Positions 1 to 64,000 of a stretch of 64,000 bases of DNA are shown here, piece by piece; positions within the stretch are counted from its first letter, which is position 1; every line of letters starts with the position of its first letter. Made by a program: the position numbers and the translations under genes. This DNA comes from Clostridiales bacterium (GTDB lineage Bacteria > Bacillota > Clostridia > Lachnospirales > Lachnospiraceae): the NCBI GenBank assembly GCA_012839295.1, contig DUNO01000007.1, positions 1-64,000 on the forward strand. The letters are read 5' to 3'. The notes under the pieces are model-generated. The model saw only the letters and a list, made by a program, of their open reading frames with translations, was not told where the DNA came from and made no database searches.

Positions 1-578
1 AATACCATCTGCTTTACCTTATAATATTTCATGGGATCATGGGACCGTTCCCTCAGCTCTGCATGGGTCAATCCCAGGATGGTATCGCTTTTTAACTCCT
101 CCTCCAGTACATCACAACGCATTATCTGTCTGAGAATCCCGAGAATCTCCGACAAATCCCTGATTACCTTCTGGTTTCCCTCTTTCTCGGCCAGAACGGT
201 CTGCTCCAGCACAATCAGGGACTGAAGACTGTCCAGCTTCCCGCGGAATATAATTCTCGGATGATTTTTAACCACTAGTACGTTACCGTGCAGATGAGTC
301 ATGTGCTCCGGTTTTTCCGTATAATAGGCGCCGGTTTCATAGTCAATGAATTTTGCATCGGACACGGTGGCGGGCGCAGGTTTTTCTTCCGGTGTTCTGG
401 ATTCGCTTACTGCTGTTTTCTCAGATCTCTCATTACAGGCATTGGCAACCTTGATTTTTCTCTGCTGCAGGTATTCCCTCGCAGCCGGGGACAGCAGCTT
501 TCCCTTTTCCACATAATATACCTCCGGCTCCGATGCTTTTAACTCCAACCTGAGAATCGCTTCCGTAATTACCTTCAA
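1..578 (-). CDS. eutT: EutT-type cobalamin adenosyltransferase (3' part cut by window edge)
   Basis: The family makes adenosylcobalamin from cobalamin and ATP, the cofactor of ethanolamine ammonia-lyase. The 192 visible residues include the typical FIDYETGAYYTEKPEHMTHL block, the NHPRIIFRGKLDSL block and a helical part ending near HDPMKYYKVKQMV. The start is a TTG at 576-578: AAGGAGGTGATTCG stands just before it and no ATG fits. The gene follows eutM by about 55 nt, and a strong hairpin lies in that gap. The C-terminus is outside the window, so the full length and any metal-binding cysteines cannot be judged. The function call is by recognised family sequence and operon context. Confidence 0.9.
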   Translation of the reverse strand, partial: MKVITEAILRLELKASEPEVYYVEKGKLLSPAAREYLQQRKIKVANACNERSEKTAVSESRTPEEKPAPATVSDAKFIDYETGAYYTEKPEHMTHLHGNVLVVKNHPRIIFRGKLDSLQSLIVLEQTVLAEKEGNQKVIRDLSEILGILRQIMRCDVLEEELKSDTILGLTHAELRERSHDPMKYYKVKQMV

Positions 579-596
579 ACGAATCACCTCCTTCTA

Positions 597-621
597 TTCC
601 TGCGGCCTTGGGCCGCAGGAA
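597..621 (-). promoter_or_regulatory. Strong intercistronic hairpin between eutM and eutT
   Basis: A perfect 11-bp stem (TTCCTGCGGCC / GGCCGCAGGAA) closes a 3-nt loop, just upstream of the eutT ribosome site. No U-run follows on the minus strand, so it is unlikely to be an intrinsic terminator. It could protect or process the upstream mRNA end, or tune eutT translation. The structure is seen directly; the role is inference. Confidence 0.6.
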
Positions 622-633
622 AGAATGTTATTG

Positions 634-915
634 TTATCCTAATTTAGGAAGTATGGATTCTACCTCGTCGTGAGGTCTTGGAATAACATGGATGGAAATT
701 AATTCGCCAACCCGTTCTGCTGCAGCAGCACCGGCATCCACAGATGCCTTTACGGCGCCTACATCCCCACGGACCATAACCGTAACGAGTCCCCCGCCTA
801 CATGAACCTTGCCGATTAAAGTTACATTTGCTGCCTTAACCATTGCATCCGCTGCCTCAATAGATGCTACCAGACCCTTTGTCTCTATCATCCCTAATGC
901 TTGCATTGTTGCCAT
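634..915 (-). CDS. eutM: EutM hexameric microcompartment shell protein
   Basis: A 93-residue single BMC-domain protein, the main facet tile of the ethanolamine microcompartment. It has the canonical opening [15 protein letters not shown], the VKAANVTL strand, the pore-proximal [20 protein letters not shown] segment and the closing [11 protein letters not shown]. Such proteins form hexamers with a narrow pore for small metabolites. The ribosome site AAGGAGG is well placed before the ATG. It lies between eutE and eutT. The length is normal and nothing looks broken. Confidence 0.96.
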
Positions 916-933
916 AATAATATCCTCCTTTTA

Positions 934-2409
934 CTATGCGGATTGTATCCGCTTGATTATTTTTTGCACAATTTCTTCAATCTTAACTGCATTGATCTCT
1001 GCCCCGAAGCAGATGCCGGCGTCCTCTACCGGAGCACTGCTCCGAATCTCTTCCATACTGCGGATGCCATAAGCCACACGCCTGATATCCAGCAGATTCA
1101 TCGGACCCACATTCTCCGAGGTTGCACTTCCACCGATGGCACCGCAGCCCAGAGTCAGGGAAGGCATCAGCCCTGTGGTGCCTCCGATTCCGCCTAAAGC
1201 GCTGGGGGTATTCACCAAAATCCTGGAAGCGGGAATTCTTCGCGAGAAATAATCAATGATCTTCTCATCTCTGGAGTGGATGACAAAGGTGTGCCCCGCT
1301 CCTTCATAATGTAGTATCTCCGTACATACTTCACATACCTTTACATAATTCTCTGCCGTGTAGAAGGCCAGGATCGGAGCCAGCTTCTCGTTGGAATAGG
1401 GATGCCCCCTTCCAATTCCGTCCTCCCGTGCCACAAGCACTCTCGCAGTTTCCGGTATCTGAAGCTGTGCCAGCTCCGCAATGGTCTGTACGCTCTTCCC
1501 CACAATCATCGGGTTCATGGTTCCGTTTGCCCGGAGAATGAAATCTCCCAGCCTCTTTCGTTCCATATCGTTCAGGAAATAAGCACCCTGCTTCTCCATC
1601 TCCCTCTGGACTTCCTCCGCCATATCCCCGTCACAGATGACGGATTGCTCGGAAGCACAGATGGTTCCGTTATCAAAGGTTTTGGAATCCATGATGTCTT
1701 TTACTGCTGCCGCAAGATCTGCAGACCGTTCTATGTAGGCCGGGCCGTTTCCCGGACCGACGCCAATGGCCGGAGTTCCCGAGGAATAGGCTGCACGCAC
1801 CATGGCTGAGCCTCCGGTTGCCAATATCATGGATATATCCGCATGCCGCATCAGGCTTTCTGTCGCCTGCATGGTCGGAATGGTAATACAGCTTACCAAA
1901 TCCTCATTCCCACCGGCCTCAGCGATTGCCTGACGTATTACCTTCACTGCTTCAATGATGCATTTCAACGCGCTGGGATGCGGTGAGAATACAATTGCAT
2001 TTCCCGCCTTAATGGCAATTTCTGCCTTATACAGCGTGGTGGAGGTAGGGTTAGTGGAAGGGATGATACCGGCGATTACACCTACCGGGATGGCAATGGA
2101 GCGTACCTGCTTTTCTTCATCCCTGGCAATCTCACCGATTGTCTTCATATCCTTAATCTCTTCATATACCCCGTGGCTTGCGAATACATTCTTGATCACC
2201 TTATCGTCTACAATTCCAAATCCGGTCTCTTCATGGGCCATCTCCGCCAGCCGTCTTGCATTACGAACCCCGGCGAAGGCTATGGATTTGACAATCTTAT
2301 CTACCTCACTCTGACTCTTAAGGCTCAGCTCCTGCTGTGCTGCTTTTGCTTTATCAACCAATTCCCGAACTTCCTGCACTGACAAAAGATCTTTATCATA
2401 TAACTGCAT
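934..2409 (-). CDS. eutE: EutE acetylating acetaldehyde dehydrogenase
   Basis: This enzyme converts acetaldehyde, CoA and NAD+ to acetyl-CoA and NADH inside the microcompartment. The 491-residue protein is an aldehyde dehydrogenase-fold enzyme. The catalytic cysteine is Cys251 in the motif DNGTICASEQ, and the nucleotide-binding stretch IPSTNPTSTTLYKAEIA is at about 116-132. The first ~20 residues (DLLSVQEVRELVDKAKAAQ) form a predicted amphipathic helix of the kind used as an encapsulation peptide in shell-targeted enzymes. The ATG has AGGAGA upstream. Only 4 nt separate it from the eutK-like gene upstream, so they are probably translationally coupled. Confidence 0.95.
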   Translation of the reverse strand: MQLYDKDLLSVQEVRELVDKAKAAQQELSLKSQSEVDKIVKSIAFAGVRNARRLAEMAHEETGFGIVDDKVIKNVFASHGVYEEIKDMKTIGEIARDEEKQVRSIAIPVGVIAGIIPSTNPTSTTLYKAEIAIKAGNAIVFSPHPSALKCIIEAVKVIRQAIAEAGGNEDLVSCITIPTMQATESLMRHADISMILATGGSAMVRAAYSSGTPAIGVGPGNGPAYIERSADLAAAVKDIMDSKTFDNGTICASEQSVICDGDMAEEVQREMEKQGAYFLNDMERKRLGDFILRANGTMNPMIVGKSVQTIAELAQLQIPETARVLVAREDGIGRGHPYSNEKLAPILAFYTAENYVKVCEVCTEILHYEGAGHTFVIHSRDEKIIDYFSRRIPASRILVNTPSALGGIGGTTGLMPSLTLGCGAIGGSATSENVGPMNLLDIRRVAYGIRSMEEIRSSAPVEDAGICFGAEINAVKIEEIVQKIIKRIQSA

Positions 2410-2413
2410 TCGG

Positions 2414-3244
2414 TTATCTCTCCTGTTCTATAAATTTACTGATTGATTCAATTAGTTCATGTTTTGTTGCGAAGCGGATCTGCTTTCTTGTCATGCTGGT
2501 AATTTCAAGCTCCCGGGCCAGGCTCCGCAGGCGCTCCACCGTCATCCCTTTTAATTGCTCCGGTGTTATCTGCTTGCGTTCTATCCCGTTGTCATTTGCT
2601 TCACCGCTGTTTTCTCTGCTCGTCTGAGCTTCAGCATTTGACAGTTGTTTTTTTTGCACCTCGGAATCCGGTTTCTGCTCCTGTCTCAATTCCGGTTCCG
2701 GCTGCAATCCTTGTTCCGGTTGCTGTTCCACTTCCGGCTGCAATTCCTGTTTCGGTTGCATTTCCTGTTCTTCCTGAATTCCTGCTTCTTCCTGTAGCCC
2801 CTGTCCCTGCTGTACCGGTTCCTCCTGCAGCCCTGACAATGGAGCATTCAGAACCTCACTATCACCGCTGTCCAGGCCAAGAGACGTTGGCAGGGCTTCA
2901 TCTTCTTTTAAAAGAGCTGTTGTTTCCTGCCGTTCTGCGGTTTCGGGCGCTTCTTTGGAAAACGATGTATTGGCAGCCCGGGCCGGGAGCATCTTTTCAA
3001 TTCTCTCCGATGGCCTGGGAATGACATGTACCGATATCACCCTTCCTACCCGCTCTGCTGCCGTTCTTGACGCATCCATTGCCGCTTTCACGGCCCCTAC
3101 GTCTCCAGTAATCAATACGGTTACTAATCCGCCCTGCACCAAAACCACATCAACCATTGTCACATTGGCTGCCTTGAGCGCACTGTCCAATGCTTCCACT
3201 GCTGCCAAATAGCCATAAACCTCGATCATTCCTAAAGCCTTCAT
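2414..3244 (-). CDS. EutK-like shell protein: BMC domain plus Q/E/P-rich linker plus Rho_N-like tail
   Basis: From the start chosen here the protein is about 276 residues. Residues 1-90 form a BMC domain (MKALGMIEVYGYLAAVEALD ... VISVHVIPRPSERIE). Then comes a linker of about 130 residues rich in Gln, Glu and Pro with repeated QEE/QPE units. The last ~50 residues (QLKGMTVERLRSLARELEI ... ATKHELIESISKFIE) resemble a Rho_N or SAP-type helical nucleic-acid-binding fold. The ATG at 3244 matches the usual BMC N-terminus and has GGGGGA just upstream; in-frame starts at 3256 and 3301 have worse ribosome sites. Enterobacterial EutK also joins a BMC domain to a putative nucleic-acid-binding tail, but of another fold. 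The tail's function is inference. Confidence 0.8.
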   Translation of the reverse strand: MKALGMIEVYGYLAAVEALDSALKAANVTMVDVVLVQGGLVTVLITGDVGAVKAAMDASRTAAERVGRVISVHVIPRPSERIEKMLPARAANTSFSKEAPETAERQETTALLKEDEALPTSLGLDSGDSEVLNAPLSGLQEEPVQQGQGLQEEAGIQEEQEMQPKQELQPEVEQQPEQGLQPEPELRQEQKPDSEVQKKQLSNAEAQTSRENSGEANDNGIERKQITPEQLKGMTVERLRSLARELEITSMTRKQIRFATKHELIESISKFIEQER

Positions 3245-3339
3245 TGCATCCCCCATTCCTGAATAAATATGGTTTCTTCCAATGTGAATTTGCCTTTCCA
3301 TTCACATCAGGATGCCGGCATTTTCAATACCTTTTCAGA

Positions 3340-3990
3340 TTATATTCTCGGATTGTCTGCAACAAATTCTATGGCTGCCGCAAAGGCCTCGCAGGCCGAT
3401 TTGCAGGCTGACTGGCTGCCGGTAAGCAACGCGCCGCCAAAGTTCGTCTCAGACGGAGGTGCATATAATATGCACATTTTCACATCCGCTGCTTTGATTG
3501 CCGCATCCACCCCATACATTGCCTCAAGGGGAGGAGCAATGAGATAAGCCAGGGCTTCCCCCTCTTCAATTCCTGCTCCCTGGGAGAGATAGGAGCCGGT
3601 ACGGGAGATGCAGTGGGCATAATATACGATGGTATCATCTTCATTAGCTGAAACAAAATGTGCTTCGTTTTCAATCGTATTCACACAGGCCTCCAGCCCA
3701 CTCTTCACCTCTGCCGGGTTCGGGCCTGCCAGGATACCGATAATCTCACCTGCCAGCTTGGTGTTGGCATTGGCAGCACCACCGTAGAAGCTCTTGGCAT
3801 AAACCACCTTAACATCTGCGGCCTTGGTAGCTTCATCTAGTGCAGTATAAGTAACATCGTCACAATCCGACGTAATTAATGCCAGGGATTTCTGATCGGG
3901 GGTAAGCTCCAATGCCTTTGCCAAATCCGCGCTTACGTTCGGAATGATTTTTGTTGCAAGTACGCTTGCTTTTACCGGATCTCGTTTCAT
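3340..3990 (-). CDS. eutL: EutL trimeric gated-pore shell protein
   Basis: EutL is a tandem BMC-domain protein that forms trimers with a large gated central pore; it acts as a facet tile and possible cofactor gate. The sequence matches the family over its full ~216 residues: VLATKIIPNVSADLAKAL at the start, the AKSFYGGAANANTKLAGEI block, the ARTYPICAL-length middle with SRTGSYLSQGAGIEEGEALA, and NFGGALLTGSQSACKSACEA near the end. The ATG at 3990 is preferred over the one at 3999 because AGGAGG then has a 9-nt spacer; at 3999 the ribosome site touches the start codon. It sits between eutC and the eutK-like gene, as in other Firmicute eut loci. Confidence 0.94.
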   Translation of the reverse strand: MKRDPVKASVLATKIIPNVSADLAKALELTPDQKSLALITSDCDDVTYTALDEATKAADVKVVYAKSFYGGAANANTKLAGEIIGILAGPNPAEVKSGLEACVNTIENEAHFVSANEDDTIVYYAHCISRTGSYLSQGAGIEEGEALAYLIAPPLEAMYGVDAAIKAADVKMCILYAPPSETNFGGALLTGSQSACKSACEAFAAAIEFVADNPRI

Positions 3991-4008
3991 TATTTTCATC
4001 CTCCTATA

Positions 4009-4902
4009 TTAAAGTTTTAAATCGGTTCCGCTGGCCTTATTCTCCAGAATCGTTTTGATGATTTCTGAAATATGGGCTCCCGCTTCCGCTGGTATGGTTC
4101 CTTCTTTATGTATATTGGATACAACCGTTCTTCTGGCCTCAGGCATGCCCACCGTTGCCTTATAAGCGATATATGCCGACATGGATTGGGCTGTAATCAG
4201 CCCGGGCCGTTCCCCGATCAGAACACAGGTCACGGTCGCCCCGGTAAGCTCGGAGATATGGTCCATGGCTCCCACACGTCCATATTTACAGAAGAACGGT
4301 GTTCCCACGTCAATGCCATAGCTCTTTAAGCCCTGCATAATTCCCGGCAGTACATCCGCAACATTGGCTGCAACCGCTGCGGAGCTTAATCCGTCGGATA
4401 CATAGATTTGTACCGTAGGATTCTTTCTGCATTTCTCCAGTACGGTCTTAATACCTTCTTCATTCAGCTTTTTCCCCAGATCAGGACGGGTCAGATAGAT
4501 GTCCTTGGAGTCGCACAGGGTCTGCACGGTGAAGAAGCCCATATTGTCAATGAAGCTCTGATCCACATCGGAGAATACCGCATCCTGGGCAGCGGAATGG
4601 GCGGCCCTGAACTGAAGGCTCGGATCCGTCTTATAACGGGCGCCTGCCTTGCCAATCCCCAGCCGGCAGGGTGCGTATTGCTTTAACTCATAATAGGCAT
4701 CCCGGTTCACCGGATTCTCAACCAGATACTGCTTCCGGATATCAACCTCCGTCACATCCGGCAGACATCCGTCTTCTATCACGGTCGCTGCACTGATTCT
4801 GGTCTGTGCTTCTTTTATTATCTCTGATGCACTGCTGTCAGATAAATTCATTTCCTTTAATACCTGCTCTATAATACCTCTTAAATCAATTTCATTTACC
4901 AT
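4009..4902 (-). CDS. eutC: Ethanolamine ammonia-lyase small subunit
   Basis: EutC is the light subunit of the adenosylcobalamin-dependent ammonia-lyase that splits ethanolamine into acetaldehyde and ammonia. The 297-residue protein shows the family blocks RLGIGKAGARYKT, FRAAHSAAQDAVF, YLTRPDLGKKL, YVSDGLSSAAVAANV and CVLIGERPGLITAQSMSAYI. The ATG has GAGGAGGTG upstream. It lies 16 nt after eutB, the order needed to make the EutBC complex. The ~100 N-terminal residues before RLGIGKAG are variable in the family and probably help target the enzyme to the shell. Confidence 0.96.
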   Translation of the reverse strand: MVNEIDLRGIIEQVLKEMNLSDSSASEIIKEAQTRISAATVIEDGCLPDVTEVDIRKQYLVENPVNRDAYYELKQYAPCRLGIGKAGARYKTDPSLQFRAAHSAAQDAVFSDVDQSFIDNMGFFTVQTLCDSKDIYLTRPDLGKKLNEEGIKTVLEKCRKNPTVQIYVSDGLSSAAVAANVADVLPGIMQGLKSYGIDVGTPFFCKYGRVGAMDHISELTGATVTCVLIGERPGLITAQSMSAYIAYKATVGMPEARRTVVSNIHKEGTIPAEAGAHISEIIKTILENKASGTDLKL

Positions 4903-4918
4903 CCCTTACACCTCCTCT

Positions 4919-6289
4919 CTATTTTTTCAAAAATACGGATGCATCTCCTGCAAGCGGCGTTAATTTTCCATTCTCGGAAAATCCCATCTTCTCCAGCCAC
5001 AGGTCAAATTCCCTGATCGGACGAAGTCCGAAGGTCTCACGCAGTGCAGCCGCTTCGTGATAGCCGGTGCACTGGTACATCAGCATACAGTCATCTCCCT
5101 GGGGTACACCCATCACATAATTACAGCCGGCAGCTACCAGTAAGGCCGCCAGATTCTCCACATCATTCTGGTCCGCTTTCATATGGTTCGTATAGCAGGC
5201 ATCGCACCCCATCGGTATTCCAGTAAGTTTTCCCATAAAATGATCTTCCAGACCGGCGCGGATAATCTGCTTTGAATCATACAGGTACTCGGGCCCGATA
5301 AATCCGACTACCGTATTCACCAGATAAGGCTGGTACCGCTTGGCAAGACCGTAGCAGCGTGCCTCCATGGTAACCTGATCCCAGCCGTTATGGGCTTCCG
5401 ATGACAGCTCTGAGCCCTGTCCGGTCTCAAAATACATTACATTGGGACCGGTGCTGGTTCCCCTCTTAAGCATCAGATCCCTTCCTTCCTGGAGCATCCG
5501 GGTGGTAATTCCGAAGGCTTCATTCCCCTTCTGGGAACCGGCGATCGATTGGAACATCAAATCCACCGGGGCATTGAATTTATCAATTGCCTCCATCTGC
5601 GTCGTAACATGTGCCAATACGCTGATTTGTGTAGGGATTTCCCATTTATTTTTAAATTCATCAAAGTTCTTTAAAATACGGGATACATTTTCCACCGTAT
5701 CATCCACCGGATTTAAGCCCAATACCGCATCTCCGCAGCCAAGGCTGAAGCCTTCCATTGCGGAAGCCATTACACCCTTGATATCATCCGTTGTATGATT
5801 GGGCTGCAGTCTGGAGGAAAAGGTACCCGGCAGACCGATGGTGGTATTACAATGTGCGGTAACACGGATCTTCTTCGCAGCATAGATCAGATCCAGATTG
5901 CTCATCAGCTTGCACACCGCCGCTACAATTTCGCTGGTGATGCCGCGGGATGCACGGCTTATCATGGCTCCATCCGTGCGGATATCCAAAATCCATTCCC
6001 GGAACTGGGCAACCGTCATATTCTTGAATTCATTGTAGATGGTGTCATTCACATCATCCTGGATAATCCGGGTTACTTCATCCTCTTCATAAGGAACCGC
6101 CGGATTATTCCTTAGCTCCTCCAGCGTGATATGAGAAAGAACTACCTTGGCGGCAACTCTCTCTTCTGCTGACTCTGCCGCGATTCCCGCCAGCTTATCC
6201 CCGGATTTTTCTTCGTTTGCCTTAGCCATAACTTCCCGGAGTGATTTAAACTCATAGGTATGGCCAAATAATTTGGTTTTAAGTATCAA
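4919..6289 (-). CDS. eutB: Ethanolamine ammonia-lyase large (catalytic) subunit
   Basis: EutB is the catalytic TIM-barrel subunit that uses adenosylcobalamin to convert ethanolamine to acetaldehyde and ammonia. The 456-residue length is standard. Recognisable blocks are LFGHTYEFKSLREVMAKANE at the start, TTIGLPGTFSSRLQPNHTTD, YFETGQGSELSSEAHNG, and CDACYTNHMKADQNDVE near the end. The start is a TTG at 6287-6289, supported by AAGGAGGG eight bases upstream and by the canonical N-terminus that results. It is flanked by the reactivase eutA and the small-subunit gene eutC. Confidence 0.97.
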   Translation of the reverse strand: MILKTKLFGHTYEFKSLREVMAKANEEKSGDKLAGIAAESAEERVAAKVVLSHITLEELRNNPAVPYEEDEVTRIIQDDVNDTIYNEFKNMTVAQFREWILDIRTDGAMISRASRGITSEIVAAVCKLMSNLDLIYAAKKIRVTAHCNTTIGLPGTFSSRLQPNHTTDDIKGVMASAMEGFSLGCGDAVLGLNPVDDTVENVSRILKNFDEFKNKWEIPTQISVLAHVTTQMEAIDKFNAPVDLMFQSIAGSQKGNEAFGITTRMLQEGRDLMLKRGTSTGPNVMYFETGQGSELSSEAHNGWDQVTMEARCYGLAKRYQPYLVNTVVGFIGPEYLYDSKQIIRAGLEDHFMGKLTGIPMGCDACYTNHMKADQNDVENLAALLVAAGCNYVMGVPQGDDCMLMYQCTGYHEAAALRETFGLRPIREFDLWLEKMGFSENGKLTPLAGDASVFLKK

Positions 6290-6307
6290 TTGCTTTCCCT
6301 CCTTGTT

Positions 6308-7738
6308 TTAAGAGTTAAAAATAAGTGTTTTGGTAATTACGGGTACTACCCTGCCATTCGCCATCGGTTCTCCTATATCGATATAGTCACCTTCTCTGGC
6401 ATAAATTCCGTCAATGCATATCACATCCTTTCTTCTATTTAAAAGTACATTTAAAGCATTACCAAGAACCTTACCTATATCATTTTCAATGATTAGCACC
6501 AAAGGGTACTCACTCGCAATAAGCTCTCCTGCCCCCCTTGCAATGGCCTGCGCAAGTATTTGGACATCTGCAAAGCTGGTGTGGTATCTGCCGGTCAGGG
6601 AAATCGCCACCGGTTCCAGCTTACCCTCGGAATAAAACATCGGTATCAGGGCGGCTATGGTCCCACTGATTGCTTCCGTCTCCCTCTCCTCTTCCTCGGG
6701 GATACGAAGTACCGGAATATTCTTAATGGGCAGCTGCTCCTTTACATATGCGATTGTGCTTCCGCTGACATTGGTGGTATGAATTCCGGCTCCGATTACG
6801 GTAGCACGTATTGTCTCGGTTACGGGGCAGAGCTTGATCCTTCCAAAGTCCTTATGCTCCTTGATTACTTTTCCCAGTAAAACACCGATGTCCCCATAAC
6901 GGAAGACATCTTTCTCCTCAGCCGAATAGATACAATCCGCAACTCCTCCGGAAAAGGTAACGGCACGGACCGGAAAATTCTCCGGTAAGGGAGCACCTGC
7001 ATTGGTGTATATCTCCCGATGACCCACGCCCCTGGGCTGAAGGTTGACAGCCTGAGCCAACTGGTCCGCCATCAACCGGCATACAGCAGTAAGCTTCCCC
7101 AGATCCGCCGGATCCCCTACTTCAAGACGGATGCCATTGTCCCTTGCCAGCTTATGTATCTTGTCATAAATATAAGTTATCCTGCGGTTGTCAATCCTGA
7201 CCAGCCGCCCACCGATATCCAGACAGGAGACGCCTTTTATCTTTCCCTTCTGAAATACGGCTATATTACTGGTGCCTCCGCCGACATCCAGATTAGCGAC
7301 CATGCCTTCCTCCCGCTCCGATATCAAATCTGTTCCGGCTCCCTTCGCCGCCAGCACCGATTCCAGATCCGGTCCCGCAGTCGCAACCACAAAATCTCCC
7401 GCCATATCACTTAGTGTCCTGAGTACCAGATTTGCATTCTTTTTTCTTGCTGTATCACCGGTAATAATGACCGCCCCGGTCTTAAGCATGGCGGGCGTCA
7501 TATTCGCTTTCCGGTATTCCTGGGTAATGATCTGTTTCACCGCCTCCACATCAATCTCCGTCTGGGAAATCAGCGGTGTGAAGTAAATCCCGCTGCGGTA
7601 AACCACCTCCTTCTCGACGATACTGATCCGGGGTACCGTGTAGCTGCTGGCCAGATTCTCAATGACCAGTCTGCAAAAGATCAATTGGGTAGTCGAGGTT
7701 CCGATATCAATGCCTACGCTTAATATTACTTCCTTCAT
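6308..7738 (-). CDS. eutA: EutA reactivating factor for ethanolamine ammonia-lyase
   Basis: EutA is an ATP-dependent chaperone-like protein of the Hsp70/actin superfamily that removes damaged cobalamin from EutBC. The 476-residue sequence has the N-terminal phosphate loop SVGIDIGTSTTQLIF, a second ATPase motif NLDVGGGTSNIAVF, and the conserved segments VTFSGGVADCIY and VIGAGIHTTNVSGST. The ATG is preceded by AAAGGAG. The gene has its own leader with a strong terminator (7825-7870), so its expression, and that of everything downstream, can be set separately from eutS-W. Confidence 0.95.
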   Translation of the reverse strand: MKEVILSVGIDIGTSTTQLIFCRLVIENLASSYTVPRISIVEKEVVYRSGIYFTPLISQTEIDVEAVKQIITQEYRKANMTPAMLKTGAVIITGDTARKKNANLVLRTLSDMAGDFVVATAGPDLESVLAAKGAGTDLISEREEGMVANLDVGGGTSNIAVFQKGKIKGVSCLDIGGRLVRIDNRRITYIYDKIHKLARDNGIRLEVGDPADLGKLTAVCRLMADQLAQAVNLQPRGVGHREIYTNAGAPLPENFPVRAVTFSGGVADCIYSAEEKDVFRYGDIGVLLGKVIKEHKDFGRIKLCPVTETIRATVIGAGIHTTNVSGSTIAYVKEQLPIKNIPVLRIPEEEERETEAISGTIAALIPMFYSEGKLEPVAISLTGRYHTSFADVQILAQAIARGAGELIASEYPLVLIIENDIGKVLGNALNVLLNRRKDVICIDGIYAREGDYIDIGEPMANGRVVPVITKTLIFNS

Positions 7739-7824
7739 ATGAGCACTCCTTTATCGTAGACGAGAAGCCATTCCGTCTGATTTCAGTTCCTGCAGGAACT
7801 TCATAGGACATAATTTCTATGAAA

Positions 7825-7870
7825 TAAAAAACCGGAGCGCAGTATTCCCTGGGAATACTACTGCTCCGGA
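7825..7870 (-). terminator. Intrinsic terminator in the eutA leader
   Basis: On the minus strand an almost perfect long stem (CCGGAGCaGTAGTATTCCC against GGGAATACTGCGCTCCGG) is followed directly by TTTTTT. It lies between the eutW stop and the eutA start, where unconditional termination would silence the catalytic genes. That placement indicates a regulated attenuator. Confidence 0.88.
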
Positions 7871-7913
7871 CTTCAACGTTCCAGTTTCTACGCCAGTGCT
7901 ACGTCACACTGAC
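7866..7913 (-). promoter_or_regulatory. Candidate EutV (ANTAR) antiterminator: two small stem-loops overlapping the eutA terminator
   Basis: Read on the minus strand, hairpin 1 (7892-7913) pairs GUCAGUG with CACUGGC around loop GACGUA inside a U-G pair. Hairpin 2 (7866-7884) pairs CUGGA(A)C with GUCCGG, one A bulged, around loop GUUGAA. A 7-nt linker separates them. The 3' arm of hairpin 2 contains the first bases of the terminator's 5' arm, so the two structures exclude each other. ANTAR-domain regulators such as EutV are known to bind paired hexaloop hairpins in this arrangement. The loops as I draw them share G at positions 1 and 4; I could not check them against the published consensus. 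Confidence 0.6.
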
Positions 7914-9341
7914 GATATCAATTGTCTTATTCAAAAAATCAAAGGTTGCTGTTGTACCATGCTTACCTGATTTTATTTTTAAATTGCCGTGAAGCTTATC
8001 CTCTACCAGGGATTGGACGATCTTCAGACCCAAGCCTTCCTGTTTGATATTCTCCACATTAAAGCCGTGCCCGTTATCGGATACCTTAATCCTGGAATAC
8101 AGGGAACCCTCCGTCACATTAATTCTGACTATCCCGTTATCACGCTTGGTAAAGGCATATTTCAGGGAATTCTGGAGTAATTCGTTAATCACCAGGGCTA
8201 CGGAGGTTGCAATCTCCGACTCCACTTCAAAATCATCCCCTTCCAGAAGAATCTCGATATTGTACTGGGGCTGATAAAAATATCGGGTCACATTGTTCTT
8301 GATATTTAATATGACATCTCCGATTTTTACATAGTCGATACCGCTCTGGGATAACAGCTGATGTGTTACGGAGATGGACAGGATGCGGTCCATGGTCTCC
8401 TTCAGTACGTTTTTTGTCTCATCGTTCTCCGTCCTTCTGATTTGAAGGCGTAACAGGGATGCAATGGTCTGCAGATTATTTTTAATCCTGTGGTGCATCT
8501 CCTTGATTGCCACTGATTTAAGAATGAGCTCCTTCTCCTGCTTGCGCATCCAGGTCATATCCCGGATGATTACGGCAAACTCTACCTCATTCCTTCCCAG
8601 ATAGATATTACTGATACTGAGGGTGTACTTGCCCACCGTTATCTCAGTAAATATATTCTTCTGGTTTCCGTTCACAGGTTTTCCCTTACCCTGGTCGGAT
8701 TTGATAAGGCAGATATTCTCATAGGACTGTCCCAGCACATCTTCAATATATCCAAGGTTATGATACAAATCCTTTGCTATGGAATTACGGAAGGTTACCG
8801 TTCCTTCCTGATTTACCATAATGAGTGCCTCTTCAATGCATTCTGCAAGCCAGCTGTTTTCATTGCCCATATGGGTCAGCACATTGGCTATGGTCTTATA
8901 GCTCTGCTCCGATAATTGAAGGCGCTCACCGATGGTATACTGTTCCTCCATGCGCTTCTCCCGGATGAGTGTTCCAATCAGCCTTTCTCCGTTCTTAATC
9001 GGTTCCACCGACTGAATTACATAGGTATTCTCCTGGGTCAACGCTTTCATGTGCTTCGTGGGAACCCCAAGCCGGGCGGTCCTGGCTACCGCCGGTTCAT
9101 TCTCCTTCTTTGCCATCATGCCGACAACGCTGTTCTTATAGGAGGAAGGAACTCCGGAAGGCTTTGCCTCTGCTACAACAACAGAATCTCCGTTATCTAA
9201 GGGACAGTCGATGAAAGCATCCGCATCTTCCAGATTTGCCAGCGACTGAAGGACGGTTGACATAATCCTGATGCTCCCGATTTCATCATCGGTCAGATCA
9301 GTATATTGCTTGCAAAGCTCATAGATAATATCCTTCTCCAC
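7899..9341 (-). CDS. eutW: EutW ethanolamine-sensing histidine kinase
   Basis: This is the sensor of the EutVW pair, a soluble kinase that phosphorylates EutV in response to ethanolamine. The 480-residue protein has an N-terminal sensory domain (about 1-140, PdtaS/HisKA_2-associated type), a PAS-like region (about 160-270), a HisKA_2 box with the phospho-acceptor histidine in AIKEMHHRIKNNLQTIASLL, and a C-terminal ATPase with VINELLQNSLKYAF and SDNGHGF. No membrane segments are visible. The start is GTG at 9339-9341, directly after the eutV stop, with GGGAG upstream, so the two genes are translationally coupled. Its last bases belong to the eutA-leader antiterminator. Confidence 0.93.
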   Translation of the reverse strand: MEKDIIYELCKQYTDLTDDEIGSIRIMSTVLQSLANLEDADAFIDCPLDNGDSVVVAEAKPSGVPSSYKNSVVGMMAKKENEPAVARTARLGVPTKHMKALTQENTYVIQSVEPIKNGERLIGTLIREKRMEEQYTIGERLQLSEQSYKTIANVLTHMGNENSWLAECIEEALIMVNQEGTVTFRNSIAKDLYHNLGYIEDVLGQSYENICLIKSDQGKGKPVNGNQKNIFTEITVGKYTLSISNIYLGRNEVEFAVIIRDMTWMRKQEKELILKSVAIKEMHHRIKNNLQTIASLLRLQIRRTENDETKNVLKETMDRILSISVTHQLLSQSGIDYVKIGDVILNIKNNVTRYFYQPQYNIEILLEGDDFEVESEIATSVALVINELLQNSLKYAFTKRDNGIVRINVTEGSLYSRIKVSDNGHGFNVENIKQEGLGLKIVQSLVEDKLHGNLKIKSGKHGTTATFDFLNKTIDIVSVT

Positions 9342-9926
9342 TTAAGCTCCCGCCTTCATGAGTATAATTTCTGCAACTCTCTTCATTGATATATCTTTTT
9401 TTCTACTGACACTCCTAATATAATTATAAGCATCCTGCTCACTCAGATTACATTGGCTCATGATAATTCCTTTTGCTTTTTCTATCGCCTTACGATTCTC
9501 CAGCCGCTCGGATACCTCTTTAAAATCCTGCCGCAGTTTTTTCATCTCCCTGCTTCTTGCCACAGCCAGTTCTATGCTTGGTATCAATGACTTTTCATCG
9601 ATGGGTTTTACCAGATAGCCTCCGACTCCGCTTCTCTTGGCTCCTTCGATAAATTCCTTTTCATTATAAGCGGTTAATAATACTACGGTCTCTGCCAGGC
9701 CTTCCTCATGTATAATTCTAGCTGCTGATATTCCGTCCAGCAGGGGCATCTTAATATCCATAAGTACCAAATCCGGATTATTCTTCCTGCAGAGCTCAAT
9801 GGCGTCAAAGCCATCCCCTGCCTCTCCAAGCACATGGCAGCCCTTACTCTCCAGCATTTCCTTCAAATCCATTCTGGTGATCGGTTCATCGTCAATTACA
9901 ACAACACGTAACCCTTCCTTTGCCAT
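9342..9926 (-). CDS. eutV: EutV response regulator with RNA-binding ANTAR domain
   Basis: This 194-residue regulator has a receiver domain (about 1-125) and an ANTAR domain (about 135-190). In the receiver, acidic residues lie in VIDDE and the phospho-acceptor Asp in LVLMDIKMPLLDG. The ANTAR domain is recognised by the KAIEKAKGIIMSQCNLSEQDAY helix run. In Enterococcus and Listeria, phosphorylated EutV binds paired stem-loops in eut leaders and prevents termination. Matching structures occur here upstream of eutS and eutA. The ATG has GGGAGG upstream, and a promoter-like sequence lies in the gap after eutP. Confidence 0.95.
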   Translation of the reverse strand: MAKEGLRVVVIDDEPITRMDLKEMLESKGCHVLGEAGDGFDAIELCRKNNPDLVLMDIKMPLLDGISAARIIHEEGLAETVVLLTAYNEKEFIEGAKRSGVGGYLVKPIDEKSLIPSIELAVARSREMKKLRQDFKEVSERLENRKAIEKAKGIIMSQCNLSEQDAYNYIRSVSRKKDISMKRVAEIILMKAGA

Positions 9927-9990
9927 CTTTACCTCCCATTATTTTTAACGTATTTTCTGTTTCGCCACTAATAATACAGTGCTTGGAAAA

Positions 9991-10019
9991 TTCTTAAGGG
10001 ATAATCCGTTCGATGTCAA
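9991..10019 (-). promoter_or_regulatory. Candidate promoter for eutVW
   Basis: On the minus strand a perfect -35 TTGACA (10014-10019) stands 17 nt from a weak -10 TAAGAA (9991-9996), between eutP and eutV. It would give a low basal level of the sensor pair independent of the attenuated eutS promoter. The -10 matches poorly, so confidence is limited. Confidence 0.4.
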
Positions 10020-10032
10020 CCCTATACACAGG

Positions 10033-10491
10033 TCACTTTTCCTCCTTCTTCTCCAGAAAATTTAAGTACTGAAACAATTCACCAAACCCGGTACCCGTAA
10101 TGCTGCTTATTACAAATACCCTTTCTGCTCCGGCCATTTCCAAAAACCGTACCGCCTCTGCCACCTGAGCCTCTGTTGCAATATCCTCCTTGGTAACCAG
10201 TCCGATTGCCGGCTTTGCAAAAGAACTGGCATATGCCGGCGGAAACATGGTTCCGTTTTCCGTTGCATCCTGAACCAACAGGATGAGGTCTGCGTCTACC
10301 GAGGCCACCGTAAGAGCCCCCCGCAGTCTGGCGCGCTCCAGATATTCTCCCGGTGTATCAATGATGCTTCCGTTCACCACCTGTATGGTCTGGGTTTTAT
10401 GGTATATGATATCCTCCTCATTGATACGCTGGCAGAAGGTTGTCTTGCCTGCCGCGGAACGGCCAATCAGTATTACTGTTTTATTATTCAT
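10033..10491 (-). CDS. eutP: EutP small GTPase-like protein (ethanolamine operon)
   Basis: EutP is a P-loop protein of eut and pdu operons; acetate kinase activity has been reported for the Salmonella homologue. The 152-residue sequence has the Walker A motif GRSAAGKTTF at about 9-18, a switch-like DTPGEYLE, and a TKED base-recognition-like motif. It follows eutS and precedes eutV. The ribosome site before the ATG is weak, and a gap of about 60 nt separates it from eutS. Confidence 0.93.
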   Translation of the reverse strand: MNNKTVILIGRSAAGKTTFCQRINEEDIIYHKTQTIQVVNGSIIDTPGEYLERARLRGALTVASVDADLILLVQDATENGTMFPPAYASSFAKPAIGLVTKEDIATEAQVAEAVRFLEMAGAERVFVISSITGTGFGELFQYLNFLEKKEEK

Positions 10492-10551
10492 TAACGTACC
10501 ATACCCGTCTTTAAGTTAGTTTATGCCTATACTATACTGTATGTCCTTCTC

Positions 10552-10902
10552 TTAAGATTTAGTAATAGAAGTTGAAGCAAATCCCAATACTGAGCAGAGC
10601 ATATGTATTACATCATGCAATGCCGCTTCCACCGCAGCTACATCTCCCGTAATCACCAATGATCCGCTGAACCGGTCGACAAAGCCGATGGTCACATCCG
10701 CGGCTTTGCTTGCTACGTCTGCAGCTATAATCGCACCTTCCGAGGGAGTTATTGTGAAAATACCTATGGCTCCTTCCCCTTTCACCAATCCCATCTTGCT
10801 ATACAGATCCGGTACCGGATTTGCTATGATATGTGCCAACGTAACCTGCTTACCAGGTACAAACTCCTGTATAATCCGTTTCTTTTCATCTAATTCAATC
10901 AA
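10552..10902 (-). CDS. eutS: EutS bent-hexamer shell protein (first gene of the operon)
   Basis: EutS is a BMC-domain shell protein of the circularly permuted, bent type thought to shape shell edges. It shows the typical [17 protein letters not shown] start, [20 protein letters not shown] and a closing [14 protein letters not shown]. The likely start is TTG at 10900-10902, giving 116 residues beginning [10 protein letters not shown] longer ATG reading from 10935 would translate straight through the AGGAGGG ribosome site and adds residues the family lacks. A consensus promoter and a two-hairpin attenuator precede it. Confidence 0.9.
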
Positions 10903-10929
10903 GCACAACCACCCTCCTATTGTTTTTAG

Positions 10930-10961
10930 ACACAAATAACCCCTTGAATATACAAGGAGCT
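10930..10961 (-). terminator. Attenuator-type hairpin in the eutS leader
   Basis: On the minus strand AGCUCCUUG pairs with CAAGGGGUU around loop UAUAUU, followed by the moderately U-rich UAUUUGUGU. The stem is 9 bp with two wobble pairs, so it is a weak terminator by itself. Its 5' arm overlaps the second small leader hairpin, the same arrangement as at eutA. Confidence 0.5.
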
Positions 10962-11000
10962 ATCATCACTCTAAGAATAGAAAAGCACTAACGTCGCGCT
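10957..11000 (-). promoter_or_regulatory. Candidate EutV (ANTAR) antiterminator in the eutS leader
   Basis: Hairpin 1 (10984-11000, minus strand) pairs AGCGC with GUGCU around loop GACGUUA. Hairpin 2 (10957-10971) pairs GAGU with GCUC around loop GAUGAUA. Hairpin 2 shares GCUC with the 5' arm of the terminator-like hairpin. The loops resemble GACGUA in the eutA leader. The stems are shorter than at eutA and the loops are 7 nt as drawn, so the call rests on the shared architecture. Confidence 0.45.
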
Positions 11001-11030
11001 AATCTGCTTATTCATTTCTAATTTAACTTT

Positions 11031-11059
11031 AGATTACCACGCTCAAGCATTTTTGTCAA
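11031..11059 (-). promoter_or_regulatory. Main eut operon promoter
   Basis: On the minus strand a perfect -35 TTGACA (11054-11059) is separated by exactly 17 nt from the -10 TAATCT (11031-11036). Transcription would begin near 11024, giving a leader of about 120 nt before the eutS TTG start. Confidence 0.75.
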
Positions 11060-11214
11060 CTTTATACTACAAAAATCGTATTAACAATATTTACTTGTAA
11101 CATATTACTATCAGTTCTTTTTATGACAAAATTTTTTTGGGCAAAAATTCAGTTCTCTAGGCTGAGCATCCACACGGGTCGTCTTTGACACTTTGCTTAT
11201 CAATAATACATCGC

Positions 11215-11240
11215 AAAGCCTTAAAATGGCTTTATTTTTT
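11215..11240 (+). terminator. Orphan plus-strand terminator-like hairpin
   Basis: AAAGCC pairs with GGCTTT around a 7-nt loop and is followed by ATTTTTT on the plus strand. No plus-strand gene lies upstream of it: the 10,903-11,398 stretch has no convincing reading frame. It could end a short non-coding RNA, act as an attenuator for the osmC operon, or stop antisense transcription into the eut leader. The minus strand has no U-run here. Confidence 0.5.
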
Positions 11241-11285
11241 CGTCAAATTTGAAATTACCTCGAGCAGGCCGAGGCCAATATTATC

Positions 11286-11362
11286 AATTAATACTAGTTA
11301 ATTTTAAATATATAATAGTTGCTTAGCTAACTATTGATTTTTTATTTATAATGTGTTATATT
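11286..11362 (+). promoter_or_regulatory. Promoter of the osmC-lpd-lplA operon with two palindromic operator candidates
   Basis: The -35 TTGATT (11334-11339) and -10 TATATT (11357-11362) are 17 nt apart, placing the start near 11370. Palindrome 1 is AATTAATACTAGTTAATT (11286-11303). Palindrome 2 (11314-11335) has perfect 7-bp arms AATAGTT/AACTATT around 8 nt and overlaps the -35. AT-rich palindromes of this size are typical MarR-family sites, and a MarR gene lies at the end of the cluster. Confidence 0.6.
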
Positions 11363-11398
11363 ATTAACAAAATAACACAAAGAAGGAGAGATCGTATT

Positions 11399-11839
11399 AT
11401 GTTAACTACTTTTAAAGCAACTGCTACAAAATTACCTGAAGGTTTACAGGTTGAAGCAAATTCAAGAGGTTTTAAAATCCTTTTTGATGAACCTGAAGAT
11501 TTGGGGGGTACAGATACTGCCATGAACCCTGTTGAGGCTCTTTTATGTGCACTGGGTGCATGCCAGTCTATTGTGGCAAGCGCATTTGCAGCCGCTCATG
11601 ACATAACTTTCGATGAATTCCGTGTTGAACTGGAAGGAGATCTTGACCCGGATGGATTTATGGGTTTGGCAGACGTAAGAAACGGTTTTCAGGAAATTCG
11701 TTTTGTAATGCATTTTAAAACAAACGAACCAAAAGAAAAAATTGAAGAGTTTGCAAAATTTATAGAGAAGACCTGCCCTGTAGGCGACTGTTTGACTAAT
11801 GGTGTAAAACTGGTTTTATCTGGTGTAGCAATTGATTAG
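11399..11839 (+). CDS. OsmC/Ohr-family thiol peroxidase-like protein
   Basis: OsmC/Ohr proteins reduce organic hydroperoxides with a reactive cysteine pair and are known to be recycled by lipoylated proteins. The 146-residue sequence carries Cys55 in LCALGACQSIVAS and Cys126 in EKTCPVGDCL, the two positions of the catalytic pair; Cys50 and Cys131 are extra. The start at 11399 has AAGGAGAG eight bases upstream. The in-frame ATG at 11351 lies upstream of the -10 and is rejected. The next genes encode a lipoyl-domain dihydrolipoamide dehydrogenase and a lipoate ligase, which suggests they supply its electrons. The redox role is inferred from family and context. Confidence 0.88.
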   Translation: MLTTFKATATKLPEGLQVEANSRGFKILFDEPEDLGGTDTAMNPVEALLCALGACQSIVASAFAAAHDITFDEFRVELEGDLDPDGFMGLADVRNGFQEIRFVMHFKTNEPKEKIEEFAKFIEKTCPVGDCLTNGVKLVLSGVAID

Positions 11840-11852
11840 TTAATACTTCAGT

Positions 11853-11889
11853 AAAAAGAGCCGTTTTTATAAAATTGGCTCTTTTTTTA
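11853..11889 (+). terminator. Terminator between osmC and the lpd gene
   Basis: AAAAAGAGCC and GGCTCTTTTTTT form a stem with a loop of about 14 nt, ending in seven T. Partial readthrough would make the OsmC message more abundant than the downstream enzymes, fitting an abundant peroxidase served by less reductase. Confidence 0.75.
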
Positions 11890-11907
11890 TAGAAAGGAGA
11901 ATGATTA

Positions 11908-13584
11908 ATGATTATTAAGATGTCAGTAATTCCTGGCGGAAAAATGGGTAAAGTAGGTAAGATAAATGTGAAAATCGGTGACAAGATAGCCGCCGGTGAT
12001 ACCCTTGCACAAGTAGAAACTGCTAAAGGAAACCGCCCAATTAAAGCTACATCAGAAGGTATTGTTTGTAAAATACTATATGAAGAGGGTGCAGAAATAG
12101 CATCTAATGCCGATATGTTTGAAGTCACAGAGTGTCTTTTGGATCCTGCTGCAGCAACTATTGAAAGCACCACACAGAGGATTGATAAAGAAGTTTCTTC
12201 CGATTTACTAATAATCGGTGCCGGTCCTGGTGGATATGTAGCTGCTATTTATGCCGCTAAAAATGGCTTAAAGGTAACTTTAGTGGAAAAATCAGAATTA
12301 GGTGGTACTTGTCTTAATATCGGCTGTATACCCACAAAAGCGCTTGTTAAGTCTGCTGAAATTTGCCACAATGTAAAGAATGCCTCACTCTTTGGTGTCA
12401 AGATAGAGGGCCGGATTTCAGTAAATATGAAAGAGGTGATAGACCGTAAGGATAAGGTAAAGGGCAGACTCGTTTCCGGCGTTGATTTCCTAATGAAAAA
12501 AAATGAAATTAATGTAATCTCCGGCCTTGCAACCTTTATTGATAAGAATACCGTAACAGTAAAAGGTACTGAAAACTATACGATAAAAGCAAAAAACATT
12601 ATTATAGCAACAGGTTCAAAAATATCAAATATTGCTATCCCAGGTATAGAGCTTCCCTTTATATTGAATAGTACTACGGCACTGTCCGATCCTGAGCTGC
12701 CTAAATCCATTACCATTATTGGAGGCGGTGTAATCGGTATGGAATTTGCCTTTATATATAAAAATTTTGGTGTTGACGTCCATGTTATTGAATTTATGGA
12801 CCGGTTATTAACCATGGTTGACAGTGATATTTCAAAAGAAATACAGGACATTGCAGAAGAAGATAACATTAACATCCATACTGGTTCAAAGGTTACTAAA
12901 ATTCAGAGTTCAGTAGATGGTATGGCTGTCATAACCTATGAAGATAAGGCTGGAGAACATTTACTGGTAAGTGATAAGGTTTTGGTAGCTATTGGCAGAG
13001 AACCTAATCTGGATGGATTATCAATCGAAAAATGCGGGGTTTTATTAAACAGTAAAGGGAAAGGTATTCAGGTGGATGGTTCCATGCATACGAATATCAA
13101 TCATATTTATGCAATTGGTGATGTAACAAATATTATTCAGCTTGCTCATGTAGCTTCCCACCAGGGTATCGTTGCTGTTGATAATATCTTAGGGAAACAT
13201 AAAGTAATGGATTATTCGGCAGTTCCAAACGTAGTATTTACTTCACCTGAAATTGCAAGCGTCGGTATGGGTGAAGACGAAGCAAAAACAAAGGGCATCG
13301 ACATTACGGTTAGTAAATTTTCATATGCGGGAAACGGTAAAGCCCTTACAATGAATGAGCCCCGTGGTTTTATTAAGCTTGTTAAAAGCAATGCAACCGG
13401 GAAAATAATTGGCGGAGCAATTATAGGTGCCGATGCCTCTTCTTTAATCAGCTCATTGACCTTAGCAATTGCAAATGGATTTACAGAAAAAGAAATCTCT
13501 GAAACAATATTTCCACATCCAACTACTGGTGAAATAATTCATGAAGCAGCATTGGATTTCGGAATTGGAGCCTTGCATCAATAA
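11908..13584 (+). CDS. lpdA: Dihydrolipoamide dehydrogenase with N-terminal lipoyl domain
   Basis: The enzyme oxidises dihydrolipoamide with NAD+ or runs in reverse with NADH. Of 558 residues, 1-77 form a biotinyl/lipoyl domain with the expected lipoyl-lysine Lys40 in VETAKGN. The remainder is a class I flavin disulfide reductase: FAD motif IIGAGPGGYVAA (about 102-113), redox pair Cys135/Cys140 in GGTCLNIGCIP, NAD motif IIGGGVIGMEFA, and a C-terminal catalytic histidine in FPHPTTGEIIHEA. The ATG has AAAGGAG upstream. The lplA start overlaps its stop. No pyruvate, glycine or acetoin dehydrogenase gene is nearby, so the attached lipoyl domain is the only visible lipoylation target; this points to a dedicated partner for the OsmC protein. 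Confidence 0.93.
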   Translation: MIIKMSVIPGGKMGKVGKINVKIGDKIAAGDTLAQVETAKGNRPIKATSEGIVCKILYEEGAEIASNADMFEVTECLLDPAAATIESTTQRIDKEVSSDLLIIGAGPGGYVAAIYAAKNGLKVTLVEKSELGGTCLNIGCIPTKALVKSAEICHNVKNASLFGVKIEGRISVNMKEVIDRKDKVKGRLVSGVDFLMKKNEINVISGLATFIDKNTVTVKGTENYTIKAKNIIIATGSKISNIAIPGIELPFILNSTTALSDPELPKSITIIGGGVIGMEFAFIYKNFGVDVHVIEFMDRLLTMVDSDISKEIQDIAEEDNINIHTGSKVTKIQSSVDGMAVITYEDKAGEHLLVSDKVLVAIGREPNLDGLSIEKCGVLLNSKGKGIQVDGSMHTNINHIYAIGDVTNIIQLAHVASHQGIVAVDNILGKHKVMDYSAVPNVVFTSPEIASVGMGEDEAKTKGIDITVSKFSYAGNGKALTMNEPRGFIKLVKSNATGKIIGGAIIGADASSLISSLTLAIANGFTEKEISETIFPHPTTGEIIHEAALDFGIGALHQ

Positions 13585-14498
13585 TGAAAAAAATAATTAT
13601 ATCCGAAGAATTTGATCCCTATTTTAATATAGCTGCAGAACACCAATTATTTTTAGCCTCGGAAGAAGATCTACATTTATTTCTTTGGCAAAATGATGCT
13701 TCTGTTATCATAGGAAGAAATCAAAACTTTTACGCGGAATGTGACCTTGCATATCTTAAAGAACATAAAATTATGGCGGTCCGCAGGTTTTCCGGAGGGG
13801 GAGCTGTGTATCATGATAAAGGTAATGTCAATTTTACCTTTATTACTAAAGAAAAATCAGCCAGTCATGTTCGCTTTATAGAACTTATACAGTCTGCTAT
13901 GCTGGGACTTGGGATCGACTGTGAATTTAGCGGAAGAAATGATTTATTATACGAAAACCAGAAATTTTCCGGTCATGCTTATTATACTGACGGAGATAAT
14001 TATATGTACCATGGTACAATCCTGGTAAATGTAAATTTTGAACAATTGGGAAAAGCCCTTACACCTTCCGTATTAAAGTTAAAGTCCAAAGGGATCGAAT
14101 CTGTAAGAAGCAGAGTCATAAATTTATCGGAAATTAATAGTGAAATAACTATTCAAACGGTAATTCAAGCATTTATTAAGACCTTTGATTGCCAAAATAT
14201 AGAGTATATTAACAAAACTAATTTAGAACCGCCATTAAAGGGGCTTCTCTCGTCTGACAATTGGTTATACGTCCAATCTCCAAAATTTGATATGGAATTG
14301 GAACGTAAATTTTCCTTTGGAACTATGTCGGTTTATGTTTCTATAGCTGATAATCTGATTCAATCTATTAAAATAAATACTGATAGCCTGAAGCTTTATG
14401 ATTTCAAATCCTGTGAAAATGAACTTAAGGGAAAATACTTTACAGAACAGGCTGTATGGGATTATATTAAGCTATATATTTCGGGTCAGATCAATTGA
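13584..14498 (+). CDS. lplA: Lipoate-protein ligase
   Basis: It activates lipoate with ATP and attaches it to a lipoyl-domain lysine. The 304-residue protein has the cofactor-ligase signature RRFSGGGAVYHDKGNVNFTF at about 71-90 and a shorter C-terminal accessory domain. The ATG overlaps the stop of the lipoyl-dehydrogenase gene (TAATG), indicating translational coupling. Given that neighbour, its likely substrate is the lipoyl domain of the preceding gene product. Base composition is AT-rich like the rest of this cluster. Confidence 0.92.
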   Translation: MKKIIISEEFDPYFNIAAEHQLFLASEEDLHLFLWQNDASVIIGRNQNFYAECDLAYLKEHKIMAVRRFSGGGAVYHDKGNVNFTFITKEKSASHVRFIELIQSAMLGLGIDCEFSGRNDLLYENQKFSGHAYYTDGDNYMYHGTILVNVNFEQLGKALTPSVLKLKSKGIESVRSRVINLSEINSEITIQTVIQAFIKTFDCQNIEYINKTNLEPPLKGLLSSDNWLYVQSPKFDMELERKFSFGTMSVYVSIADNLIQSIKINTDSLKLYDFKSCENELKGKYFTEQAVWDYIKLYISGQIN

Positions 14499-14580
14499 CT
14501 AATAAAAGCTTTAAAAAAATATAGTACACCTAATGGTTTTATGTTAATATAGAGTAAAAAGAAATCAGATGGTGAATATT

Positions 14581-15015
14581 ATGTTTAATTTAGATGATTG
14601 CATCGCTTTTATTACCTGTAAAAGCGCAAAGGATTTAGCAGATTGTTTGGAGAAAAGGCTAAACCATTATAATATAACAAGGAGCCAATGGATTGCATTG
14701 TACTATATCAGAAATAATAACATGATTACACAAAAGCAATTGGCTGATAAAATGTCCCTGAAGGAACCAAGTGTTGTCCGATTACTTGATAAGATGGAGG
14801 TTCTTGGCTGGGTTAATCGAATAAGCAGTACGGATGACAAAAGAATCAAATTTTTAGCTCTGACTGAAAGCGGCCAAAAAATTGAAGCAGCCATGCTGGA
14901 TGTTGCAGAAAAGTTTAAATCTGATGTGCTTAATGGTATTTCCCATGAATACCTCGACAAATTTAAATTGACACTCAGCAAAATGCTTAGCAATATAGAA
15001 AGCGATAACAAATAG
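14581..15015 (+). CDS. MarR-family regulator, OhrR-like
   Basis: A 144-residue winged-helix repressor. The DNA-binding part is ITQKQLADKMSLKEPSVVRL followed by the wing STDDKRIKFLALTESG. The N-terminal helix has Cys7 in the block DDCIAFIT, which aligns with the peroxide-sensing cysteine block CFALY of OhrR; Cys13 and Cys22 also lie nearby. The start at 14581 is preferred over 14569 because GGTGA stands five bases before it. It has its own promoter-like TTGACT (14495-14500). It probably controls the osmC-lpd-lplA operon through the palindromes at 11,286-11,335. The regulator-target link is inference. Confidence 0.85.
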   Translation: MFNLDDCIAFITCKSAKDLADCLEKRLNHYNITRSQWIALYYIRNNNMITQKQLADKMSLKEPSVVRLLDKMEVLGWVNRISSTDDKRIKFLALTESGQKIEAAMLDVAEKFKSDVLNGISHEYLDKFKLTLSKMLSNIESDNK

Positions 15016-15082
15016 TAGAATTTTAGGGTACAAAGGCTTATGAGCCTTTAGAATAAAAGCGGTTCGCCTCCTTTATACAATA

Positions 15083-15121
15083 CCACGCAGCTCCCGGATA
15101 AAACACCGGGGAGCTGCGTGG
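15083..15121. repeat. Strong palindromic hairpin between convergent genes
   Basis: CCACGCAGCTCCCGG and CCGGGGAGCTGCGTGG form a nearly perfect 15-bp stem with a 7-8 nt loop. Neither strand has a T-run after it. It sits between the end of the MarR gene and the end of the anti-sigma gene, so it may work as a bidirectional RNA 3'-end barrier. Confidence 0.6.
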
Positions 15122-15211
15122 TCTGATACGAACGTTCTAATAGTGGCATTCATAATTGCCGCGGTTTCCACAAGCGCTGTCGTGATGATCACAGGCTAAT
15201 CCCTTTTTCCA

Positions 15212-15874
15212 CTATTCAGATCTTCCGATTTCACTCCTGCCTTTTAATAGCCACTCTGGCTCATTTTCACCGTCAATGCCCTCTACTTTACTTCCAAAAT
15301 ACCCTGAGGCTCCTAAAAACTTACCTTTACTGTCAAAAAGATTTTCCTCATATCCATAACCATCCTCTACCGGTCTTCCCCCAATAATAAATTTATGGAT
15401 AATATTCTGCTCATCCAGATATTCGCCGATATAAGGCAATCCGGCTGTAAGCTGATCCGTAATATCCGTTTTGTTCCCATCCGCAACAAAGTAGATCCTC
15501 CCATTATCAAGCTCAACGGGCGGGTTCTCGGTTGCATTCATCTCTATGGTTGCCTTTCCCATCCCTGTTTTTTCATCGTACTCATTTGTAATTCTGCTGC
15601 CATTTAAGAAGCTATATAGAGAGTTAAAAATCTTCCCCTCCGAAGCAAAGGATACTGTCGTTGCAGAGGCCATTCCCAAAGCTGCTATTATGCCCGCCAC
15701 AGCTATCTTTTTTCCTATATTCCACGGTTTCATGGTTCTTTGCTGCTTTCCATCAATTTTGGAAAGAATTCTTTTGGAGTTTATCTTATTCTGGTAATCT
15801 GATAGCTTAATTTCTTCATATTCCTCCAGATTTGTATTTACACGGTTCAAAATATCGTAAATCTGTCCATCCAT
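15212..15874 (-). CDS. Membrane-anchored putative anti-sigma factor
   Basis: A 220-residue protein with an N-terminal cytoplasmic part of about 50 residues, one membrane segment (KKIAVAGIIAALGMASATTV, about 52-71) and an extracellular part with strand-rich sequence. It starts 2 nt after the stop of an ECF sigma gene, with GAAAGGAAG as ribosome site. That layout and topology are typical of sigma-factor antagonists of the DUF4179-like kind in Clostridia. No zinc-binding anti-sigma motif is seen. Reading past its TAG stop, the same frame continues for 25 codons with a Cys/His-rich end (see findings). Confidence 0.65.
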   Translation of the reverse strand: MDGQIYDILNRVNTNLEEYEEIKLSDYQNKINSKRILSKIDGKQQRTMKPWNIGKKIAVAGIIAALGMASATTVSFASEGKIFNSLYSFLNGSRITNEYDEKTGMGKATIEMNATENPPVELDNGRIYFVADGNKTDITDQLTAGLPYIGEYLDEQNIIHKFIIGGRPVEDGYGYEENLFDSKGKFLGASGYFGSKVEGIDGENEPEWLLKGRSEIGRSE

Positions 15875-15876
15875 TG

Positions 15877-16425
15877 CTACACTTCCTTTCCTAAATATTG
15901 TTTTCTAATCTTTTCCTTGCTGCGGGATACCCTCTTATAGATAAGATTTTTACTCATTCCCGCTTCCTGGCTGAGTACATCAATCGGAATTTCATCCATG
16001 TATATTTTTTTCAACAATTCCTGGTCTTCCTCCGATAAACAGCTGAGCATTTTTTTCATTTCCTGTGATATCTCCCTTTCTATCAGAGGGATGATATCCT
16101 CATGTACAGGACCGGCCGACTCATCCCCTAATTTCAACTCCTCCAGCTCCCGCCTATATTTTCTTAAATAATCAATTGCCCGGTTCCTGGCAATCCCGGC
16201 AATCCAGTTTTTAAAATCGGACTGTGTTTCATCATAACTTCCGATGTGGTTCCATACATTAATAAAAACATCATCAAAGCATTCTTCCTGCTTATCCTGC
16301 ATTAAATATAAATGCTTATGCATAATAGACATCACCAGACCGCCATACATAGTAATTGCATAGGAGAGGGCTTCCTGGTTTCCTCTCCGCAATTCCCGCA
16401 AAAAATTACTTTCTTGGATCCTCAT
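15877..16425 (-). CDS. ECF-type RNA polymerase sigma factor
   Basis: A 182-residue sigma-70 family protein. Region 2 includes the DDVFINVWNHIGSYDETQSD block and the WIAGIARNRAIDYLRKYRRE core-binding and -10 recognition helix. Region 4 contains LSQEAGMSKNLIYKRVSRSKEKIRK, the -35 recognition helix-turn-helix. The ATG has AGGGAGG upstream. It is cotranscribed with the membrane protein downstream, which probably holds it inactive. Its target promoters cannot be read from this window. Confidence 0.9.
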   Translation of the reverse strand: MRIQESNFLRELRRGNQEALSYAITMYGGLVMSIMHKHLYLMQDKQEECFDDVFINVWNHIGSYDETQSDFKNWIAGIARNRAIDYLRKYRRELEELKLGDESAGPVHEDIIPLIEREISQEMKKMLSCLSEEDQELLKKIYMDEIPIDVLSQEAGMSKNLIYKRVSRSKEKIRKQYLGKEV

Positions 16426-16545
16426 CTGCTGCCTCCCTTCTGTACGTTTGCTAATTTTATGGCAGCCATAGCTGCCCCGTACATTCGTTAATACGTAGCC
16501 TGCTGTCCATTCCTGACCTTTTACAAAATATTTTTTCTTTTCTAT

Positions 16546-16580
16546 TAAAAAATAAAGGCCACCTCATTTAGCAGCCTTTT
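16546..16580 (-). terminator. Terminator downstream of the zinc-ribbon membrane protein
   Basis: On the minus strand AAAGGC ... GCCTTT is followed by ATTTTTT. The gene-free stretch 16,426-16,772 also holds a GC-rich hairpin just after the zinc-ribbon gene stop (about 16,715-16,760) and a small GGCAGC/GCTGCC hairpin before the sigma gene. No reading frame there is convincing. Confidence 0.6.
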
Positions 16581-16772
16581 ATAGCATTCTTACTAAGTCC
16601 ATTATAGATTTTTTATGATAGGAATTAAATACGGAAAAGGCTCCCATATTGAAAATAGTTTGCCCATCCATAGGACGCAACAGAGGTGAGGTTAGAAGTA
16701 CTAAACAGGGGATGGCGGAAAGACAGTATAATGAAAACATTAGCTGCCCTCCCGCCACCCTTTGTTAACAGG

Positions 16773-17309
16773 TCACTTGACTATATTGAGTTTTCCTATG
16801 ACAGGCAGTTCTTTTGCCCTTCCCTGGATCACATTGATGATGCCTATGACCGACAAAATGAATAGCGGGATACCAATTAACCAGCTGATAAACAAAATGA
16901 TCCCCGGCGTTGTCTGATAAGGGATTCCCCAGGCATAGCGTGTCGTTTTGATTAGCCCCAGCAAAAATCTGATGACGAAATAGGCTATGTACGCAATAAA
17001 GAGAGTGAGTCCCTGTCTTGCATGGTAACGCACGAATCTGGAATTCGGAGCGGCAAGCCACGGGATCAGCACCAGAATCCCAATGTAGGACAGGGCGGCC
17101 ATTAGCTTATTATCAGCAATATCCTTCGGGTCATATTCCGCTGTAGTTTCCGCAGTATCGTTCAGCTTCTGGAACAAATTGGGCTGTGATGCCGATGGAG
17201 GCGGTACTGGGTTTCCTGCCGCCGGACTTTGTCCGGCCTCCGTTCCGCAGGAAGGACAGACCTTAGTGTTCTCATCCATTTGTGTTCCACAGTTTACACA
17301 AAAAGCCAT
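16773..17309 (-). CDS. Zinc-ribbon membrane protein (DUF4870-like)
   Basis: This 178-residue protein begins with a zinc ribbon (CVNCGTQMDENTKVCPSCG, residues 4-22), followed by a Pro/Ala/Ser linker. Three to four membrane segments follow, with the pattern LSYIGILVLIPWL, GLTLFIAYIAYFVIRFLLGL and GIILFISWLIGIPLFILSVIGIINVIQG. It resembles small DUF4870/YtaA-like membrane proteins of unknown function. The start at 17309 has AGGAGG seven bases upstream; the longer frame from 17348 would include that ribosome site. Role unknown. Confidence 0.75.
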   Translation of the reverse strand: MAFCVNCGTQMDENTKVCPSCGTEAGQSPAAGNPVPPPSASQPNLFQKLNDTAETTAEYDPKDIADNKLMAALSYIGILVLIPWLAAPNSRFVRYHARQGLTLFIAYIAYFVIRFLLGLIKTTRYAWGIPYQTTPGIILFISWLIGIPLFILSVIGIINVIQGRAKELPVIGKLNIVK

Positions 17310-17408
17310 AATCAATCCTCCTAACCTTAAATTATTTGATTTTTTCAAAGTACCTTCGCAATTCCACTGTCCGGCAATTCCTCCTTTTATACGCTATTTG
17401 TATTCTTC

Positions 17409-17452
17409 CAGCAGTATTATTATACCAGGCAAGACCTGCCTGGCACTGCTGA
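17409..17452. repeat. Nested palindrome in the intergenic stretch 17,310-17,752
   Basis: An outer pair CAGCAGT/ACTGCTG encloses a perfect inner hairpin CCAGGCA-AGACC-TGCCTGG, with an asymmetric AT-rich bulge on one side. It lies about 100 bp upstream of the zinc-ribbon gene and may be part of its leader. The remaining gene-free sequence up to 17,752 shows no convincing frame, only a small CCACC/GGTGG hairpin near 17,690-17,707. Confidence 0.45.
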
Positions 17453-17752
17453 CTTATACCGGAAACAAAAAAGTATTGCCAAACTCTTCGGGGACTTTAC
17501 AAGTTTCGTTTTTAAAAGCAGCCCTCCCCTTATAATCATTTTATAAAATATCAGGGCGGTATTATAGTGGATTATGATCATAAATAAATCAAATATTGCT
17601 CAAAACCAGTGTAACCGTAATTTTTACGATAATGTGTTTTCTCTAAAACCATCCCTATAACATTTACTGAAATAGCACCATATTCTTAACCACCACATCA
17701 CGGTGGACACTGACATCCCAGCGGTCTATCCGCCTCCCTTGTTATAAATCCA

Positions 17753-18520
17753 CTAATATCCCCAGATCTCATATGCCAAATACTCATGGTCATAATGATA
17801 TCCAAGCTTTTTGGCTAGAGCCACTGACCATTTGTTTTGGGCGTCCCAGCTGGGATACCATTCCCGTTCAAGGCACTCTAATATCAATTTGGCTCCGCAC
17901 ACATATGCCAGTCCTTTTTTCCGGTGCTCTTCCTTCGTATCTATCTCTATTTCAATTCCATCCCGGTACCTGGTGTAGGAGGATGCACCTGAAACAAGCT
18001 CCCCATCCTTTAATATGGCTACACCTATTCCAAGCCGCTCGTACATTTTATAATCTTTAAATTGGGACACCAAATCCTTGCTCCACGCCCTTAAACTGCA
18101 CAGGTTAAAAACATCCTCATCAATCATTTGCAAGGAATATTCCGGCGCCAATGAACGGACAGCCTCCCGCAGCTTTTCCTTGTCAAATACCTCCGGCTCT
18201 TTTTTAAAGGCATAGCGTGTAACCCTTTTGGCTTTATCACCGCAAGCATCAACTACCAGCTCCGCCCAACCGTCATTCTGGGGCACCATAATAATGAAAT
18301 CCTTGTTATAGTCCTCCGGTTTATAGAGAATCAGTTCTTTATTCGGTAAACCTGCAAAAAAGCAGAAATCACCAATCACAGCCATTGCGGATAAGGGCAT
18401 TTCCGGGCTATCCACATAAATGTTTCCCATGATCTTTTGCAGGCAGGACCATATCAGTGTTTCCTGCCAATTACAAAAGAGCTGTTCTGCCTTTTTTGTA
18501 TCATCAATTTTAATAACCAT
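17753..18520 (-). CDS. GNAT-family N-acetyltransferase (GNAT_acetyltr_2 type)
   Basis: A 255-residue protein whose C-terminal half has the acetyl-CoA-binding signature: the strand IGVAILKDGELVSGASSYTRY, then IEIEIDTKEEHRKKGLAYVCGAKLI carrying the R/K-x-x-G-x-A loop, then PSWDAQNKWSVALAKKLGY. The N-terminal ~110 residues are an extra domain typical of this subfamily. The substrate is unknown. The ATG has GGGAGG upstream. It stands 39 nt from the membrane-protein gene upstream, possibly in one transcript. Confidence 0.8.
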   Translation of the reverse strand: MVIKIDDTKKAEQLFCNWQETLIWSCLQKIMGNIYVDSPEMPLSAMAVIGDFCFFAGLPNKELILYKPEDYNKDFIIMVPQNDGWAELVVDACGDKAKRVTRYAFKKEPEVFDKEKLREAVRSLAPEYSLQMIDEDVFNLCSLRAWSKDLVSQFKDYKMYERLGIGVAILKDGELVSGASSYTRYRDGIEIEIDTKEEHRKKGLAYVCGAKLILECLEREWYPSWDAQNKWSVALAKKLGYHYDHEYLAYEIWGY

Positions 18521-18559
18521 GGATGCCTCCCTGTTAATTTATTTAAATTCCATCTATCT

Positions 18560-18961
18560 TCAGGCTCTTTTTGAAGTAATAACCTGAATAATAATCCCGG
18601 CCAATATGGACAAAAGAATAATCCCCATCCAAATCTCAAAACCCGGATGATGGCGAAGCCTATATATTTCTTCCGGCTTCATCCCCTCAGTAATTTTCGC
18701 CACATTAAGATCTTTTATTATATTTCCAATAAAACTCCCGGCAAAAATACCAAGGACAATCCCTGCGGTCATGAAGGCGGAGACGAATTGCTTATTAAAT
18801 AATATCAGCACCAAGGCAACTGCTGCTAACACCAGGGAGAATTTCCAGTTATGCGCCGCCCATTGGAACAGATATTCTTTATTCAAAGCGGTAAATGCCA
18901 ATAATCCGGTTACTGCCAGGATAAATACCTCAATAACTGCGTATATGGTTTTCCTTTTCAT
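18560..18961 (-). CDS. Small four-helix membrane protein of unknown function
   Basis: From the ATG at 18961 the product is 133 residues with about four membrane helices (IYAVIEVFILAVTGLLAF, FSLVLAAVALVLILF, AGIVLGIFAGSFIGNII, IWMGIILLSILAGIIIQVI). It was placed at this start because AAGGAG stands seven bases upstream. The open frame continues 102 codons further upstream, but that extension is the tail of a NUDIX hydrolase and is treated as a remnant. I do not recognise the family. A loop with KPEEIYRLRHHPGFE may be cytoplasmic. Confidence 0.6.
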   Translation of the reverse strand: MKRKTIYAVIEVFILAVTGLLAFTALNKEYLFQWAAHNWKFSLVLAAVALVLILFNKQFVSAFMTAGIVLGIFAGSFIGNIIKDLNVAKITEGMKPEEIYRLRHHPGFEIWMGIILLSILAGIIIQVITSKRA

Positions 18962-19282
18962 AAGCTCACTCCTTCGTTTTGGAAGTACTTGCGATATTAA
19001 AACATAATTATTTACAGGCTCTTCCATAGCATTTGGTAAATTGATGCCTGCAGGGCTTTCATTATACCCTTTATCTTTGTTATTATTTAGTTGTTCATCA
19101 ATTGATCTCAACTCCATAGCTCCCCGTGCTTTCGCGAATTTTTCTAACAATTTAGGCTGGATTTCAGGATAAGTCCAGTTATCAGGCAGGGTATTAAAAA
19201 GTTCTATTTTCTCTATTTCATATCCTGGTAGTGTATCGAATTTTAATATCTCTGCGAAGTATAGCATCCCGAAGGTTCCTTT
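18962..19282 (-). pseudogene. C-terminal remnant of a NUDIX hydrolase
   Basis: The frame reads KGTFGMLYFAEI, then FDTLPGYEIEKIELFNTLPD and NWTYPEIQPKLLEKF. This is how Firmicute NUDIX hydrolases end after the catalytic box. The NUDIX box itself is missing, and two in-frame stops lie just upstream (19,283-19,300). The AAA ATPase gene ends 40 nt away, so the N-terminal part was probably lost when that gene or its flank arrived. It is fused in frame to the next membrane-protein gene, so a fusion product cannot be excluded. Confidence 0.65.
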
Positions 19283-19323
19283 TTATCTTCTGTAACTTCA
19301 ATCTATAACTTCATTGCCAGTAT

Positions 19324-20613
19324 TCAGACAAGCCAGGCAGCATACAGGGGAATCGATTCTATTCCATTCTCCCATCCGAAGTTCCTGCCCGAAAAACGAA
19401 TGCTCGTTTCTGCGGGATATTTGCTGAGAAATACTGATAAGCTCCGTGATTTTGTATGTTCCCTGGCTTTTACTTCAACAGGAACAACTTTTCCTTCCTG
19501 CTCAATGATGAAATCAACCTCTGCTTCTCCGCCAGAAGTCCAATAATAAAGCTTATAACGATTCATTTCTAATATATTAGCTATATAATTTTCTGTCAGA
19601 GCACCAATAAAGACATGGTCATTCCCACTAATAATGTCGTATGCCGTGGTGCCTGCCTTAGTAGTTAATAATCCCACATCACTCATATAGAGCTTAAAGG
19701 AAGAGAGATTTTTATATATCCCAAGGGGATGAATTCCGTGCTCGACCTTTTCACATTTTGTAACAATGCCTGCTGCCAACAGCCAATCAATCGATGCGCC
19801 AAATAATGATGTCTTTCCCCCTTGGGCCACAACCTTATATTGAAACTTGCGGTTATCCTTTGCCAACTGTGCCGGAATACTATCGAAGCAGGCCATAATC
19901 TTTGTGGTGTCCGATGGTGTAGCATATTTAGCCATATCCGAAACGTAGGCGTTCAATATGCCTTGCTGTATCTCAGCTGTGTTTAATACATCCTTTTCTA
20001 ACGAATATTCAGCAACTGCTTCCGGCATCCCACCTATGATCAAATACTCCCGATATAATTGTAACGCCTTATCATGCAATACAGAATCCATTTTTCTTTT
20101 TTCGAAATAGCAGGTTCTGATCTCCTCTAACAATAATTCCTCTCCCAAAGCAAGCATAAACTCGTCCAACCGCATAGGATACATATTCAGGTAATCGACC
20201 TTCCCAACAGGAAAGCTATATTTTTCGCGGTTCATTGCCACGCCCAGCAAGCTGCCGGCAGCAATGATATGATATTCAGGCACATCCTCATAAAAATACT
20301 TTAATGAGGTTAACGCACGTTCACAGGCCTGGATCTCATCAAATATGATTAATGTTTTATTCGGATCTATTTTCTGTCCAAAGAACACTTCCATTCGATG
20401 CAATAAAAAGGAGGGTGATATGTTTTCATCAAAATCCTTTATGATCTTTTGGTTGATCTCAAAATTAATGTAGATTGTATTTTCAAAATATTTTTTTCCG
20501 AACTCTTTTATGCTATATGTTTTTCCAATCTGGCGGGCGCCGTATAGGATGAGCGGCTTACGGCGTCTTTTTTGCTTCCATTGTATTAGTTGTTCCTCTA
20601 TATTTCTTTTCAT
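19324..20613 (-). CDS. AAA_14/DUF4143 ATPase (copy 1)
   Basis: A 429-residue P-loop ATPase with Walker A GARQIGKT (25-32), Walker B LIIFDEIQ, and an AAGS sensor motif. A C-terminal DUF4143 domain contains the nuclease-like motif EAEVDFIIEQEGKVVPVEVKA, a PD-(D/E)xK pattern. These proteins are widespread in gut anaerobes and often present in several copies; their role is uncertain. A second copy lies at 47,770-49,065. The ATG has AGAGGA upstream. It stands alone, next to a NUDIX remnant. Confidence 0.88.
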   Translation of the reverse strand: MKRNIEEQLIQWKQKRRRKPLILYGARQIGKTYSIKEFGKKYFENTIYINFEINQKIIKDFDENISPSFLLHRMEVFFGQKIDPNKTLIIFDEIQACERALTSLKYFYEDVPEYHIIAAGSLLGVAMNREKYSFPVGKVDYLNMYPMRLDEFMLALGEELLLEEIRTCYFEKRKMDSVLHDKALQLYREYLIIGGMPEAVAEYSLEKDVLNTAEIQQGILNAYVSDMAKYATPSDTTKIMACFDSIPAQLAKDNRKFQYKVVAQGGKTSLFGASIDWLLAAGIVTKCEKVEHGIHPLGIYKNLSSFKLYMSDVGLLTTKAGTTAYDIISGNDHVFIGALTENYIANILEMNRYKLYYWTSGGEAEVDFIIEQEGKVVPVEVKAREHTKSRSLSVFLSKYPAETSIRFSGRNFGWENGIESIPLYAAWLV

Positions 20614-20741
20614 CAGATATCCTCTTTTAGATAAAATTATAGTTCACAATAGTTTCCTGCAATTTCATCTTATAGCATATCCATTATTAAGTCAATATAA
20701 ACGGGTAATATTACATTTTTTCTGACTTAGATATGAAAAAT

Positions 20742-20815
20742 ATGCTCTGTACAAAAAAGAAAACCGGCCTAGGGAAGGGTTCTCTCTTACAAACCATCTT
20801 ACCTAAGCCCGATTT
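20742..20815 (-). terminator. Terminator after the second sigma/anti-sigma operon
   Basis: On the minus strand CGGGCTTAGGTAAG and CTTCCCTAGGCCGG form a long imperfect stem around about 20 nt, followed by TTTTCTTTTTT. It resembles, more distantly, the stem-loops at 46,649, 51,758 and 53,751. The rest of the 20,614-20,951 gap is an unusually pyrimidine-rich plus strand (about 20,830-20,945) without a gene. Confidence 0.75.
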
Positions 20816-20951
20816 CTCTTATATGTCTTATGAATTTCTTATTATTCCTTATTCTCTTATTTCTCTCCAATTTCTCTCTTGTTGTTTTCTTGTTGTTCTC
20901 TTGTTTCCCTCGTTACCTTTGCTGTTACCCTTCTACCATCTTCCTCCTACA

Positions 20952-21989
20952 TCACCTGATGGATACGCCGGTCTCTTTATCGTTAAATACAATTTCCTGA
21001 ACCTGATCCACGTTAATGGCCTCGGAGAACCTTCCGATTATGATAAAATCTCCGCTTTCCTTATCAAAACCTTCATCCAAACCTTCGCTCATCAAACCCA
21101 CATCCCCTTGCATTACCGTTGCATCCTTATACTTAACGCCGGACAGGATAAGGGGATATGTGATGTCGAGCACTTCCGGATGAATGTCTTTGGCTTCCTG
21201 AAGCGCCTTAACATCATCGCTGTCGAAATAAATGATATAGGATAATGGGGATATTTTTATTTTATGGATCTTGACATCACAGCCTTCCAATGTAACTGTT
21301 TTGTCCATGTCAATTTCAACGGAAGCGTTTACCGATAAATCGATATCAAAATTCCACTGCCCCTTTACAAGCTCCTCTACCGAACCTGCTTTCCCTTTAT
21401 ATTCCTCCAATGCATTAAAGCTTAAGCTTAATACGGCTCCCTTAAAATCATAGGTCCGGTTTTTTGTGATCCACACCTCATATTCCCTGCTATTGCTGAC
21501 TCTCGGCTGCTCGAATTCACTAACAAACCCCGAGCTTGCACTTGTAAAAAATCCTGAGCCGTTGGAGGCCTTCATTTTATAGCTCATGCCATTATCTTCT
21601 GATGTCAGCTCCAGATTATCTGAGGTAACCTTGAACAGAAGATAAATCAGATTTTCATCCTGAACGGTCTGCTCCAGGGTGATGGTAACCCCGTTATCCG
21701 TAACCGATTGCACATCCTGGCGTGAATATCCTTCCTCCGTCAGATTTTTCTGTAGCCGCTCATCCGTGCTAAAATGCTGCGCTGCCCGGTCATTCCATTT
21801 GAGCGCTGCAAATACGGTTGCACTGCTTAAGATAAATACTGCCGCTACCAACACAGGCAGATATCTCTTTTTAGGAGCCCAATGGCCTGTTCGCTCCTCC
21901 GGCAGGGAATGAAGCGCTTCCCGTACTTTTTCATGAAAGCCTTCCGTTTCTTCCGGCAGTACATGCTTCCAATCATATATATTCTTCAT
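20952..21989 (-). CDS. DUF4179 membrane protein, putative anti-sigma factor
   Basis: A 345-residue protein with about 42 cytoplasmic residues, one membrane helix (KRYLPVLVAAVFILSSATVF) and a large extracellular region with the DUF4179 hallmark VTDNGVTITLEQTVQDENLIYLLFKV. It starts 3 nt after the stop of an ECF sigma gene. In Clostridia DUF4179 proteins are regularly the second gene of ECF operons and are assumed to restrain the sigma factor until a surface signal. The signal is unknown here. Confidence 0.8.
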   Translation of the reverse strand: MKNIYDWKHVLPEETEGFHEKVREALHSLPEERTGHWAPKKRYLPVLVAAVFILSSATVFAALKWNDRAAQHFSTDERLQKNLTEEGYSRQDVQSVTDNGVTITLEQTVQDENLIYLLFKVTSDNLELTSEDNGMSYKMKASNGSGFFTSASSGFVSEFEQPRVSNSREYEVWITKNRTYDFKGAVLSLSFNALEEYKGKAGSVEELVKGQWNFDIDLSVNASVEIDMDKTVTLEGCDVKIHKIKISPLSYIIYFDSDDVKALQEAKDIHPEVLDITYPLILSGVKYKDATVMQGDVGLMSEGLDEGFDKESGDFIIIGRFSEAINVDQVQEIVFNDKETGVSIR

Positions 21990-21992
21990 ACA

Positions 21993-22460
21993 TTACACCT
22001 CTTCTTCTAATAAGTCCTTGATTTGCTTACGTCCTCTGGAAAGTCTGCTTTTGACTGTCCCTGACGGTATCCTTAAAATTCCTGCAATTTCATTTACAGA
22101 ATATCCTTCGATATAGCAGAGTATAATCGGCATTCTATGCTTGATATCCAGCCTTTTAATTGCATCATAAAGCTCCGGGTATTGCACTTGCTCTGTCATT
22201 TCTTCCAGGACACAAGCATCGTAGGACACCTCCTGCTTTTTCCTCCGCAAAAACTGATAGCACTCATTGATCAGGATCCTGATCAGCCATGTCTTAAAAA
22301 AGCTTACCTCCTTAAGTGAATTCCGTTTCATATAGGCCTTTAAGATTGCATTCTGGACAGCATCCTCACAATCCGCTTCATTGATTAGAATTCCTTTTGA
22401 GACACGGTACAGGCTTGCTTCTGCGGCAAGAACCCTTTTTGAAAACTCTTCTTTATCCAT
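21993..22460 (-). CDS. ECF-type RNA polymerase sigma factor
   Basis: A 155-residue sigma factor: region 2 with DCEDAVQNAILKAYMKRNSL and FKTWLIRILINECYQFLRRKKQE, region 4 with MPIILCYIEGYSVNEIAGIL and RIPSGTVKSRLSRGRKQIKDLL. About 80 nt upstream of the start the minus strand carries TTTGTAACC, which resembles ECF -35 elements, so autoregulation is possible; no clear -10 partner was seen. It is followed by its DUF4179 partner. Confidence 0.92.
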   Translation of the reverse strand: MDKEEFSKRVLAAEASLYRVSKGILINEADCEDAVQNAILKAYMKRNSLKEVSFFKTWLIRILINECYQFLRRKKQEVSYDACVLEEMTEQVQYPELYDAIKRLDIKHRMPIILCYIEGYSVNEIAGILRIPSGTVKSRLSRGRKQIKDLLEEEV

Positions 22461-22595
22461 GTTTGATACCTTTCGTATGATCTGCAGCTGCTTTCTTTGT
22501 ACTGTACACTTATTAGATGTTATTTTTCTGCCCGAGGTTCACTTGTATGGTTACAAATTTTTAAAATTTTTCAAAAAGATTGGCACTTAGCCCCT

Positions 22596-23915
22596 TTATT
22601 CCTCTTTCAACATAATCTCTACAACAGTATTCTTTTCATCCGGTAATGGATAGCAGTCAAATGCCCGGGAATCAAAGAAAAAGTATGCATTCTCCGAGTA
22701 CTCTTTTAGGTTCCAGAAGAAGGACTCCTTTACTTCTGAGCCGTCCTTTAGCAAACGCATCGATGTTACCTTACCCGCCATATTAGGCAGGCAGATTGCG
22801 CCTACCTGCTCTTCCATCACATGGGCATAGAGCTTATTTCCATTCTGGGTAAACCTCCCCCATTCCGGCTTCGGAAAATCGGAAAAGCTACATCCGTAAA
22901 TGCTCTTTCCATTTTCCCTCACCCATTTTCCCACTTCCTTTAAAATAGAAACAGATTCCTCCGGAATCTCCCCTTTTATTGTCGGTCCAACATTAACAAG
23001 TAAATTGCCGCCCTTGCTGACACATTCTACGAGAGTCCTAACAATCAGCTTGGGCGATTTGTAGTGCTTATCATATGCACTATAGCCCCAGTTATTATTC
23101 AGGGTGATACATGCTTCCCAAGGAATCGGATTACCGGCATGATCGCAGATACAGGCAGGAGGTATCATCTGTTCCGGTGACGCGAAGTCACCGGAATATG
23201 GCGTCGGGTTCAAGGTTCTTATGGAGCCTGCATCCTCTGCGCTGCCCTCTAACCGGTTATCGATGATGATATGCGGCTGGATTTCGCGCACCATCTGAAT
23301 TAATTCTGCCGCTTTCCATTTTTCACATTTCATATCGCCATAAGAGAAATCGAACCACATCAGGTCCAGCTTTCCATAATTCGTCAATAGTTCACGGACC
23401 TGTCCATGCATGAATTCAAGATAGCGGTCAAAATCACGCTGGCCATTTTTGTATTCCTCCTTATTACGCATCGGATGAATCCGGTCGCCGTAATGAGGGA
23501 AATCATCATGGTGCCAGTCAATGATGGAAAAATACAGGCCCACCCTGATCCCTTCCGCACGGAAGGCCTCTACGTATTCCCTTACCAAATCCCTTTTGCA
23601 TGGTGCATTGGTTGACTTAAACCCTGTATACCCGGTATCAAATAAGCAGAAGCCATCATGGTGCTTGGCTGTTAAAACAGCGTATTTCATGCCGGCTTCT
23701 TTTGCTATTCTTGCCCATTCCTTCGGATTATAATTCTCTGCATAAAACTCATTCATCAGCGGATCGTATTCTTCCTTCGGTATTTCTTCTGTACTGCGGA
23801 TCCATTCGCCGCGGGCTGGAATTGCATACAGCCCCCAATGTATAAACATCCCAAACCGGGCATCACAATACCATTTTGTTCTTTCTGTCCTCGCTTTTAC
23901 TACTGCATTTTCCAT
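22596..23915 (-). CDS. Alpha-L-fucosidase, GH29
   Basis: It hydrolyses terminal alpha-L-fucose. The 439-residue protein is an intracellular GH29 enzyme without a signal peptide. Landmarks are DARFGMFIHWGLYAIPARGE at about 18-37, YAVLTAKHHDGFCLFDTGYT, and LMWFDFSYGDM, which holds the nucleophile aspartate; the NLLVNVGPTIKGEIPEES block follows. The ATG has AGGAGGAGC upstream. It is the last gene of an operon with an importer and a sulfatase, so it probably trims a sulfated fucosyl oligosaccharide after uptake. Confidence 0.94.
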   Translation of the reverse strand: MENAVVKARTERTKWYCDARFGMFIHWGLYAIPARGEWIRSTEEIPKEEYDPLMNEFYAENYNPKEWARIAKEAGMKYAVLTAKHHDGFCLFDTGYTGFKSTNAPCKRDLVREYVEAFRAEGIRVGLYFSIIDWHHDDFPHYGDRIHPMRNKEEYKNGQRDFDRYLEFMHGQVRELLTNYGKLDLMWFDFSYGDMKCEKWKAAELIQMVREIQPHIIIDNRLEGSAEDAGSIRTLNPTPYSGDFASPEQMIPPACICDHAGNPIPWEACITLNNNWGYSAYDKHYKSPKLIVRTLVECVSKGGNLLVNVGPTIKGEIPEESVSILKEVGKWVRENGKSIYGCSFSDFPKPEWGRFTQNGNKLYAHVMEEQVGAICLPNMAGKVTSMRLLKDGSEVKESFFWNLKEYSENAYFFFDSRAFDCYPLPDEKNTVVEIMLKEE

Positions 23916-23981
23916 TGCTCCTCCTATTCTGCGCTTAATACACGCATCCGCCTTTCTGCTCCATCCCTACGCCTCGTAAGC

Positions 23982-24077
23982 CTATTCAATTTAAGCCAGC
24001 TATTACCTTCCCTCCCAAGCAGTTGCCGAGGATTCCTCGGTAACTGCTATTCAATTTAAGCTAACTATTCCCTTCCC
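23982..24077. repeat. Direct repeats flanking a palindrome between sulfatase and fucosidase genes
   Basis: Two 31-bp near-identical copies (23,982-24,012 and 24,047-24,077) share CTATTCAATTTAAGC and CTTCCC parts. They flank a 25-bp palindrome (24,021-24,045) with arms AGTTGCCGAGGA/TCCTCGGTAACT. The second copy includes the last codons of the sulfatase gene. The layout suggests a small duplication or the footprint of an inserted element. Confidence 0.6.
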
Positions 24078-25557
24078 CGTCTTCCATCCATGAAATGGCA
24101 TCCCAAATAGGGACTCCGTTGTTCTCCTGCTTCTTTCCGGGGGTACTTCTTCCATTTAATATATATCGGACTAATTGCTGCTTCATCTCCAGCGCTTCTT
24201 CCTTATATTCTTCTATCAAATTTCTGCTCTCACTGATATCCCCGCCCAGGTCATAAAATTGAAAACGTGGCAGGGAGGCATCCTCTGTGCCGGAGGCTGG
24301 ATATGACCACCCGCCGGAGCCGGGGCATAGTTCTAATTTATAATTGTCCTTCCGGATGGACAAGGATCCGTCAATGCTCTGGTGGACCATATCCTTCCTG
24401 ACCCCCGGATGATCTACATCAAACCAGAGAGGGAGATTGCTGACGCTGTCCTCCCCCATGGAATCAGGTAGGGTAACATTAAAATAATCCGCCATGGTAG
24501 CCATGAAGTCCGACAAGCATACCATTTTATCACAACGCTGGTTTTTTGGCATCTGGCCAGGCCACTGTACAATCAGGGGAACCCGGTGTCCTCCCTCATA
24601 AATGTCTGACTTGGTTCCCCGAAAGATATAGCTGGGATTGTGTCCTGCTGCCCTTAGCTCTTCATAGTTTGCCATAGGTGAGCATCCGTTGTCTGAGGTA
24701 AAGACAATAATTGTGTCCTCATATAATTGCTCTTCCTTTAATTTATTTATTATCCTTCCCACGACATCATCGCAGTGCAGGATAAAGTCACCATATTCAT
24801 TTGTCCCTGAGGCTCCCCGGAACCTTTCCGCCGGCAAAATGGGTGTGTGGGGCGCAGGCATGGGATAATAGAGAAAGAACGGCTCCTCCTTATATTCCCC
24901 GATTTTTTCTATTACCTTGTCCGTCAGCTCATCCAATACATGCTCATGCACAAACCCCGGAGCGGTAGGGCCTTTTCTCCAGAATACCTTGCCGCTGCCC
25001 TGGGTTTCATGATCCGGCAGCTTAGTAAAATAATCATTTTCTATGTAGGCATAAGGGGGCATGTCGAGAGAACCGCTGATTCCAAAGTAGTAATCAAAAC
25101 CATAGCTGAGGGGTGAACGCCGGATCCGGCCGCCATAGTCAATTCCCTCGCAGGCTCCAAACTCCTCCTGCTCCCTAAAATCATCCGTTTTCGCAAAATC
25201 CATCCCCAAGTGCCATTTACCGATTGCTGCTGTCCGGTAGCCCTGACTTTTGAACAGGTCAGCGAGGGTTTTTCTGCCGTCTTCAATCAGGGCTTCGGAA
25301 TACCCTCCAAGCACATAGGATTTCAGCCTGGACCGCCAATTATAACGGCCTGTAAGAATACCGTAGCGCGAGGGAGTGCACACCGCCGAAGTGGCATGGG
25401 CATCACAAAACCGCACACCATTTCTGCACAGTTCATCTAAGTTTTCCGTTACAAAGGGACAGGTTTCATTAAAAGCCGATATATCTCCGTATCCCATATC
25501 ATCTGCCAGGATGTATATCACATTTGGTTTTTGCATTGCTTTCTGTTCCATTGCCAT
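24061..25557 (-). CDS. Sulfatase (formylglycine-dependent arylsulfatase family)
   Basis: It removes sulfate esters, here probably from a fucosylated glycan. The 498-residue protein has the metal-binding start YILADDMGYGD, the formylglycine site Cys60 in SAVCTPSRYGILTGR, AAIGKWHLG, and a later DNG motif in FTSDNGCSP. The Cys-type site needs an activating formylglycine-generating or anaerobic maturase enzyme, not present in this window. No signal peptide is seen, so it acts in the cytoplasm after import. The ATG at 25557 has AAAGGAA ten bases upstream. Confidence 0.93.
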   Translation of the reverse strand: MAMEQKAMQKPNVIYILADDMGYGDISAFNETCPFVTENLDELCRNGVRFCDAHATSAVCTPSRYGILTGRYNWRSRLKSYVLGGYSEALIEDGRKTLADLFKSQGYRTAAIGKWHLGMDFAKTDDFREQEEFGACEGIDYGGRIRRSPLSYGFDYYFGISGSLDMPPYAYIENDYFTKLPDHETQGSGKVFWRKGPTAPGFVHEHVLDELTDKVIEKIGEYKEEPFFLYYPMPAPHTPILPAERFRGASGTNEYGDFILHCDDVVGRIINKLKEEQLYEDTIIVFTSDNGCSPMANYEELRAAGHNPSYIFRGTKSDIYEGGHRVPLIVQWPGQMPKNQRCDKMVCLSDFMATMADYFNVTLPDSMGEDSVSNLPLWFDVDHPGVRKDMVHQSIDGSLSIRKDNYKLELCPGSGGWSYPASGTEDASLPRFQFYDLGGDISESRNLIEEYKEEALEMKQQLVRYILNGRSTPGKKQENNGVPIWDAISWMEDGEGNS

Positions 25558-25709
25558 AGCATCATTTCCTTTCCGTCCTCCGATTCCTATCGCAGCCGGA
25601 GGAATTAGAGGAGCTTCTGCACCACATACCAGCCTTAAGGTCTGATTATGCTGTATGCAGAAGCTCCTGTTCTTTTAACTTTTTTAAATTATGAAGTTTT
25701 TATATGAAG

Positions 25710-27215
25710 TTATTGTATTCCATAATTATTATCTGCCGTCCATCCATTTTCTAATTCTATTTCCTTCAGCACCTCGCTGTAAGCATCATTCAGGATAACC
25801 CCAAGCTGGTCCACATCGATGCTTCCTTCCAGGTATTGCTGGCCTGCACGATGGAAGTAGGTTCTTAATTTCTCGTTAATGCCAGTATAATATGCCAGCC
25901 TTAAGGGTTCCTCGGTAATGATAAAGCCCTGAAGGTTCTCCGGCAATTCCGTGGTGGTTGCTAAAGGAATCCGGTAAATTGTCTCTGCCAGCTTTTTCTG
26001 CACCTCAGGCGAAGACATATACTGGGAAAAGTCAATTGCCGCAGCTAATTTTGTTTCATCAGTCTCCAGATCTTTATTGATGGCATAAATGATATCCGGC
26101 TGTCCTCCAAGAATTACTGATTTACCCATAGCATTCGCTGAGGTATCCTTTGTAATTGTGGGAACAGGCATTACAGCGTATTCGAAATCCTCGGATACTA
26201 CCGCGTCCACCGCACTTAAGTTCGTGGACAGAGCCTGAACCATGGCAACCTCACCGCGGATGAACATATTGATGGCTGTGGCTTGGTCTAAGCCATTATA
26301 ATCTGACGTCCAATAGTCTGAGAACTCTTTCATTAATTTATAACCTTCCAAAATACTGGAAGAAGTAAAATCAAGCTTACCCTCTTCAAAGCCCTTTACA
26401 ATTTCATTCAATTCCACATAACCGTTACCTGTCTCATCCAGCGTTGTCACGAGGCCGTTATTTAACTGGCTGGTAATTGAATTATTAAACCATAACCAGG
26501 AAAGATCCGCAAAGGATGCATTCGGAAAACCAAAAGGCGTGATGCCCGCATCCTTTAGCTTTTTACACGCATCCACGAATTCTGCCCAGGTTGTTGGGAT
26601 TTGGGCTCCCGCCTTCTCGAACAGCTTGGTATTACAGAAAATACGCACAACACTCGTCGAGGAAGGGTATCCAGGAATATCATTTTCTGTTATATACATT
26701 CTGTTTAAAATATATTCCGGCAGGGTGTCCTTCCAGATATGGCCGGTATCATAAGGGCTTTCCGCCTTGTACAGGTCTGCAAAATTATACAGCCAGCCGC
26801 TGTTATAATCCGTTGTAATATCATAGAGGATACCGGTGTAAACATCCGGCCCCTCTCCTGCAGTAAACTGGGTCGTTAGCCAGGTCCTATAATCTGCAGG
26901 GGGCAGAGCCTCAAATTGAATTGTAGCCCCTGTTTTAGCCTCATAGGCATCAATAATCTCATTTACCACTGCATTTGCCGTTTCATCTGTTCCGAGATCC
27001 TGTGCAAAGACTAATTTAACACCCGAAAAATCTAGCGTACCCTCTGCACCGGCACTCTCTTCCTTCCCTGCCTGTGTAGTATCCGTGCTGCCTGCCCCTG
27101 CTGCTGTCGTAGGCTCTGCCTTGGAATCACCTGTCTTGTTGCTGCATCCGGCAGCCAGCCCTCCCATCAAGGCCATGCACAGCAATAGTGCCGTTGTTTT
27201 CTTCCACTTTCTCAT
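25710..27215 (-). CDS. Sugar ABC transporter substrate-binding lipoprotein
   Basis: A 501-residue extracellular solute-binding protein of the CUT1 type. It has a lipoprotein signal (KKTTALLLCMALMGGLAAGC, cysteine at position 24) followed by a Gly/Ala/Thr-rich linker and a bilobed binding fold beginning LDFSGVKLVFAQDLGTDE. The start at 27215 has AAGGAGG seven bases upstream, making the frame from 27287 too long. It follows two permease genes and precedes the sulfatase, so it should bind a sulfated fucoside. No ATPase gene is present; a shared MsmX-type ATPase is likely. Confidence 0.9.
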   Translation of the reverse strand: MRKWKKTTALLLCMALMGGLAAGCSNKTGDSKAEPTTAAGAGSTDTTQAGKEESAGAEGTLDFSGVKLVFAQDLGTDETANAVVNEIIDAYEAKTGATIQFEALPPADYRTWLTTQFTAGEGPDVYTGILYDITTDYNSGWLYNFADLYKAESPYDTGHIWKDTLPEYILNRMYITENDIPGYPSSTSVVRIFCNTKLFEKAGAQIPTTWAEFVDACKKLKDAGITPFGFPNASFADLSWLWFNNSITSQLNNGLVTTLDETGNGYVELNEIVKGFEEGKLDFTSSSILEGYKLMKEFSDYWTSDYNGLDQATAINMFIRGEVAMVQALSTNLSAVDAVVSEDFEYAVMPVPTITKDTSANAMGKSVILGGQPDIIYAINKDLETDETKLAAAIDFSQYMSSPEVQKKLAETIYRIPLATTTELPENLQGFIITEEPLRLAYYTGINEKLRTYFHRAGQQYLEGSIDVDQLGVILNDAYSEVLKEIELENGWTADNNYGIQ

Positions 27216-27373
27216 AACATATCCTCCTTGTTTTATCATATTTGGCAAGAAAATTCCTACCTCTAAGGTAGTGAGATAAATTGCCATAAAGCTCTTGCAA
27301 TAATATCCAATTCATACACTTCTCCTCTACAGATGAAGCATACAGCCAGACTGCCGATTATTTTCCTCTCGTG

Positions 27374-28189
27374 TCAGCCCTTGACCGATCCCTGTGTTAA
27401 CCCCGCAATAAAGTATTTGCTTGAAAAACAGAACAGGATAATAAGCGGAAGGGATGCGATTACATAGCCTGCAAATAAAATCCCTTCTCCTTCGGCCAAT
27501 GACTTCACCATCTTGGTCAACGCCACTGTAATCTGCTGCGTTTTTTCCCCAGTGGAGGCGACCAATGGCCATAAATAATTATTCCAGCTGGAAAGTCCCG
27601 TCATGATCATAACTGTCGCAATCGTCGGATAGGAAAGAGGCAGGACTATCTTTCCCAGGATCGTCAGATCCTTCGCTCCCTCCATATCTGCGGCCTCCAG
27701 CAAGCTGTTAGATATTGACTCCATGGAAGTCCTCAACAGGAAGGTTCCCATCGCTACATTAAAGGCAGTCGGCGGCAGGATCAAGCCAAAATAGGTATTG
27801 TATAATCCAAGGTCGTTTATCTGGATAAACTGGGGTATCAGCATGACATATCCGGGTATCATAAGCATCGCAATAATCCCGAAATATAAAGCATTGGAGC
27901 CAAAAAATTTAAACCTCATAAACGCATAGGCCGCCAGCAGGGAGCACAGGATTGTTCCTACCACCACCGCAGCCGTTACAATCAGGGAATTCACCATGGG
28001 ACGGGCTACCTGCACCAGAGCCTTTGTATAATTAGTAATATGCTCCGCCCCATTCCACATCCAGGGATTTAAAACAATGTCATTTTGCCATTTAAAAGAG
28101 TTCAACACCAGCAGATAAAAAGGCAACAAGGTCAAAATCAGCAATAATCCCAGCAATACTCTTCCCAATATCTTTGCAAATATATTCAT
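27374..28189 (-). CDS. Sugar ABC transporter permease, MalG type
   Basis: A 271-residue inner-membrane permease with six predicted helices. The cytoplasmic EAA loop reads EAADMEGAKDLTILGKIVLP, the ATPase docking site. The N-terminal helix is GRVLLGLLLILTLLPFYLLV, and it ends KYFIAGLTQGSVKG, as is usual for this family. The ATG has AGGAGG upstream and lies 14 nt after the partner permease. It forms the channel with that partner. Confidence 0.92.
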   Translation of the reverse strand: MNIFAKILGRVLLGLLLILTLLPFYLLVLNSFKWQNDIVLNPWMWNGAEHITNYTKALVQVARPMVNSLIVTAAVVVGTILCSLLAAYAFMRFKFFGSNALYFGIIAMLMIPGYVMLIPQFIQINDLGLYNTYFGLILPPTAFNVAMGTFLLRTSMESISNSLLEAADMEGAKDLTILGKIVLPLSYPTIATVMIMTGLSSWNNYLWPLVASTGEKTQQITVALTKMVKSLAEGEGILFAGYVIASLPLIILFCFSSKYFIAGLTQGSVKG

Positions 28190-28203
28190 ATCCTCCTGCC
28201 CCC

Positions 28204-29121
28204 TTAATCCATTTTCTCTGTATTTTTAAGGAATTTATTATTTAAGACCGTAAGTATCATGATGATTACAAATAATATGATTCCTATGGCTGATGAATAT
28301 CCCATCCTTCTATAAGAAAAGCCTTGCTCATACAGATATACCGCCGGAACCATGGTGGATGTGACCGGCCCTCCCTTGGTCAATATAAAAATTGATTCAA
28401 ATACTTGCAGGGAATTAATAATAGCCAAGGTGATCATCAGCTTCAGCTGGCTGGATAACAGTGGAAGGTCAATCTTAAAAAAGCGCTGTACAATATTTAC
28501 TCCGTCCACCTGGGCAGCCTCAAACAAATCCTTAGGCACCGCCTGCAGGGCTCCAAAATAAATCAGCAGCTGCATCCCTCCCAGGGCAGACATGCCAAGC
28601 CATGGAAAACCAATCGCCATAATCGCCCCCAAAGCTGTCTTACTGCTGCCAAGCCAGGGCTGCGCAAGGTTCCCATATCCTATACCGGTTAACAGATTAT
28701 TCAAAATACCGTTATCTCCGCCAAGGATCCATTTCCATAGCAGGATGATAACCACGCCTGGCACAACCATCGGAAAAGTAAAGGCCGTCCTTATGAAATA
28801 TTGTTTCCTGGTGGATTTCACGGCATATAAAAGCTCAGCGGTCAGCAGCGGTATTGTAATGGCAACCACCACATAAAAGATCATCACCTTTGAGACTGTC
28901 AGCAAGGAGCCCAGGAAAATCTTGTCCTGAAATGCTTCTATATAGTTATCCAGTCCGATAAATTGGTTCAGCTTCCCGCCATTCCAGTTATAAAAGGATT
29001 TCTGTATTGCCGTAAAAAAAGGAATGTATTTAAAGGTCACAATCAAAGCATAGATTGGGAGCAAAAACAGATATGGCCGTATTCTTCTGGAAAATGGTAT
29101 CTTTTTCTTTCTGGTAGTCAT
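28204..29121 (-). CDS. Sugar ABC transporter permease, MalF type
   Basis: A permease of about 305 residues with six predicted helices and the EAA loop FEAAQVDGVNIVQRFFKIDL. The N-terminus RRIRPYLFLLPIYALIV is typical. The start at 29121 gives GGAAGGA a seven-base spacer; the ATG at 29127 would abut it. It is the first gene of the sulfated-fucoside operon. A -10-like TATACT lies at 29,165-29,170 on the minus strand, with no good -35, fitting an activator-dependent promoter controlled by the adjacent YesN-type regulator. Confidence 0.92.
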   Translation of the reverse strand: MTTRKKKIPFSRRIRPYLFLLPIYALIVTFKYIPFFTAIQKSFYNWNGGKLNQFIGLDNYIEAFQDKIFLGSLLTVSKVMIFYVVVAITIPLLTAELLYAVKSTRKQYFIRTAFTFPMVVPGVVIILLWKWILGGDNGILNNLLTGIGYGNLAQPWLGSSKTALGAIMAIGFPWLGMSALGGMQLLIYFGALQAVPKDLFEAAQVDGVNIVQRFFKIDLPLLSSQLKLMITLAIINSLQVFESIFILTKGGPVTSTMVPAVYLYEQGFSYRRMGYSSAIGIILFVIIMILTVLNNKFLKNTEKMD

Positions 29122-29326
29122 AAGCATTTCCTTCCTCGTTATGTTCTTTTTCTTCTTTATGCCCAGTATAGCATGGTGAACTGCAAATAAATTTAGACAA
29201 TTTTTCGTTAAAAGGTGTATTATTTTTAGATCTCAATATTTATATTGCACATAAATACAATTAGCACCTATCTATAAAATAGAAAATTTTCACAATTCCC
29301 CTTCCCTTTTATTCCCGCCAAGCGGA

Positions 29327-29479
29327 AAAGGAGGGTAGGGGCTTTCCATCATGCACCGCCCGAAACATCTCTCTGCCTGTCAGTAACAGCTCCCTATCCC
29401 ACGGACTGCTATTGACGGTTCAAAGAAATATTCCCTTCTGCGTTGCATGAAGGAAGGCTCCTACCCTCCTTCTGCTTTT
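29327..29479. repeat. Long imperfect inverted repeat between the importer operon and the sensor kinase gene
   Basis: Arms of about 28-33 bp (29,327-29,354 and 29,445-29,479) share GGAGGGTAGG, TTCC and TCATGC and enclose about 90 bp. On the minus strand the distal arm ends in CCTCCTTTTCC. It may be a large terminator for the kinase operon or a small mobile-element relic. The rest of the gene-free stretch 29,128-29,521 holds the importer promoter region and AT-rich sequence. Confidence 0.6.
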
Positions 29480-29521
29480 GGGTTTTAATATAACTCTCTT
29501 ATGTTATCTGGGGTTTTAGTT

Positions 29522-31336
29522 TTATTCCATATATTTAAGGCGGATGGTCACTTTACTTCCTGCGCCCTGTATGCTGTCAATCCGAACTCCATACCCTTCA
29601 CCATTCATGAACTTAATACGGTCATTTACATTAATTAAGGCAATTCCAAAGCCTTTGTTCTTAGGTGTGCGAATTTCCTCAGTAAATATGCTCAGGGAGT
29701 CATTGAGTATCTCAAGCTTATCCTCACCGATCCCAATGCCGTCATCCTCCACTACAATCTCCATATCATCTGCCCTGCGGTAAATGCGGATCGATATGAT
29801 TCCTTCCGGTATTGCCTTTTTGCGTATTCCGTGCACCCAGGCATTTTCAACAATGGGTTGGAGCAAAAGCTTTATCGTCCTGGCAGCTTCCAAGCCTTCT
29901 TCTATCTCCTTTACCAGACGGACACTTCCGTCGTACCGCACGTTAATAATATTCAGATAATTTTCTACATGCTTCAGCTCCTCCCCTACAGTTGTGTACA
30001 TATCCTTGCAGTCAATGCTGTAGCGCATGATGTTGGACAGGCTCTGGGTCAATTCAACAATCGGGTCAATTTCCTCTATTTGTGCAATGCAATAGATATT
30101 ATCCAGGGTATTATATAGAAAATGGGGATTAATCTGAGCCTGCAATGCACTGATTTGGGCTTCCTTGGCCCGGACCTCGGATAAATACATTTTCTTATTC
30201 AGTTCATTCAGCCTTCGCTTCATTTGATTAAAACGCTGTCCAATCTGCCCAATCTCATCATTGGTTGTAACATCGATATAGGTATCGGTCTCCTCTTCAA
30301 TGGTGTTAATCAGATGGTTCAACACATAGATCGGCATCATCAGCCGCTTGATCAAAAAGATTGCTATTAATACGCCAAGGACACCAAAGGCAAATACAAT
30401 AATATTAATCGTCCTGACTAATTGGTCCACATCCTTAAACAGCTCCTCTGATGAATCAATCGTGGAGATGATCCAGTTATATTTGCCCACATACGTGCTT
30501 GTAATAAAGATATCCTGATCCGTATAGGTAACGTAGTCCTTCTTCCTTTCTGTCAAATCTTTAAAATACTCTTTATCATGGATTATTTTTAAGTCGGCAT
30601 AGGCTTCATTGCTGGTATACACAACATGCCCCTCCGGGTCTGATACAACAATCCCCCTGCTTCCCGAGATTAGCTGTTCAAACATTTCCTTCATTGCACT
30701 GAACTTGACGCTGACCATCACAAAGGGTTTTTGCTCTGTCTTAAAAGCCGATGAGGAGGGTACCACAAGCCTGCTAAAGAAAACCATCACCTGCTCCCTA
30801 ACCGTGTTTTTTGCTTTATAGCTTTCATCAACCGGACCGTAGACCATATACTGGCTTTTTGAATCCACAAAGCTTTGATACCACTCCGTCCCAGATATTT
30901 TATAATTTTTATCCAGTACGCCATCCCCTATGCCAAACATATATTGGTCGCCGTAATAAAAGATCATATCCTTTATTACTTCATCCAAATGATTAACATA
31001 GATCAATTTTTTTATATCTGTTTCAAACTCAATTTGCTGCTTCATCACAAGGAAATCAAAATTTGTTATATTTGACAGATATAATTTCTGATACTGGCTT
31101 TCCCTGTTATAGTTGTTCAGGAACTGGGTAATCTGATTATTCAGCTGGAGCAGGCTGTTTTCCGTCTGGGACATTACCTGGGCATTATATTTCACACGCT
31201 GTTCCTTAATGAAGCGTGTACTGTAATAATTCGTTATTGCTGTTGTGCAGATTAAAACGCAGGCAAGCACTATGATAAACAATGCCATTACCTTCACATT
31301 AATTCTTTTGGATATGAGGGCTCTTATTCTATTCAT
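29522..31336 (-). CDS. YesM-type sensor histidine kinase
   Basis: A membrane sensor of about 604 residues. It has two membrane helices (VMALFIIVLACVLICTTAI near the start and IIVFAFGVLGVLIAIFLI at about 325-342) flanking an extracellular dCache-like domain, a HAMP segment, a His_kinase box with the phospho-acceptor in QINPHFLYNTLDNIY, and a C-terminal ATPase (DDGIGIGEDKL, GFGIALINVNDRI). The ATG at 31336 is favoured, with AAAAGGA upstream; a TTG at 31342 is possible. It overlaps the regulator gene. It probably senses the oligosaccharide through the importer's binding protein. Confidence 0.92.
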   Translation of the reverse strand: MNRIRALISKRINVKVMALFIIVLACVLICTTAITNYYSTRFIKEQRVKYNAQVMSQTENSLLQLNNQITQFLNNYNRESQYQKLYLSNITNFDFLVMKQQIEFETDIKKLIYVNHLDEVIKDMIFYYGDQYMFGIGDGVLDKNYKISGTEWYQSFVDSKSQYMVYGPVDESYKAKNTVREQVMVFFSRLVVPSSSAFKTEQKPFVMVSVKFSAMKEMFEQLISGSRGIVVSDPEGHVVYTSNEAYADLKIIHDKEYFKDLTERKKDYVTYTDQDIFITSTYVGKYNWIISTIDSSEELFKDVDQLVRTINIIVFAFGVLGVLIAIFLIKRLMMPIYVLNHLINTIEEETDTYIDVTTNDEIGQIGQRFNQMKRRLNELNKKMYLSEVRAKEAQISALQAQINPHFLYNTLDNIYCIAQIEEIDPIVELTQSLSNIMRYSIDCKDMYTTVGEELKHVENYLNIINVRYDGSVRLVKEIEEGLEAARTIKLLLQPIVENAWVHGIRKKAIPEGIISIRIYRRADDMEIVVEDDGIGIGEDKLEILNDSLSIFTEEIRTPKNKGFGIALINVNDRIKFMNGEGYGVRIDSIQGAGSKVTIRLKYME

Positions 31337-32141
31337 GCTCAAAAATGTCCTTTTCTATTTGCATTTTATATTCTTTGGGAGAAGTACCTGTCATCTTCTT
31401 AAATATTTTTGTAAAGTAATGCTGATCCGGATATCCCACACGGAGAGCAATATCCTTTAAATTATAATTGCTGGACAGCATCAGCTCCTTGGCCTTTTCT
31501 ACCCTGACCTCCATAATATAATTCATCAAGGATATCCCGGCGACCTTCTTAAAGGAATAGGAAAAATAGGCATCGCTGAAATGATAGCTTCCTGCAATTT
31601 CTGACAAGGACAGTTTCTTATTGTAGTTTTTCCGTATCATTTCCATCACTTCGCCTACAATTTTTTGCATCCCTTCCTCATTGCCATCATAGCCTTCCCC
31701 GCCATCCTGCATAGAAAAAGCCGTTTCTTTCTCTGCCTTTTCCTTCTCCGCCTTTTCCTTATCTAATAAATCCAGCGAATTAATACACCGCCGGACTGTT
31801 TCATTTAACAGGGTTTTGTCCACCGGCTTCAATAAATAGTCGATTGCCTTATAAGAAAGCGCCCTTTTCACATATTCAAATTCACGGTAGCCTGATATCA
31901 TGATAATCTGAGTATCCGGGGAAACCGCATAGATCTTTTCACATAGGGTACATCCGTCCTCCCTTGGAAATTTCACATCAGCAATAACAATATCCGGCCT
32001 TTCTTTTAAAAACACTTCAAATGCCCCTTCTACACTATCAGCCTCAAATATCTCTGAGATATGCAACTGCTCCGCCTCAATCATCTTAATAATTCCCTTT
32101 CGGATCCATCTCTCATCATCGGCAACCATCAATCTGTACAT
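31329..32141 (-). CDS. YesN-type AraC-family response regulator
   Basis: A 270-residue protein with a receiver domain (about 1-120; acidic ADDE near the start and phospho-acceptor Asp in PDIVIADVKFPREDG), a charged linker rich in KEKAEKE, and a C-terminal AraC DNA-binding domain (KLSLSEIAGSYHFSDAYFSY, then YNLKDIALRVGYPDQHYFTK). It is the first gene of the kinase operon and overlaps it by a few bases. It should activate the importer-sulfatase-fucosidase operon immediately downstream. Confidence 0.93.
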   Translation of the reverse strand: MYRLMVADDERWIRKGIIKMIEAEQLHISEIFEADSVEGAFEVFLKERPDIVIADVKFPREDGCTLCEKIYAVSPDTQIIMISGYREFEYVKRALSYKAIDYLLKPVDKTLLNETVRRCINSLDLLDKEKAEKEKAEKETAFSMQDGGEGYDGNEEGMQKIVGEVMEMIRKNYNKKLSLSEIAGSYHFSDAYFSYSFKKVAGISLMNYIMEVRVEKAKELMLSSNYNLKDIALRVGYPDQHYFTKIFKKMTGTSPKEYKMQIEKDIFEHE

Positions 32142-32380
32142 CCTTACACCCCCGCCTAATAGTCGTAACAGTAGTACTACTATGATTCTATCACCCGGCC
32201 TGACTTTTTGCCAGTGATAGAACGGTGAACTTTATTTAGATGCTTCGGGGTGCACATAGCAACACACAACGGCATATAATATTTTTCCACCCTCAATTGA
32301 CTTCCGATAGGAGAAAACTTATAATTTACTTGCATAGGAATTATTCAAATATAAGTTATATTAATGCAATGGAGGTGACC

Positions 32381-32938
32381 ATGTTAAAATTTGATTCCAT
32401 TAATTTATATAAAGAGATTGAAAAAACCGACCAAATACCTGATGAAGCCGAAAGGACTGTCCGCTTTCAGCTAATAGATAGTATCATCGATAAAATAAAT
32501 GAATATAACGGACATCTTTTAGATTGTGAATATTCTAAGAAGAGGCAAGAAATTATTGACAGAGGTGTAGTTTTTGTTCCCCAGCCTAAGTCAAGTATGA
32601 TTAGGGCAAACTGGAGTAGACTTTTTGCTGCTTCCGTGAGTGCTGAAGACAAAAAAGCTATTCACTACGAAAGCTTCAAGTGGCATATATTCAGCTTCAA
32701 AAGGGTGGAAGCTCTTTCAGGTTTAAAAGCAAGGCGCGCTTTTAACAGATGTAAGAAGGAAACGGTGTATCTGTTCTATCAGAATAAGGATGAATCGTTT
32801 TATATAGAAAATCCCCAGTTACTCAGGTCTTCGGATTTCGATTCGGATTATGATGTTTATGTTTTTGACGCGGCAAGAAAATGGACCTATGTACATACCC
32901 ATGAACTGCAATGTGGGCCTTATTTTTTCAAGCTCTGA
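32381..32938 (+). CDS. DUF4275 family protein
   Basis: A 185-residue protein with the blocks YESFKWHIFSFKRVEALSGL and KARRAFNRCKKETVYLFYQ, and a C-terminal DVYVFDAARKWTYVHTHE that I associate with DUF4275 proteins of Bacillota. The function is unknown. The ATG at 32381 has GGAGGTGACC directly upstream, so the longer frame from 32240 is rejected. It is AT-rich and sits first in a patch of small and broken genes. A dihydrofolate reductase fragment follows 14 nt later. Confidence 0.65.
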   Translation: MLKFDSINLYKEIEKTDQIPDEAERTVRFQLIDSIIDKINEYNGHLLDCEYSKKRQEIIDRGVVFVPQPKSSMIRANWSRLFAASVSAEDKKAIHYESFKWHIFSFKRVEALSGLKARRAFNRCKKETVYLFYQNKDESFYIENPQLLRSSDFDSDYDVYVFDAARKWTYVHTHELQCGPYFFKL

Positions 32939-32952
32939 TAATAGGAGGATAT

Positions 32953-33063
32953 ATGATCGCTTTAATTGCAGCTTATTCTGAAAACCACGTCATTGGTAAA
33001 ATGGGGCGCATACCGTGGAAAATAAAAGTGGAACAAATATCATTAGATTCCTATTCGAATTAA
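32953..33063 (+). pseudogene. N-terminal fragment of dihydrofolate reductase
   Basis: A 36-codon frame starts MIALIAAYSENHVIGK and continues MGRIPWKIKVEQ, the conserved start of chromosomal-type dihydrofolate reductases including the substrate-loop IPWK. It has a good ribosome site (AGGAGGATAT). The sequence departs from the family after about 26 residues and stops at TAA; the remaining ~120 codons of the enzyme are absent. It is a truncated relic left by recombination. Confidence 0.75.
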
Positions 33064-33195
33064 ATCAATGAGTTCACAAAATTATAATAGTAAAGTTAAA
33101 AGAACCATGTACTATAATAAGGAGCCGGATTCCAGGCTGACGGATCATTATAAATAAACCATAGTTATATTATAAATAACAGTGGAGGAACCAAA

Positions 33196-33732
33196 ATGAT
33201 ATTTGATTTTTTAAAGAAGAGGAATACGGATCATAAAATCAGTAAATCTTCACATAACTTTGATAATAATTCGGATACAAAAGATATTAGCGTCATATGG
33301 GCAATGAAAGATAAAAATGATCTGATTATAGCTTTGCATGAATACTTATCAGACAAATGTAGCTATGGTGATAAGTTGGAGAAGCTTACAGATCAGGAAA
33401 AAACAACATATCTATGCCAAGAATTAGAGGCTGAGGTTAATAACGGCGGATTTAGCCAGTTTTTCTTTAATTCATCCGGTAATTTTGCAATGGACACATT
33501 ATATTCTTTAAAAAGTATTGGAGCTATGAAAACCTATGAATTATTAAACCGGGCAATTTCACTTTTCCCGGATCATATTATTCCAAAGGATAAGGCTGAA
33601 AGGGAAAACCTACTGGATGAAATTGACGAGGAAATCTTAAATGAACTGGATAGTGCATTTTATAATTATGAGGATAATCTTCTCGAATTAAATTACAACT
33701 TTATCATGGCCCAGAAAGATGCTTTTTTATAA
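33196..33732 (+). CDS. DMP19/DUF4375-family protein
   Basis: A 178-residue protein with the hallmark EVNNGGFSQFFFNSSG at about 84-99, then helices with LNRAISLFPD and an acidic DEIDEEILNELDSAFYNYED. DMP19-type proteins are small helical proteins; the Neisseria member is a DNA mimic. Whether this one mimics DNA is unknown. The N-terminal ~40 residues are polar and poorly conserved-looking. The ATG has GTGGAGG upstream. It stands alone between broken genes. Confidence 0.7.
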   Translation: MIFDFLKKRNTDHKISKSSHNFDNNSDTKDISVIWAMKDKNDLIIALHEYLSDKCSYGDKLEKLTDQEKTTYLCQELEAEVNNGGFSQFFFNSSGNFAMDTLYSLKSIGAMKTYELLNRAISLFPDHIIPKDKAERENLLDEIDEEILNELDSAFYNYEDNLLELNYNFIMAQKDAFL

Positions 33733-33802
33733 TTTATGGCTGCCAACCATTAAATAGAATATGCGGACCAGCATTATTAAATCACTAACAGGAGGGTTAC
33801 CA

Positions 33803-34186
33803 ATGAACGTAAAAGCTATCTTTTTCGATTTGGACGGTACTTTATATTTCAAGGGAAATGCAATAAAAGGTGCAGTAGAAACTGTCGATTATCTAAAATC
33901 TAAAGGATATATCTGCAGGTTTTTGACAAACACCGATTCAAAACAAACTTCGGAAATTTTAGATAGGGTGACCCACATGGGATTTCACATTAGTTTAGAT
34001 GAAATATTTACCCCTGTAACTGCTTCCGTTAAATTTCTGGAACGAAAAAAGATGCCTCAGTATATCCTTTTGTTATTTAGAGCCTTTGCAAGATCAGCTG
34101 CATCCGATATTCTCCAAGAACGTATTTTACATTCCATGCCCAAAACCTCCCGGTATATTTCTATTTTTTTCTGTCCCATAGCTTAA
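33803..34186 (+). pseudogene. Truncated HAD-family hydrolase (NagD/HAD-IIA type)
   Basis: The frame begins MNVKAIFFDLDGTLYFKGNA, with motif I (DLDGT), and has motif II in FLTNTDSKQT at about 46-55. The sequence is family-like to about residue 88 (EIFTPVTASVKFLERKK). After that it turns into unrelated sequence, which on the other strand is the start of an acetyltransferase gene. The catalytic Lys and Asp of motifs III/IV are therefore missing. The ribosome site AGGAGGGTTACC is intact. Confidence 0.75.
34057..34137 (-). pseudogene. N-terminal fragment of a GNAT acetyltransferase
   Basis: On the minus strand a 26-codon frame reads MECKIRSWRISDAADLAKAL then NNKRIY and stops. This is the usual start of RimJ/RimL-like acetyltransferases. 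It has a good ribosome site (GGGAGG, eight bases upstream). The gene is cut at the point where the HAD fragment on the plus strand is also cut, around 34,050-34,062. Confidence 0.6.
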
Positions 34187-34244
34187 AACCTTTACTGCCT
34201 AAAAAGTTGGAATTCCTTCGTTTTGTATAAGGTTTTATCTCCTA

Positions 34245-34766
34245 CTAAAGTTCTTTTGCTAATAATATCAGATGAAATCCTTTTTCATATACATTGGGCT
34301 GAATTCCGATTACCTTAAAGCCATAATCGAGCATCCATTTATAATCATCTCTGTCACAAGTAAGATTTTGAATTGCTTCAGGAATATTTTCAAGCTTTTG
34401 TCCGTGAATATTGAATCCGATAGAACTTATACCATTTCTAAATGTGAGGTATCCTTTCTTTTTTGCGTATTGTGAAGCTGTATCAATAAGTTCACCAAGC
34501 TTATGCTCCAATTTAAAAATACCATTATCATCAAACCCACTGCACTCAAGTTCAATTGTTCGATAGCCAATAAGCTCCCTGCAAAGTATCCAGCCCTTTG
34601 GATGCTCCTCATCCTCACCAAGATACCAGCCAACTGTTCTAATAGTTTCATCGGTGCCGCTCAATTGACCAAAGGCGCCATCATAATCCCACCACTCCGG
34701 CTTAATCGAACACATTAGTTGGGCAACTGCTGGAATACGTTCTTGGCTTAATTCAAAAACTCTCAT
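34245..34766 (-). CDS. Putative GNAT-like acetyltransferase
   Basis: A 173-residue protein starting MRVFELSQERIPAVAQLMCS, with AAAGGAG eight bases before the ATG at 34766. The pattern of a short first strand, an early helix, WILCRELIGYRTIELECSGF and a late KWMLDYGFKVIGIQPNVYE segment resembles the GNAT fold, but no clear acetyl-CoA loop (R-x-x-G-x-G/A) is visible. The family assignment is therefore tentative. It is AT-rich and lies upstream of the truncated acetyltransferase on the same strand. Confidence 0.5.
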   Translation of the reverse strand: MRVFELSQERIPAVAQLMCSIKPEWWDYDGAFGQLSGTDETIRTVGWYLGEDEEHPKGWILCRELIGYRTIELECSGFDDNGIFKLEHKLGELIDTASQYAKKKGYLTFRNGISSIGFNIHGQKLENIPEAIQNLTCDRDDYKWMLDYGFKVIGIQPNVYEKGFHLILLAKEL

Positions 34767-34823
34767 ATTGTCTACTCCTTTACAAATGACCTCCAAGCGG
34801 ATACATGGTAATATTATACATTG

Positions 34824-34875
34824 AATGTCTGCTTTAAATCAATAACTTTAATGTCTGCTTTAAATTAATAACTTT
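34824..34875. repeat. Tandem repeat, two 26-bp units
   Basis: Two adjacent copies of a 26-bp unit containing TGTCTGCTTTAAAT and AATAACTTT differ at one base. It lies upstream of the GNAT-like gene (34,245-34,766) in AT-rich sequence, where it may affect the promoter. Confidence 0.8.
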
Positions 34876-35006
34876 AATTGACTTACCGTCATTAGAAATA
34901 TATAATTAAAAAACAGCCCTTCATTATTGTATAAACAGGACTTTATCGAACAGTTTTGTACTACAGAATATTTATATCTGAAAAATAAATAAATGGAGGT
35001 AGTTAA

Positions 35007-35234
35007 GTGAAAAGAGCTATAAAAATAATTTTACTTATCATAGGAATCCTACTTATTCTGGCCTTTTTTATTACAATTGCTTATGATTACTATTTGATGA
35101 AAACCAGGATATTTGCGGTTCCTCTTGGAATTCAATTTACCATAATGTTGTCTAGTATACTATTTTTTATTCCTGGGGTTATCTGCCTGATTGCTGCCTA
35201 TTTTCTTAGAATTAGAAGAAGAGAAACAAATTAG
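35007..35234 (+). CDS. Small two-helix membrane protein
   Basis: A 75-residue protein with two membrane segments (IILLIIGILLILAFFITIAY and FTIMLSSILFFIPGVICLIAAYF) and a basic C-terminus RIRRRETN. The start is GTG at 35007, preceded by TGGAGGTAGTTAA. The family is not recognised. It may be a small membrane regulator or remnant; the clear ribosome site supports translation. Confidence 0.55.
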   Translation: MKRAIKIILLIIGILLILAFFITIAYDYYLMKTRIFAVPLGIQFTIMLSSILFFIPGVICLIAAYFLRIRRRETN

Positions 35235-35335
35235 ATATGATTGAAAAATGGGCATAAGACGAAGTTAATAACCACCAATTTATTCAATTGGAAATTAAGA
35301 ATTTGCACTAAAGACTATTGAAATGGAGATTGAGG

Positions 35336-35800
35336 ATGATAGAGATTCGTAAAGCAGATCAGACGGATAAAGAAACTTTTGAGAAGGTCATAAATTTAAG
35401 GTATGAGGTGTTGATGGCAGTTAACGGTTTGAAGTCTGACATATTCGACATGGATTTCAAAAAGACTACCAATGAATATTTACACTCTGGCAATCAGACT
35501 ACATTTTTCGCTACAGAGAATGGAGTCATGCTTGGTTGTGCAACGGTCTGCTATATCACGGTAATGCCAACCTATGATCATCCAACCGGAAAACGTGCCC
35601 ACGTCATGAATGTATATGTCAGGGAGGGATACCGCAACAGGGGTATTGCCCGGCAAATGATGAACGAAATTGTAAATGACGCAACCGAAAAAGGGATTAC
35701 ACATATCAGCCTGGATGCCACTGAGCAGGGGCGGCCTTTGTATGAAAAGATAGGCTTTAAATCAACTGGAGAGGGCATGGAAATGATTTTGGAGAAATAG
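35336..35800 (+). CDS. GNAT-family N-acetyltransferase
   Basis: A 154-residue acetyltransferase with the complete acetyl-CoA-binding motif: VMNVYVREGYRNRGIARQMM at about 85-104, followed by HISLDATEQGRPLYEKIGFK, the typical GNAT ending. The ATG at 35336 has GGAG seven bases before it. The substrate is unknown. It closes the AT-rich patch of small genes, and a hairpin follows before the convergent GH2 gene. Confidence 0.88.
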   Translation: MIEIRKADQTDKETFEKVINLRYEVLMAVNGLKSDIFDMDFKKTTNEYLHSGNQTTFFATENGVMLGCATVCYITVMPTYDHPTGKRAHVMNVYVREGYRNRGIARQMMNEIVNDATEKGITHISLDATEQGRPLYEKIGFKSTGEGMEMILEK

Positions 35801-35821
35801 CAGACTCGGTTTTGTCTAATA

Positions 35822-35861
35822 AAGGGGCACTTCAATTCAATGGCTATATTGGGTGCCCCTT
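35822..35861. terminator. Bidirectional terminator between GNAT and GH2 genes
   Basis: AAGGGGCAC and GTGCCCCTT form a perfect 9-bp stem around about 22 nt, with a small internal pairing. Short T-rich stretches follow on either strand. It stands between two convergent genes. Confidence 0.6.
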
Positions 35862-35935
35862 CTACTCATATAACTGGTCAACTCACCTATGCGGGTGGCT
35901 GTTCCTTTTCTAATTGCGTTCATTATTTAGTCTAT

Positions 35936-37690
35936 TTATCTTATACTTTCCGCAAGAATCATCCTGCGAATCCTATCAATGGGTACCTTAGGCCTTCGGT
36001 CGGAATATAATAATCCATTCGTTTCCTGTTCCACATCCGTTAATTGGGTATAGCAATATCCTTCCATATAATCAAGCTTTTCAATTGCCCTGCATAATTT
36101 TGATACTCTTTCTATAAACTCATTCTCATCGGAAGCCTTCTCATTGTATCCCCAGTTCTCATTTTCACCGTCTTCAAAGGCTACCCCGCCAAACTCCGAC
36201 ATGATCACCGGCTCTCCCCGATAGGAAAAGCCTTCCGCATATATCATTTTTCCGACTGCCGTCCAGGAAAATATCTTTTCTTTGTCCCGGTATTTTTCAT
36301 AAAGCACGGATCCATCGCTTTCATAGTCATGAACACCGAGGATATCACTTGTTACGCTTTCCCAGCCGTCATTCGTACTCACAATTCTGGACGAATCAAT
36401 TGCCTTCGTGGCATAATATAGGGACAGGGCAAAATTTTGCTGCTTTTTATCCCAGAGGATGTCACGTACTCCCCAGCTTTCATTCAGAGGAACCCAGGTA
36501 ATGATGCAGGGGTGATTATAATCCCTTAAAATCATCTCCTCATACTCCAGCTTCAAGGCTGCCATCCCGTCCTCCGTAAATTCATAATTGGAGGGCATTT
36601 CCTCCCATACCAGGATTCCCATACAGTCCGCCAGATACAAAAATGCAGGCACCTCTATTTTCTGATGCTTCCGCACTCCGTTAAATCCCATTTCCTTTAC
36701 CAGCGTGAGATCCTTCACCAGAGCCTGTACATCAGGCGGTGTAATTAAGCTTTCCTCCCAATAGCCCTGATCCAGGACCAGCCTCTGATATAAGGGAAAA
36801 TGGTTTAGCAGGATATGCTCCTTACAGCATTCTATCTTTCTCATTCCAAAATAAGAACCCACCTCGTCGCAAAGAAGCTCCCCCTCACGTAACGTAAGTT
36901 CCAAATCATACAGATCCGGATGCTCCGGGCTCCAAAGACGGATTAAATTATCGATGGGATCCGGGTTTTCTATGGAGATACAAAACCGGATATTTTGGGA
37001 ATCAGCACGCACACTTCCTTCCTTTACCAGGGCTCCCTCAAAGCGCACCTTCCATTCCAGCACACCCTCCGTAACAGCTTCCGATAATTTTGCCTTTACT
37101 TCCACCTGTTTTTTATCAATATCCGGTGTAATCAGGATACGCTCTATTTTTGTGGACTGTGTTGCTTCCAGCCAAACCGACTGCCAGATACCGGACGTAG
37201 CCGTATACCAACAGCGGTCTGTTTTTTCATTCCAATGCTGCTTTCCCCTTGGTTGGGCGATATCGTAAGCATCTTCACAAAATACAGTGATGGTGGCTTC
37301 TTTATTGATATAAGGTGTTATTTCAAAAGCAAATGAAGTGTGTCCCCCCTTATGTCCGCCGGCATAATTTCCATTCACCCAAACCATGGCCTTATAATCC
37401 ACTGCACCAAAGTTCAGCCAGATCCGCTTACCCTCCATACCTTCGGGCAATACAATTTTCTTTTGGTACCAGATATAAGGATGCCTTGCTGTATCATGGA
37501 TCCTGCTCAGCTTGCTTTGATAGCAAAAGGGAACCTGGATTGTTTTATCAAAGGAATGGCCCTGAAACCATGCTTCCTTTCTTCCTCTGTCCTCATCATC
37601 AAAAGAAAACTCCCATTCTCCATTTAAATCGTACCAATTCTCTCTATAAAAATCAGGTCTTGGACTGTTTAGTTTTTTTTCGTCAATCAT
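35936..37690 (-). CDS. GH2 family beta-glycosidase (galactosidase/glucuronidase type)
   Basis: A 584-residue GH2 enzyme: sugar-binding jelly roll (about 20-190, WYDLNGEWEFSFDDEDRG onward), immunoglobulin-like domain, then TIM barrel. The acid/base glutamate lies in ITWVPLNESWGV and the nucleophile glutamate in EPVIMSEFGG. There is no signal peptide, so it acts on imported oligosaccharides. Specificity (galactoside, glucuronide or other) cannot be told from sequence. It follows the large GH2 gene by 15 nt and is the last gene of the operon. Confidence 0.9.
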   Translation of the reverse strand: MIDEKKLNSPRPDFYRENWYDLNGEWEFSFDDEDRGRKEAWFQGHSFDKTIQVPFCYQSKLSRIHDTARHPYIWYQKKIVLPEGMEGKRIWLNFGAVDYKAMVWVNGNYAGGHKGGHTSFAFEITPYINKEATITVFCEDAYDIAQPRGKQHWNEKTDRCWYTATSGIWQSVWLEATQSTKIERILITPDIDKKQVEVKAKLSEAVTEGVLEWKVRFEGALVKEGSVRADSQNIRFCISIENPDPIDNLIRLWSPEHPDLYDLELTLREGELLCDEVGSYFGMRKIECCKEHILLNHFPLYQRLVLDQGYWEESLITPPDVQALVKDLTLVKEMGFNGVRKHQKIEVPAFLYLADCMGILVWEEMPSNYEFTEDGMAALKLEYEEMILRDYNHPCIITWVPLNESWGVRDILWDKKQQNFALSLYYATKAIDSSRIVSTNDGWESVTSDILGVHDYESDGSVLYEKYRDKEKIFSWTAVGKMIYAEGFSYRGEPVIMSEFGGVAFEDGENENWGYNEKASDENEFIERVSKLCRAIEKLDYMEGYCYTQLTDVEQETNGLLYSDRRPKVPIDRIRRMILAESIR

Positions 37691-37705
37691 CTGCTTTCTC
37701 CCTCA

Positions 37706-40700
37706 TTATTTCAGTAAAATCATCGGATTACATCCGTGGCTGCCCATTCTGTTGCCGTATATCGTGATTCCCTTTTCAGATGCCTCCAGTTTCACGGTTA
37801 CATATCCCGCCCTTTTTATTTTCATCATAACAGGATCCGGAAGCTCAACCTCTATCCGGCTGCCATATCCGTAAGTACCGGTCTGCGCATATCTGGAAAT
37901 ACGTTCTTTCCCGGAACCACTATTGGAAAAAAGCGCCCTTCTGTCGCAGGACTGGCCTTTTATGCTTATAGTACCGATCCGTTCCTCCTGGATATAAAGC
38001 TCTACAAAGCTATCCTCCAGCCTTTCATCCGTTTCTCTGGTCCCCTCGATACAAATGCAGTCGGATACCTCCATCACCAGGATGGCCTTTTCAAACCCTT
38101 CCGCCATACATGGAAGCTCATACACGATACTTCCCCTGCCATAACCCCATATTGCATTGCGGATCTGGTTTTCATAAACTCCGCTGTAGTAAAACCCTTC
38201 CCTCCGTACAATATCGGAAGGTTTTAATTCGATGCTGTTTCGATGGATCCTGCACTCCGGTACCGGTTTCTTTTCCGGGAAAATCTCCAATTGAATATAG
38301 GTGCATGCCAGCTCCTCCTGCCCATGAAGCAATTCCACAAATAAATATCCTCCCTTAAATCCTGCCGGTGCCTTGAATTCTATTGTTTTAAACAGCAGGG
38401 GCTTCTCCGTCTCCACTGTGCCCTGCTCCATTCCCTGCAGCGGTGTTTCTTTATAATATCCCTGTTCATCAATCCCTGTGAATTTCCATACAATTTCCAC
38501 CGCTTCCCGGTCAGATAATCCTTCTCTCCAGAGGCTGACATATACCGGAATTGAAAGCTCCTCCCTCTCCTGTACCTTTGACAGGAACGGATAATCCAGA
38601 TAGAGCAGGTTTTCGCTATTAGCCATTTCATAAGATGCCTTGGTAAAATCCTCTTTTACAAACCCAAAATCCCGCCTGATCCGGCCTGCGGTAAAGGGGC
38701 TGGTATCTTCATTTTCCTGGGACGCAATATTCATCCTGATGTATCCTGCAATCTTCGGGAACATCCTAACCAGCTCTTCCTGCTTATCCGTATGGACAAA
38801 TTCACTGATTAAAACAGGCTGCCCATTCTGCACTTCCTCACCGGTAAAGTTAAGATTTTTTAAATCCTGGGAGCAATTACGCTGCAGCAAATCCCTGATA
38901 CTTTCATTTTGAAGTAATTCCCTGTTCTTCCAATGGAAAAAATTAAAATGTGATCCCTTATAATTTTGCTCGGCCAACCGGCCAAAGAACTCCCTTGCAT
39001 CCTCAAACCCGCCGGGATAGGCATGATGGTCAATCACCTGGGTCTGTGCCGTCTTTCCATAGCCCGAGTTATCAATCACCAGTACCTGTTTTTGGTTTTC
39101 CTTGTAATAGCTTGCATATTCCCTGATTAAATTTTGTCCTAAGGGATCATCCCAGGGGCTCTTCTCATGATCTCCGGTTATCCCCCAGGACTCATTAAAG
39201 ATGGAGCACAGAACAACAGAAGCATGATAATTATGCTTCCTTATCATCTGTTTCAGCTCCCGCCGGAACATACTTTGCCAGTGGCGGTCCTCTGCCACCC
39301 CGTAAAAGTTCGAAGGAGTTTCATCCCAAACCAGCATACCCTTCTCATCGCACAGATCATACCAGTCTGTCTCATTATCCTTGATATGCATCCGGATTAA
39401 ATTATAGCCGCATTCCTCCGCAGCCAGGATATCATATTCGGCAGAACCCGGTGTCCTGCCCCGGAGCTTCGGATAGGTATAGATCCCCCAGGGATTATAG
39501 CCCTGATCCATTACCCCTCTGATATAGGTCTTCCGGTCATTTATGGTGATGTATTTACCGCCCAGATCATCCTCAGAGGAAATACCCACCTTACGGATCC
39601 CCAGCTTCCTCGTAAATTCTATCCGATCCTCTCCGTCTCCCATCCTGGCAGAGATTTGATACTGGTACGGATCCTTTGTGGTCCAGCGCCTGGTACTTTC
39701 AAGAATATAGGCGGCCTTACCTTCCAGCTTCCCCGTCCCTTGGTTAATTTCCGGCAGAACCCGGGCTATTTTTCTATCCTCTATATATAAATCGAATCCT
39801 TTATCCAATTCTATTTTCCAGGCAAAAGCTTCCCTGATAAAAAACTTCGGTTCTTCTGCAGCAAATTCAATCTCATTTTCACCCTCCTCCAGAGAGCAGT
39901 AAAATTCCTTCTTATCATAATAATCCCTATGAACCGCATCAAATGGCAGCCGCATTCCCGTGGCAATTCCATTAATTAAAATTCCGCAATCCGTTTCATA
40001 TTCCGTAACATAATCCACAATAATTTTATAATATCCCGGAGCTTCTGTCCGAAGGGCTATCCTGTTTTTTACCGGTTTAATATTTACACAGCTGCTGCCG
40101 GCAGCGCTCACCTCAAGATGAAGCCCCAGCTTTGTCTCTTCTTCGCTTATGAAGTCATAATTAACAAAAAGGTCTGTTACCGTTAACTTCCTTTTCTCCT
40201 GAAGCCACACATTCTGCCAGATTCCCGGCGAATCCGTAAACCAGAAGCCTTGCTTTCCCGAGCATGCCTGGTGGTTGCCATGCTCATACTCCACCTTCAC
40301 CGTAAGCACATATTCCCTGCCCGGCACCAGTTTGCCTAGGGGAAAAGCGTAGGGATGATAAGAATCCGTCGTACAGCCGATCTGGTTTCCGTCCAGCCAG
40401 ACCCTCGCAAGCCCTGAGATTGCTGCAAACACCAATTCCACCTCATTTGCAGCCTCCCCCTCACTCAGGCAGACCGTCCTTTGGTACCAGCCGGTTTCCC
40501 CTGTTTCCTTTGCAGTACAGGTAAATGCATTCGCCTGATGCAAGGAATAATCATCCTGCAATTTTTCTTCCCCGAACGCCTTTAATGACTGCCAGGAGAA
40601 AGGAACCCGGATACATTTTGAAAATTCATGCTTTCCCTTGAGATACCATCTTTCCTCCTCACCTGCATGATATTTGTCAAAATCAAACCTCCAGATACCG

Positions 40701-41593
40701 TTTAGCCCGATAAACCTCTGGTTGCTTTTTAAATTCTTTTGGGGGATATTCTCCCGCTCTGATTCTATGTCCGAAAAATCCAGCTGGATCATTTTCGCGG
40801 ATCCGTCATGGATCTCATCAAAGGCAAGAAACTCCTTCCCTTCCATGCCATAAACAAAGGAATGACTTCCTAAGGGCAGCTGCTTTACCACAAACCTCCC
40901 TTCTTCATCGGTCTTGGCCCAGGTTTCAAATTCACCCATTGCATGCACATATACATCCGGAATCCCAAGCTTCGTAACCGGATCGATGCAGACGCCTGTA
41001 AAATCGTAGCAGCCGGCGATACCTTCTGCAAGATAACCCTTGAATACGCTCTCGGCCTTCGGCTTTTCCCCCGATTCATTCAGTGCCTTTACGATCAACC
41101 TGGCACTCGTATCCCTGATTTGAAATGGCAGGGCAAGATTCCTGATTCTAATCACTTCACTGCCATTCAGGAGCACCGTTAATTTATTTTTCTTTTTTAT
41201 AAACCCAATCAGAAAGGAAGCTTCCAGGCAGGTCTCTTTGGAAGCTATTTCATAATATCTTTTCGCCCCCTCCATACGGAAGGTATCGCCCTGGGGCACT
41301 CCATTGGGCACCCGGACGGACAGGCCTTTTTTATCGGCGGTCACCAGCAGGTAATCCCTATAACAGCCATCACCAAAATAGAGGCCGATTCCAACCCCTG
41401 CCCCCAGGCTGCTGACCCGGGTCTGGAAGGAGGCGTCTTCCCCATTCACATAAAACCGTGAAATGAGCGCATGTCCGTCCCTGCATCTGTCGTACTCACA
41501 AAGATGAAGACCATCAGGAGCCATCTCTGCATATAGATCTGCAGGGCTGTTCATATTAAGAAAATTCCAGTCTTGCTCGCGGTAATCTTTCAT
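37706..41593 (-). CDS. Large multidomain GH2 family glycosidase
   Basis: A 1295-residue intracellular protein. Residues 1-170 look like a concanavalin-type beta-sandwich. About 190-260 is a carboxypeptidase-regulatory-like beta domain (GVCIDPVTKLGIPDVYVHA). About 290-470 is the GH2 sugar-binding domain (GLNGIWRFDFDKYHAGEE), and about 500-600 an inserted beta-rich module. The TIM barrel carries acid/base Glu801 (SIFNESWG) and nucleophile Glu931 (VLISEFVH). The last ~200 residues are further beta modules. No signal peptide is present, unusual for an enzyme with so many accessory domains. The ATG has GGGAAG upstream. It lies between the binding-protein gene and the small GH2 gene. Confidence 0.85.
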   Translation of the reverse strand: MKDYREQDWNFLNMNSPADLYAEMAPDGLHLCEYDRCRDGHALISRFYVNGEDASFQTRVSSLGAGVGIGLYFGDGCYRDYLLVTADKKGLSVRVPNGVPQGDTFRMEGAKRYYEIASKETCLEASFLIGFIKKKNKLTVLLNGSEVIRIRNLALPFQIRDTSARLIVKALNESGEKPKAESVFKGYLAEGIAGCYDFTGVCIDPVTKLGIPDVYVHAMGEFETWAKTDEEGRFVVKQLPLGSHSFVYGMEGKEFLAFDEIHDGSAKMIQLDFSDIESERENIPQKNLKSNQRFIGLNGIWRFDFDKYHAGEEERWYLKGKHEFSKCIRVPFSWQSLKAFGEEKLQDDYSLHQANAFTCTAKETGETGWYQRTVCLSEGEAANEVELVFAAISGLARVWLDGNQIGCTTDSYHPYAFPLGKLVPGREYVLTVKVEYEHGNHQACSGKQGFWFTDSPGIWQNVWLQEKRKLTVTDLFVNYDFISEEETKLGLHLEVSAAGSSCVNIKPVKNRIALRTEAPGYYKIIVDYVTEYETDCGILINGIATGMRLPFDAVHRDYYDKKEFYCSLEEGENEIEFAAEEPKFFIREAFAWKIELDKGFDLYIEDRKIARVLPEINQGTGKLEGKAAYILESTRRWTTKDPYQYQISARMGDGEDRIEFTRKLGIRKVGISSEDDLGGKYITINDRKTYIRGVMDQGYNPWGIYTYPKLRGRTPGSAEYDILAAEECGYNLIRMHIKDNETDWYDLCDEKGMLVWDETPSNFYGVAEDRHWQSMFRRELKQMIRKHNYHASVVLCSIFNESWGITGDHEKSPWDDPLGQNLIREYASYYKENQKQVLVIDNSGYGKTAQTQVIDHHAYPGGFEDAREFFGRLAEQNYKGSHFNFFHWKNRELLQNESIRDLLQRNCSQDLKNLNFTGEEVQNGQPVLISEFVHTDKQEELVRMFPKIAGYIRMNIASQENEDTSPFTAGRIRRDFGFVKEDFTKASYEMANSENLLYLDYPFLSKVQEREELSIPVYVSLWREGLSDREAVEIVWKFTGIDEQGYYKETPLQGMEQGTVETEKPLLFKTIEFKAPAGFKGGYLFVELLHGQEELACTYIQLEIFPEKKPVPECRIHRNSIELKPSDIVRREGFYYSGVYENQIRNAIWGYGRGSIVYELPCMAEGFEKAILVMEVSDCICIEGTRETDERLEDSFVELYIQEERIGTISIKGQSCDRRALFSNSGSGKERISRYAQTGTYGYGSRIEVELPDPVMMKIKRAGYVTVKLEASEKGITIYGNRMGSHGCNPMILLK

Positions 41594-41633
41594 ATTGCTT
41601 CCCTTTCATTATACAACAGGCCCGGCACATAAC

Positions 41634-41691
41634 ATTGATTTTGCATGCCATCTGCGCACATCCAGCATCGCCTATGGCATACAAAACCAAT
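41634..41691 (-). promoter_or_regulatory. Long intercistronic hairpin between the binding-protein and GH2 genes
   Basis: Arms of about 18 bp (ATTGATTTTGCATGCCAT against ATGGCATACAAAACCAAT) enclose about 22 nt; further pairing AACATT/AATGTT lies outside. No U-run follows. It is placed where such hairpins often stabilise the binding-protein message relative to the enzyme genes. Confidence 0.6.
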
Positions 41692-41742
41692 GAAATGTTC
41701 CTTAAGTAATTGTTATCCAATAATTGTCATCTCACTGAAACC

Positions 41743-43170
41743 CTACTGTAAGGCTCCTTCTATTTCCTTTTGAAACTCCGCTTCCATATCCGCCAGCGCC
41801 TTCTCCGGTGTAACATTGCCGTTCATTGCCTCCTGGATATGAAGCTCCATCACATCGTTTAATTTCGAGGATACATAAGGTATGTCAACATCCGCCAGCG
41901 TCTTTGCATATTTTAATGATTCCATCAGGGCATCATATAAGGCACTGGACTTGCTTACTTCATCAATGGCATAGGTAGAGGTTCTGCAGGGATCCATTGT
42001 ATTTTCAATCTTTAATAATTCCCCGTCCTTTGATGTAATAAATTCTACGAACTTCCAGGCAAGCTCTTTATTTTTGCTTCCGGCTGAGATTCCTACTCCC
42101 CATCCGCCAAGTACCGGTGTCGCGCCGGGTGCCATAGCTACCCCGATTTTATCCTTGACGGCTGAGCCGTCGGCCTGGCAGGTATTCCATAAACCGGGCC
42201 ATTGCTCCATCATGGCTGCATTGCCATTTGCAAAGAACTGGTTTGCTTCATCCCATCCCATCTGCATCCATTCCTTCGGGGCATATTTCTGTAATTCCAA
42301 TACTCTGTTCAGCGCATCAATTCCCTCCTGGTTGTTCATATTCGGCTGTAAACTCTCGTTCACGTCATCTCCGCCCCGGTTGATAAACAGCAATCTGGTA
42401 CAGCCCTTCATCATGTTGGTTGAATAACCGTAATCCACAGGAGAATCCGGGTTTGCTGATTTTGTAAAGAATCCCGCAACTTCCATCAGCTCTTCATTGG
42501 TCTTTGGAACCTCCAGATCCCTGCCGTATTTTTCCTTAAAGGAGGCTTTTACTGCTTCGTCCTCAAACAGGTCTTTTCTATAGAATAATAATTCTACGTC
42601 CGGTTTATAAGGAATTGCATATAAACTTCCCTGGTACATCCCATAGGTTTCAAACAAGGCCGGTATAAAATCACCCGTGTCGTAGGAAGCACCGGCATAC
42701 TGGTCAATCATCGGCTGTAGCGGCTCAATCTTCTGGGATGCGGCAAAGCTGTGCAGGAATGCAATTGGTGCCAGCACTATGTCATATCTTTTTGTATTGT
42801 TTAAGTCCAGCTGCAGCTTGTCTGTAAATTGCTCCCCGGGCACAGATTCAACTATAACATCCGCTCCTGTCAGCTCTTCAAAAATAGGAACCACATCATT
42901 AATTGCTTTTTCAAAATCGCCTGACATAACCGGCACTACGATGCTTTGGCCTTCGTATTGCTTACTCAGGGTTCCGTCTAAGCTTAAATTTGTTAATTCT
43001 TTTCCGTATTTAACAATTGTTCCATTCTCATTTTCCTGTGCATCATTCTCTTTTGGCTGGCTGGTAACCGTATCCTCCGGCTTTGTTTCATCCGTAAGCG
43101 CTACCTTGCACCCTGCCAGCATCGTTACTGCCATCACCAAACACATACCCATTGTAATCAGTTTTTTCAT
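41743..43170 (-). CDS. Sugar ABC transporter substrate-binding lipoprotein
   Basis: A 475-residue CUT1 binding protein with lipoprotein signal (KKLITMGMCLVMAVTMLAGC, cysteine at position 21). The mature part has the usual VVPVMSGDFEKAINDVVPIF, then YDIVLAPIAFLHSF and GGWGVGISAGSKNKELAWKF. The start at 43170 has AAGGAGAGG upstream, so the frame from 43188 is too long. It is encoded after the two permeases and before the GH2 enzymes, and should bind the oligosaccharide those enzymes cleave. Confidence 0.9.
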   Translation of the reverse strand: MKKLITMGMCLVMAVTMLAGCKVALTDETKPEDTVTSQPKENDAQENENGTIVKYGKELTNLSLDGTLSKQYEGQSIVVPVMSGDFEKAINDVVPIFEELTGADVIVESVPGEQFTDKLQLDLNNTKRYDIVLAPIAFLHSFAASQKIEPLQPMIDQYAGASYDTGDFIPALFETYGMYQGSLYAIPYKPDVELLFYRKDLFEDEAVKASFKEKYGRDLEVPKTNEELMEVAGFFTKSANPDSPVDYGYSTNMMKGCTRLLFINRGGDDVNESLQPNMNNQEGIDALNRVLELQKYAPKEWMQMGWDEANQFFANGNAAMMEQWPGLWNTCQADGSAVKDKIGVAMAPGATPVLGGWGVGISAGSKNKELAWKFVEFITSKDGELLKIENTMDPCRTSTYAIDEVSKSSALYDALMESLKYAKTLADVDIPYVSSKLNDVMELHIQEAMNGNVTPEKALADMEAEFQKEIEGALQ

Positions 43171-43421
43171 AATACCTCTCCTTTTCATTTTTTACCTTGT
43201 TTTTGTGCTGATTTTTACACATCCCAGGTTTGTGTCTGCATTGCGCCCACAAGCCTGCCGGAGCCGTTTTAAAATAACAGCCCCTTTCCTCCTTCATTTG
43301 TTTTGGTTCTTAAGAACCGCTGCGATTATAACTTTTGCAGGTTATTTTGCTGTTTATCCAAACTTCACAGTATCAAAGCTGAAACATTATCTGATAATAT
43401 CTGCTGTGAAGATCCGGTTCC

Positions 43422-44255
43422 TTAACCTTTTACCGCTCCGGCCATGGTCCCCTTTACGATATATTTTTGTGTCGTCAGGGAAAGTATTACTGCCGGAATC
43501 ATGGCCAGCATGCCTGCGGCTGCCAACGAGCCTGACGGTGTATCCTTATGTGTCTGGATCATGCTTGCTATCCCTATGGGCAATGTCTTTTTTGCATCGG
43601 AGGCCTGCAGCACCAATGCCAGCCCGAACTCATTCCATGCACCGATGAATACCAATATGGCGATAACCACAAGCCCCGCCTTTACCAGGGGCAATGCGAT
43701 ACTGGAATAGATTCTATATTCGGAGCATCCGTCAATTTCTGCGGATTCATATAATTCCTTCGGTATTTCGGAAAAGAAATTGATTGCCAGCCATATGGCC
43801 AAAGGAAGGGCAAAGGCGATATAAGCCAATATTAAGCCGATAATTGTGTCGAGCAAATGCAGCTTATTATAAATAATGTAATAGGGAATGGTATAAACCA
43901 GTGCCGGTATCATACGTACAATTAATACGGAGTTTTGCAATGCATTTTTTCCGATAAAGCTGTATCTGCAAAAGCCAAAGCCGGCCATGGTTGCTATTAC
44001 CAGTGAGATGACCGTTGTTGCCCCGGATACTACCACACTGTTCAGGAAAAAGGTTGCAACATTGGTTTTCTGGAATATTTCTATATAATTGCTTAGATAA
44101 AGCGTATCAATAATAAATAGCGGCTTTTCCACAAATATCTGCGAGGATGTTTTAAAAGAAGTAATAAATGTCCAATATAAGGGAAAGAAAAAGAAAACAC
44201 CGATTAACGTCATCCCCAATAAAATTAAGAACGCTCTCATTCCATGACTTTTCAT
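43422..44255 (-). CDS. Sugar ABC transporter permease, MalG type
   Basis: A 277-residue permease with six predicted helices, the EAA loop YESAEIDGCSEYRIYSSIALP, and the terminal KYIVKGTMAGAVKG. Its ATG overlaps the stop of the partner permease by 4 nt, so the two are coupled. A gap of about 250 nt follows before the binding-protein gene, enough for its own ribosome site (AAGGAGAGG). No ATPase subunit is encoded nearby. Confidence 0.92.
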   Translation of the reverse strand: MKSHGMRAFLILLGMTLIGVFFFFPLYWTFITSFKTSSQIFVEKPLFIIDTLYLSNYIEIFQKTNVATFFLNSVVVSGATTVISLVIATMAGFGFCRYSFIGKNALQNSVLIVRMIPALVYTIPYYIIYNKLHLLDTIIGLILAYIAFALPLAIWLAINFFSEIPKELYESAEIDGCSEYRIYSSIALPLVKAGLVVIAILVFIGAWNEFGLALVLQASDAKKTLPIGIASMIQTHKDTPSGSLAAAGMLAMIPAVILSLTTQKYIVKGTMAGAVKG

Positions 44256-45178
44256 GCCTTTCTCCTCCTATTTGTTCTTTCCTCCTTTTCACTAAAGAGC
44301 TTCATAAACATCAGCGAAAACAGAATAATCAAAACAAAAAATATAATTGCCCCTGCTGATCCTTCCCCGACCTCATAATAGCGGAAGGCCTTCTTATAAA
44401 TGGTGGATGCCAGGGTCTCCGTTGAAGTTCCCGGGCCGCCGTTTGTCAGGTTATAGACGATATCAAACATTCTGATGGAATCCATAAATCGCATGGTGAT
44501 CACCAAGGTGATAAAATTCCTGATCAGAGGCAAGATAATCCGTCTGAATTTTTGAACCCAGCTTCCTCCGTCTATGGTTGCCGCTTCAAGAATCTCATCC
44601 GGCACGGTCTTTAAGGCCGCTATGAAAATCAGCATACACAGGGGAGTAGTCGCCCATACCTCAACTGCAATCAGTGCAATCCTGGCTGTTACCGTCTGTG
44701 ACATCCAATTTACCCGTTCAAATCCAAGGGTATATAATATCCCGTTTAATACCCCATATACGGGCGAGAATATGAGCTTCCATATAGTAGCCGTAACAAT
44801 TGGCGCAATCATCATCGGCATGGTAAAAAAGGTCCGGTAGATCTTGGATACCCTGTTCCAATAGCTTGTTGTCAGGATTACCGCCAGTGTCATTCCCAGT
44901 ACTACATTTAATAGCACCGCAAATACGGTAAAAGTAAAGGTCCATCCGGCAGATTCTAAAAATTGTTTATCTGTCAATACATTGATGTAATTTTGAACCC
45001 CGATGAATTTGATGGTGTTTGCAGCCATCGATGTATTATATCTGAAAAAACTGATTCCAAACGAATACAGCATCGGGATAACCGAGAATAACAAAAGAAA
45101 CACAACTGCCGGAGCCAGGAAAACAATCGCCGCATTTCTCTTACTTCTATTCGTTTTTCTTCCGTCAAAACTTTTCAT
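44252..45178 (-). CDS. Sugar ABC transporter permease, MalF type
   Basis: A 308-residue permease with six predicted helices, N-terminus RSKRNAAIVFLAPAVVFLLL, EAA loop LEAATIDGGSWVQKFRRIIL, and FRYYEVGEGSAGAIIFFVL near the end. The start at 45178 has AAAGGAG seven bases upstream; the longer frame from 45229 includes the ribosome site. A TATAAT -10 lies just upstream, and the operator palindrome at 45,233-45,252 sits over its -35 region, so repression by the divergent GntR-type regulator is likely. Confidence 0.92.
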   Translation of the reverse strand: MKSFDGRKTNRSKRNAAIVFLAPAVVFLLLFSVIPMLYSFGISFFRYNTSMAANTIKFIGVQNYINVLTDKQFLESAGWTFTFTVFAVLLNVVLGMTLAVILTTSYWNRVSKIYRTFFTMPMMIAPIVTATIWKLIFSPVYGVLNGILYTLGFERVNWMSQTVTARIALIAVEVWATTPLCMLIFIAALKTVPDEILEAATIDGGSWVQKFRRIILPLIRNFITLVITMRFMDSIRMFDIVYNLTNGGPGTSTETLASTIYKKAFRYYEVGEGSAGAIIFFVLIILFSLMFMKLFSEKEERTNRRRKA

Positions 45179-45232
45179 TGATACACTCCTTTCCCTTGAT
45201 GAACCCATTATATAAAATAGTCGAATCATTTA

Positions 45233-45252
45233 ATATACTATATTTAGTATAT
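45233..45252. promoter_or_regulatory. Palindromic operator over the importer promoter
   Basis: ATATACTATATTTAGTATAT is an inverted repeat with arms ATATACTA/TAGTATAT. It lies upstream of the importer -10 on the minus strand, within the divergent promoter region of a GntR/LacI-type regulator. A related site is at 45,404-45,414. Confidence 0.65.
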
Positions 45253-45403
45253 AATTATATTTTTGATGCATTTTTTAAATTAAAACAAATTTCTTATTCC
45301 TTTTTATATTATTTTTTATTGATTATCGAATCCATTTATAGTATAATTGCCAATGAATATATGTGATGTTGATTATATGTCATAGCAATTATATTATTTT
45401 AAC

Positions 45404-45414
45404 TTAGTATACTA
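45404..45414. promoter_or_regulatory. Second operator candidate near the regulator gene
   Basis: TTAGTATACTA contains the perfect 10-bp palindrome TAGTATACTA and shares the TAGTATA half-site with the operator at 45,233-45,252. It stands about 30 bp before the regulator start, well placed for autorepression. Confidence 0.55.
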
Positions 45415-45444
45415 TTTAATATATTGACTGCATAAGGAGAATTT

Positions 45445-46518
45445 ATGTTAGGTATCCCGTTATACAAACAAATCATTAATGATATATTAGAAAAGATTTT
45501 TGACGGTACGCTACGGCCCGGTGACCGCATCCCGTCGGAGCACGAATTATCCTCCACTTATATGGTTAGCTCCATCACCTCCAAAAATGCCCTGGCAGAG
45601 CTGGCTGATAAAGGATATATTATCAGAAAGAAGGGAAAAGGCTCCTTTGTAAACTCCCTGGAAAACCTTATGGCAATCCCCTCCTTCTCCAATACCTCTA
45701 CCTACCGCAGCGCTTTTCACTCCAAGACCATCGGCCTGATCTTGCCCTCCATGAAAACGGGCATTGACCAGCAGCTGCTTAACGCCATTGAAGAAGAGAT
45801 CAGCAAAACCGATTATCTCTTAACCCTCACCATCACCAGGGAAAACCAGGAAAAGGAATCTGCTGCCATTGAAAAGCTGAAGCTTCAAGGTGCCAGCGGC
45901 CTTATTATATTCCCCACAGAACACGAGCTTTATAATGAATCCATCCTGAAGCTTAATATAGAAAAGTATCCCTTCGTGCTGGTTGACCGCTGGCTAAGAG
46001 GAATCCGGACCAATACCGTAATGATTAATAATTACGACGTTACCAAAAAAGCCACGGAACATTTATTCGCAAAGGGCCACCGGGACATTGTGTTTCTATC
46101 GCCCGACAGCAGGAATACCGTTACAGAGGACCGTTTGGCAGGCTTTAAGGATTGCCTTTTGGAGCATGGAATCACCTTAAACCCCCATAACACCTGCATG
46201 ATCCCCTCAGGCGTTACAGATCCGAAAGAGAAAAAGGAATTGATACGAGACTTTTTAAACGATAACCCGGCCGTAAACGGAATCATCTGCTCCAACAAAG
46301 AAATGGCAACTTATATCATTGCCATTTTTGACCAGGATAACCTTTGGGAACGGTATGGCGTATGTGCATTTGACTATTATAACCACGCCAGAATATCTTA
46401 TGTCGAACAGGACATCGCCCAAATCGCAAAGGAATGTATTGATATTTTGCTGGATACAATTCGTGGTGATACGGCGCCAAAACAGGTTTGTGTTCCGGCA
46501 GAATTTCATCCGGTATGA
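45445..46518 (+). CDS. GntR/LacI chimeric transcriptional regulator (AraR-like)
   Basis: A 357-residue repressor with an N-terminal GntR winged helix (IPLYKQIINDILEKIFDGTL, then PGDRIPSEHELSSTYMVS) and a C-terminal periplasmic-binding-protein-like effector domain as in LacI proteins (KTIGLILPSM, FPFVLVDRWLRGI-type strand, ATEHLFAKGHRDIVFLSPDS). This is the architecture of Bacillus AraR. It is divergent from the GH2/importer operon and probably represses it until a sugar binds. ATG with AAGGAGA upstream. The sugar is unknown. Confidence 0.9.
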   Translation: MLGIPLYKQIINDILEKIFDGTLRPGDRIPSEHELSSTYMVSSITSKNALAELADKGYIIRKKGKGSFVNSLENLMAIPSFSNTSTYRSAFHSKTIGLILPSMKTGIDQQLLNAIEEEISKTDYLLTLTITRENQEKESAAIEKLKLQGASGLIIFPTEHELYNESILKLNIEKYPFVLVDRWLRGIRTNTVMINNYDVTKKATEHLFAKGHRDIVFLSPDSRNTVTEDRLAGFKDCLLEHGITLNPHNTCMIPSGVTDPKEKKELIRDFLNDNPAVNGIICSNKEMATYIIAIFDQDNLWERYGVCAFDYYNHARISYVEQDIAQIAKECIDILLDTIRGDTAPKQVCVPAEFHPV

Positions 46519-46648
46519 TTTTTGCACCTGGACGGACCACGCAGGATAAACTTGCCGAAGCCTTTGGACAGTGTTGCTAACCTCCGTATTTTCTTGGATT
46601 TTTCTTGCGTTATTTAAGGAAGATTTAGCTGACCCGGAGTGGAGTGAA

Positions 46649-46700
46649 CAAAAAAACAAACCTGAGATAGGGCGGTAAAACGCCCTGTCTAGGCCTGTTT
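46649..46700 (-). terminator. Terminator stem-loop, member of a dispersed family
   Basis: On the minus strand AAACAGGCCTAGACAGGGCG pairs with a near-complement beginning CGCCCTATCTCAGG around a TTTTAC loop, then runs into TTTGTTTTTTTG. It serves the nucleotidyltransferase gene and closely resembles the elements at 51,758 and 53,751. Confidence 0.75.
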
Positions 46701-46822
46701 CCTAAGATGCTTTCACGTTATTTTCTGTTATGTCCACAAGAATAAATCCCCCTGCTTCTCCACCGCCCGGAAATTTGCAATCCTCTTTAAAGTAATTCAA
46801 AGGCCCTGTTATTTCCCCAAAT

Positions 46823-47422
46823 TTACTCCCAGGGCATAACGATTAAATCCGGCCATTTGCCCAGCCAGCTTGATACCTTATTCTCATAAATTTGTTTTGT
46901 GATCTGCGCTTTATTTGCCCGGACAACTTTACCAAACAAATCATTCAGCCCAAATGGAGCATATACTTTAAATTCATTATTTTTCCCCATCCTGACCCCG
47001 ATTGCCGTAGCCGTAGTTGGCCATGTGTTTATAGCAGCTTCAATGGATGTATACGGCTCAATGGCATAGCCAAAATGGTCTTTATACCACAGATGAACCC
47101 GCGCCTGATTTTTAACATCTATCTCAATGCTTAAATCTGAATATAATTGTTTTATTTGCCCAATAACTTCATCCTCAGATTTATGGTCTATATTCATGCT
47201 ATCAAAATAAACAAAGTCGATATCTTTTATTCCGTATTCTAATGGTTTATCAGAAAGATAATTCCAGACGGTCTGCGCCACACAGCCTGCCCCTATGTAA
47301 TAATTATCTATGTTTAACCGCTTGGCTCTTGTTACAGCTATATTAATTATTTCGCTTGACATAATAACATTTTCCAGCAGCTTGATCTGGGTATGAATAT
47401 CTGAATTGTAGCCCTTGGACAT
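46823..47422 (-). CDS. Nucleotidyltransferase-fold family protein (NTP_transf_6-like)
   Basis: A 199-residue protein of the family with YIGAGCVAQTVWNYLSDKPL and the metal-binding-like KDIDFVYFDSMN, an aspartate pair in the nucleotidyltransferase position. The family (PF06042-like) is common in bacteria and its substrate is not known. The ATG has GGAGG about ten bases upstream. It is a single-gene unit ending in a strong terminator. Confidence 0.75.
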   Translation of the reverse strand: MSKGYNSDIHTQIKLLENVIMSSEIINIAVTRAKRLNIDNYYIGAGCVAQTVWNYLSDKPLEYGIKDIDFVYFDSMNIDHKSEDEVIGQIKQLYSDLSIEIDVKNQARVHLWYKDHFGYAIEPYTSIEAAINTWPTTATAIGVRMGKNNEFKVYAPFGLNDLFGKVVRANKAQITKQIYENKVSSWLGKWPDLIVMPWE

Positions 47423-47717
47423 CTTAAATTTTACCTCCAGTTGTTAAATAACTATATCATCTCATTCAAAACATTTATGATGCATCCATCTATTGCTCCT
47501 GGATCACCAATCAGAATATGTCTTTATCTTTGTATTTGTATTATATCAAACTCTGTTTAAATATCAACATCGCACAAATAGGTTTTGTTGCTTGCGCTGT
47601 ACATCGGTCATTTTAGATATACATTTAAAAGGCAACCCGTAATATTATGTTCCGAAGTAGAAATTCATTATTAACTCATGTTATTTAATGTGATTTTTTT
47701 AATTATTTAAGTGTATT

Positions 47718-47746
47718 TTTACACCATATATGCTATACTATATCTA
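47718..47746 (+). promoter_or_regulatory. Candidate promoter of the second AAA/DUF4143 gene
   Basis: A -35 TTTACA (47718-47723) is separated by 17 nt from -10 TATCTA (47741-47746), with the ribosome site AAGGAGGG just after. The rest of the 47,423-47,769 gap is AT-rich upstream sequence for two divergent genes; I see no further frame or RNA in it. Confidence 0.45.
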
Positions 47747-47769
47747 TATTATTACAAGGAGGGAGTATT

Positions 47770-49065
47770 ATGTATCGGAAAGTGCTCCGTTTTTTAGAAG
47801 CATGGAAAGAAAGCAAGCACCGCAAACCTCTGATCCTGCAAGGCGCAAGACAGGTTGGGAAAACCTATACCGTGCTTGAATTTGGTCGCACGCATTATGA
47901 GAATGTGGCATACTTCAACTTTGAAACCAACGCCAAATTAGCACAGACTTTTGATGAAAATATCAGTCCTGCTTACCTGATTCCAATACTCTCGCACATA
48001 TCAGGGCAAACCATAGTAAAAGAAAAAACGTTAATTGTTTTTGACGAAGTTCAGCTCTGCGAACGTGCCTTGACCTCATTAAAATACTTCTGTGAAGATG
48101 CACGGGAATATCATATTATTGCCGCCGGAAGTCTGCTGGGTGTAGCCGTAAACCGTGCGCAGTTCTCATTTCCTGTAGGTAAGGTAGATATGAAGACCAT
48201 GCACCCAATGGATATGGAAGAATTTCTACTTGCAATGGGTGAAGACGCCCTGGCGGAAAAAATCAGGGAATGCTTTCAGAACGATTCTCCTATGCCCGTT
48301 GCTCTCCACGACATGGCCATGCAATATTACCGCCAGTATCTTGTTGTTGGAGGAATGCCGGAGTGTGTATTACAGTTTGCCCAGACAAAGGATTATATTC
48401 TTGTCCGTAACACGCAGTCTACCATTCTTGCAAGCTATCTTAATGACATGAGCAAATATAATCAGCAAAATGAAATTAAGAAGACACGGCTTGCTTATAA
48501 CAATATCACTGTACAGCTTTCCAAGAAAAATACCCGTTTTCAGTACAAGCTGATAAAAAAGGGCGGTCGGGCGGCAGAGTTTGAGAATGCGATAGAATGG
48601 CTGACCTTATCGGGCATTGTTTCGCAAGTATACAAAGTGCAGCATAGCCGCAAGCCTTTGGAGGACAACAAAGACATTGATGCCTTCAAAATCTATGTCT
48701 CGGATTTAGGTCTGCTCTGTGCAAAAAAAGATTTGATGGCATCGGACATTCTCTATATGTCCGATGAGCTGGACTATTTTAAAGGCGGAATGACTGAGAA
48801 CTATGTCAATGTTCAACTAACTATAAGCGGATACAGAACGTACTATTGGGAATCCGACCGCGGTGCTGAGGTAGATTTTATCATTCAGCGTGACGGAGCT
48901 ATTATACCGATTGAGGTCAAGAGTGCAGACAATACAAGGGCAAAAAGCTTGAAGGTATATATTGAAACCTATAAGCCGAAATACGCTATTAAGCTTTCTT
49001 CAAAAAACTTTGGTTTTGAGGATGGCAAAAAGACTATTCCGCTATATGCGGCATTTTGCATTTAA
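47770..49065 (+). CDS. AAA_14/DUF4143 ATPase (copy 2)
   Basis: A 431-residue paralogue of the protein at 19,324-20,613: Walker A GARQVGKT (25-32), Walker B LIVFDEVQ, sensor AAGS, and a C-terminal DUF4143 domain with GAEVDFIIQRDGAIIPIEVKS. Large blocks are shared (CERALTSLKYF, EYHIIAAGSLLGVA, SFPVGKVD), but the sequences are clearly diverged, so this is not a recent duplication. The ATG has AAGGAGGG upstream. Role unknown; such genes behave like accessory, laterally moving genes. Confidence 0.88.
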   Translation: MYRKVLRFLEAWKESKHRKPLILQGARQVGKTYTVLEFGRTHYENVAYFNFETNAKLAQTFDENISPAYLIPILSHISGQTIVKEKTLIVFDEVQLCERALTSLKYFCEDAREYHIIAAGSLLGVAVNRAQFSFPVGKVDMKTMHPMDMEEFLLAMGEDALAEKIRECFQNDSPMPVALHDMAMQYYRQYLVVGGMPECVLQFAQTKDYILVRNTQSTILASYLNDMSKYNQQNEIKKTRLAYNNITVQLSKKNTRFQYKLIKKGGRAAEFENAIEWLTLSGIVSQVYKVQHSRKPLEDNKDIDAFKIYVSDLGLLCAKKDLMASDILYMSDELDYFKGGMTENYVNVQLTISGYRTYYWESDRGAEVDFIIQRDGAIIPIEVKSADNTRAKSLKVYIETYKPKYAIKLSSKNFGFEDGKKTIPLYAAFCI

Positions 49066-49098
49066 AAAACCGTACCCGCTCAAAAGCTGAGCGGGTAC
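49063..49098 (-). terminator. Terminator of the secreted propeller-like gene
   Basis: On the minus strand GTACCCGCTCA and TGAGCGGGTAC form an 11-bp perfect stem around a short loop, followed by GGTTTTTTAAA. Its T-run overlaps the last codon region of the convergent ATPase gene. Confidence 0.85.
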
Positions 49099-49190
49099 AC
49101 TAATCCTATTCACTCTTATTTACATCAATTACACAACTCTGTGGCGGTTCAATTCCAACAAGCCCGGATGAACCTTTAACCCCGAACCAT

Positions 49191-50426
49191 TTACTGAAAC
49201 TGTGCAAGTATCTTACCATCGGAATCAGCGACATACCATGTGATACTAACCAATCTGCCTCTCCATCCATAGCTGGTATCATTATAATCCATACATGTTA
49301 CAGGAATCAGCAGATAATCACCATACTTTTTTACACCTGCGCTATAGTCGAATTCCTTTTTTTGTTTGTAAGAAAGCTTAATAAACGATTTGACCAAATT
49401 ATTCTTGTTGGTTCCAGATGTAAAACGGGATACCGTAATCAATTCTTTACCGTCCGCTTTTGCACAATAAGTTTTATCTCCCAGAATATTGAAGGATTCT
49501 GTGCCGGTGGTTTTGTATATATAAGAAGATGTTTTACCAGTCTTCGTGTTGTATTGATAATGTTTCTCGCTGCTTTCAGTTCCGTTATAGAAGATTTTGC
49601 TACCATTATTGTATATCTGCTCCTCATATGATTGCTCTACGATAATAGATTTTACCTTTGTACTGGAATCTAATTTTTTTAATGTTCCGTACCAATAGCC
49701 GCCGGAACCCTCATGTGCACCATATTGATAATAGATATCTCCATTTATTTCAGCGATATCGGACACCGTCGGCGCTGTCCGCTCCGTCTCATTCAACGTA
49801 ATCTTCTCTGTGGTTAAAACAGCCAGCTTTGCCTGCCCCGGCTTCAGGGTGTATAAGGTTAGTTTCGAAGAAGCTTCATTAAATTGAGCAAAATACAATG
49901 TATTATCCAAGTTTTTCACGAAACTGAAGGTCATATTACCGGTATAAATCAAAGTGGCTTTCTTGCTGTCATAAGCTCTTTTATACAGCTTACTTTTTTC
50001 ATCTTTAATAACGGTATAGTAAATACCGGTATCGTCAAGACATAGGAAGTAGCCGTTGCAAATAGTTTTTTTATCTTTGGCATCAATGGAAACCGAATAG
50101 GTCTGATAGACGCCTTTTTCTCCTTCATAGCTGGTATAATACAGTGTGTCATTATGAAGCATCATGGCCAAAATGTCATTCTTAGACGATAAGAGCCTGG
50201 TTTTATTGCCCGTGGCAACCTCCAACCGGTAGATGTCATATGAATATCCATCGTTCTCTACTCTCTGAATATAATAAATATTTCCTCTGTCTTCTAACAT
50301 AGGCGAATATTCGTAAACCGTTGCGTTAGCGGCTGCACTGGTAGTAAGGACACTCTGAGGCAGTGGAAAGATAATTATGAAAAAGACTAAAATAAAGCTG
50401 AGTATTCGTTTTGTTATTGTGTTCAT
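49191..50426 (-). CDS. Secreted repeat protein, probable beta-propeller (DUF5050-like)
   Basis: A 411-residue protein with a signal peptide (ITKRILSFILVFFIIIFPLP, cleavage likely after TSAAA). The mature part has repeating units of the kind GNIYYIQRVENDGYSYDIYR, DTLYYTSYEGEKGVYQTYSV and GDIYYQYGAHEGSGGYWYGT. Each pairs an I/L-YY strand with a variable strand, as in DUF5050/TolB-like propellers. No cell-wall anchor is visible. The ATG has AAGGAGA upstream. Function unknown. Confidence 0.65.
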   Translation of the reverse strand: MNTITKRILSFILVFFIIIFPLPQSVLTTSAAANATVYEYSPMLEDRGNIYYIQRVENDGYSYDIYRLEVATGNKTRLLSSKNDILAMMLHNDTLYYTSYEGEKGVYQTYSVSIDAKDKKTICNGYFLCLDDTGIYYTVIKDEKSKLYKRAYDSKKATLIYTGNMTFSFVKNLDNTLYFAQFNEASSKLTLYTLKPGQAKLAVLTTEKITLNETERTAPTVSDIAEINGDIYYQYGAHEGSGGYWYGTLKKLDSSTKVKSIIVEQSYEEQIYNNGSKIFYNGTESSEKHYQYNTKTGKTSSYIYKTTGTESFNILGDKTYCAKADGKELITVSRFTSGTNKNNLVKSFIKLSYKQKKEFDYSAGVKKYGDYLLIPVTCMDYNDTSYGWRGRLVSITWYVADSDGKILAQFQ

Positions 50427-50578
50427 TGCATTCTCCTTATTCTCAAATAGTTTATATTATTAACAAATTCAGGTATTCACACTTATATACCTTTCAATTT
50501 TTAAATGGTATCCGCATTGATTGCGTTAATAGCAATCAATTCAATCATCGGCAGTACAGTAATCATATATAATATCCA

Positions 50579-51423
50579 CTAATAATTGATTTCCAAACCA
50601 TCATACGCAAATTCAATTTCATTAAATTGCTTTTGCAACTCCTTATAATCATCATAGGATTTTCCCCAATCCTCTTCTAAATGAGTAATTATCACTTTCT
50701 TAATATGATATTTGCTTTTCAATTCAATAATTTCATCTATAACAAATAGCTCCTCCCGCAATGGATTATCGTTTTCAAGGATAAATCCATCCTTTAATAC
50801 ATCTCCAACAATGGTGTTTCCAATAATCAAGCAATCAGCATCCCTGAAAATATCATTTTCAGGGAATGGTTTTACATCGCATGGAGCATAAATCACCTTA
50901 TTGGAATCCTGGGTAAAGACAAAAATAGTTACATTTGCAGAGCTATCAACTGGTATTAAATCTATGTGCATGGAAGTAAGCTCCAGGCTCGTAATCGCCT
51001 GGCTACTGACCAAGTTCAAGCTTTCATAATAATCCAGTGCAGAACCATATTTCGTTCCCTGGCATCTTAAATCTTTGATAATTGATGGTAAGGAAGCCAC
51101 TATTATCGGATTCCTGCATATTGATCCAATCGAATTTGCCAACCAATCCAGCCGTAATTGTTCAATTACCCGCATTCCCATGGTATGGTCCGGGTCTATA
51201 TGGCTGTACAAAATATAATCAACCGCCTTAATATCTGCATGATTCAGCGCATAAGCAATGTCTTCCGGTGTATCAATCAATATCTTGGCATCCTCAACAT
51301 ACAAACTGCAGCCGCACCTTGCATAAGGAAAGCCTTTTTCCCTTGCCTCAGTGCAAACATTACACTGGCATAGCGCCTAGGTATACTGACGCACCCTCCG
51401 GAACCAATTATTTTTAATCTCAT
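50579..51423 (-). pseudogene. Metallo-beta-lactamase-fold hydrolase, PhnP-like, with N-terminal frameshift
   Basis: The ATG at 51423 (GGAGG upstream) reads MRLKIIGSGGCVSIPRR and soon stops. One frame over, the family sequence continues LCQCNVCTEAREKGFPYARC, then LYVEDAKILIDTPEDIAYAL, and the metal motif SHIDPDHTMGM. Restoring one base near 51,374 would join them as IPRPLCQCNVC, which matches the cysteine motif of this family. The remaining 241 codons are intact, with GNTIVGD and a late THLEED metal motif. Either a real one-base deletion or a sequence error explains it. Confidence 0.8.
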
Positions 51424-51757
51424 ATAAGGCCTCCATTCCTTGCACAATTGTGTAAGTCCAAATCTACATTCTTATTTCAGGCTCAAATTCCAAGAACTTA
51501 CAGTCCTTGTTGCTAATTAATTCATAGCGGCAATTCCGTGCTGCACCTCATCTAGCTCCAACAGCTCAACTGCTTTTATACCCCCCGCTAGATCCCCTTA
51601 ACAATCCGCTTCGTATAATTACTTCCATTTTACACCATACCCCCAATGATTACTACTTTTATCTGCGGACAAAATAACAAACAAATACTAAGGATTTGAA
51701 CCAACTCAGTTTTCCAAAGAAGTCTGTAGAAACTCGTGCACAGTTTGCCCTCGTGAA

Positions 51758-51808
51758 TACAAAAACAGACCTGGGGCAAGGCAGTGAATCGCCCCAGCCA
51801 GGTCTGTT
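51758..51808 (-). terminator. Terminator stem-loop, member of a dispersed family
   Basis: On the minus strand AACAGACCTGGCTGGGGCG and its near-complement close on an ATTCACTG-type loop and run into TTTTTG. It terminates the LysE-HxlR-GNAT operon. The gene-free stretch 51,424-51,811 otherwise holds the promoter side of the metallo-hydrolase gene and no convincing frame. Confidence 0.75.
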
Positions 51809-51811
51809 CCC

Positions 51812-52225
51812 TTAGCTCCGGTTATTAAAATTACAAATTTGCATCGCTACGCCATCTTCCATAATCTTAAACCCGAACTTTTCATACAAAGCCGCATTTT
51901 TGCTCTCTTCCGGCATAATTTCAATATATAGGTAATCCTTATATTTTTCTCTTATCATTTCAATCATTGTCCCAGCGATTTTTTGTCCTTGGTAGCTAGG
52001 GTTTACCAGAACATAATGCACATAGGCTACCATCTCGCTATCATCTAATACCCGTACCAGACCTACCAGGTTTTCTCCATCCCAAGCGGTTAAGACGGTA
52101 GAAGAATTTTGCAGTGCTTTATACAATCGGCTTGGATACTGGCCGGACACCCAGCCAACAGATAAGAATAATTGCTGCACATCTTCCTGTGTGAATTTCT
52201 TTTCCTCTGTATAAATAATCCCCAT
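51812..52225 (-). CDS. GNAT-family N-acetyltransferase
   Basis: A 137-residue acetyltransferase with the complete core: ENLVGLVRVLDDSEMVAYVH, then YVLVNPSYQGQKIAGTMIEM (acetyl-CoA loop QGQKIAG) and NAALYEKFGFKIMEDGVAMQ at the end. Its ATG overlaps the stop of the HxlR regulator gene (TAATG), so it is coupled as the third gene of a LysE-HxlR-GNAT operon. The substrate is unknown; a small amine or amino-acid derivative would fit the exporter. Confidence 0.88.
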   Translation of the reverse strand: MGIIYTEEKKFTQEDVQQLFLSVGWVSGQYPSRLYKALQNSSTVLTAWDGENLVGLVRVLDDSEMVAYVHYVLVNPSYQGQKIAGTMIEMIREKYKDYLYIEIMPEESKNAALYEKFGFKIMEDGVAMQICNFNNRS

Positions 52226-52620
52226 TATAAATTCCCTCCCTTTCCTCGCTTATAATCACACTTTTTACATTGTAGCATCGTATTTTCATTATCTTCTTTA
52301 TGATAAGCTCCGGACCATCGGCAAATACTCTGCAAAATAGGAACCACGGATTTCCCCTTCTCTGTGAGGCAATATTCCACACGGGGCGGAATCTCATCAA
52401 ATGACTTTCTATGCACAATGTCATCCACGATCAGTTCCTTGAGGGTGGACGCCAGTACCGCGTCCGTAATATTACTCATTTCTTTCCGAAGCTCACTATA
52501 TCGTAGAATACCCTTTTCAGCCAAGACGCATATAATCCGGGACTTCCACTTTCCACCGAAAACCTCAAGGCCATATTCCAGGGGACACCGGATGTCGTCC
52601 TCCATTTTATGTTGATACAT
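52225..52620 (-). CDS. HxlR-family transcriptional regulator
   Basis: A 131-residue winged-helix regulator with the family start RCPLEYGLEVFGGKWKSRII and the recognition part YSELRKEMSNITDAVLASTL, then VEYCLTEKGKSVVPIL. Several cysteines near the C-terminus (QCKKCDYKRG) are notable and may sense redox state or metal. The start at 52620 has AAAGGGG upstream. It lies 5 nt after the LysE-type gene and probably controls its own operon and the divergent gene at 53,409. Confidence 0.88.
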   Translation of the reverse strand: MYQHKMEDDIRCPLEYGLEVFGGKWKSRIICVLAEKGILRYSELRKEMSNITDAVLASTLKELIVDDIVHRKSFDEIPPRVEYCLTEKGKSVVPILQSICRWSGAYHKEDNENTMLQCKKCDYKRGKGGNL

Positions 52621-52625
52621 TATAT

Positions 52626-53213
52626 TCACCCCTTTGCAACATCCCAGGCACAATACAGCAGAAACAAGCCCAGGATTAAATTAATAGATTTATAGTATTT
52701 TTGGTAAATGTACTGTAGCTTTATCCCAAGAAATGCCCAGGTAAAACAGGCCGCACTTCCAACGCTGACCACTCCCACGCCTGCCAAAAACAATCCTGGC
52801 AACGTTTTAATATAAGGCACAAGATATACCATCAGCAAGGTCATAATATAAAAATAAATTTTTATATTTACAAATTGAAGAAGGAACCCCGCCCGGAAGG
52901 AGGCCTGCCCATCGCCTTTATCCATTAGCGGCTTGCTACGCAAAATCTGCACCGTCAGCCAGACCATATATATGCTCCCAATATACCTTAATATAGAAAG
53001 CATTGGCGTAAGAAAGGTGCTCAACCCAAATACAGCTAAGGTACAAAGAAACTGTACACAGGCATAGCCAGAGCAAATACCAAAAATCAGCCGTTTTCCT
53101 TTCTGCCAGCCAAATTGTGTTGTAGTATTTAGAGCCAGAATATTTCCAGGACCTGGCGTAAAAGAAGATACCAACATATATCCAAACATTGTCCCTATAA
53201 CTGCTATTGACAT
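52626..53213 (-). CDS. LysE-family exporter
   Basis: A 195-residue membrane protein of the LysE/RhtB amino-acid export family, with the conserved TPGPGNILALNTTTQFGWQK at about 20-39 and about six helices. The start at 53213 has AGGAGG ten bases upstream; the frame from 53237 would run through it. It is the first gene of an operon with HxlR and GNAT genes, suggesting export of a small amino compound or its acetylated form. The substrate is unknown. Confidence 0.88.
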   Translation of the reverse strand: MSIAVIGTMFGYMLVSSFTPGPGNILALNTTTQFGWQKGKRLIFGICSGYACVQFLCTLAVFGLSTFLTPMLSILRYIGSIYMVWLTVQILRSKPLMDKGDGQASFRAGFLLQFVNIKIYFYIMTLLMVYLVPYIKTLPGLFLAGVGVVSVGSAACFTWAFLGIKLQYIYQKYYKSINLILGLFLLYCAWDVAKG

Positions 53214-53408
53214 TTCAACCCAACCTCCTGCAATCAAACGAGTGTAACCGTATTATACTGAGGCATCTATATATTAGCAAGTAACTATGAAATTTATTAG
53301 TAGCTCACAAATTTGCGGATATCTTTTTCTTTTAGAGTATTAAGCATATAATCATACCAGACTCGGGTAAAGAGAACCGGTCATACAACAAAAATTGGAG
53401 GTAATCCC

Positions 53409-53699
53409 ATGAAAGTAAATGCTTATTTGGAAATTACGATGAAAATTGAAATGGCTAACCGGGCAGCCGCTGCTAAGGTTTATACCGATTACCGTAACCC
53501 ATTTCTAGAAACGATTGAAGGTGCCCTGACCAAAGAGCTGCTGATTCGTGACGAAGACGTTCAGGTGCTTCACGGCTTTGATAGTGCAAAGAACGCAGAA
53601 GCTTATCTGTCCAGTGAAATGTTCCAGAAGGATGTCTTTGTCGGCCTCAAGCCACTTTGGAGCGCTGACCCGGACGTAAAGATTTACAGTGTGGCTTAA
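53409..53699 (+). CDS. Small ABM-like (dimeric alpha/beta barrel) protein
   Basis: A 96-residue protein (MKVNAYLEITMKIEMANRAA ... VLHGFDSAKNAEAYLSSEMF). The strand-helix pattern with an ending VKIYSVA fits the ferredoxin-like fold of antibiotic-biosynthesis-monooxygenase-like proteins. No catalytic motif can be assigned. The ATG has TGGAGGTAATCCC upstream. It is divergent from the LysE-HxlR-GNAT operon, a position typical for a HxlR target. A strong terminator follows. Confidence 0.6.
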   Translation: MKVNAYLEITMKIEMANRAAAAKVYTDYRNPFLETIEGALTKELLIRDEDVQVLHGFDSAKNAEAYLSSEMFQKDVFVGLKPLWSADPDVKIYSVA

Positions 53700-53750
53700 G
53701 GATCTGAAAATGCCTTAAGTCCGCGCATCATTGCTCTCGAATATAGAGCG

Positions 53751-53806
53751 GACAAAAACCAGGCCTGAGGTAAGGTGAATCACCCTATCCCGGTCTGGTT
53801 TTTTTA
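53751..53806 (+). terminator. Terminator stem-loop, member of a dispersed family
   Basis: AAACCAGGCCTGAGGTAAGG and its near-complement enclose a short GTGAATCAC hairpin, followed by TTTTTTT on the plus strand. The minus strand also ends in T-rich sequence (GGTTTTTG), so it may work both ways. It resembles the elements at 46,649 and 51,758. Confidence 0.8.
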
Positions 53807-53919
53807 AGTATCTTTCACATTAATTTTTGTTATGCCTGCAAGCCCCTTCGTCTACTGTCTATTATACCAGTTTTATATATTTGACGTTATAAAATTAGTG
53901 TATCAAAATATCAATAATA

Positions 53920-55482
53920 TCAATTCTTCACCCATTCATAATCCCAATCTCCGTACTCACCATAAACCTTTTTACCATCTACCAATGCATAGGAACGTAC
54001 TTTAAAATAATAAATCTGTCCAGGTTTTAATTTACTTATAGTCGTTTTAGAAATGGATGCTTTGTTCACCACTTTTGTCTTTTTATTTTTACTAAACTTT
54101 GAATCCGTAGCATAGACAACTTCATATCCACTAACCGTCTTATCTTTCTGGTAAGAGACTGTTACTTGTCCCTTTTTCGCAGAAGTAACCTTCTGGACAT
54201 CAATGGGTTTCGGTACTACTGTTATCTTATGGGTTGCCTCTAGCCCATTTGAACTTTTAGCTGTTATAATAGCCGTTCCATAGCTCTTCCCTACTACCCA
54301 TCCATGAGACATCACGTCCGCAGACTCCGCCTCCGCTATTGCCTTGTCTGAGGAAGACCATTGTACCCATCCATGGCTCGCATCCGCTGGAGTAACCGAG
54401 GCTTCCAGGTATAGGTATTGCCCCTTTAATATTTTTGTATCTGTCTTCTTTATTGTAACAGAAGTCACTGGAACCAGGTCAAAGAAGGATACCGAATAAG
54501 AAACCGGCGTATCCAAGCCAGAAATTGTTACTTGGAATACGTCTCCCCCTACATAGTACTTCACATCATCCGGGCGAAATATAATGCACCCCTTCTGCCC
54601 ATACCCACCATTATCCACGTTAAAATAGCCATTTGAATGGGTACTGCTAAAGTTCCACGTCTTTTCATCAGACATTCTTATAAGCTTAACCTGAACCTTG
54701 TCTTTATCTACTTCATAGCCCATAGATATGCTCCATGGATAATCTCTTCCAAAATAGTCCGTGGGCATCGTTTGTGCAGGCCATACAACACCATATTCTG
54801 ATGCAGCTTGGTTATTCTTATCAAACACATACATAGCGCTGAAATTATCACAATAACCAAAGCCTGTAGCAGACATCGGTGGATTTAAAATCCATCTGCG
54901 ATGTCCGACACGTTCAATATTTGAACTATCCCCATCCTCCATATAGCCCTCAACCAGGCTGCTGTTAATCGGGCCATAGCCGGATGCAATATTACTGCTT
55001 TCTGCTCCCTTCCTGCCTAGCTGATACAACGATTCTTCCATTCCTGACGGCCGATTTGGCCAGTGGGTCATTATTCGGTTCACACGGTTTACCAGGCTGG
55101 CCGCCTGTGCCATTTCTGTATATGATTTATCCAACTCAACATTATAGGAAAGCCCGGCTATGTAACGTATCTGGTTCACCATTTTGACAGAAGAGTTCAA
55201 TGTTTCATCCGTAAGGCTTCCTGCCTTATATGGAGCTTCGGTACTTGGCTCCTCTTTATATGTAACTGGATCGTTTATCATCGCTCCACTTGATTTTAAA
55301 TAATTTCTTATCTCTTCTTCTGTGTGATAAGCTACACTAATTCCAGTGGCCTGGGGCAAAGCAGCCTCTGCCCTTGCTACAATTGTGTTAGGGGCCAAAC
55401 TGGTTCCGGTCAATTCACTCCCTATCATAGCCAGTAACAATGCGATTGCAAAACACTTACTTAATAAACCTATTCTTTTCAT
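53920..55482 (-). CDS. Secreted CAP-domain protein with Ig-like and fibronectin-like modules
   Basis: A 520-residue protein. A signal peptide (LLSKCFAIALLLAMIGSELT) is followed by a CAP/SCP domain (about 85-260) with NQIRYIAGLSYNVELDKSYT, a histidine in IMTHWPNRPSG, and ERVGHRRWILNPPMSATGFG. Then come a bacterial Ig-like Big_2 domain (VTSVTIKKTDTKILKGQYLY onward) and a fibronectin type III-like module with YEVVYATDSKFSKNKKTKVV. It is a typical secreted surface protein of Lachnospiraceae; CAP domains are often lipid-binding or proteolytic, unproven here. The start at 55482 is preferred. Its promoter carries a palindrome shared with the gene at 63,475. Confidence 0.85.
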   Translation of the reverse strand: MKRIGLLSKCFAIALLLAMIGSELTGTSLAPNTIVARAEAALPQATGISVAYHTEEEIRNYLKSSGAMINDPVTYKEEPSTEAPYKAGSLTDETLNSSVKMVNQIRYIAGLSYNVELDKSYTEMAQAASLVNRVNRIMTHWPNRPSGMEESLYQLGRKGAESSNIASGYGPINSSLVEGYMEDGDSSNIERVGHRRWILNPPMSATGFGYCDNFSAMYVFDKNNQAASEYGVVWPAQTMPTDYFGRDYPWSISMGYEVDKDKVQVKLIRMSDEKTWNFSSTHSNGYFNVDNGGYGQKGCIIFRPDDVKYYVGGDVFQVTISGLDTPVSYSVSFFDLVPVTSVTIKKTDTKILKGQYLYLEASVTPADASHGWVQWSSSDKAIAEAESADVMSHGWVVGKSYGTAIITAKSSNGLEATHKITVVPKPIDVQKVTSAKKGQVTVSYQKDKTVSGYEVVYATDSKFSKNKKTKVVNKASISKTTISKLKPGQIYYFKVRSYALVDGKKVYGEYGDWDYEWVKN

Positions 55483-55506
55483 CCGTATTCTTCCCTTGCT
55501 ACCCGT

Positions 55507-55545
55507 TATAATGTAAGTTATAAGAAGTTGTACTTTACTTCTCAT
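55507..55545 (-). promoter_or_regulatory. Shared palindromic promoter element (copy 1)
   Basis: On the minus strand GATGAGAAG ... ACTTCTTAT forms an inverted repeat around TAAAGTAC and is followed by AACTTACATTATAAC, which supplies a -10-like ATTATA. The same arrangement stands at 63,785-63,825. Promoter function is inferred from position, about 25-60 bp before the CAP-protein start. Confidence 0.55.
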
Positions 55546-55644
55546 CCAATTCAGCTCCATAGGTCGTATTTTCCTACGCAAAATCTCGTTTGATTAAAAT
55601 TACCAAAAATACACACTTAGGATAACTCCTCAATAAAATATATT

Positions 55645-56241
55645 TTATAGCTCCACCCTGCCCTCAAAAGCCCTTAACAATGTCACCTCATCTATATACT
55701 CCAAATCGCCACCAACCGGAATTCCGCTCGCAATCCTGCTCACCTTAATTCCCGCCGGCTTAATCAGCTTACTGAGGTACATCGCCGTCGCTTCCCCTTC
55801 AAGGCTCGAATTCGTGGCAATAATCACTTCATCCACATCCCCCTGAAGGCGGAGCATAAGTTCCTTTAGCTTAATATCAGCCGGCCCAATCCCAAGCATC
55901 GGGGAAATCGCCCCGTGCAGCACATGGTAGACCCCATCATATTTGCCCGTTTTCTCATAGGCTGCCAGATCCCTTGGGTTCTCCACAACCATAATCTGCT
56001 TCCGGTTTCTTCCCGGAGAAGCGCAGATAGGGCATAGCTCCTTATCTGTAAGGGTCAGGCATTCCTTGCAGTACCTGATATTCTTCTTCGCTTCCATGAT
56101 AGAATCCGCCAGACCATGCACCTGCTCCTCCGGCATATTGATGATATGGAATGCCAGCCTTTGCGCCGTCTTTGTCCCAACCCCCGGAAGGCGTGATAGC
56201 TCCTCTATTAATTTACTAATTTGCCTGCTGTAAAAGTCCAT
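55645..56241 (-). CDS. recR: Recombination mediator RecR
   Basis: RecR works with RecF/RecO to load RecA at gapped DNA. From the ATG at 56241 (AAAGGAG upstream) the length is 198 residues, the family norm. It shows the helix-hairpin-helix [19 protein letters not shown], the zinc finger [20 protein letters not shown], the Toprim part [20 protein letters not shown], and [20 protein letters not shown]. The frame is open well beyond this start, but the extension is not family-like. Confidence 0.97.
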
Positions 56242-56545
56242 TAGTTTTCGCTCCTTTTGTCTTGATCTATCATACCTTATAGGGCTCCTATTTTCAAGCA
56301 CTTTATGGATTTCTAATTTATCATATCCCCTCAGAATCTTTCTACAATAATATAAAATTAATGCCCGGACCGGTTCATTTACACTTGATAAGAATGATGA
56401 TATAATTGGTATGAATTGTAATGGATAGATGCGCCGGAAATAAACAGTATTTGCATTTAATAGGAAATAAAACCGGAGAAGGTATCTTTGTACTACTGCT
56501 AACAATAATTAGCTAGCCAATAATATGAATAAGGGGGTTTTACTT

Positions 56546-57595
56546 ATGAAGCTTTTAATTCTTGGGGGAGTCGGCGTCACCGGAGGCTCCGTGACAAGCA
56601 GGGCATTAGAGCTTGGCTATGATGTAACACTGGTAAACCACGGGAGAGATTTGTCCTATCAAAAAATGGGGGCAAAATATTTGATTGCAGATTTCCGTGA
56701 TGTGGCAGAAATGAAGGAGAAGCTGAAAGGGCAGAGCTTTGATTGCGTAATTGACTTCTTTGCCTTTGAGTTAGAGGAGGTCAGAAAGGATTACGAGCTC
56801 TTTCGCGGAATCACAAAGCAGTTCCTGTTCATCAGTACCTGCGTCGTATATGGAAAACCCTTAAGATGTCTCCCTGTCCGGGAGGATGCGCCGCTTTACA
56901 ATTACCGTTCCCCATATGGGATGAATAAGGCCGCCTGTGAGCGTTTCCTGTTGGATAAATATTATGAAGAGGGCTTTCCGGTTACTATTGTGAGGCCTTC
57001 CCATACCTATTGGACAGGCGAAGTCATCGTACCGGTTGCCACCGCTAAGACACAATGGACCTACATAGACCGTATGCTTCGGGGAAAAGAAACAATTGTA
57101 CCGGGAGATGGCATGTCACTATGGACGGTAACTCATCATAAAGATTTTGCAAAAGGGGTTGTGGGATTGATCGGGAAGCCTCAGGCCCTCGGGAATGCCT
57201 TCCATGTCACATCGGATTGGACACAGACCTGGGATACGCTTGTGAAAAATTATGGCTTCGCTCTTGGAATCGACCCCAAAATACTGCATATGTCCGGAGA
57301 TTTGCTGGATAAATATTACTATAAAGAACCAAACTGGGTGGTTGATAAGGGTCAGACAATCCAGTTTGATAATTCTAAAATCAAGTCCGTCGTGCCCGAA
57401 TTCCAGTGTGAAATTCCTCATTCCCTGGCCGCCAGAATGTGTATTGAGTACTATGAACAGCATCCCGAGCGTAAAATTGTAGACGAGGCTTATAATGCCC
57501 AGATGGATCGGCTGATTGAAAATTACCGCAAAATTGAGGCTTGCATGGAGGACGATTACGGTGAAATTCCCTTCCACCCCAGCGTTACAAATTAA
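56546..57595 (+). CDS. NAD-dependent epimerase/dehydratase (extended SDR)
   Basis: A 349-residue Rossmann-fold protein with the N-terminal nucleotide motif LILGGVGVTGGSVTSRALEL, the FISTCVVYGKP strand, and the SDR active-site pair in YRSPYGMNKAACE (YxxxK). The C-terminal substrate part is typical of atypical or extended SDRs acting on nucleotide sugars. The start at 56546 has GGGGG eight bases before it. It is on the opposite strand between ybaB and recR, splitting the usual dnaX-ybaB-recR order. Specific substrate unknown. Confidence 0.82.
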   Translation: MKLLILGGVGVTGGSVTSRALELGYDVTLVNHGRDLSYQKMGAKYLIADFRDVAEMKEKLKGQSFDCVIDFFAFELEEVRKDYELFRGITKQFLFISTCVVYGKPLRCLPVREDAPLYNYRSPYGMNKAACERFLLDKYYEEGFPVTIVRPSHTYWTGEVIVPVATAKTQWTYIDRMLRGKETIVPGDGMSLWTVTHHKDFAKGVVGLIGKPQALGNAFHVTSDWTQTWDTLVKNYGFALGIDPKILHMSGDLLDKYYYKEPNWVVDKGQTIQFDNSKIKSVVPEFQCEIPHSLAARMCIEYYEQHPERKIVDEAYNAQMDRLIENYRKIEACMEDDYGEIPFHPSVTN

Positions 57596-57671
57596 TTAAG
57601 GACCATAACCGGTACTGTCCGTACTGGTTCCCAGCCCGAATCTGTTTGGCATATAATAAGGTTTTAAAATA

Positions 57672-57717
57672 AATCAAGCTCTGAAAACCAGCACCAACCG
57701 GTCTCCAGAGCTTGATT
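57672..57717. terminator. Bidirectional terminator between epimerase and ybaB
   Basis: AATCAAGCTCTG and CAGAGCTTGATT form a perfect 12-bp stem with further inner pairing. On the minus strand it is followed by TATTTTAAAA and on the plus strand by CCATTTTATA. It separates the convergent ends of the epimerase and ybaB genes. Confidence 0.75.
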
Positions 57718-57745
57718 CCATTTTATATCCGGCTGTTAAAGCCCA

Positions 57746-58102
57746 TTAGAACGGAAAGCCTCCAAGGCCGCCGCCAAGTCCACCGGTGATGGAGCCCATC
57801 ACTGCCGCAGACTCCTCCTCCATCTTGCGGAGAGCCTCATTCGCTGCTGCCACAATCAGATCCTCCAGCATCTCTATATCATCCGGGTCAACCACTTCCT
57901 GGGACAGCTTTACCGATGTGATCTCCTTCTTGCCGGATACCTTAACCGTTACGGCACCGCCTCCGGCGCTTGCCTCATATTCCTTCTCTTCCAGTTCCTT
58001 CGTCTTATCCTCCATCTGCTTTTGCATTCTCTGTGCCTGCTTCATCAGATTTCCCATATTTCCAGGAATGCCGCCTCCCGGGAATCCACCTTTTTTTGCC
58101 AT
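57746..58102 (-). CDS. ybaB: YbaB/EbfC nucleoid-associated protein
   Basis: A 118-residue protein with a flexible Gly-rich start, the helix [20 protein letters not shown], the strand pair [20 protein letters not shown], and [20 protein letters not shown], followed by a Gly-rich tail [12 protein letters not shown]. YbaB/EbfC dimers bind DNA and are regularly encoded between dnaX and recR. The ATG has AAAGGAGA upstream. It lies about 190 nt after dnaX; that gap holds two small hairpins but no recognised RNA. Confidence 0.95.
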
Positions 58103-58293
58103 GTATTTATTCTCCTTTCAAATAGCTTCCTTCGATCTCCCCATGTCCATAGTCCATGGGCTTACAGTATTTACAGTACCTGCAGTAGGGATCGCCGCCG
58201 GATTACCCTGCTTCTTAAACTCTCCCTGTCTGCTTAAATATATATCATCCAATCACAGATCCTCCCAATCCCTCTGTGACCGGGATGAACCGT

Positions 58294-59868
58294 TTATTCA
58301 TATTGTATCGGCATCTTTACCAGCTTTGACAGATCCACTACTTCATCCATACGTTCCTTGGATCTATCCAAATATCTGGTGCTTATCTGGATCTGTTTAT
58401 GGAACATCCCCGCCAGGGTCTCCTTAATCAGGTTCATGTGGTTCTCCCGGTCAATGAAATCCTTATCAATCTGCTCCGTCACCACCAGAAGCAGTCCTTG
58501 GTTTCCATCTATGCTCAGTGTTGTATTATTCAGGATTGGCACCAGGGAAGGCGCCTTCCTTCCAATCTGCGTTATGATACCCTTCCAGTTCTGGGCCGCC
58601 GCCTTCAGGTCATCCGGCAGCGCCTCCGGCAATATCGCCGGCTTTTTCTCCTGGGGTGCGGCCGCCCTTGTCTCCCCGGCAGGCTCCGGGCGTCCCTGGC
58701 TTACCACCACGCCCTTTTCCAGCTTTTCTTCCAGCAGCTTGACCCGGTTAAGGATGGAATCAAAGCTTTGCTCCATCTCCGGCTTGCAGAGCTTAATCAA
58801 GGCCACCTCGATAAGCACCCTCTTCCTTGCCGCATAGCGGAGCTGGTTTGACAGCTCCGAAAATATCCGGATATAGCGGATCAGGGTCTGTTCTTCCATC
58901 AGAGCGGCATCCTGCTGAAGGATCGCCAGGTTTTCCGAGGAAATCTCTATTACCATCTCCGAGATATCCTCTGTCGTCTTAAGCAGCAGCAAATTCCTGA
59001 GATACCAGATAAAATCTATGGTGAACTGTCCCAGCTCCCGGCCTGTGCTTTCTATTTCCTCTAACAGCTTGATGCAGGAGGCTACGTCCTGCGACCGGAT
59101 ATGCCCCAGCAACCTTGCAAAGACTTGGGTGTCAACTGCCCCCAGCACCTCCAGCACATTGTCATAGGTCAGCTTTTTACCCAGGTAAAAGGATATGCAC
59201 TGATCAAGCAAACTTAAGGCGTCTCGCATGGAGCCGTCCGCAGCCCTTGCCACATAACGGAGGGCTTTTTCCTCCGCTTCTATATTCTCAGCCGCCATTA
59301 ACTGGGTCAGGCGGTCCGCTATAACATCAATCGTAATCCTCTTAAAATCATATCTCTGGCACCTTGACAGGATTGTCACCGGAATCTTATGGACCTCGGT
59401 GGTCGCCAGTATGAAAATCACATAGGACGGCGGCTCCTCTATGGTCTTTAACAGGGCATTAAAGGCTCCCGCCGATAGCATATGGACCTCGTCGATAATA
59501 TATACCTTATATTTTCCTTCCGTCGGCGAATAACGGACTTCCTCCACGATTTCCCGGACATTGTCCACTCCGTTATTGGAAGCGGCATCAATCTCGATTA
59601 CATTCATGGAGGAGCCTGCCATAATGCCCTTACACATGCGGCATTCGTTGCAGGGATTGCCATCCACCGGGTTTTCGCAGTTCACTACCTTTGCCATCAG
59701 CTTGGCTACCGTAGTCTTGCCGGTACCCCTTGTGCCCGTAAATAAATAGGCATGACCGATCCTTCCCGCCTTTATCTGATTTTTCAGCGTCGTTACAATA
59801 TGCTCCTGCCCCTTTACATCAAGGAAATTATCAGGCCGGAACTTTCTGTAAAGTGCCGTATATGCCAT
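58294..59868 (-). CDS. dnaX: DNA polymerase III subunits gamma/tau
   Basis: DnaX is the clamp-loader ATPase of the replisome. The 524-residue protein has Walker A in FTGTRGTGKTTVAKL (about 44-58), the zinc module CENPVDGNPCNECRMC, Walker B IIDEVHML, and the SRC arginine-finger motif in TILSRCQRYDF. After about residue 370 a charged linker and a shorter tau-like C-terminal domain follow. The ATG has GGAG upstream and starts 3 nt after the HD-GYP gene stop, so the two are cotranscribed. No obvious slippery A-run for a frameshifted gamma form was seen. Confidence 0.96.
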   Translation of the reverse strand: MAYTALYRKFRPDNFLDVKGQEHIVTTLKNQIKAGRIGHAYLFTGTRGTGKTTVAKLMAKVVNCENPVDGNPCNECRMCKGIMAGSSMNVIEIDAASNNGVDNVREIVEEVRYSPTEGKYKVYIIDEVHMLSAGAFNALLKTIEEPPSYVIFILATTEVHKIPVTILSRCQRYDFKRITIDVIADRLTQLMAAENIEAEEKALRYVARAADGSMRDALSLLDQCISFYLGKKLTYDNVLEVLGAVDTQVFARLLGHIRSQDVASCIKLLEEIESTGRELGQFTIDFIWYLRNLLLLKTTEDISEMVIEISSENLAILQQDAALMEEQTLIRYIRIFSELSNQLRYAARKRVLIEVALIKLCKPEMEQSFDSILNRVKLLEEKLEKGVVVSQGRPEPAGETRAAAPQEKKPAILPEALPDDLKAAAQNWKGIITQIGRKAPSLVPILNNTTLSIDGNQGLLLVVTEQIDKDFIDRENHMNLIKETLAGMFHKQIQISTRYLDRSKERMDEVVDLSKLVKMPIQYE

Positions 59869-59871
59869 GGC

Positions 59872-60915
59872 TTATACTCCTTCTATCATTTCAGTGTCAC
59901 CTATAGTATTAAGTGCTTCTTCCAATTGTTTCTCTACATTCATAAATAAATCCACCAGATCCGGGTCAAATTTTGTCCCCCGTCCTTCGAGGATAATTTC
60001 CACCGCCTTTTGGTGGGAAAAGGCTTCCTTATATGCCCGGTTGGAGGTCAGCGCGTCATAGACATCTACAATGGTCAGCATCCTGGCATAGAGCGGGATT
60101 TCCTCCCCCTTTAACCCATTCGGATAACCGGTTCCGTCCCACCGCTCATGGTGGCAATAGGCCATATCCCTGGCAAGGAAAAGCCATCTGGCTCCGCCGG
60201 TTTTTTCTATAACATGCTCGAAGGCCAGCTTCCCAAGGGTGGTATGGGTCTTCATATGCTCGAATTCCTTCCTGTCCAGGGAGGATTCCTTATGCAGGAT
60301 ATCATCATTTATACCAATCTTGCCGATATCATGGAGCATGACTGAACGGATCAGGTCCCTGGTATCCTCATAGGGAATGATGTCCTTATAAGGCTCCTGC
60401 TTCATGGCCTCCTGCAGCAATATGTTAAAATATCTCGTCGTATTCCTTAAATGTCCCCCGGTGCTCTCATCCCGGCACTCCACCAGCTCCGCAAAGGTCT
60501 GGGAAATTGCATCCTGGTATTTTTCAAGGATGGGCCGTTCTTTGCGCAGGGCACATAATTCCATGCAGCTGCTGACCCTATGGAGGATCAGCTCCGGCGA
60601 TATGGGCAGGGTGATGTATTCCTCCGCTCCCATAAGCACCACGGTCTGCTCCAGCTCCAGATCCACATGCTTAGCAAAAAAAATTACCGGCACCCCTATG
60701 ATCTCCGGAATTTTCATCAGTGTCTCGTAAGTCTGTATACTGTCCGTATCCTTTTCCGGCACAGTCAGTATTATCATATCTGCCGTATTTGTATGAAAAT
60801 AATGTTGCAGCTCTGATCTTTTCGGAAGTGGTGATATTATATAATTAGACCTTAAGGCCTGCCCAACCACTTGGAACATCTCATCATCATGGTCTGCTAT
60901 CATGACTTGCTTCAT
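59872..60915 (-). CDS. HD-GYP phosphodiesterase with degenerate receiver domain
   Basis: A 347-residue protein. The C-terminal half is an HD-GYP domain with HDIGKIGINDDIL and HHERWDGTGYPNGLKGEEIP, the metal and GYP motifs of cyclic di-GMP phosphodiesterases. The N-terminal ~120 residues look like a receiver (MIADHDDEMF, acidic pair kept), but the phospho-acceptor position is Thr51 in MIILTVPEKD and the late lysine is replaced in EYITLPIS. It is probably a pseudo-receiver that responds to something other than phosphorylation. The start at 60915 has GGGGAG upstream. It is encoded immediately before dnaX. Confidence 0.88.
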   Translation of the reverse strand: MKQVMIADHDDEMFQVVGQALRSNYIISPLPKRSELQHYFHTNTADMIILTVPEKDTDSIQTYETLMKIPEIIGVPVIFFAKHVDLELEQTVVLMGAEEYITLPISPELILHRVSSCMELCALRKERPILEKYQDAISQTFAELVECRDESTGGHLRNTTRYFNILLQEAMKQEPYKDIIPYEDTRDLIRSVMLHDIGKIGINDDILHKESSLDRKEFEHMKTHTTLGKLAFEHVIEKTGGARWLFLARDMAYCHHERWDGTGYPNGLKGEEIPLYARMLTIVDVYDALTSNRAYKEAFSHQKAVEIILEGRGTKFDPDLVDLFMNVEKQLEEALNTIGDTEMIEGV

Positions 60916-61155
60916 CTCGCCACTCCCCAACCATCTATCTTGTGTATCAAGATTATAACATTAAGGCTTCCATAAATCAATGTTTTGCTCATGGCGTAAA
61001 TCCATAAAATTAATTTTATGATATATTTAAAAGGCTCCTTTTGGTCATATTCAGTTCATATAGCCGTATTATAGTTAACACCACCATCGAATTCGATAAA
61101 AAAATATAGCACCACAGATCTTAATTATAATATAATGAGGAAGGATGGATTATTT

Positions 61156-61251
61156 ATGTCCAATAAATCAGTAAGCGTAAGATATTTCGGAAGCAGGGAA
61201 GTTCACACAAAAAATCATAGCGGGAGAATAGAGCATGGAACAAGAATTTAA
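61156..61251 (+). CDS. Short upstream ORF overlapping the radical SAM gene
   Basis: A 31-codon frame reads MSNKSVSVRYFGSREVHTKN then HSGRIEHGTRI and ends inside the start of the radical SAM gene, in another frame. A purine-rich GGAAGGATGG lies 9-18 nt before its ATG. It is basic, without a leader-core look or a run of modifiable residues. It may be a translational-coupling leader, a small peptide substrate of the enzyme, or noise. Confidence 0.35.
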   Translation: MSNKSVSVRYFGSREVHTKNHSGRIEHGTRI

Positions 61252-62323
61252 TTTGGAACGGTATCTTTCCGGGGGTGTGGAGTCTATTGTAAAAGAAGCT
61301 CTCCGCGCCACATTGAAGGATCCCAAGGAAAGCCTCTTTATTGCCAGATACGCCCTTGCCAGCAAGGAGGCCACCAGACTCCGCCGGGAGGCCAAAGCAC
61401 AGGGAGAACACATTCCCCCATTTTTAATTGCAAGCATTACCAGCAGCTGCAACCTCCACTGCGCAGGCTGCTATTCCAGGGCAAACCATTCCTGCGAGGA
61501 TAAGGAGCCCAGGCATCAGCTGACGGACACCCAGTGGCTGCGCATCTTCCAGGAAGCCAAGGATATGGGGATCGGCTTTGTCCTTCTGGCCGGCGGCGAG
61601 CCGATGCTGCGCAGGGATGTAATCGAAGCCGCAGGCCGTATTCCTGAAATCGTCTTCCCAGTCTTTACAAACGGAACCATGATGAATGAGTCATACCTAA
61701 GGCTTTTTGAAAAATCCAGAAATTTAATACCGGTCTTCAGCATCGAAGGGCATAAAGAAACAACCGAGGAGCGGCGCGGATCCGGCGTATATAACCGCGT
61801 CATTACTGCCATGGAACAGCTGAAACAAAACCATATCATGTTTGGCGCTTCTGTTACGGTGACGAAGCATAATTTAAATGAAGTAACCTCCAAAGATTTT
61901 TTAAACCAGCTGGCGGGCTACGGATGTAAATTGGTATTTTACATAGAATATGTACCAGTGTCCGAAGCCACAGCCGACCTGGCTCCGGAAGATGCAGAGA
62001 GGGAGTTATTAAATGCCAAGCTGCAGCTGCTCCGCCAGGAATACGATGACCTGCTATTCATCTCCTTTCCCGGGGATGAGAAAAGCTCCGGTGGATGCCT
62101 TGCGGCCGGCAGAGGCTTCTTCCACATCAATTCCCACGGTGGCGCCGAGCCCTGCCCATTTTCTCCCTACTCAGATATCAATGTAGCGGATACCTCTTTG
62201 AAGGACGCGCTCCATTCCAGGCTTTTTACCCGGCTGCGTGATGATAACCTGCTCCTGGAGGATCATGCCGGAGGCTGTGTACTCTTTGAAAGAAGGGAAC
62301 AGGTTGAGGCACTGTTAAAATAG
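61235..62323 (+). CDS. Radical SAM protein with SPASM-like C-terminus
   Basis: A 362-residue enzyme with the [4Fe-4S] site Cys72/Cys76/Cys79 in SSCNLHCAGCYSRAN, the SAM-binding LLAGGEPMLR, and an FSIEGHKETTEERRG strand. Three C-terminal cysteines (GGCLAAG, EPCPFSP, GGCVLFE) suggest an auxiliary cluster. The N-terminal ~60 residues are a conserved helical extension (LERYLSGGVESIVKEALRAT). Such proteins are common in Lachnospiraceae and unassigned; SPASM-type enzymes often modify peptides or heme precursors. GGGAG stands eight bases before the ATG. No second pathway gene is adjacent. Confidence 0.85.
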   Translation: MEQEFNLERYLSGGVESIVKEALRATLKDPKESLFIARYALASKEATRLRREAKAQGEHIPPFLIASITSSCNLHCAGCYSRANHSCEDKEPRHQLTDTQWLRIFQEAKDMGIGFVLLAGGEPMLRRDVIEAAGRIPEIVFPVFTNGTMMNESYLRLFEKSRNLIPVFSIEGHKETTEERRGSGVYNRVITAMEQLKQNHIMFGASVTVTKHNLNEVTSKDFLNQLAGYGCKLVFYIEYVPVSEATADLAPEDAERELLNAKLQLLRQEYDDLLFISFPGDEKSSGGCLAAGRGFFHINSHGGAEPCPFSPYSDINVADTSLKDALHSRLFTRLRDDNLLLEDHAGGCVLFERREQVEALLK

Positions 62324-62438
62324 AACCAGAAGCGGCTGACCTGTCATTATGACGGATAAGGCTGCCGCCATTACTGGATTTGCGGAAACCTTGTTGGATG
62401 AAGGCGTTGGAATAAGCGCCGGTCGGTCCGGATCCCCA

Positions 62439-63419
62439 TTAATCCAGTTTCTTCTCAAAATGCTGGTAATCCTTCGGGTTCTTCCAGTCCCCGCCCCAGG
62501 TAAAGCCACGGCTGGTAAATGCCTGGTAACAGATATCCCCCTTCCTGATATAATATGGATTATCCAGGGTACGGTCGGCATATTCAGCGCCCTCCTCCGG
62601 TGATATTACGGTTTTTCCATCGATTGGCCTGACATAGGGGTTATATAGTGGGTTAATGTCAATTGCCAGCCCATAGCTATGGTTTGACAGCCGTTTCGAG
62701 CCGTTATCAATGACCCGGTAACAAAAGGCCGAAGTATTATTTGCTGCCATCGAAGCATTGTCATCCGCATTGTATTCATCGATCAGCACCATGCGCTCAA
62801 TCGGATATTTTGCTTCATAAAGCTCCTTGAAAATATCAACCACATCCGCTGCAATTGCTTTATTTACAATCATTTCCCCTGAGTGGGACTCACCGTCAAA
62901 GCCCCAATAAAGCACCTGTACATACCGGAGCTCGCTGTAAGGTACCTCACAATTGTCCGCATAGGATACCCCTGTGATCCTGTCCTTTATCTCCTGTGCC
63001 AGCTCTGTGTAATGAAACATACTTGCGTCCTCCTGACTAATTGTGTCTGATGCCCCGGCTTCCTGAACGGGTTTCTCTTCCGGTGGAATTTGCCCTGCGG
63101 GTACTGACGTAGAATTCGCCCCTAACTCAGGCTTTGATTCCTGATCCGTCCCTGATACCTGGTATGGCTCCGATTTCTGCCCTGACCCTGATATGGACTC
63201 TAACGCCGAACCACCCCCTGATACAGGCACCCCTGTCGGCTCCAAAGAATTCACGGCCTCCTGTGCCGGAACCGTCGTCACCTTCTCCCCTTCATTTATC
63301 ATCAGCCTTCCCGTCAGGGAAGGGAACAGGTTATTATATTGCAATATCTTAAATACAATCAGCAGACCGGCCGCCAAAAGTACTGCTATTACTATGACGT
63401 TAATCCTCTTACGAAACAT
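62439..63419 (-). CDS. Membrane-anchored M15-family D-Ala-D-Ala carboxypeptidase-like protein
   Basis: A 326-residue protein with an N-terminal membrane anchor (INVIVIAVLLAAGLLIVFKI), a Ser/Gly/Pro-rich extracellular linker of about 100 residues, and a peptidase M15 (VanY/DacY-like) domain. Zinc ligands are visible in SNHSYGLAIDINPLYNPYV and in the terminal GGDWKNPKDYQHFEKKL. It likely trims peptidoglycan stem peptides or peptide cross-bridges. The ATG follows a GGGGGAAAG site at some distance. It is preceded by a small conserved gene, probably in the same transcript. Confidence 0.85.
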   Translation of the reverse strand: MFRKRINVIVIAVLLAAGLLIVFKILQYNNLFPSLTGRLMINEGEKVTTVPAQEAVNSLEPTGVPVSGGGSALESISGSGQKSEPYQVSGTDQESKPELGANSTSVPAGQIPPEEKPVQEAGASDTISQEDASMFHYTELAQEIKDRITGVSYADNCEVPYSELRYVQVLYWGFDGESHSGEMIVNKAIAADVVDIFKELYEAKYPIERMVLIDEYNADDNASMAANNTSAFCYRVIDNGSKRLSNHSYGLAIDINPLYNPYVRPIDGKTVISPEEGAEYADRTLDNPYYIRKGDICYQAFTSRGFTWGGDWKNPKDYQHFEKKLD

Positions 63420-63474
63420 CCTTACACCAATTCTTTCCCCCTGGAACCTTCCTGTCCCATGTCCCCGCCAGATC

Positions 63475-63744
63475 TTAATCCTCTTCGATTACATGGATCT
63501 CCAGATAGTCAAAATCAATCTGCTCCATAAAATTATCCTTCGTAAACCTGGTCTTATCATGCTTTTTGAAATCCTCAATCGTCACATTTAACCAGATCGG
63601 CTTGGATAAATCGTACGCGTTACATATATCATCAACTGCCGCAAACACCTTCTGTGTCCTGCGCAAGGTAGTATCATCATTGCACACTACCATGTCCTTA
63701 ATCATTCTATTTTCCTTAAATACCTTTGCCCATAAACGAAACAT
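63475..63744 (-). CDS. Small conserved hypothetical protein
   Basis: An 89-residue acidic protein (MFRLWAKVFKENRMIKDMVV ... EQIDFDYLEIHVIEED). It has a helical start and a core IWLNVTIEDFKKHDKTRFTK; no domain is recognised. The ATG has AGAGGAAG upstream. It lies upstream of the M15 peptidase gene (55-nt gap) and has a promoter element shared with the CAP-domain gene, so a cell-envelope link is possible. Confidence 0.65.
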   Translation of the reverse strand: MFRLWAKVFKENRMIKDMVVCNDDTTLRRTQKVFAAVDDICNAYDLSKPIWLNVTIEDFKKHDKTRFTKDNFMEQIDFDYLEIHVIEED

Positions 63745-63784
63745 CCTGCTTCCTCTTTCTATTGCTAATCTGCTAGTATCAGTA

Positions 63785-63825
63785 TATAATATAGGTTATG
63801 AGAAGCTGTACTTTAACTTCTCATA
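63785..63825 (-). promoter_or_regulatory. Shared palindromic promoter element (copy 2)
   Basis: On the minus strand ATGAGAAG ... CTTCTCAT is a perfect 8-bp-arm inverted repeat around TTAAAGTACAG, then AACCTATATTATA, a -10-like sequence. It matches the element at 55,507-55,545 over about 40 bp with few differences. Confidence 0.6.
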
Positions 63826-63876
63826 AAAGGCACTGCTTTTGCGCCGTGCAAAGTGTGCCCAAGGGGCGCACCGATT

Positions 63877-63907
63877 ATTATTGGAACATATATTTAGTTC
63901 CGATAAT
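63877..63907. promoter_or_regulatory. Palindromic operator candidate upstream of a gene beyond the right edge
   Basis: Arms ATTATTGGAAC and GTTCCGATAAT (one mismatch) enclose 9 nt. It lies about 100 bp before a plus-strand ribosome site at the window end, a usual operator distance. Confidence 0.5.
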
Positions 63908-63984
63908 ATTTATTGATGATCCATCTTCATTATATATGATTATATATGAAACTTCGCGAAATGCAAATGTATTTATTAGCTTAT

Positions 63985-64000
63985 GGAAAGGAGTCCGCTA
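63985..64000 (+). promoter_or_regulatory. Ribosome binding site of the next gene, cut by window edge
   Basis: GGAAAGGAGTCCGCTA at the very end contains AAAGGAG with a suitable spacer for a start codon just past position 64000. No coding sequence of that gene is inside the window. Confidence 0.5.

Follow-up and report, generated by a model that had tools for sequence, protein, structure and literature searches.

Four adjacent genes occupy the forward strand between positions 11,399 and 15,015 of the window (the whole 64,000-nucleotide stretch of DNA analysed here), each backed by an open reading frame (ORF) and profile matches: osmC (11,399–11,839), encoding an OsmC-family protein of 146 amino acids; lpd (11,908–13,584), encoding a dihydrolipoamide dehydrogenase (Lpd) with an N-terminal lipoyl domain; lplA (13,584–14,498), encoding an LplA-type lipoate-protein ligase; and marR (14,569–15,015, alternative start at 14,581), encoding a MarR-family regulator. 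The overlap between lpd and lplA that had been noted is a single base (TAATG). As the preliminary description stated, no 2-oxoacid dehydrogenase or glycine cleavage genes lie near the module; the window contains no lipoyl-dependent complex. The GC3 of osmC, lpd and lplA (0.25–0.29) is below that of all 49 other mechanically called ORFs of at least 140 amino acids elsewhere in the window, whose minimum is 0.30 and whose mean is 0.47, whereas marR, at 0.37, is no outlier (five of the 49 are equally low). The AT-rich composition earlier ascribed to the module thus applies to its first three genes and not to the regulator.

The OsmC protein matches the Pfam profile PF02566 with 79.2 bits (cut-off 27.5). 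Its predicted structure (pLDDT 81.9) is closest to OsmC of M. pneumoniae (PDB 1lql, TM-score ~0.67). Foldseek returned 58 PDB matches at E ≤ 0.001, with TM-scores of 0.50–0.69 among the matches listed; 48 of the 50 listed are titled OsmC, Ohr or osmotic/hydroperoxide proteins, the titles of the other two (2egt and 1ml8) being neutral. 1ml8, which we take to be E. coli YhfA, matches the OsmC profile with an E-value of only 0.45. YhfA proteins reportedly lack both the catalytic Arg and the catalytic Glu (PMC8945050). Cys55 and Cys126, predicted to be the peroxidatic and resolving cysteines, respectively, are invariant in all 24 aligned OsmCs, as are Cys50 and the candidates for the catalytic Arg and Glu, Arg23 and Glu46. 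The protein falls below the cut-off of each named-subfamily NCBIfam model compared, the best being NF041052 (72.9 bits, cut-off 95), followed by TIGR03563 (20.5, cut-off 166) and NF052637 (17.9, cut-off 240). Given the lack of a fitting NCBIfam model, and with Arg23 and Glu46 no more than candidates for the active site around Cys55, peroxidase chemistry of Ohr grade is not assured. A literature search found no characterisation of this OsmC subgroup.

Lpd scores 535 bits against TIGR01350 (cut-off 409) and also matches PF07992 and PF02852, which cover its FAD/NAD and dimerisation domains. The lipoyl domain that it had been said to carry is supported by a PF00364 match at residues 13–70 (37.1 bits, cut-off 22.1) and by the position of Lys40, which sits in the motif ETAKGNR at a hairpin between predicted strands 32–38 and 41–46. 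The domain spans approximately residues 1–76 and is followed by a low-confidence linker (77–91) and the redox pair Cys135/Cys140 of a CxxxxC motif. In an alignment of 16 Lpds, Cys135, Cys140, His537 and Glu542 are invariant; so is Lys40, which was also present in all 19 rows reaching that position in another alignment of 23. LplA scores 304 bits against TIGR00545 (cut-off 280) and has the catalytic and C-terminal domains of a ligase (PF21948 and PF10437); its predicted target is Lys40 of the Lpd encoded upstream. LipA was not found in the window genome, where lipoate is probably scavenged.

We then compared gene neighbourhoods. Among 24 related OsmC loci from one scan, ranging from Lachnospiraceae to Paenibacillus, Lpd lies downstream in 18 (17 with a lipoyl region), MarR is present in 16 and LplA in 10, with all four genes in eight, so the co-occurrence on which the preliminary description depended was found. 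In an independent sample of the phylum (398 genomes), all eight close OsmCs (E ≤ 1e-70, our own included) have an Lpd within ~1.5 kb, the lipoyl domain being Pfam-confirmed in six and the remaining two loci being too short, as against one of the 22 less close OsmCs with loci given (of 24). OsmC can use another reductant, given that six of the 24 loci, and one of five Paenibacillaceae genomes with a close OsmC, have no Lpd nearby. The module LplAs form one group in a phylogenetic tree. A second arrangement (LplA, lipoyl-Lpd, OsmC) occurs in other families; because its LplA falls on another branch, these genes may have become associated on more than one occasion. Acetoanaerobium noterae has an AhpD-like protein adjoining MarR, lipoyl-Lpd and LplA, and no OsmC was found within the 13.6 kb examined.

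These loci bear on the proposal that the lipoyl domain and its ligase are vestigial and that OsmC or small disulfides receive electrons straight from Lpd, which we regard as highly improbable. LplA is absent from eight of the 18 Lpd-bearing loci (seven from Paenibacillus, plus L047), where lipoylation must come from other enzymes, and one member of the module Lpd clade (L011), in a different gene context, has no lipoyl domain. Against this, Lys40 is invariant over 16 diverse Lpds, one Lpd (L052) has duplicated its lipoyl domain, and LplA is kept as the sole detected ligase in four genomes.

Those four module genomes, which provide the strongest new evidence, are Clostridium sp. Marseille-P2415 (G034), Lachnotalea glycerini (G035), a MAG (G037) and Clostridiales COT073 (G041). 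In them we found no true GcvH, no E2, no LipA and, among the PF00364 matches examined, no lipoyl domain besides that of Lpd; the module LplA was the only LplA/LipB-family protein found. On this gene content, the lipoyl domain of Lpd looks like the only lipoyl group of the cell. That no other acceptor was detected argues against a role in glycine cleavage or a 2-oxoacid dehydrogenase in these bacteria. The argument rests on relatives, because glycine cleavage genes are present in the window's own genome, where such a role may still apply: one GcvH and full-length GcvP matches on contig C7, the window lying on contig C5. E2 was not found in that genome.

It is accordingly very unlikely that Lpd is an ordinary E3 of glycine cleavage or of a 2-oxoacid dehydrogenase, with OsmC an unrelated neighbour. 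The fold and the TIGR01350 model are those of E3, and in one family (f74) lipoyl-Lpd, LplA and OsmC do adjoin glycine cleavage genes (GcvH and both GcvP halves are Pfam-confirmed in locus L213), which the window genome also has on another contig. That contig, though, carries a separate LplA–Lpd pair, module Lpds are grouped apart from other Lpds of the genus in the tree, the linkage of OsmC to Lpd far exceeds that of less close OsmCs, and the four genomes with neither GcvH nor E2 contradict the E3 role there. We also consider it improbable that the lipoyl domain serves a target other than OsmC, for instance in a signalling or substrate-carrier role like those known from the SirTM operon and LbpA systems, and that OsmC is just co-regulated. 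Dedicated LplA–acceptor pairs of such kinds exist (PMC4518038, PMC6067878), but no sirtuin, macrodomain or Hdr-like gene was recognised by eye around five relatives (L036, L038, L046, L058 and L049), and the fusion of the lipoyl domain to its own NADH-dependent reductase points to redox turnover.

In OhrR–ohr and SlyA-type regulons, a MarR protein regulates a nearby OsmC-fold gene through a palindromic operator over the promoter, and the same layout is predicted for the module. Its MarR matches PF01047 with 54.5 bits (cut-off 24.6). The label “OhrR-like” given previously is loose, as the OhrR model scores 47.7 bits, far short of its cut-off of 200, and the SlyA, PA3341 and Lin2960 structures outscore OhrR as matches. 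The cysteine placed at the OhrR sensor position is present, as Cys11 near the N-terminus, and invariant in 18 of 18 loci; the positional match is approximate. Judging by the limits of the HMMER alignment, where residue 7 is set against residue 9 of 1z91, Cys11 lies two residues from the reactive cysteine of OhrR, which we take to be Cys15.

A predicted MarR operator, GCTTAGCTAACTATTGA, with the palindromic core TTAGCTAA, covers 17 bp on the forward strand (11,321–11,337) and overlaps the −35 hexamer. Of 18 MarR-linked loci, 17 have the box (at most one mismatch of 17) upstream of OsmC, compared with none of 12 loci that lack MarR; across 17 genomes, 15 of the 16 sites with at most one mismatch are at an OsmC of the module clade. 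Of the two palindromes previously seen at the promoter, only the box has comparative support; the sequence further upstream is dissimilar in the other loci compared. The predicted promoter (11,334–11,362, forward strand) consists of TTGATT, a 17-nt spacer and TATATT, with TG before the −10; it scored 9 of 12 matches in a promoter scan, and such sites are not rarer in shuffled sequence. By eye, a −10 like TGTTATNAT follows the box in most box-bearing loci compared.

The internal terminator reported earlier corresponds to a hairpin with a T run on the forward strand of the osmC–lpd spacer (11,853–11,893), with 17-nt arms that are 88% complementary. It is more stable than shuffles (z = −2.4), though absent from the list of the terminator scan. 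We folded 17 osmC–lpd spacers and set nine against shuffles, of which eight gave z-scores of −1.5 to −5.5 and one (L050) 0.08. The hairpin is predicted to be a leaky terminator or an mRNA 3′ end that lowers lpd–lplA relative to osmC.

We put at roughly two in three the probability that the four genes form a self-contained, horizontally mobile thiol-redox operon in which NADH and lipoate recharge OsmC, with organic peroxide as the substrate. At the sequence level it is supported by the set of genes present and their conserved order, by the invariance of the catalytic residues, by the linkage of the operator and by the four genomes with no other lipoyl client detected, and so is the earlier picture of a functional unit with a built-in lipoyl shuttle, linked ligase and cysteine-bearing MarR, acquired as a whole. 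The chemistry of the electron chain is the most likely one in the light of published Ohr/OsmC work. LplA would attach lipoate to Lys40 of Lpd. Electrons would flow from NADH via FAD to the Cys135–Cys140 disulfide of Lpd, which, against its usual direction, would reduce its own lipoyl group; swinging on Lys40 via the flexible linker, the dihydrolipoyl group would then reduce the Cys55–Cys126 disulfide of OsmC, which would arise when OsmC reduces its most likely substrate, an organic hydroperoxide. MarR would repress the operon by binding the box over the −35 until oxidation of Cys11 released it, and the hairpin after osmC may keep OsmC in excess over Lpd.

The main rival, which we judge unlikely, keeps the same electron chain and takes reactive sulfur species (persulfide, polysulfide) or other electrophiles as both substrate and signal. 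Many module hosts belong to anaerobic groups exposed to little peroxide. In G779 the genes after the operon are a thioredoxin-like gene, an ArsR–rhodanese fusion and a rhodanese; on a plasmid of Paenibacillus sp. 37 they are trxA, a regulator of ArsR type and a thioredoxin-family gene. Such neighbours could point to reactive sulfur. Sensing of sulfane sulfur is also described for MarR regulators that have reactive cysteines (PMC11211675). On the other hand, inspection by eye of the genes flanking the operon in the window, L036 and L038 revealed no sulfur genes, and the OsmC/Ohr and AhpD families are known to act on peroxides, with AhpD-like proteins present in sister operons.

The mycobacterial AhpC–AhpD–DlaT–Lpd peroxidase system resembles the peroxide-reducing operon proposed here in its relay from NADH through Lpd, lipoyl and thiol groups to a peroxidase. 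The same holds for the C. glutamicum OsmC–AhpD pairing (PMC8945050). Unlike these AhpD-based systems, the window operon has no AhpD and carries its lipoyl domain in cis on Lpd. The Ohr systems of X. fastidiosa (with LpdA) and C. glutamicum (with LpdA or Lpd/SucB) likewise combine a two-cysteine OsmC-fold protein with a donor made up of NAD(P)H, Lpd and a lipoylated protein, and a single LpdA can suffice (PMC4486171, PMC8945050, PMC3469484). In C. glutamicum, Lpd/SucB recycles Ohr best, followed by LpdA alone, thioredoxin doing so less well (PMC4486171); X. fastidiosa LpdA, termed a lipoylated enzyme (PMC3469484), supports Ohr by itself (PMC8945050). In the available parts of these reports the donors are not described as co-operonic with the peroxidase, whereas the module joins lipoyl-Lpd, ligase, OsmC and MarR in one conserved operon and also occurs in cells without other detected lipoyl proteins. 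In a eukaryotic organelle, lipoate is reported to pass electrons to OsmC by way of the L and H proteins, the title of the original calling the decarboxylase incomplete (PMC7946386); lipoate would feed OsmC in the module too, with L and H separate there and the lipoyl domain fused to Lpd here. The SirTM operon of S. aureus and S. pyogenes also has an operon-specific ligase, LplA2, with its own lipoyl acceptor and a tie to oxidative stress (PMC4518038), but in the module the acceptor is fused to Lpd, and no sirtuin, macrodomain or GcvH-L was recognised by eye in ORFs adjoining it in the window and five relatives. The module MarR differs from OhrR in its shifted cysteine and its poor fit to the OhrR model.

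A literature search found no description of the module operon. Most of what is known about lipoyl-dependent peroxidases comes from work in which the housekeeping donors are encoded separately; in the module the predicted donor, carrier, ligase, acceptor and sensor share one operon, a clean system for asking whether lipoyl-to-OsmC transfer is physiological. The module could help to identify the substrate of an OsmC subgroup that fits no named model, and could account for the retention of a lipoate ligase by bacteria that lack 2-oxoacid dehydrogenases, glycine cleavage and LipA. The chances seem to us evenly balanced that some anaerobic Firmicutes scavenge lipoate only for this operon. In them, a cofactor of central carbon metabolism would have been turned into the dedicated electron shuttle of one self-sufficient, horizontally mobile thiol defence unit, with a lipoyl arm fused to its NADH reductase, a private ligase, an OsmC or AhpD-type acceptor and a private MarR sensor that uses cysteine or even selenocysteine.

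Profile searches of the open reading frames placed four plus-strand genes in the window, flanked on both sides by blocks of minus-strand genes: OsmC (11399-11839), the dihydrolipoamide dehydrogenase Lpd (11908-13584), the lipoate-protein ligase LplA (13584-14498) and MarR (14569-15015). OsmC fits no named subfamily and MarR no named regulator; a profile comparison ruled out membership of the E. coli-type YhfA group for OsmC. A Pfam profile search located the PF00364 lipoyl domain at Lpd residues 13-70. The predicted structure (pLDDT 79.2) shows this domain as short strands, puts Lys40 at a hairpin and has a linker of low confidence (77-91); residues 130-141 and 536-558 of the model are also of low confidence. 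Among the matches listed, M. pneumoniae OsmC (1lql) and Geobacter 2opl come nearest to the OsmC model (pLDDT 81.9), with TM-scores by query length of only 0.62-0.68, and the structure matches also include 6ebg, an Ohr titled as interacting with dihydrolipoamide. Rfam gave zero matches at the gathering threshold across window positions 11100-15100.

The source genome is 6.36 Mb in size, and its genus is common to two MAGs labelled Lachnospiraceae. Within this genus (34 genomes, own included), relatives of Lpd with 77-79% identity occur in two other genomes, both preceded by OsmC and followed by LplA and MarR. We scanned named genomes with an OsmC alignment by means of two peptide patterns (FVMHFKT and MLTTFKAT), so a relative had to retain one or the other to be found; this yielded 25 loci, or 24 once a weak match (L060, 33%) was left out. 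They span Lachnotalea, Lacrimispora, Clostridium, Neobacillus, Paenibacillus, Bacillus kwashiorkori and an Erysipelotrichaceae MAG. The preliminary description had treated the four genes as a module, and their order is indeed conserved: Lpd lies 3′ of OsmC on the same strand in 18/24 loci, MarR is present in 16/24, LplA in 10/24 and all four genes in 8/24. The lipoyl region is present in 17 of the 18 Lpds, the broken Lpd of L041 being the one without it; the L039 Lpd falls into separate frames, and the L047 Lpd contains an insertion. No Lpd was found in the flanks examined of six OsmC loci (L051, L053, L054, L056, L057 and L059), and the module of Clostridiales COT073 is without MarR. Flanking genes, read by eye, vary from locus to locus and offer no shared hint. 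Literature searches, confined to open-licence PMC papers, brought up none whose title or abstract describes the operon.

Several Paenibacillus loci show variations. Two (L042:6213-6623 and L048:6261-6671) have a second, distant OsmC upstream of the module, 34.5% identical and without the second cysteine. In Paenibacillus maysiensis (L052:1796-3760) the module Lpd has two tandem lipoyl domains, and in two further loci (L217:2501-4424 and L223:7337-9263) thioredoxin-type genes and an ArsR-type regulator come after the module, joined in L217 by an ArsR-rhodanese fusion and a rhodanese.

The putative catalytic and sensor residues are strongly conserved. In the alignment, OsmC Cys55, Cys126 and Cys50 are invariant (24/24), as are Lys40, Cys135 and Cys140 in 16 aligned Lpds, with Lys40 kept in all 19 rows (of 23) that reach that position. 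MarR Cys11 is invariant in 14 aligned sequences and in four more MarR-linked loci (L041, L044, L045 and L052); Cys17 and Cys26 vary.

The module is distributed sporadically. Among the 397 family genomes sampled, the window's own was the sole one with a close OsmC, which rules out a module shared by the family at large; two weaker OsmCs in this sample both lack Lpd, and the module-bearing genomes G024 and G007 were not among its matches. Across 398 phylum genomes, OsmC was detected at E <= 1e-45 in 32 and at E <= 1e-70 in eight (own included). Lpd is near all eight of the latter and near 1/22 of the less close OsmCs with loci given (of 24), the one, L179, being divergent. Five of 295 genomes from the Paenibacillus oralis family have an OsmC at E <= 1e-70, four of them with Lpd beside it; one of these genomes is probably the same as one in the phylum sample. 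Fisher values of 1.5e-7 and 5e-6 overstate independence, because loci overlap between samples: L039 is from G007 and L040 from G024, L154 and L185 occupy an identical position, which makes it probable that G779 and G865 are a single genome, and L044 with L045, and likewise L041 with L052, are two copies in one genome. The window OsmC is 92-95% identical to OsmCs of Lachnotalea, Lacrimispora and Clostridium sp., and 82-84% identical to two OsmCs of its own genus. This greater proximity to other genera, together with low GC3, favours the earlier suggestion that the module was acquired as a unit. One copy lies on a 543-kb Paenibacillus plasmid.

A predicted MarR operator of 17 bp (window 11321-11337), with the core TTAGCTAA, sits over the -35 element of the OsmC promoter. 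With at most one mismatch and within 300 bp 5′ of OsmC, this box is found in 17/18 MarR-bearing loci, the exception, L058, having the most distant MarR, and in 0/12 loci without MarR, absence being judged from a tblastn search of the stretch examined that had the window MarR as query (E <= 1e-3). L055, which has the box on a contig that ends before the expected MarR, was left out of the count. The box appears to go with MarR and OsmC, since L053 keeps all three without Lpd. A search of 17 whole genomes that allowed one mismatch at most gave 16 sites. Fifteen of them fall at OsmCs of this clade, accompanied by Lpd in 14 cases and by MarR alone in the other, which rules out a wider regulon. The remaining site (L137, G039:C40:34438, Neobacillus rhizosphaerae) has one mismatch and lies away from any module gene. 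Allowing up to two mismatches gave 40 sites in the 17 genomes against 77 for a reversed-pattern control, which was not broken down by mismatch number; the argument therefore depends on the positions of the near-exact sites. Folding placed a hairpin 3′ of osmC in most loci. A T run closes it in the window, L036-L040 and L043 but not in L044-L046, L050 and L052; in L042 and L048 a T run is present and the fold is weaker. Compared with shuffles, eight of nine hairpins fold better, L050 being the exception.

Could Lpd instead serve as the E3 of glycine cleavage or a 2-oxoacid dehydrogenase? In Clostridium sp. Marseille-P2415, Lachnotalea glycerini, Clostridiales COT073 and the MAG G037, this reading was rejected, since profile searches of these four genomes found no E2, and for GcvH nothing or weak matches in biotin-carrier frames only; the absences, one genome being a MAG, are not proof. 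The E2 search was able to detect E2s, because it gave matches in genomes G038 and G050. Leaving the module Lpd aside, the PF00364 matches that were read are biotin carriers (AMKM, AMKL, AMKI) or HlyD-like, assigned by motif and eye, with four weak L. glycerini matches (385-474 aa frames) outside the reading. Clostridium sp. Marseille-P2415 has one GDC-P match (26.6 against a cut-off of 26 bits) covering only profile positions 139-259 in a 453-aa frame; such partial matches were taken as related enzymes because similar ones occur in G000, L. glycerini, G038 and G050. Each of the four genomes has exactly one LplA/LipB-family member, that of the module. No LipA was found in these or in the window's genome, by a search blind to other lipoyl synthases. 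On the contig that carries its glycine cleavage genes, the window's genome encodes another LplA and another Lpd.

Trees came from quick searches without bootstrap, and L049 and L058 sit on long branches in them. A branch with SH-aLRT 91 (not starred) separates the module LplAs from other LplAs. The Lpd tree, whose outgroups are genus-level only, sets the module Lpds apart from the others of the genus in a starred group (99), with one lipoyl-less intruder, L011. This Lpd (L011:1465-2898, genome G023) adjoins, by eye, a diaminopimelate-dehydrogenase-like gene near a contig end. A second arrangement, LplA - lipoyl-Lpd - OsmC, occurs in four genomes over 13-15 kb, three of family f74 and one of f55 (L213:3951-7603, L214, L222 and L215). 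In L213, Lpd and OsmC are separated by a gene for an AhpD-like CMD protein. Reading by eye places glycine cleavage genes next to the arrangement in all three f74 genomes, and Pfam confirmed GcvH and GcvP for L213. The LplA of this arrangement branches elsewhere in the LplA tree, and the arrangement is apparently independent of the module.

Acetoanaerobium noterae (NZ_CP154629.1, L224:5002-8617) has the order MarR - AhpD-like - lipoyl-Lpd - LplA, with an AhpD-family protein in place of OsmC and no OsmC within 13.6 kb around MarR, Lpd and LplA. Its MarR frame (L224:5002-5433), with a GGAGG ribosome site 5′, contains a single in-frame TGA exactly in the invariant Cys11 column. This codon probably encodes selenocysteine, giving a selenocysteine MarR sensor, and would then point to a redox role for that residue; a nonsense mutation could instead account for it. 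A candidate SECIS-like hairpin 3′ of the TGA gave z values of -2.2, -1.1 and -1.3 in three foldings.

Because of the published chemistry of close families, we propose that electrons would pass from NADH through Lpd and its lipoyl group to OsmC and on to peroxide, with reactive sulfur as an alternative substrate that sequence does not tell apart. What the analysis contributes is genetic: the linkage of the genes, the invariance of their key residues, the predicted operator and the missing alternative lipoyl clients.
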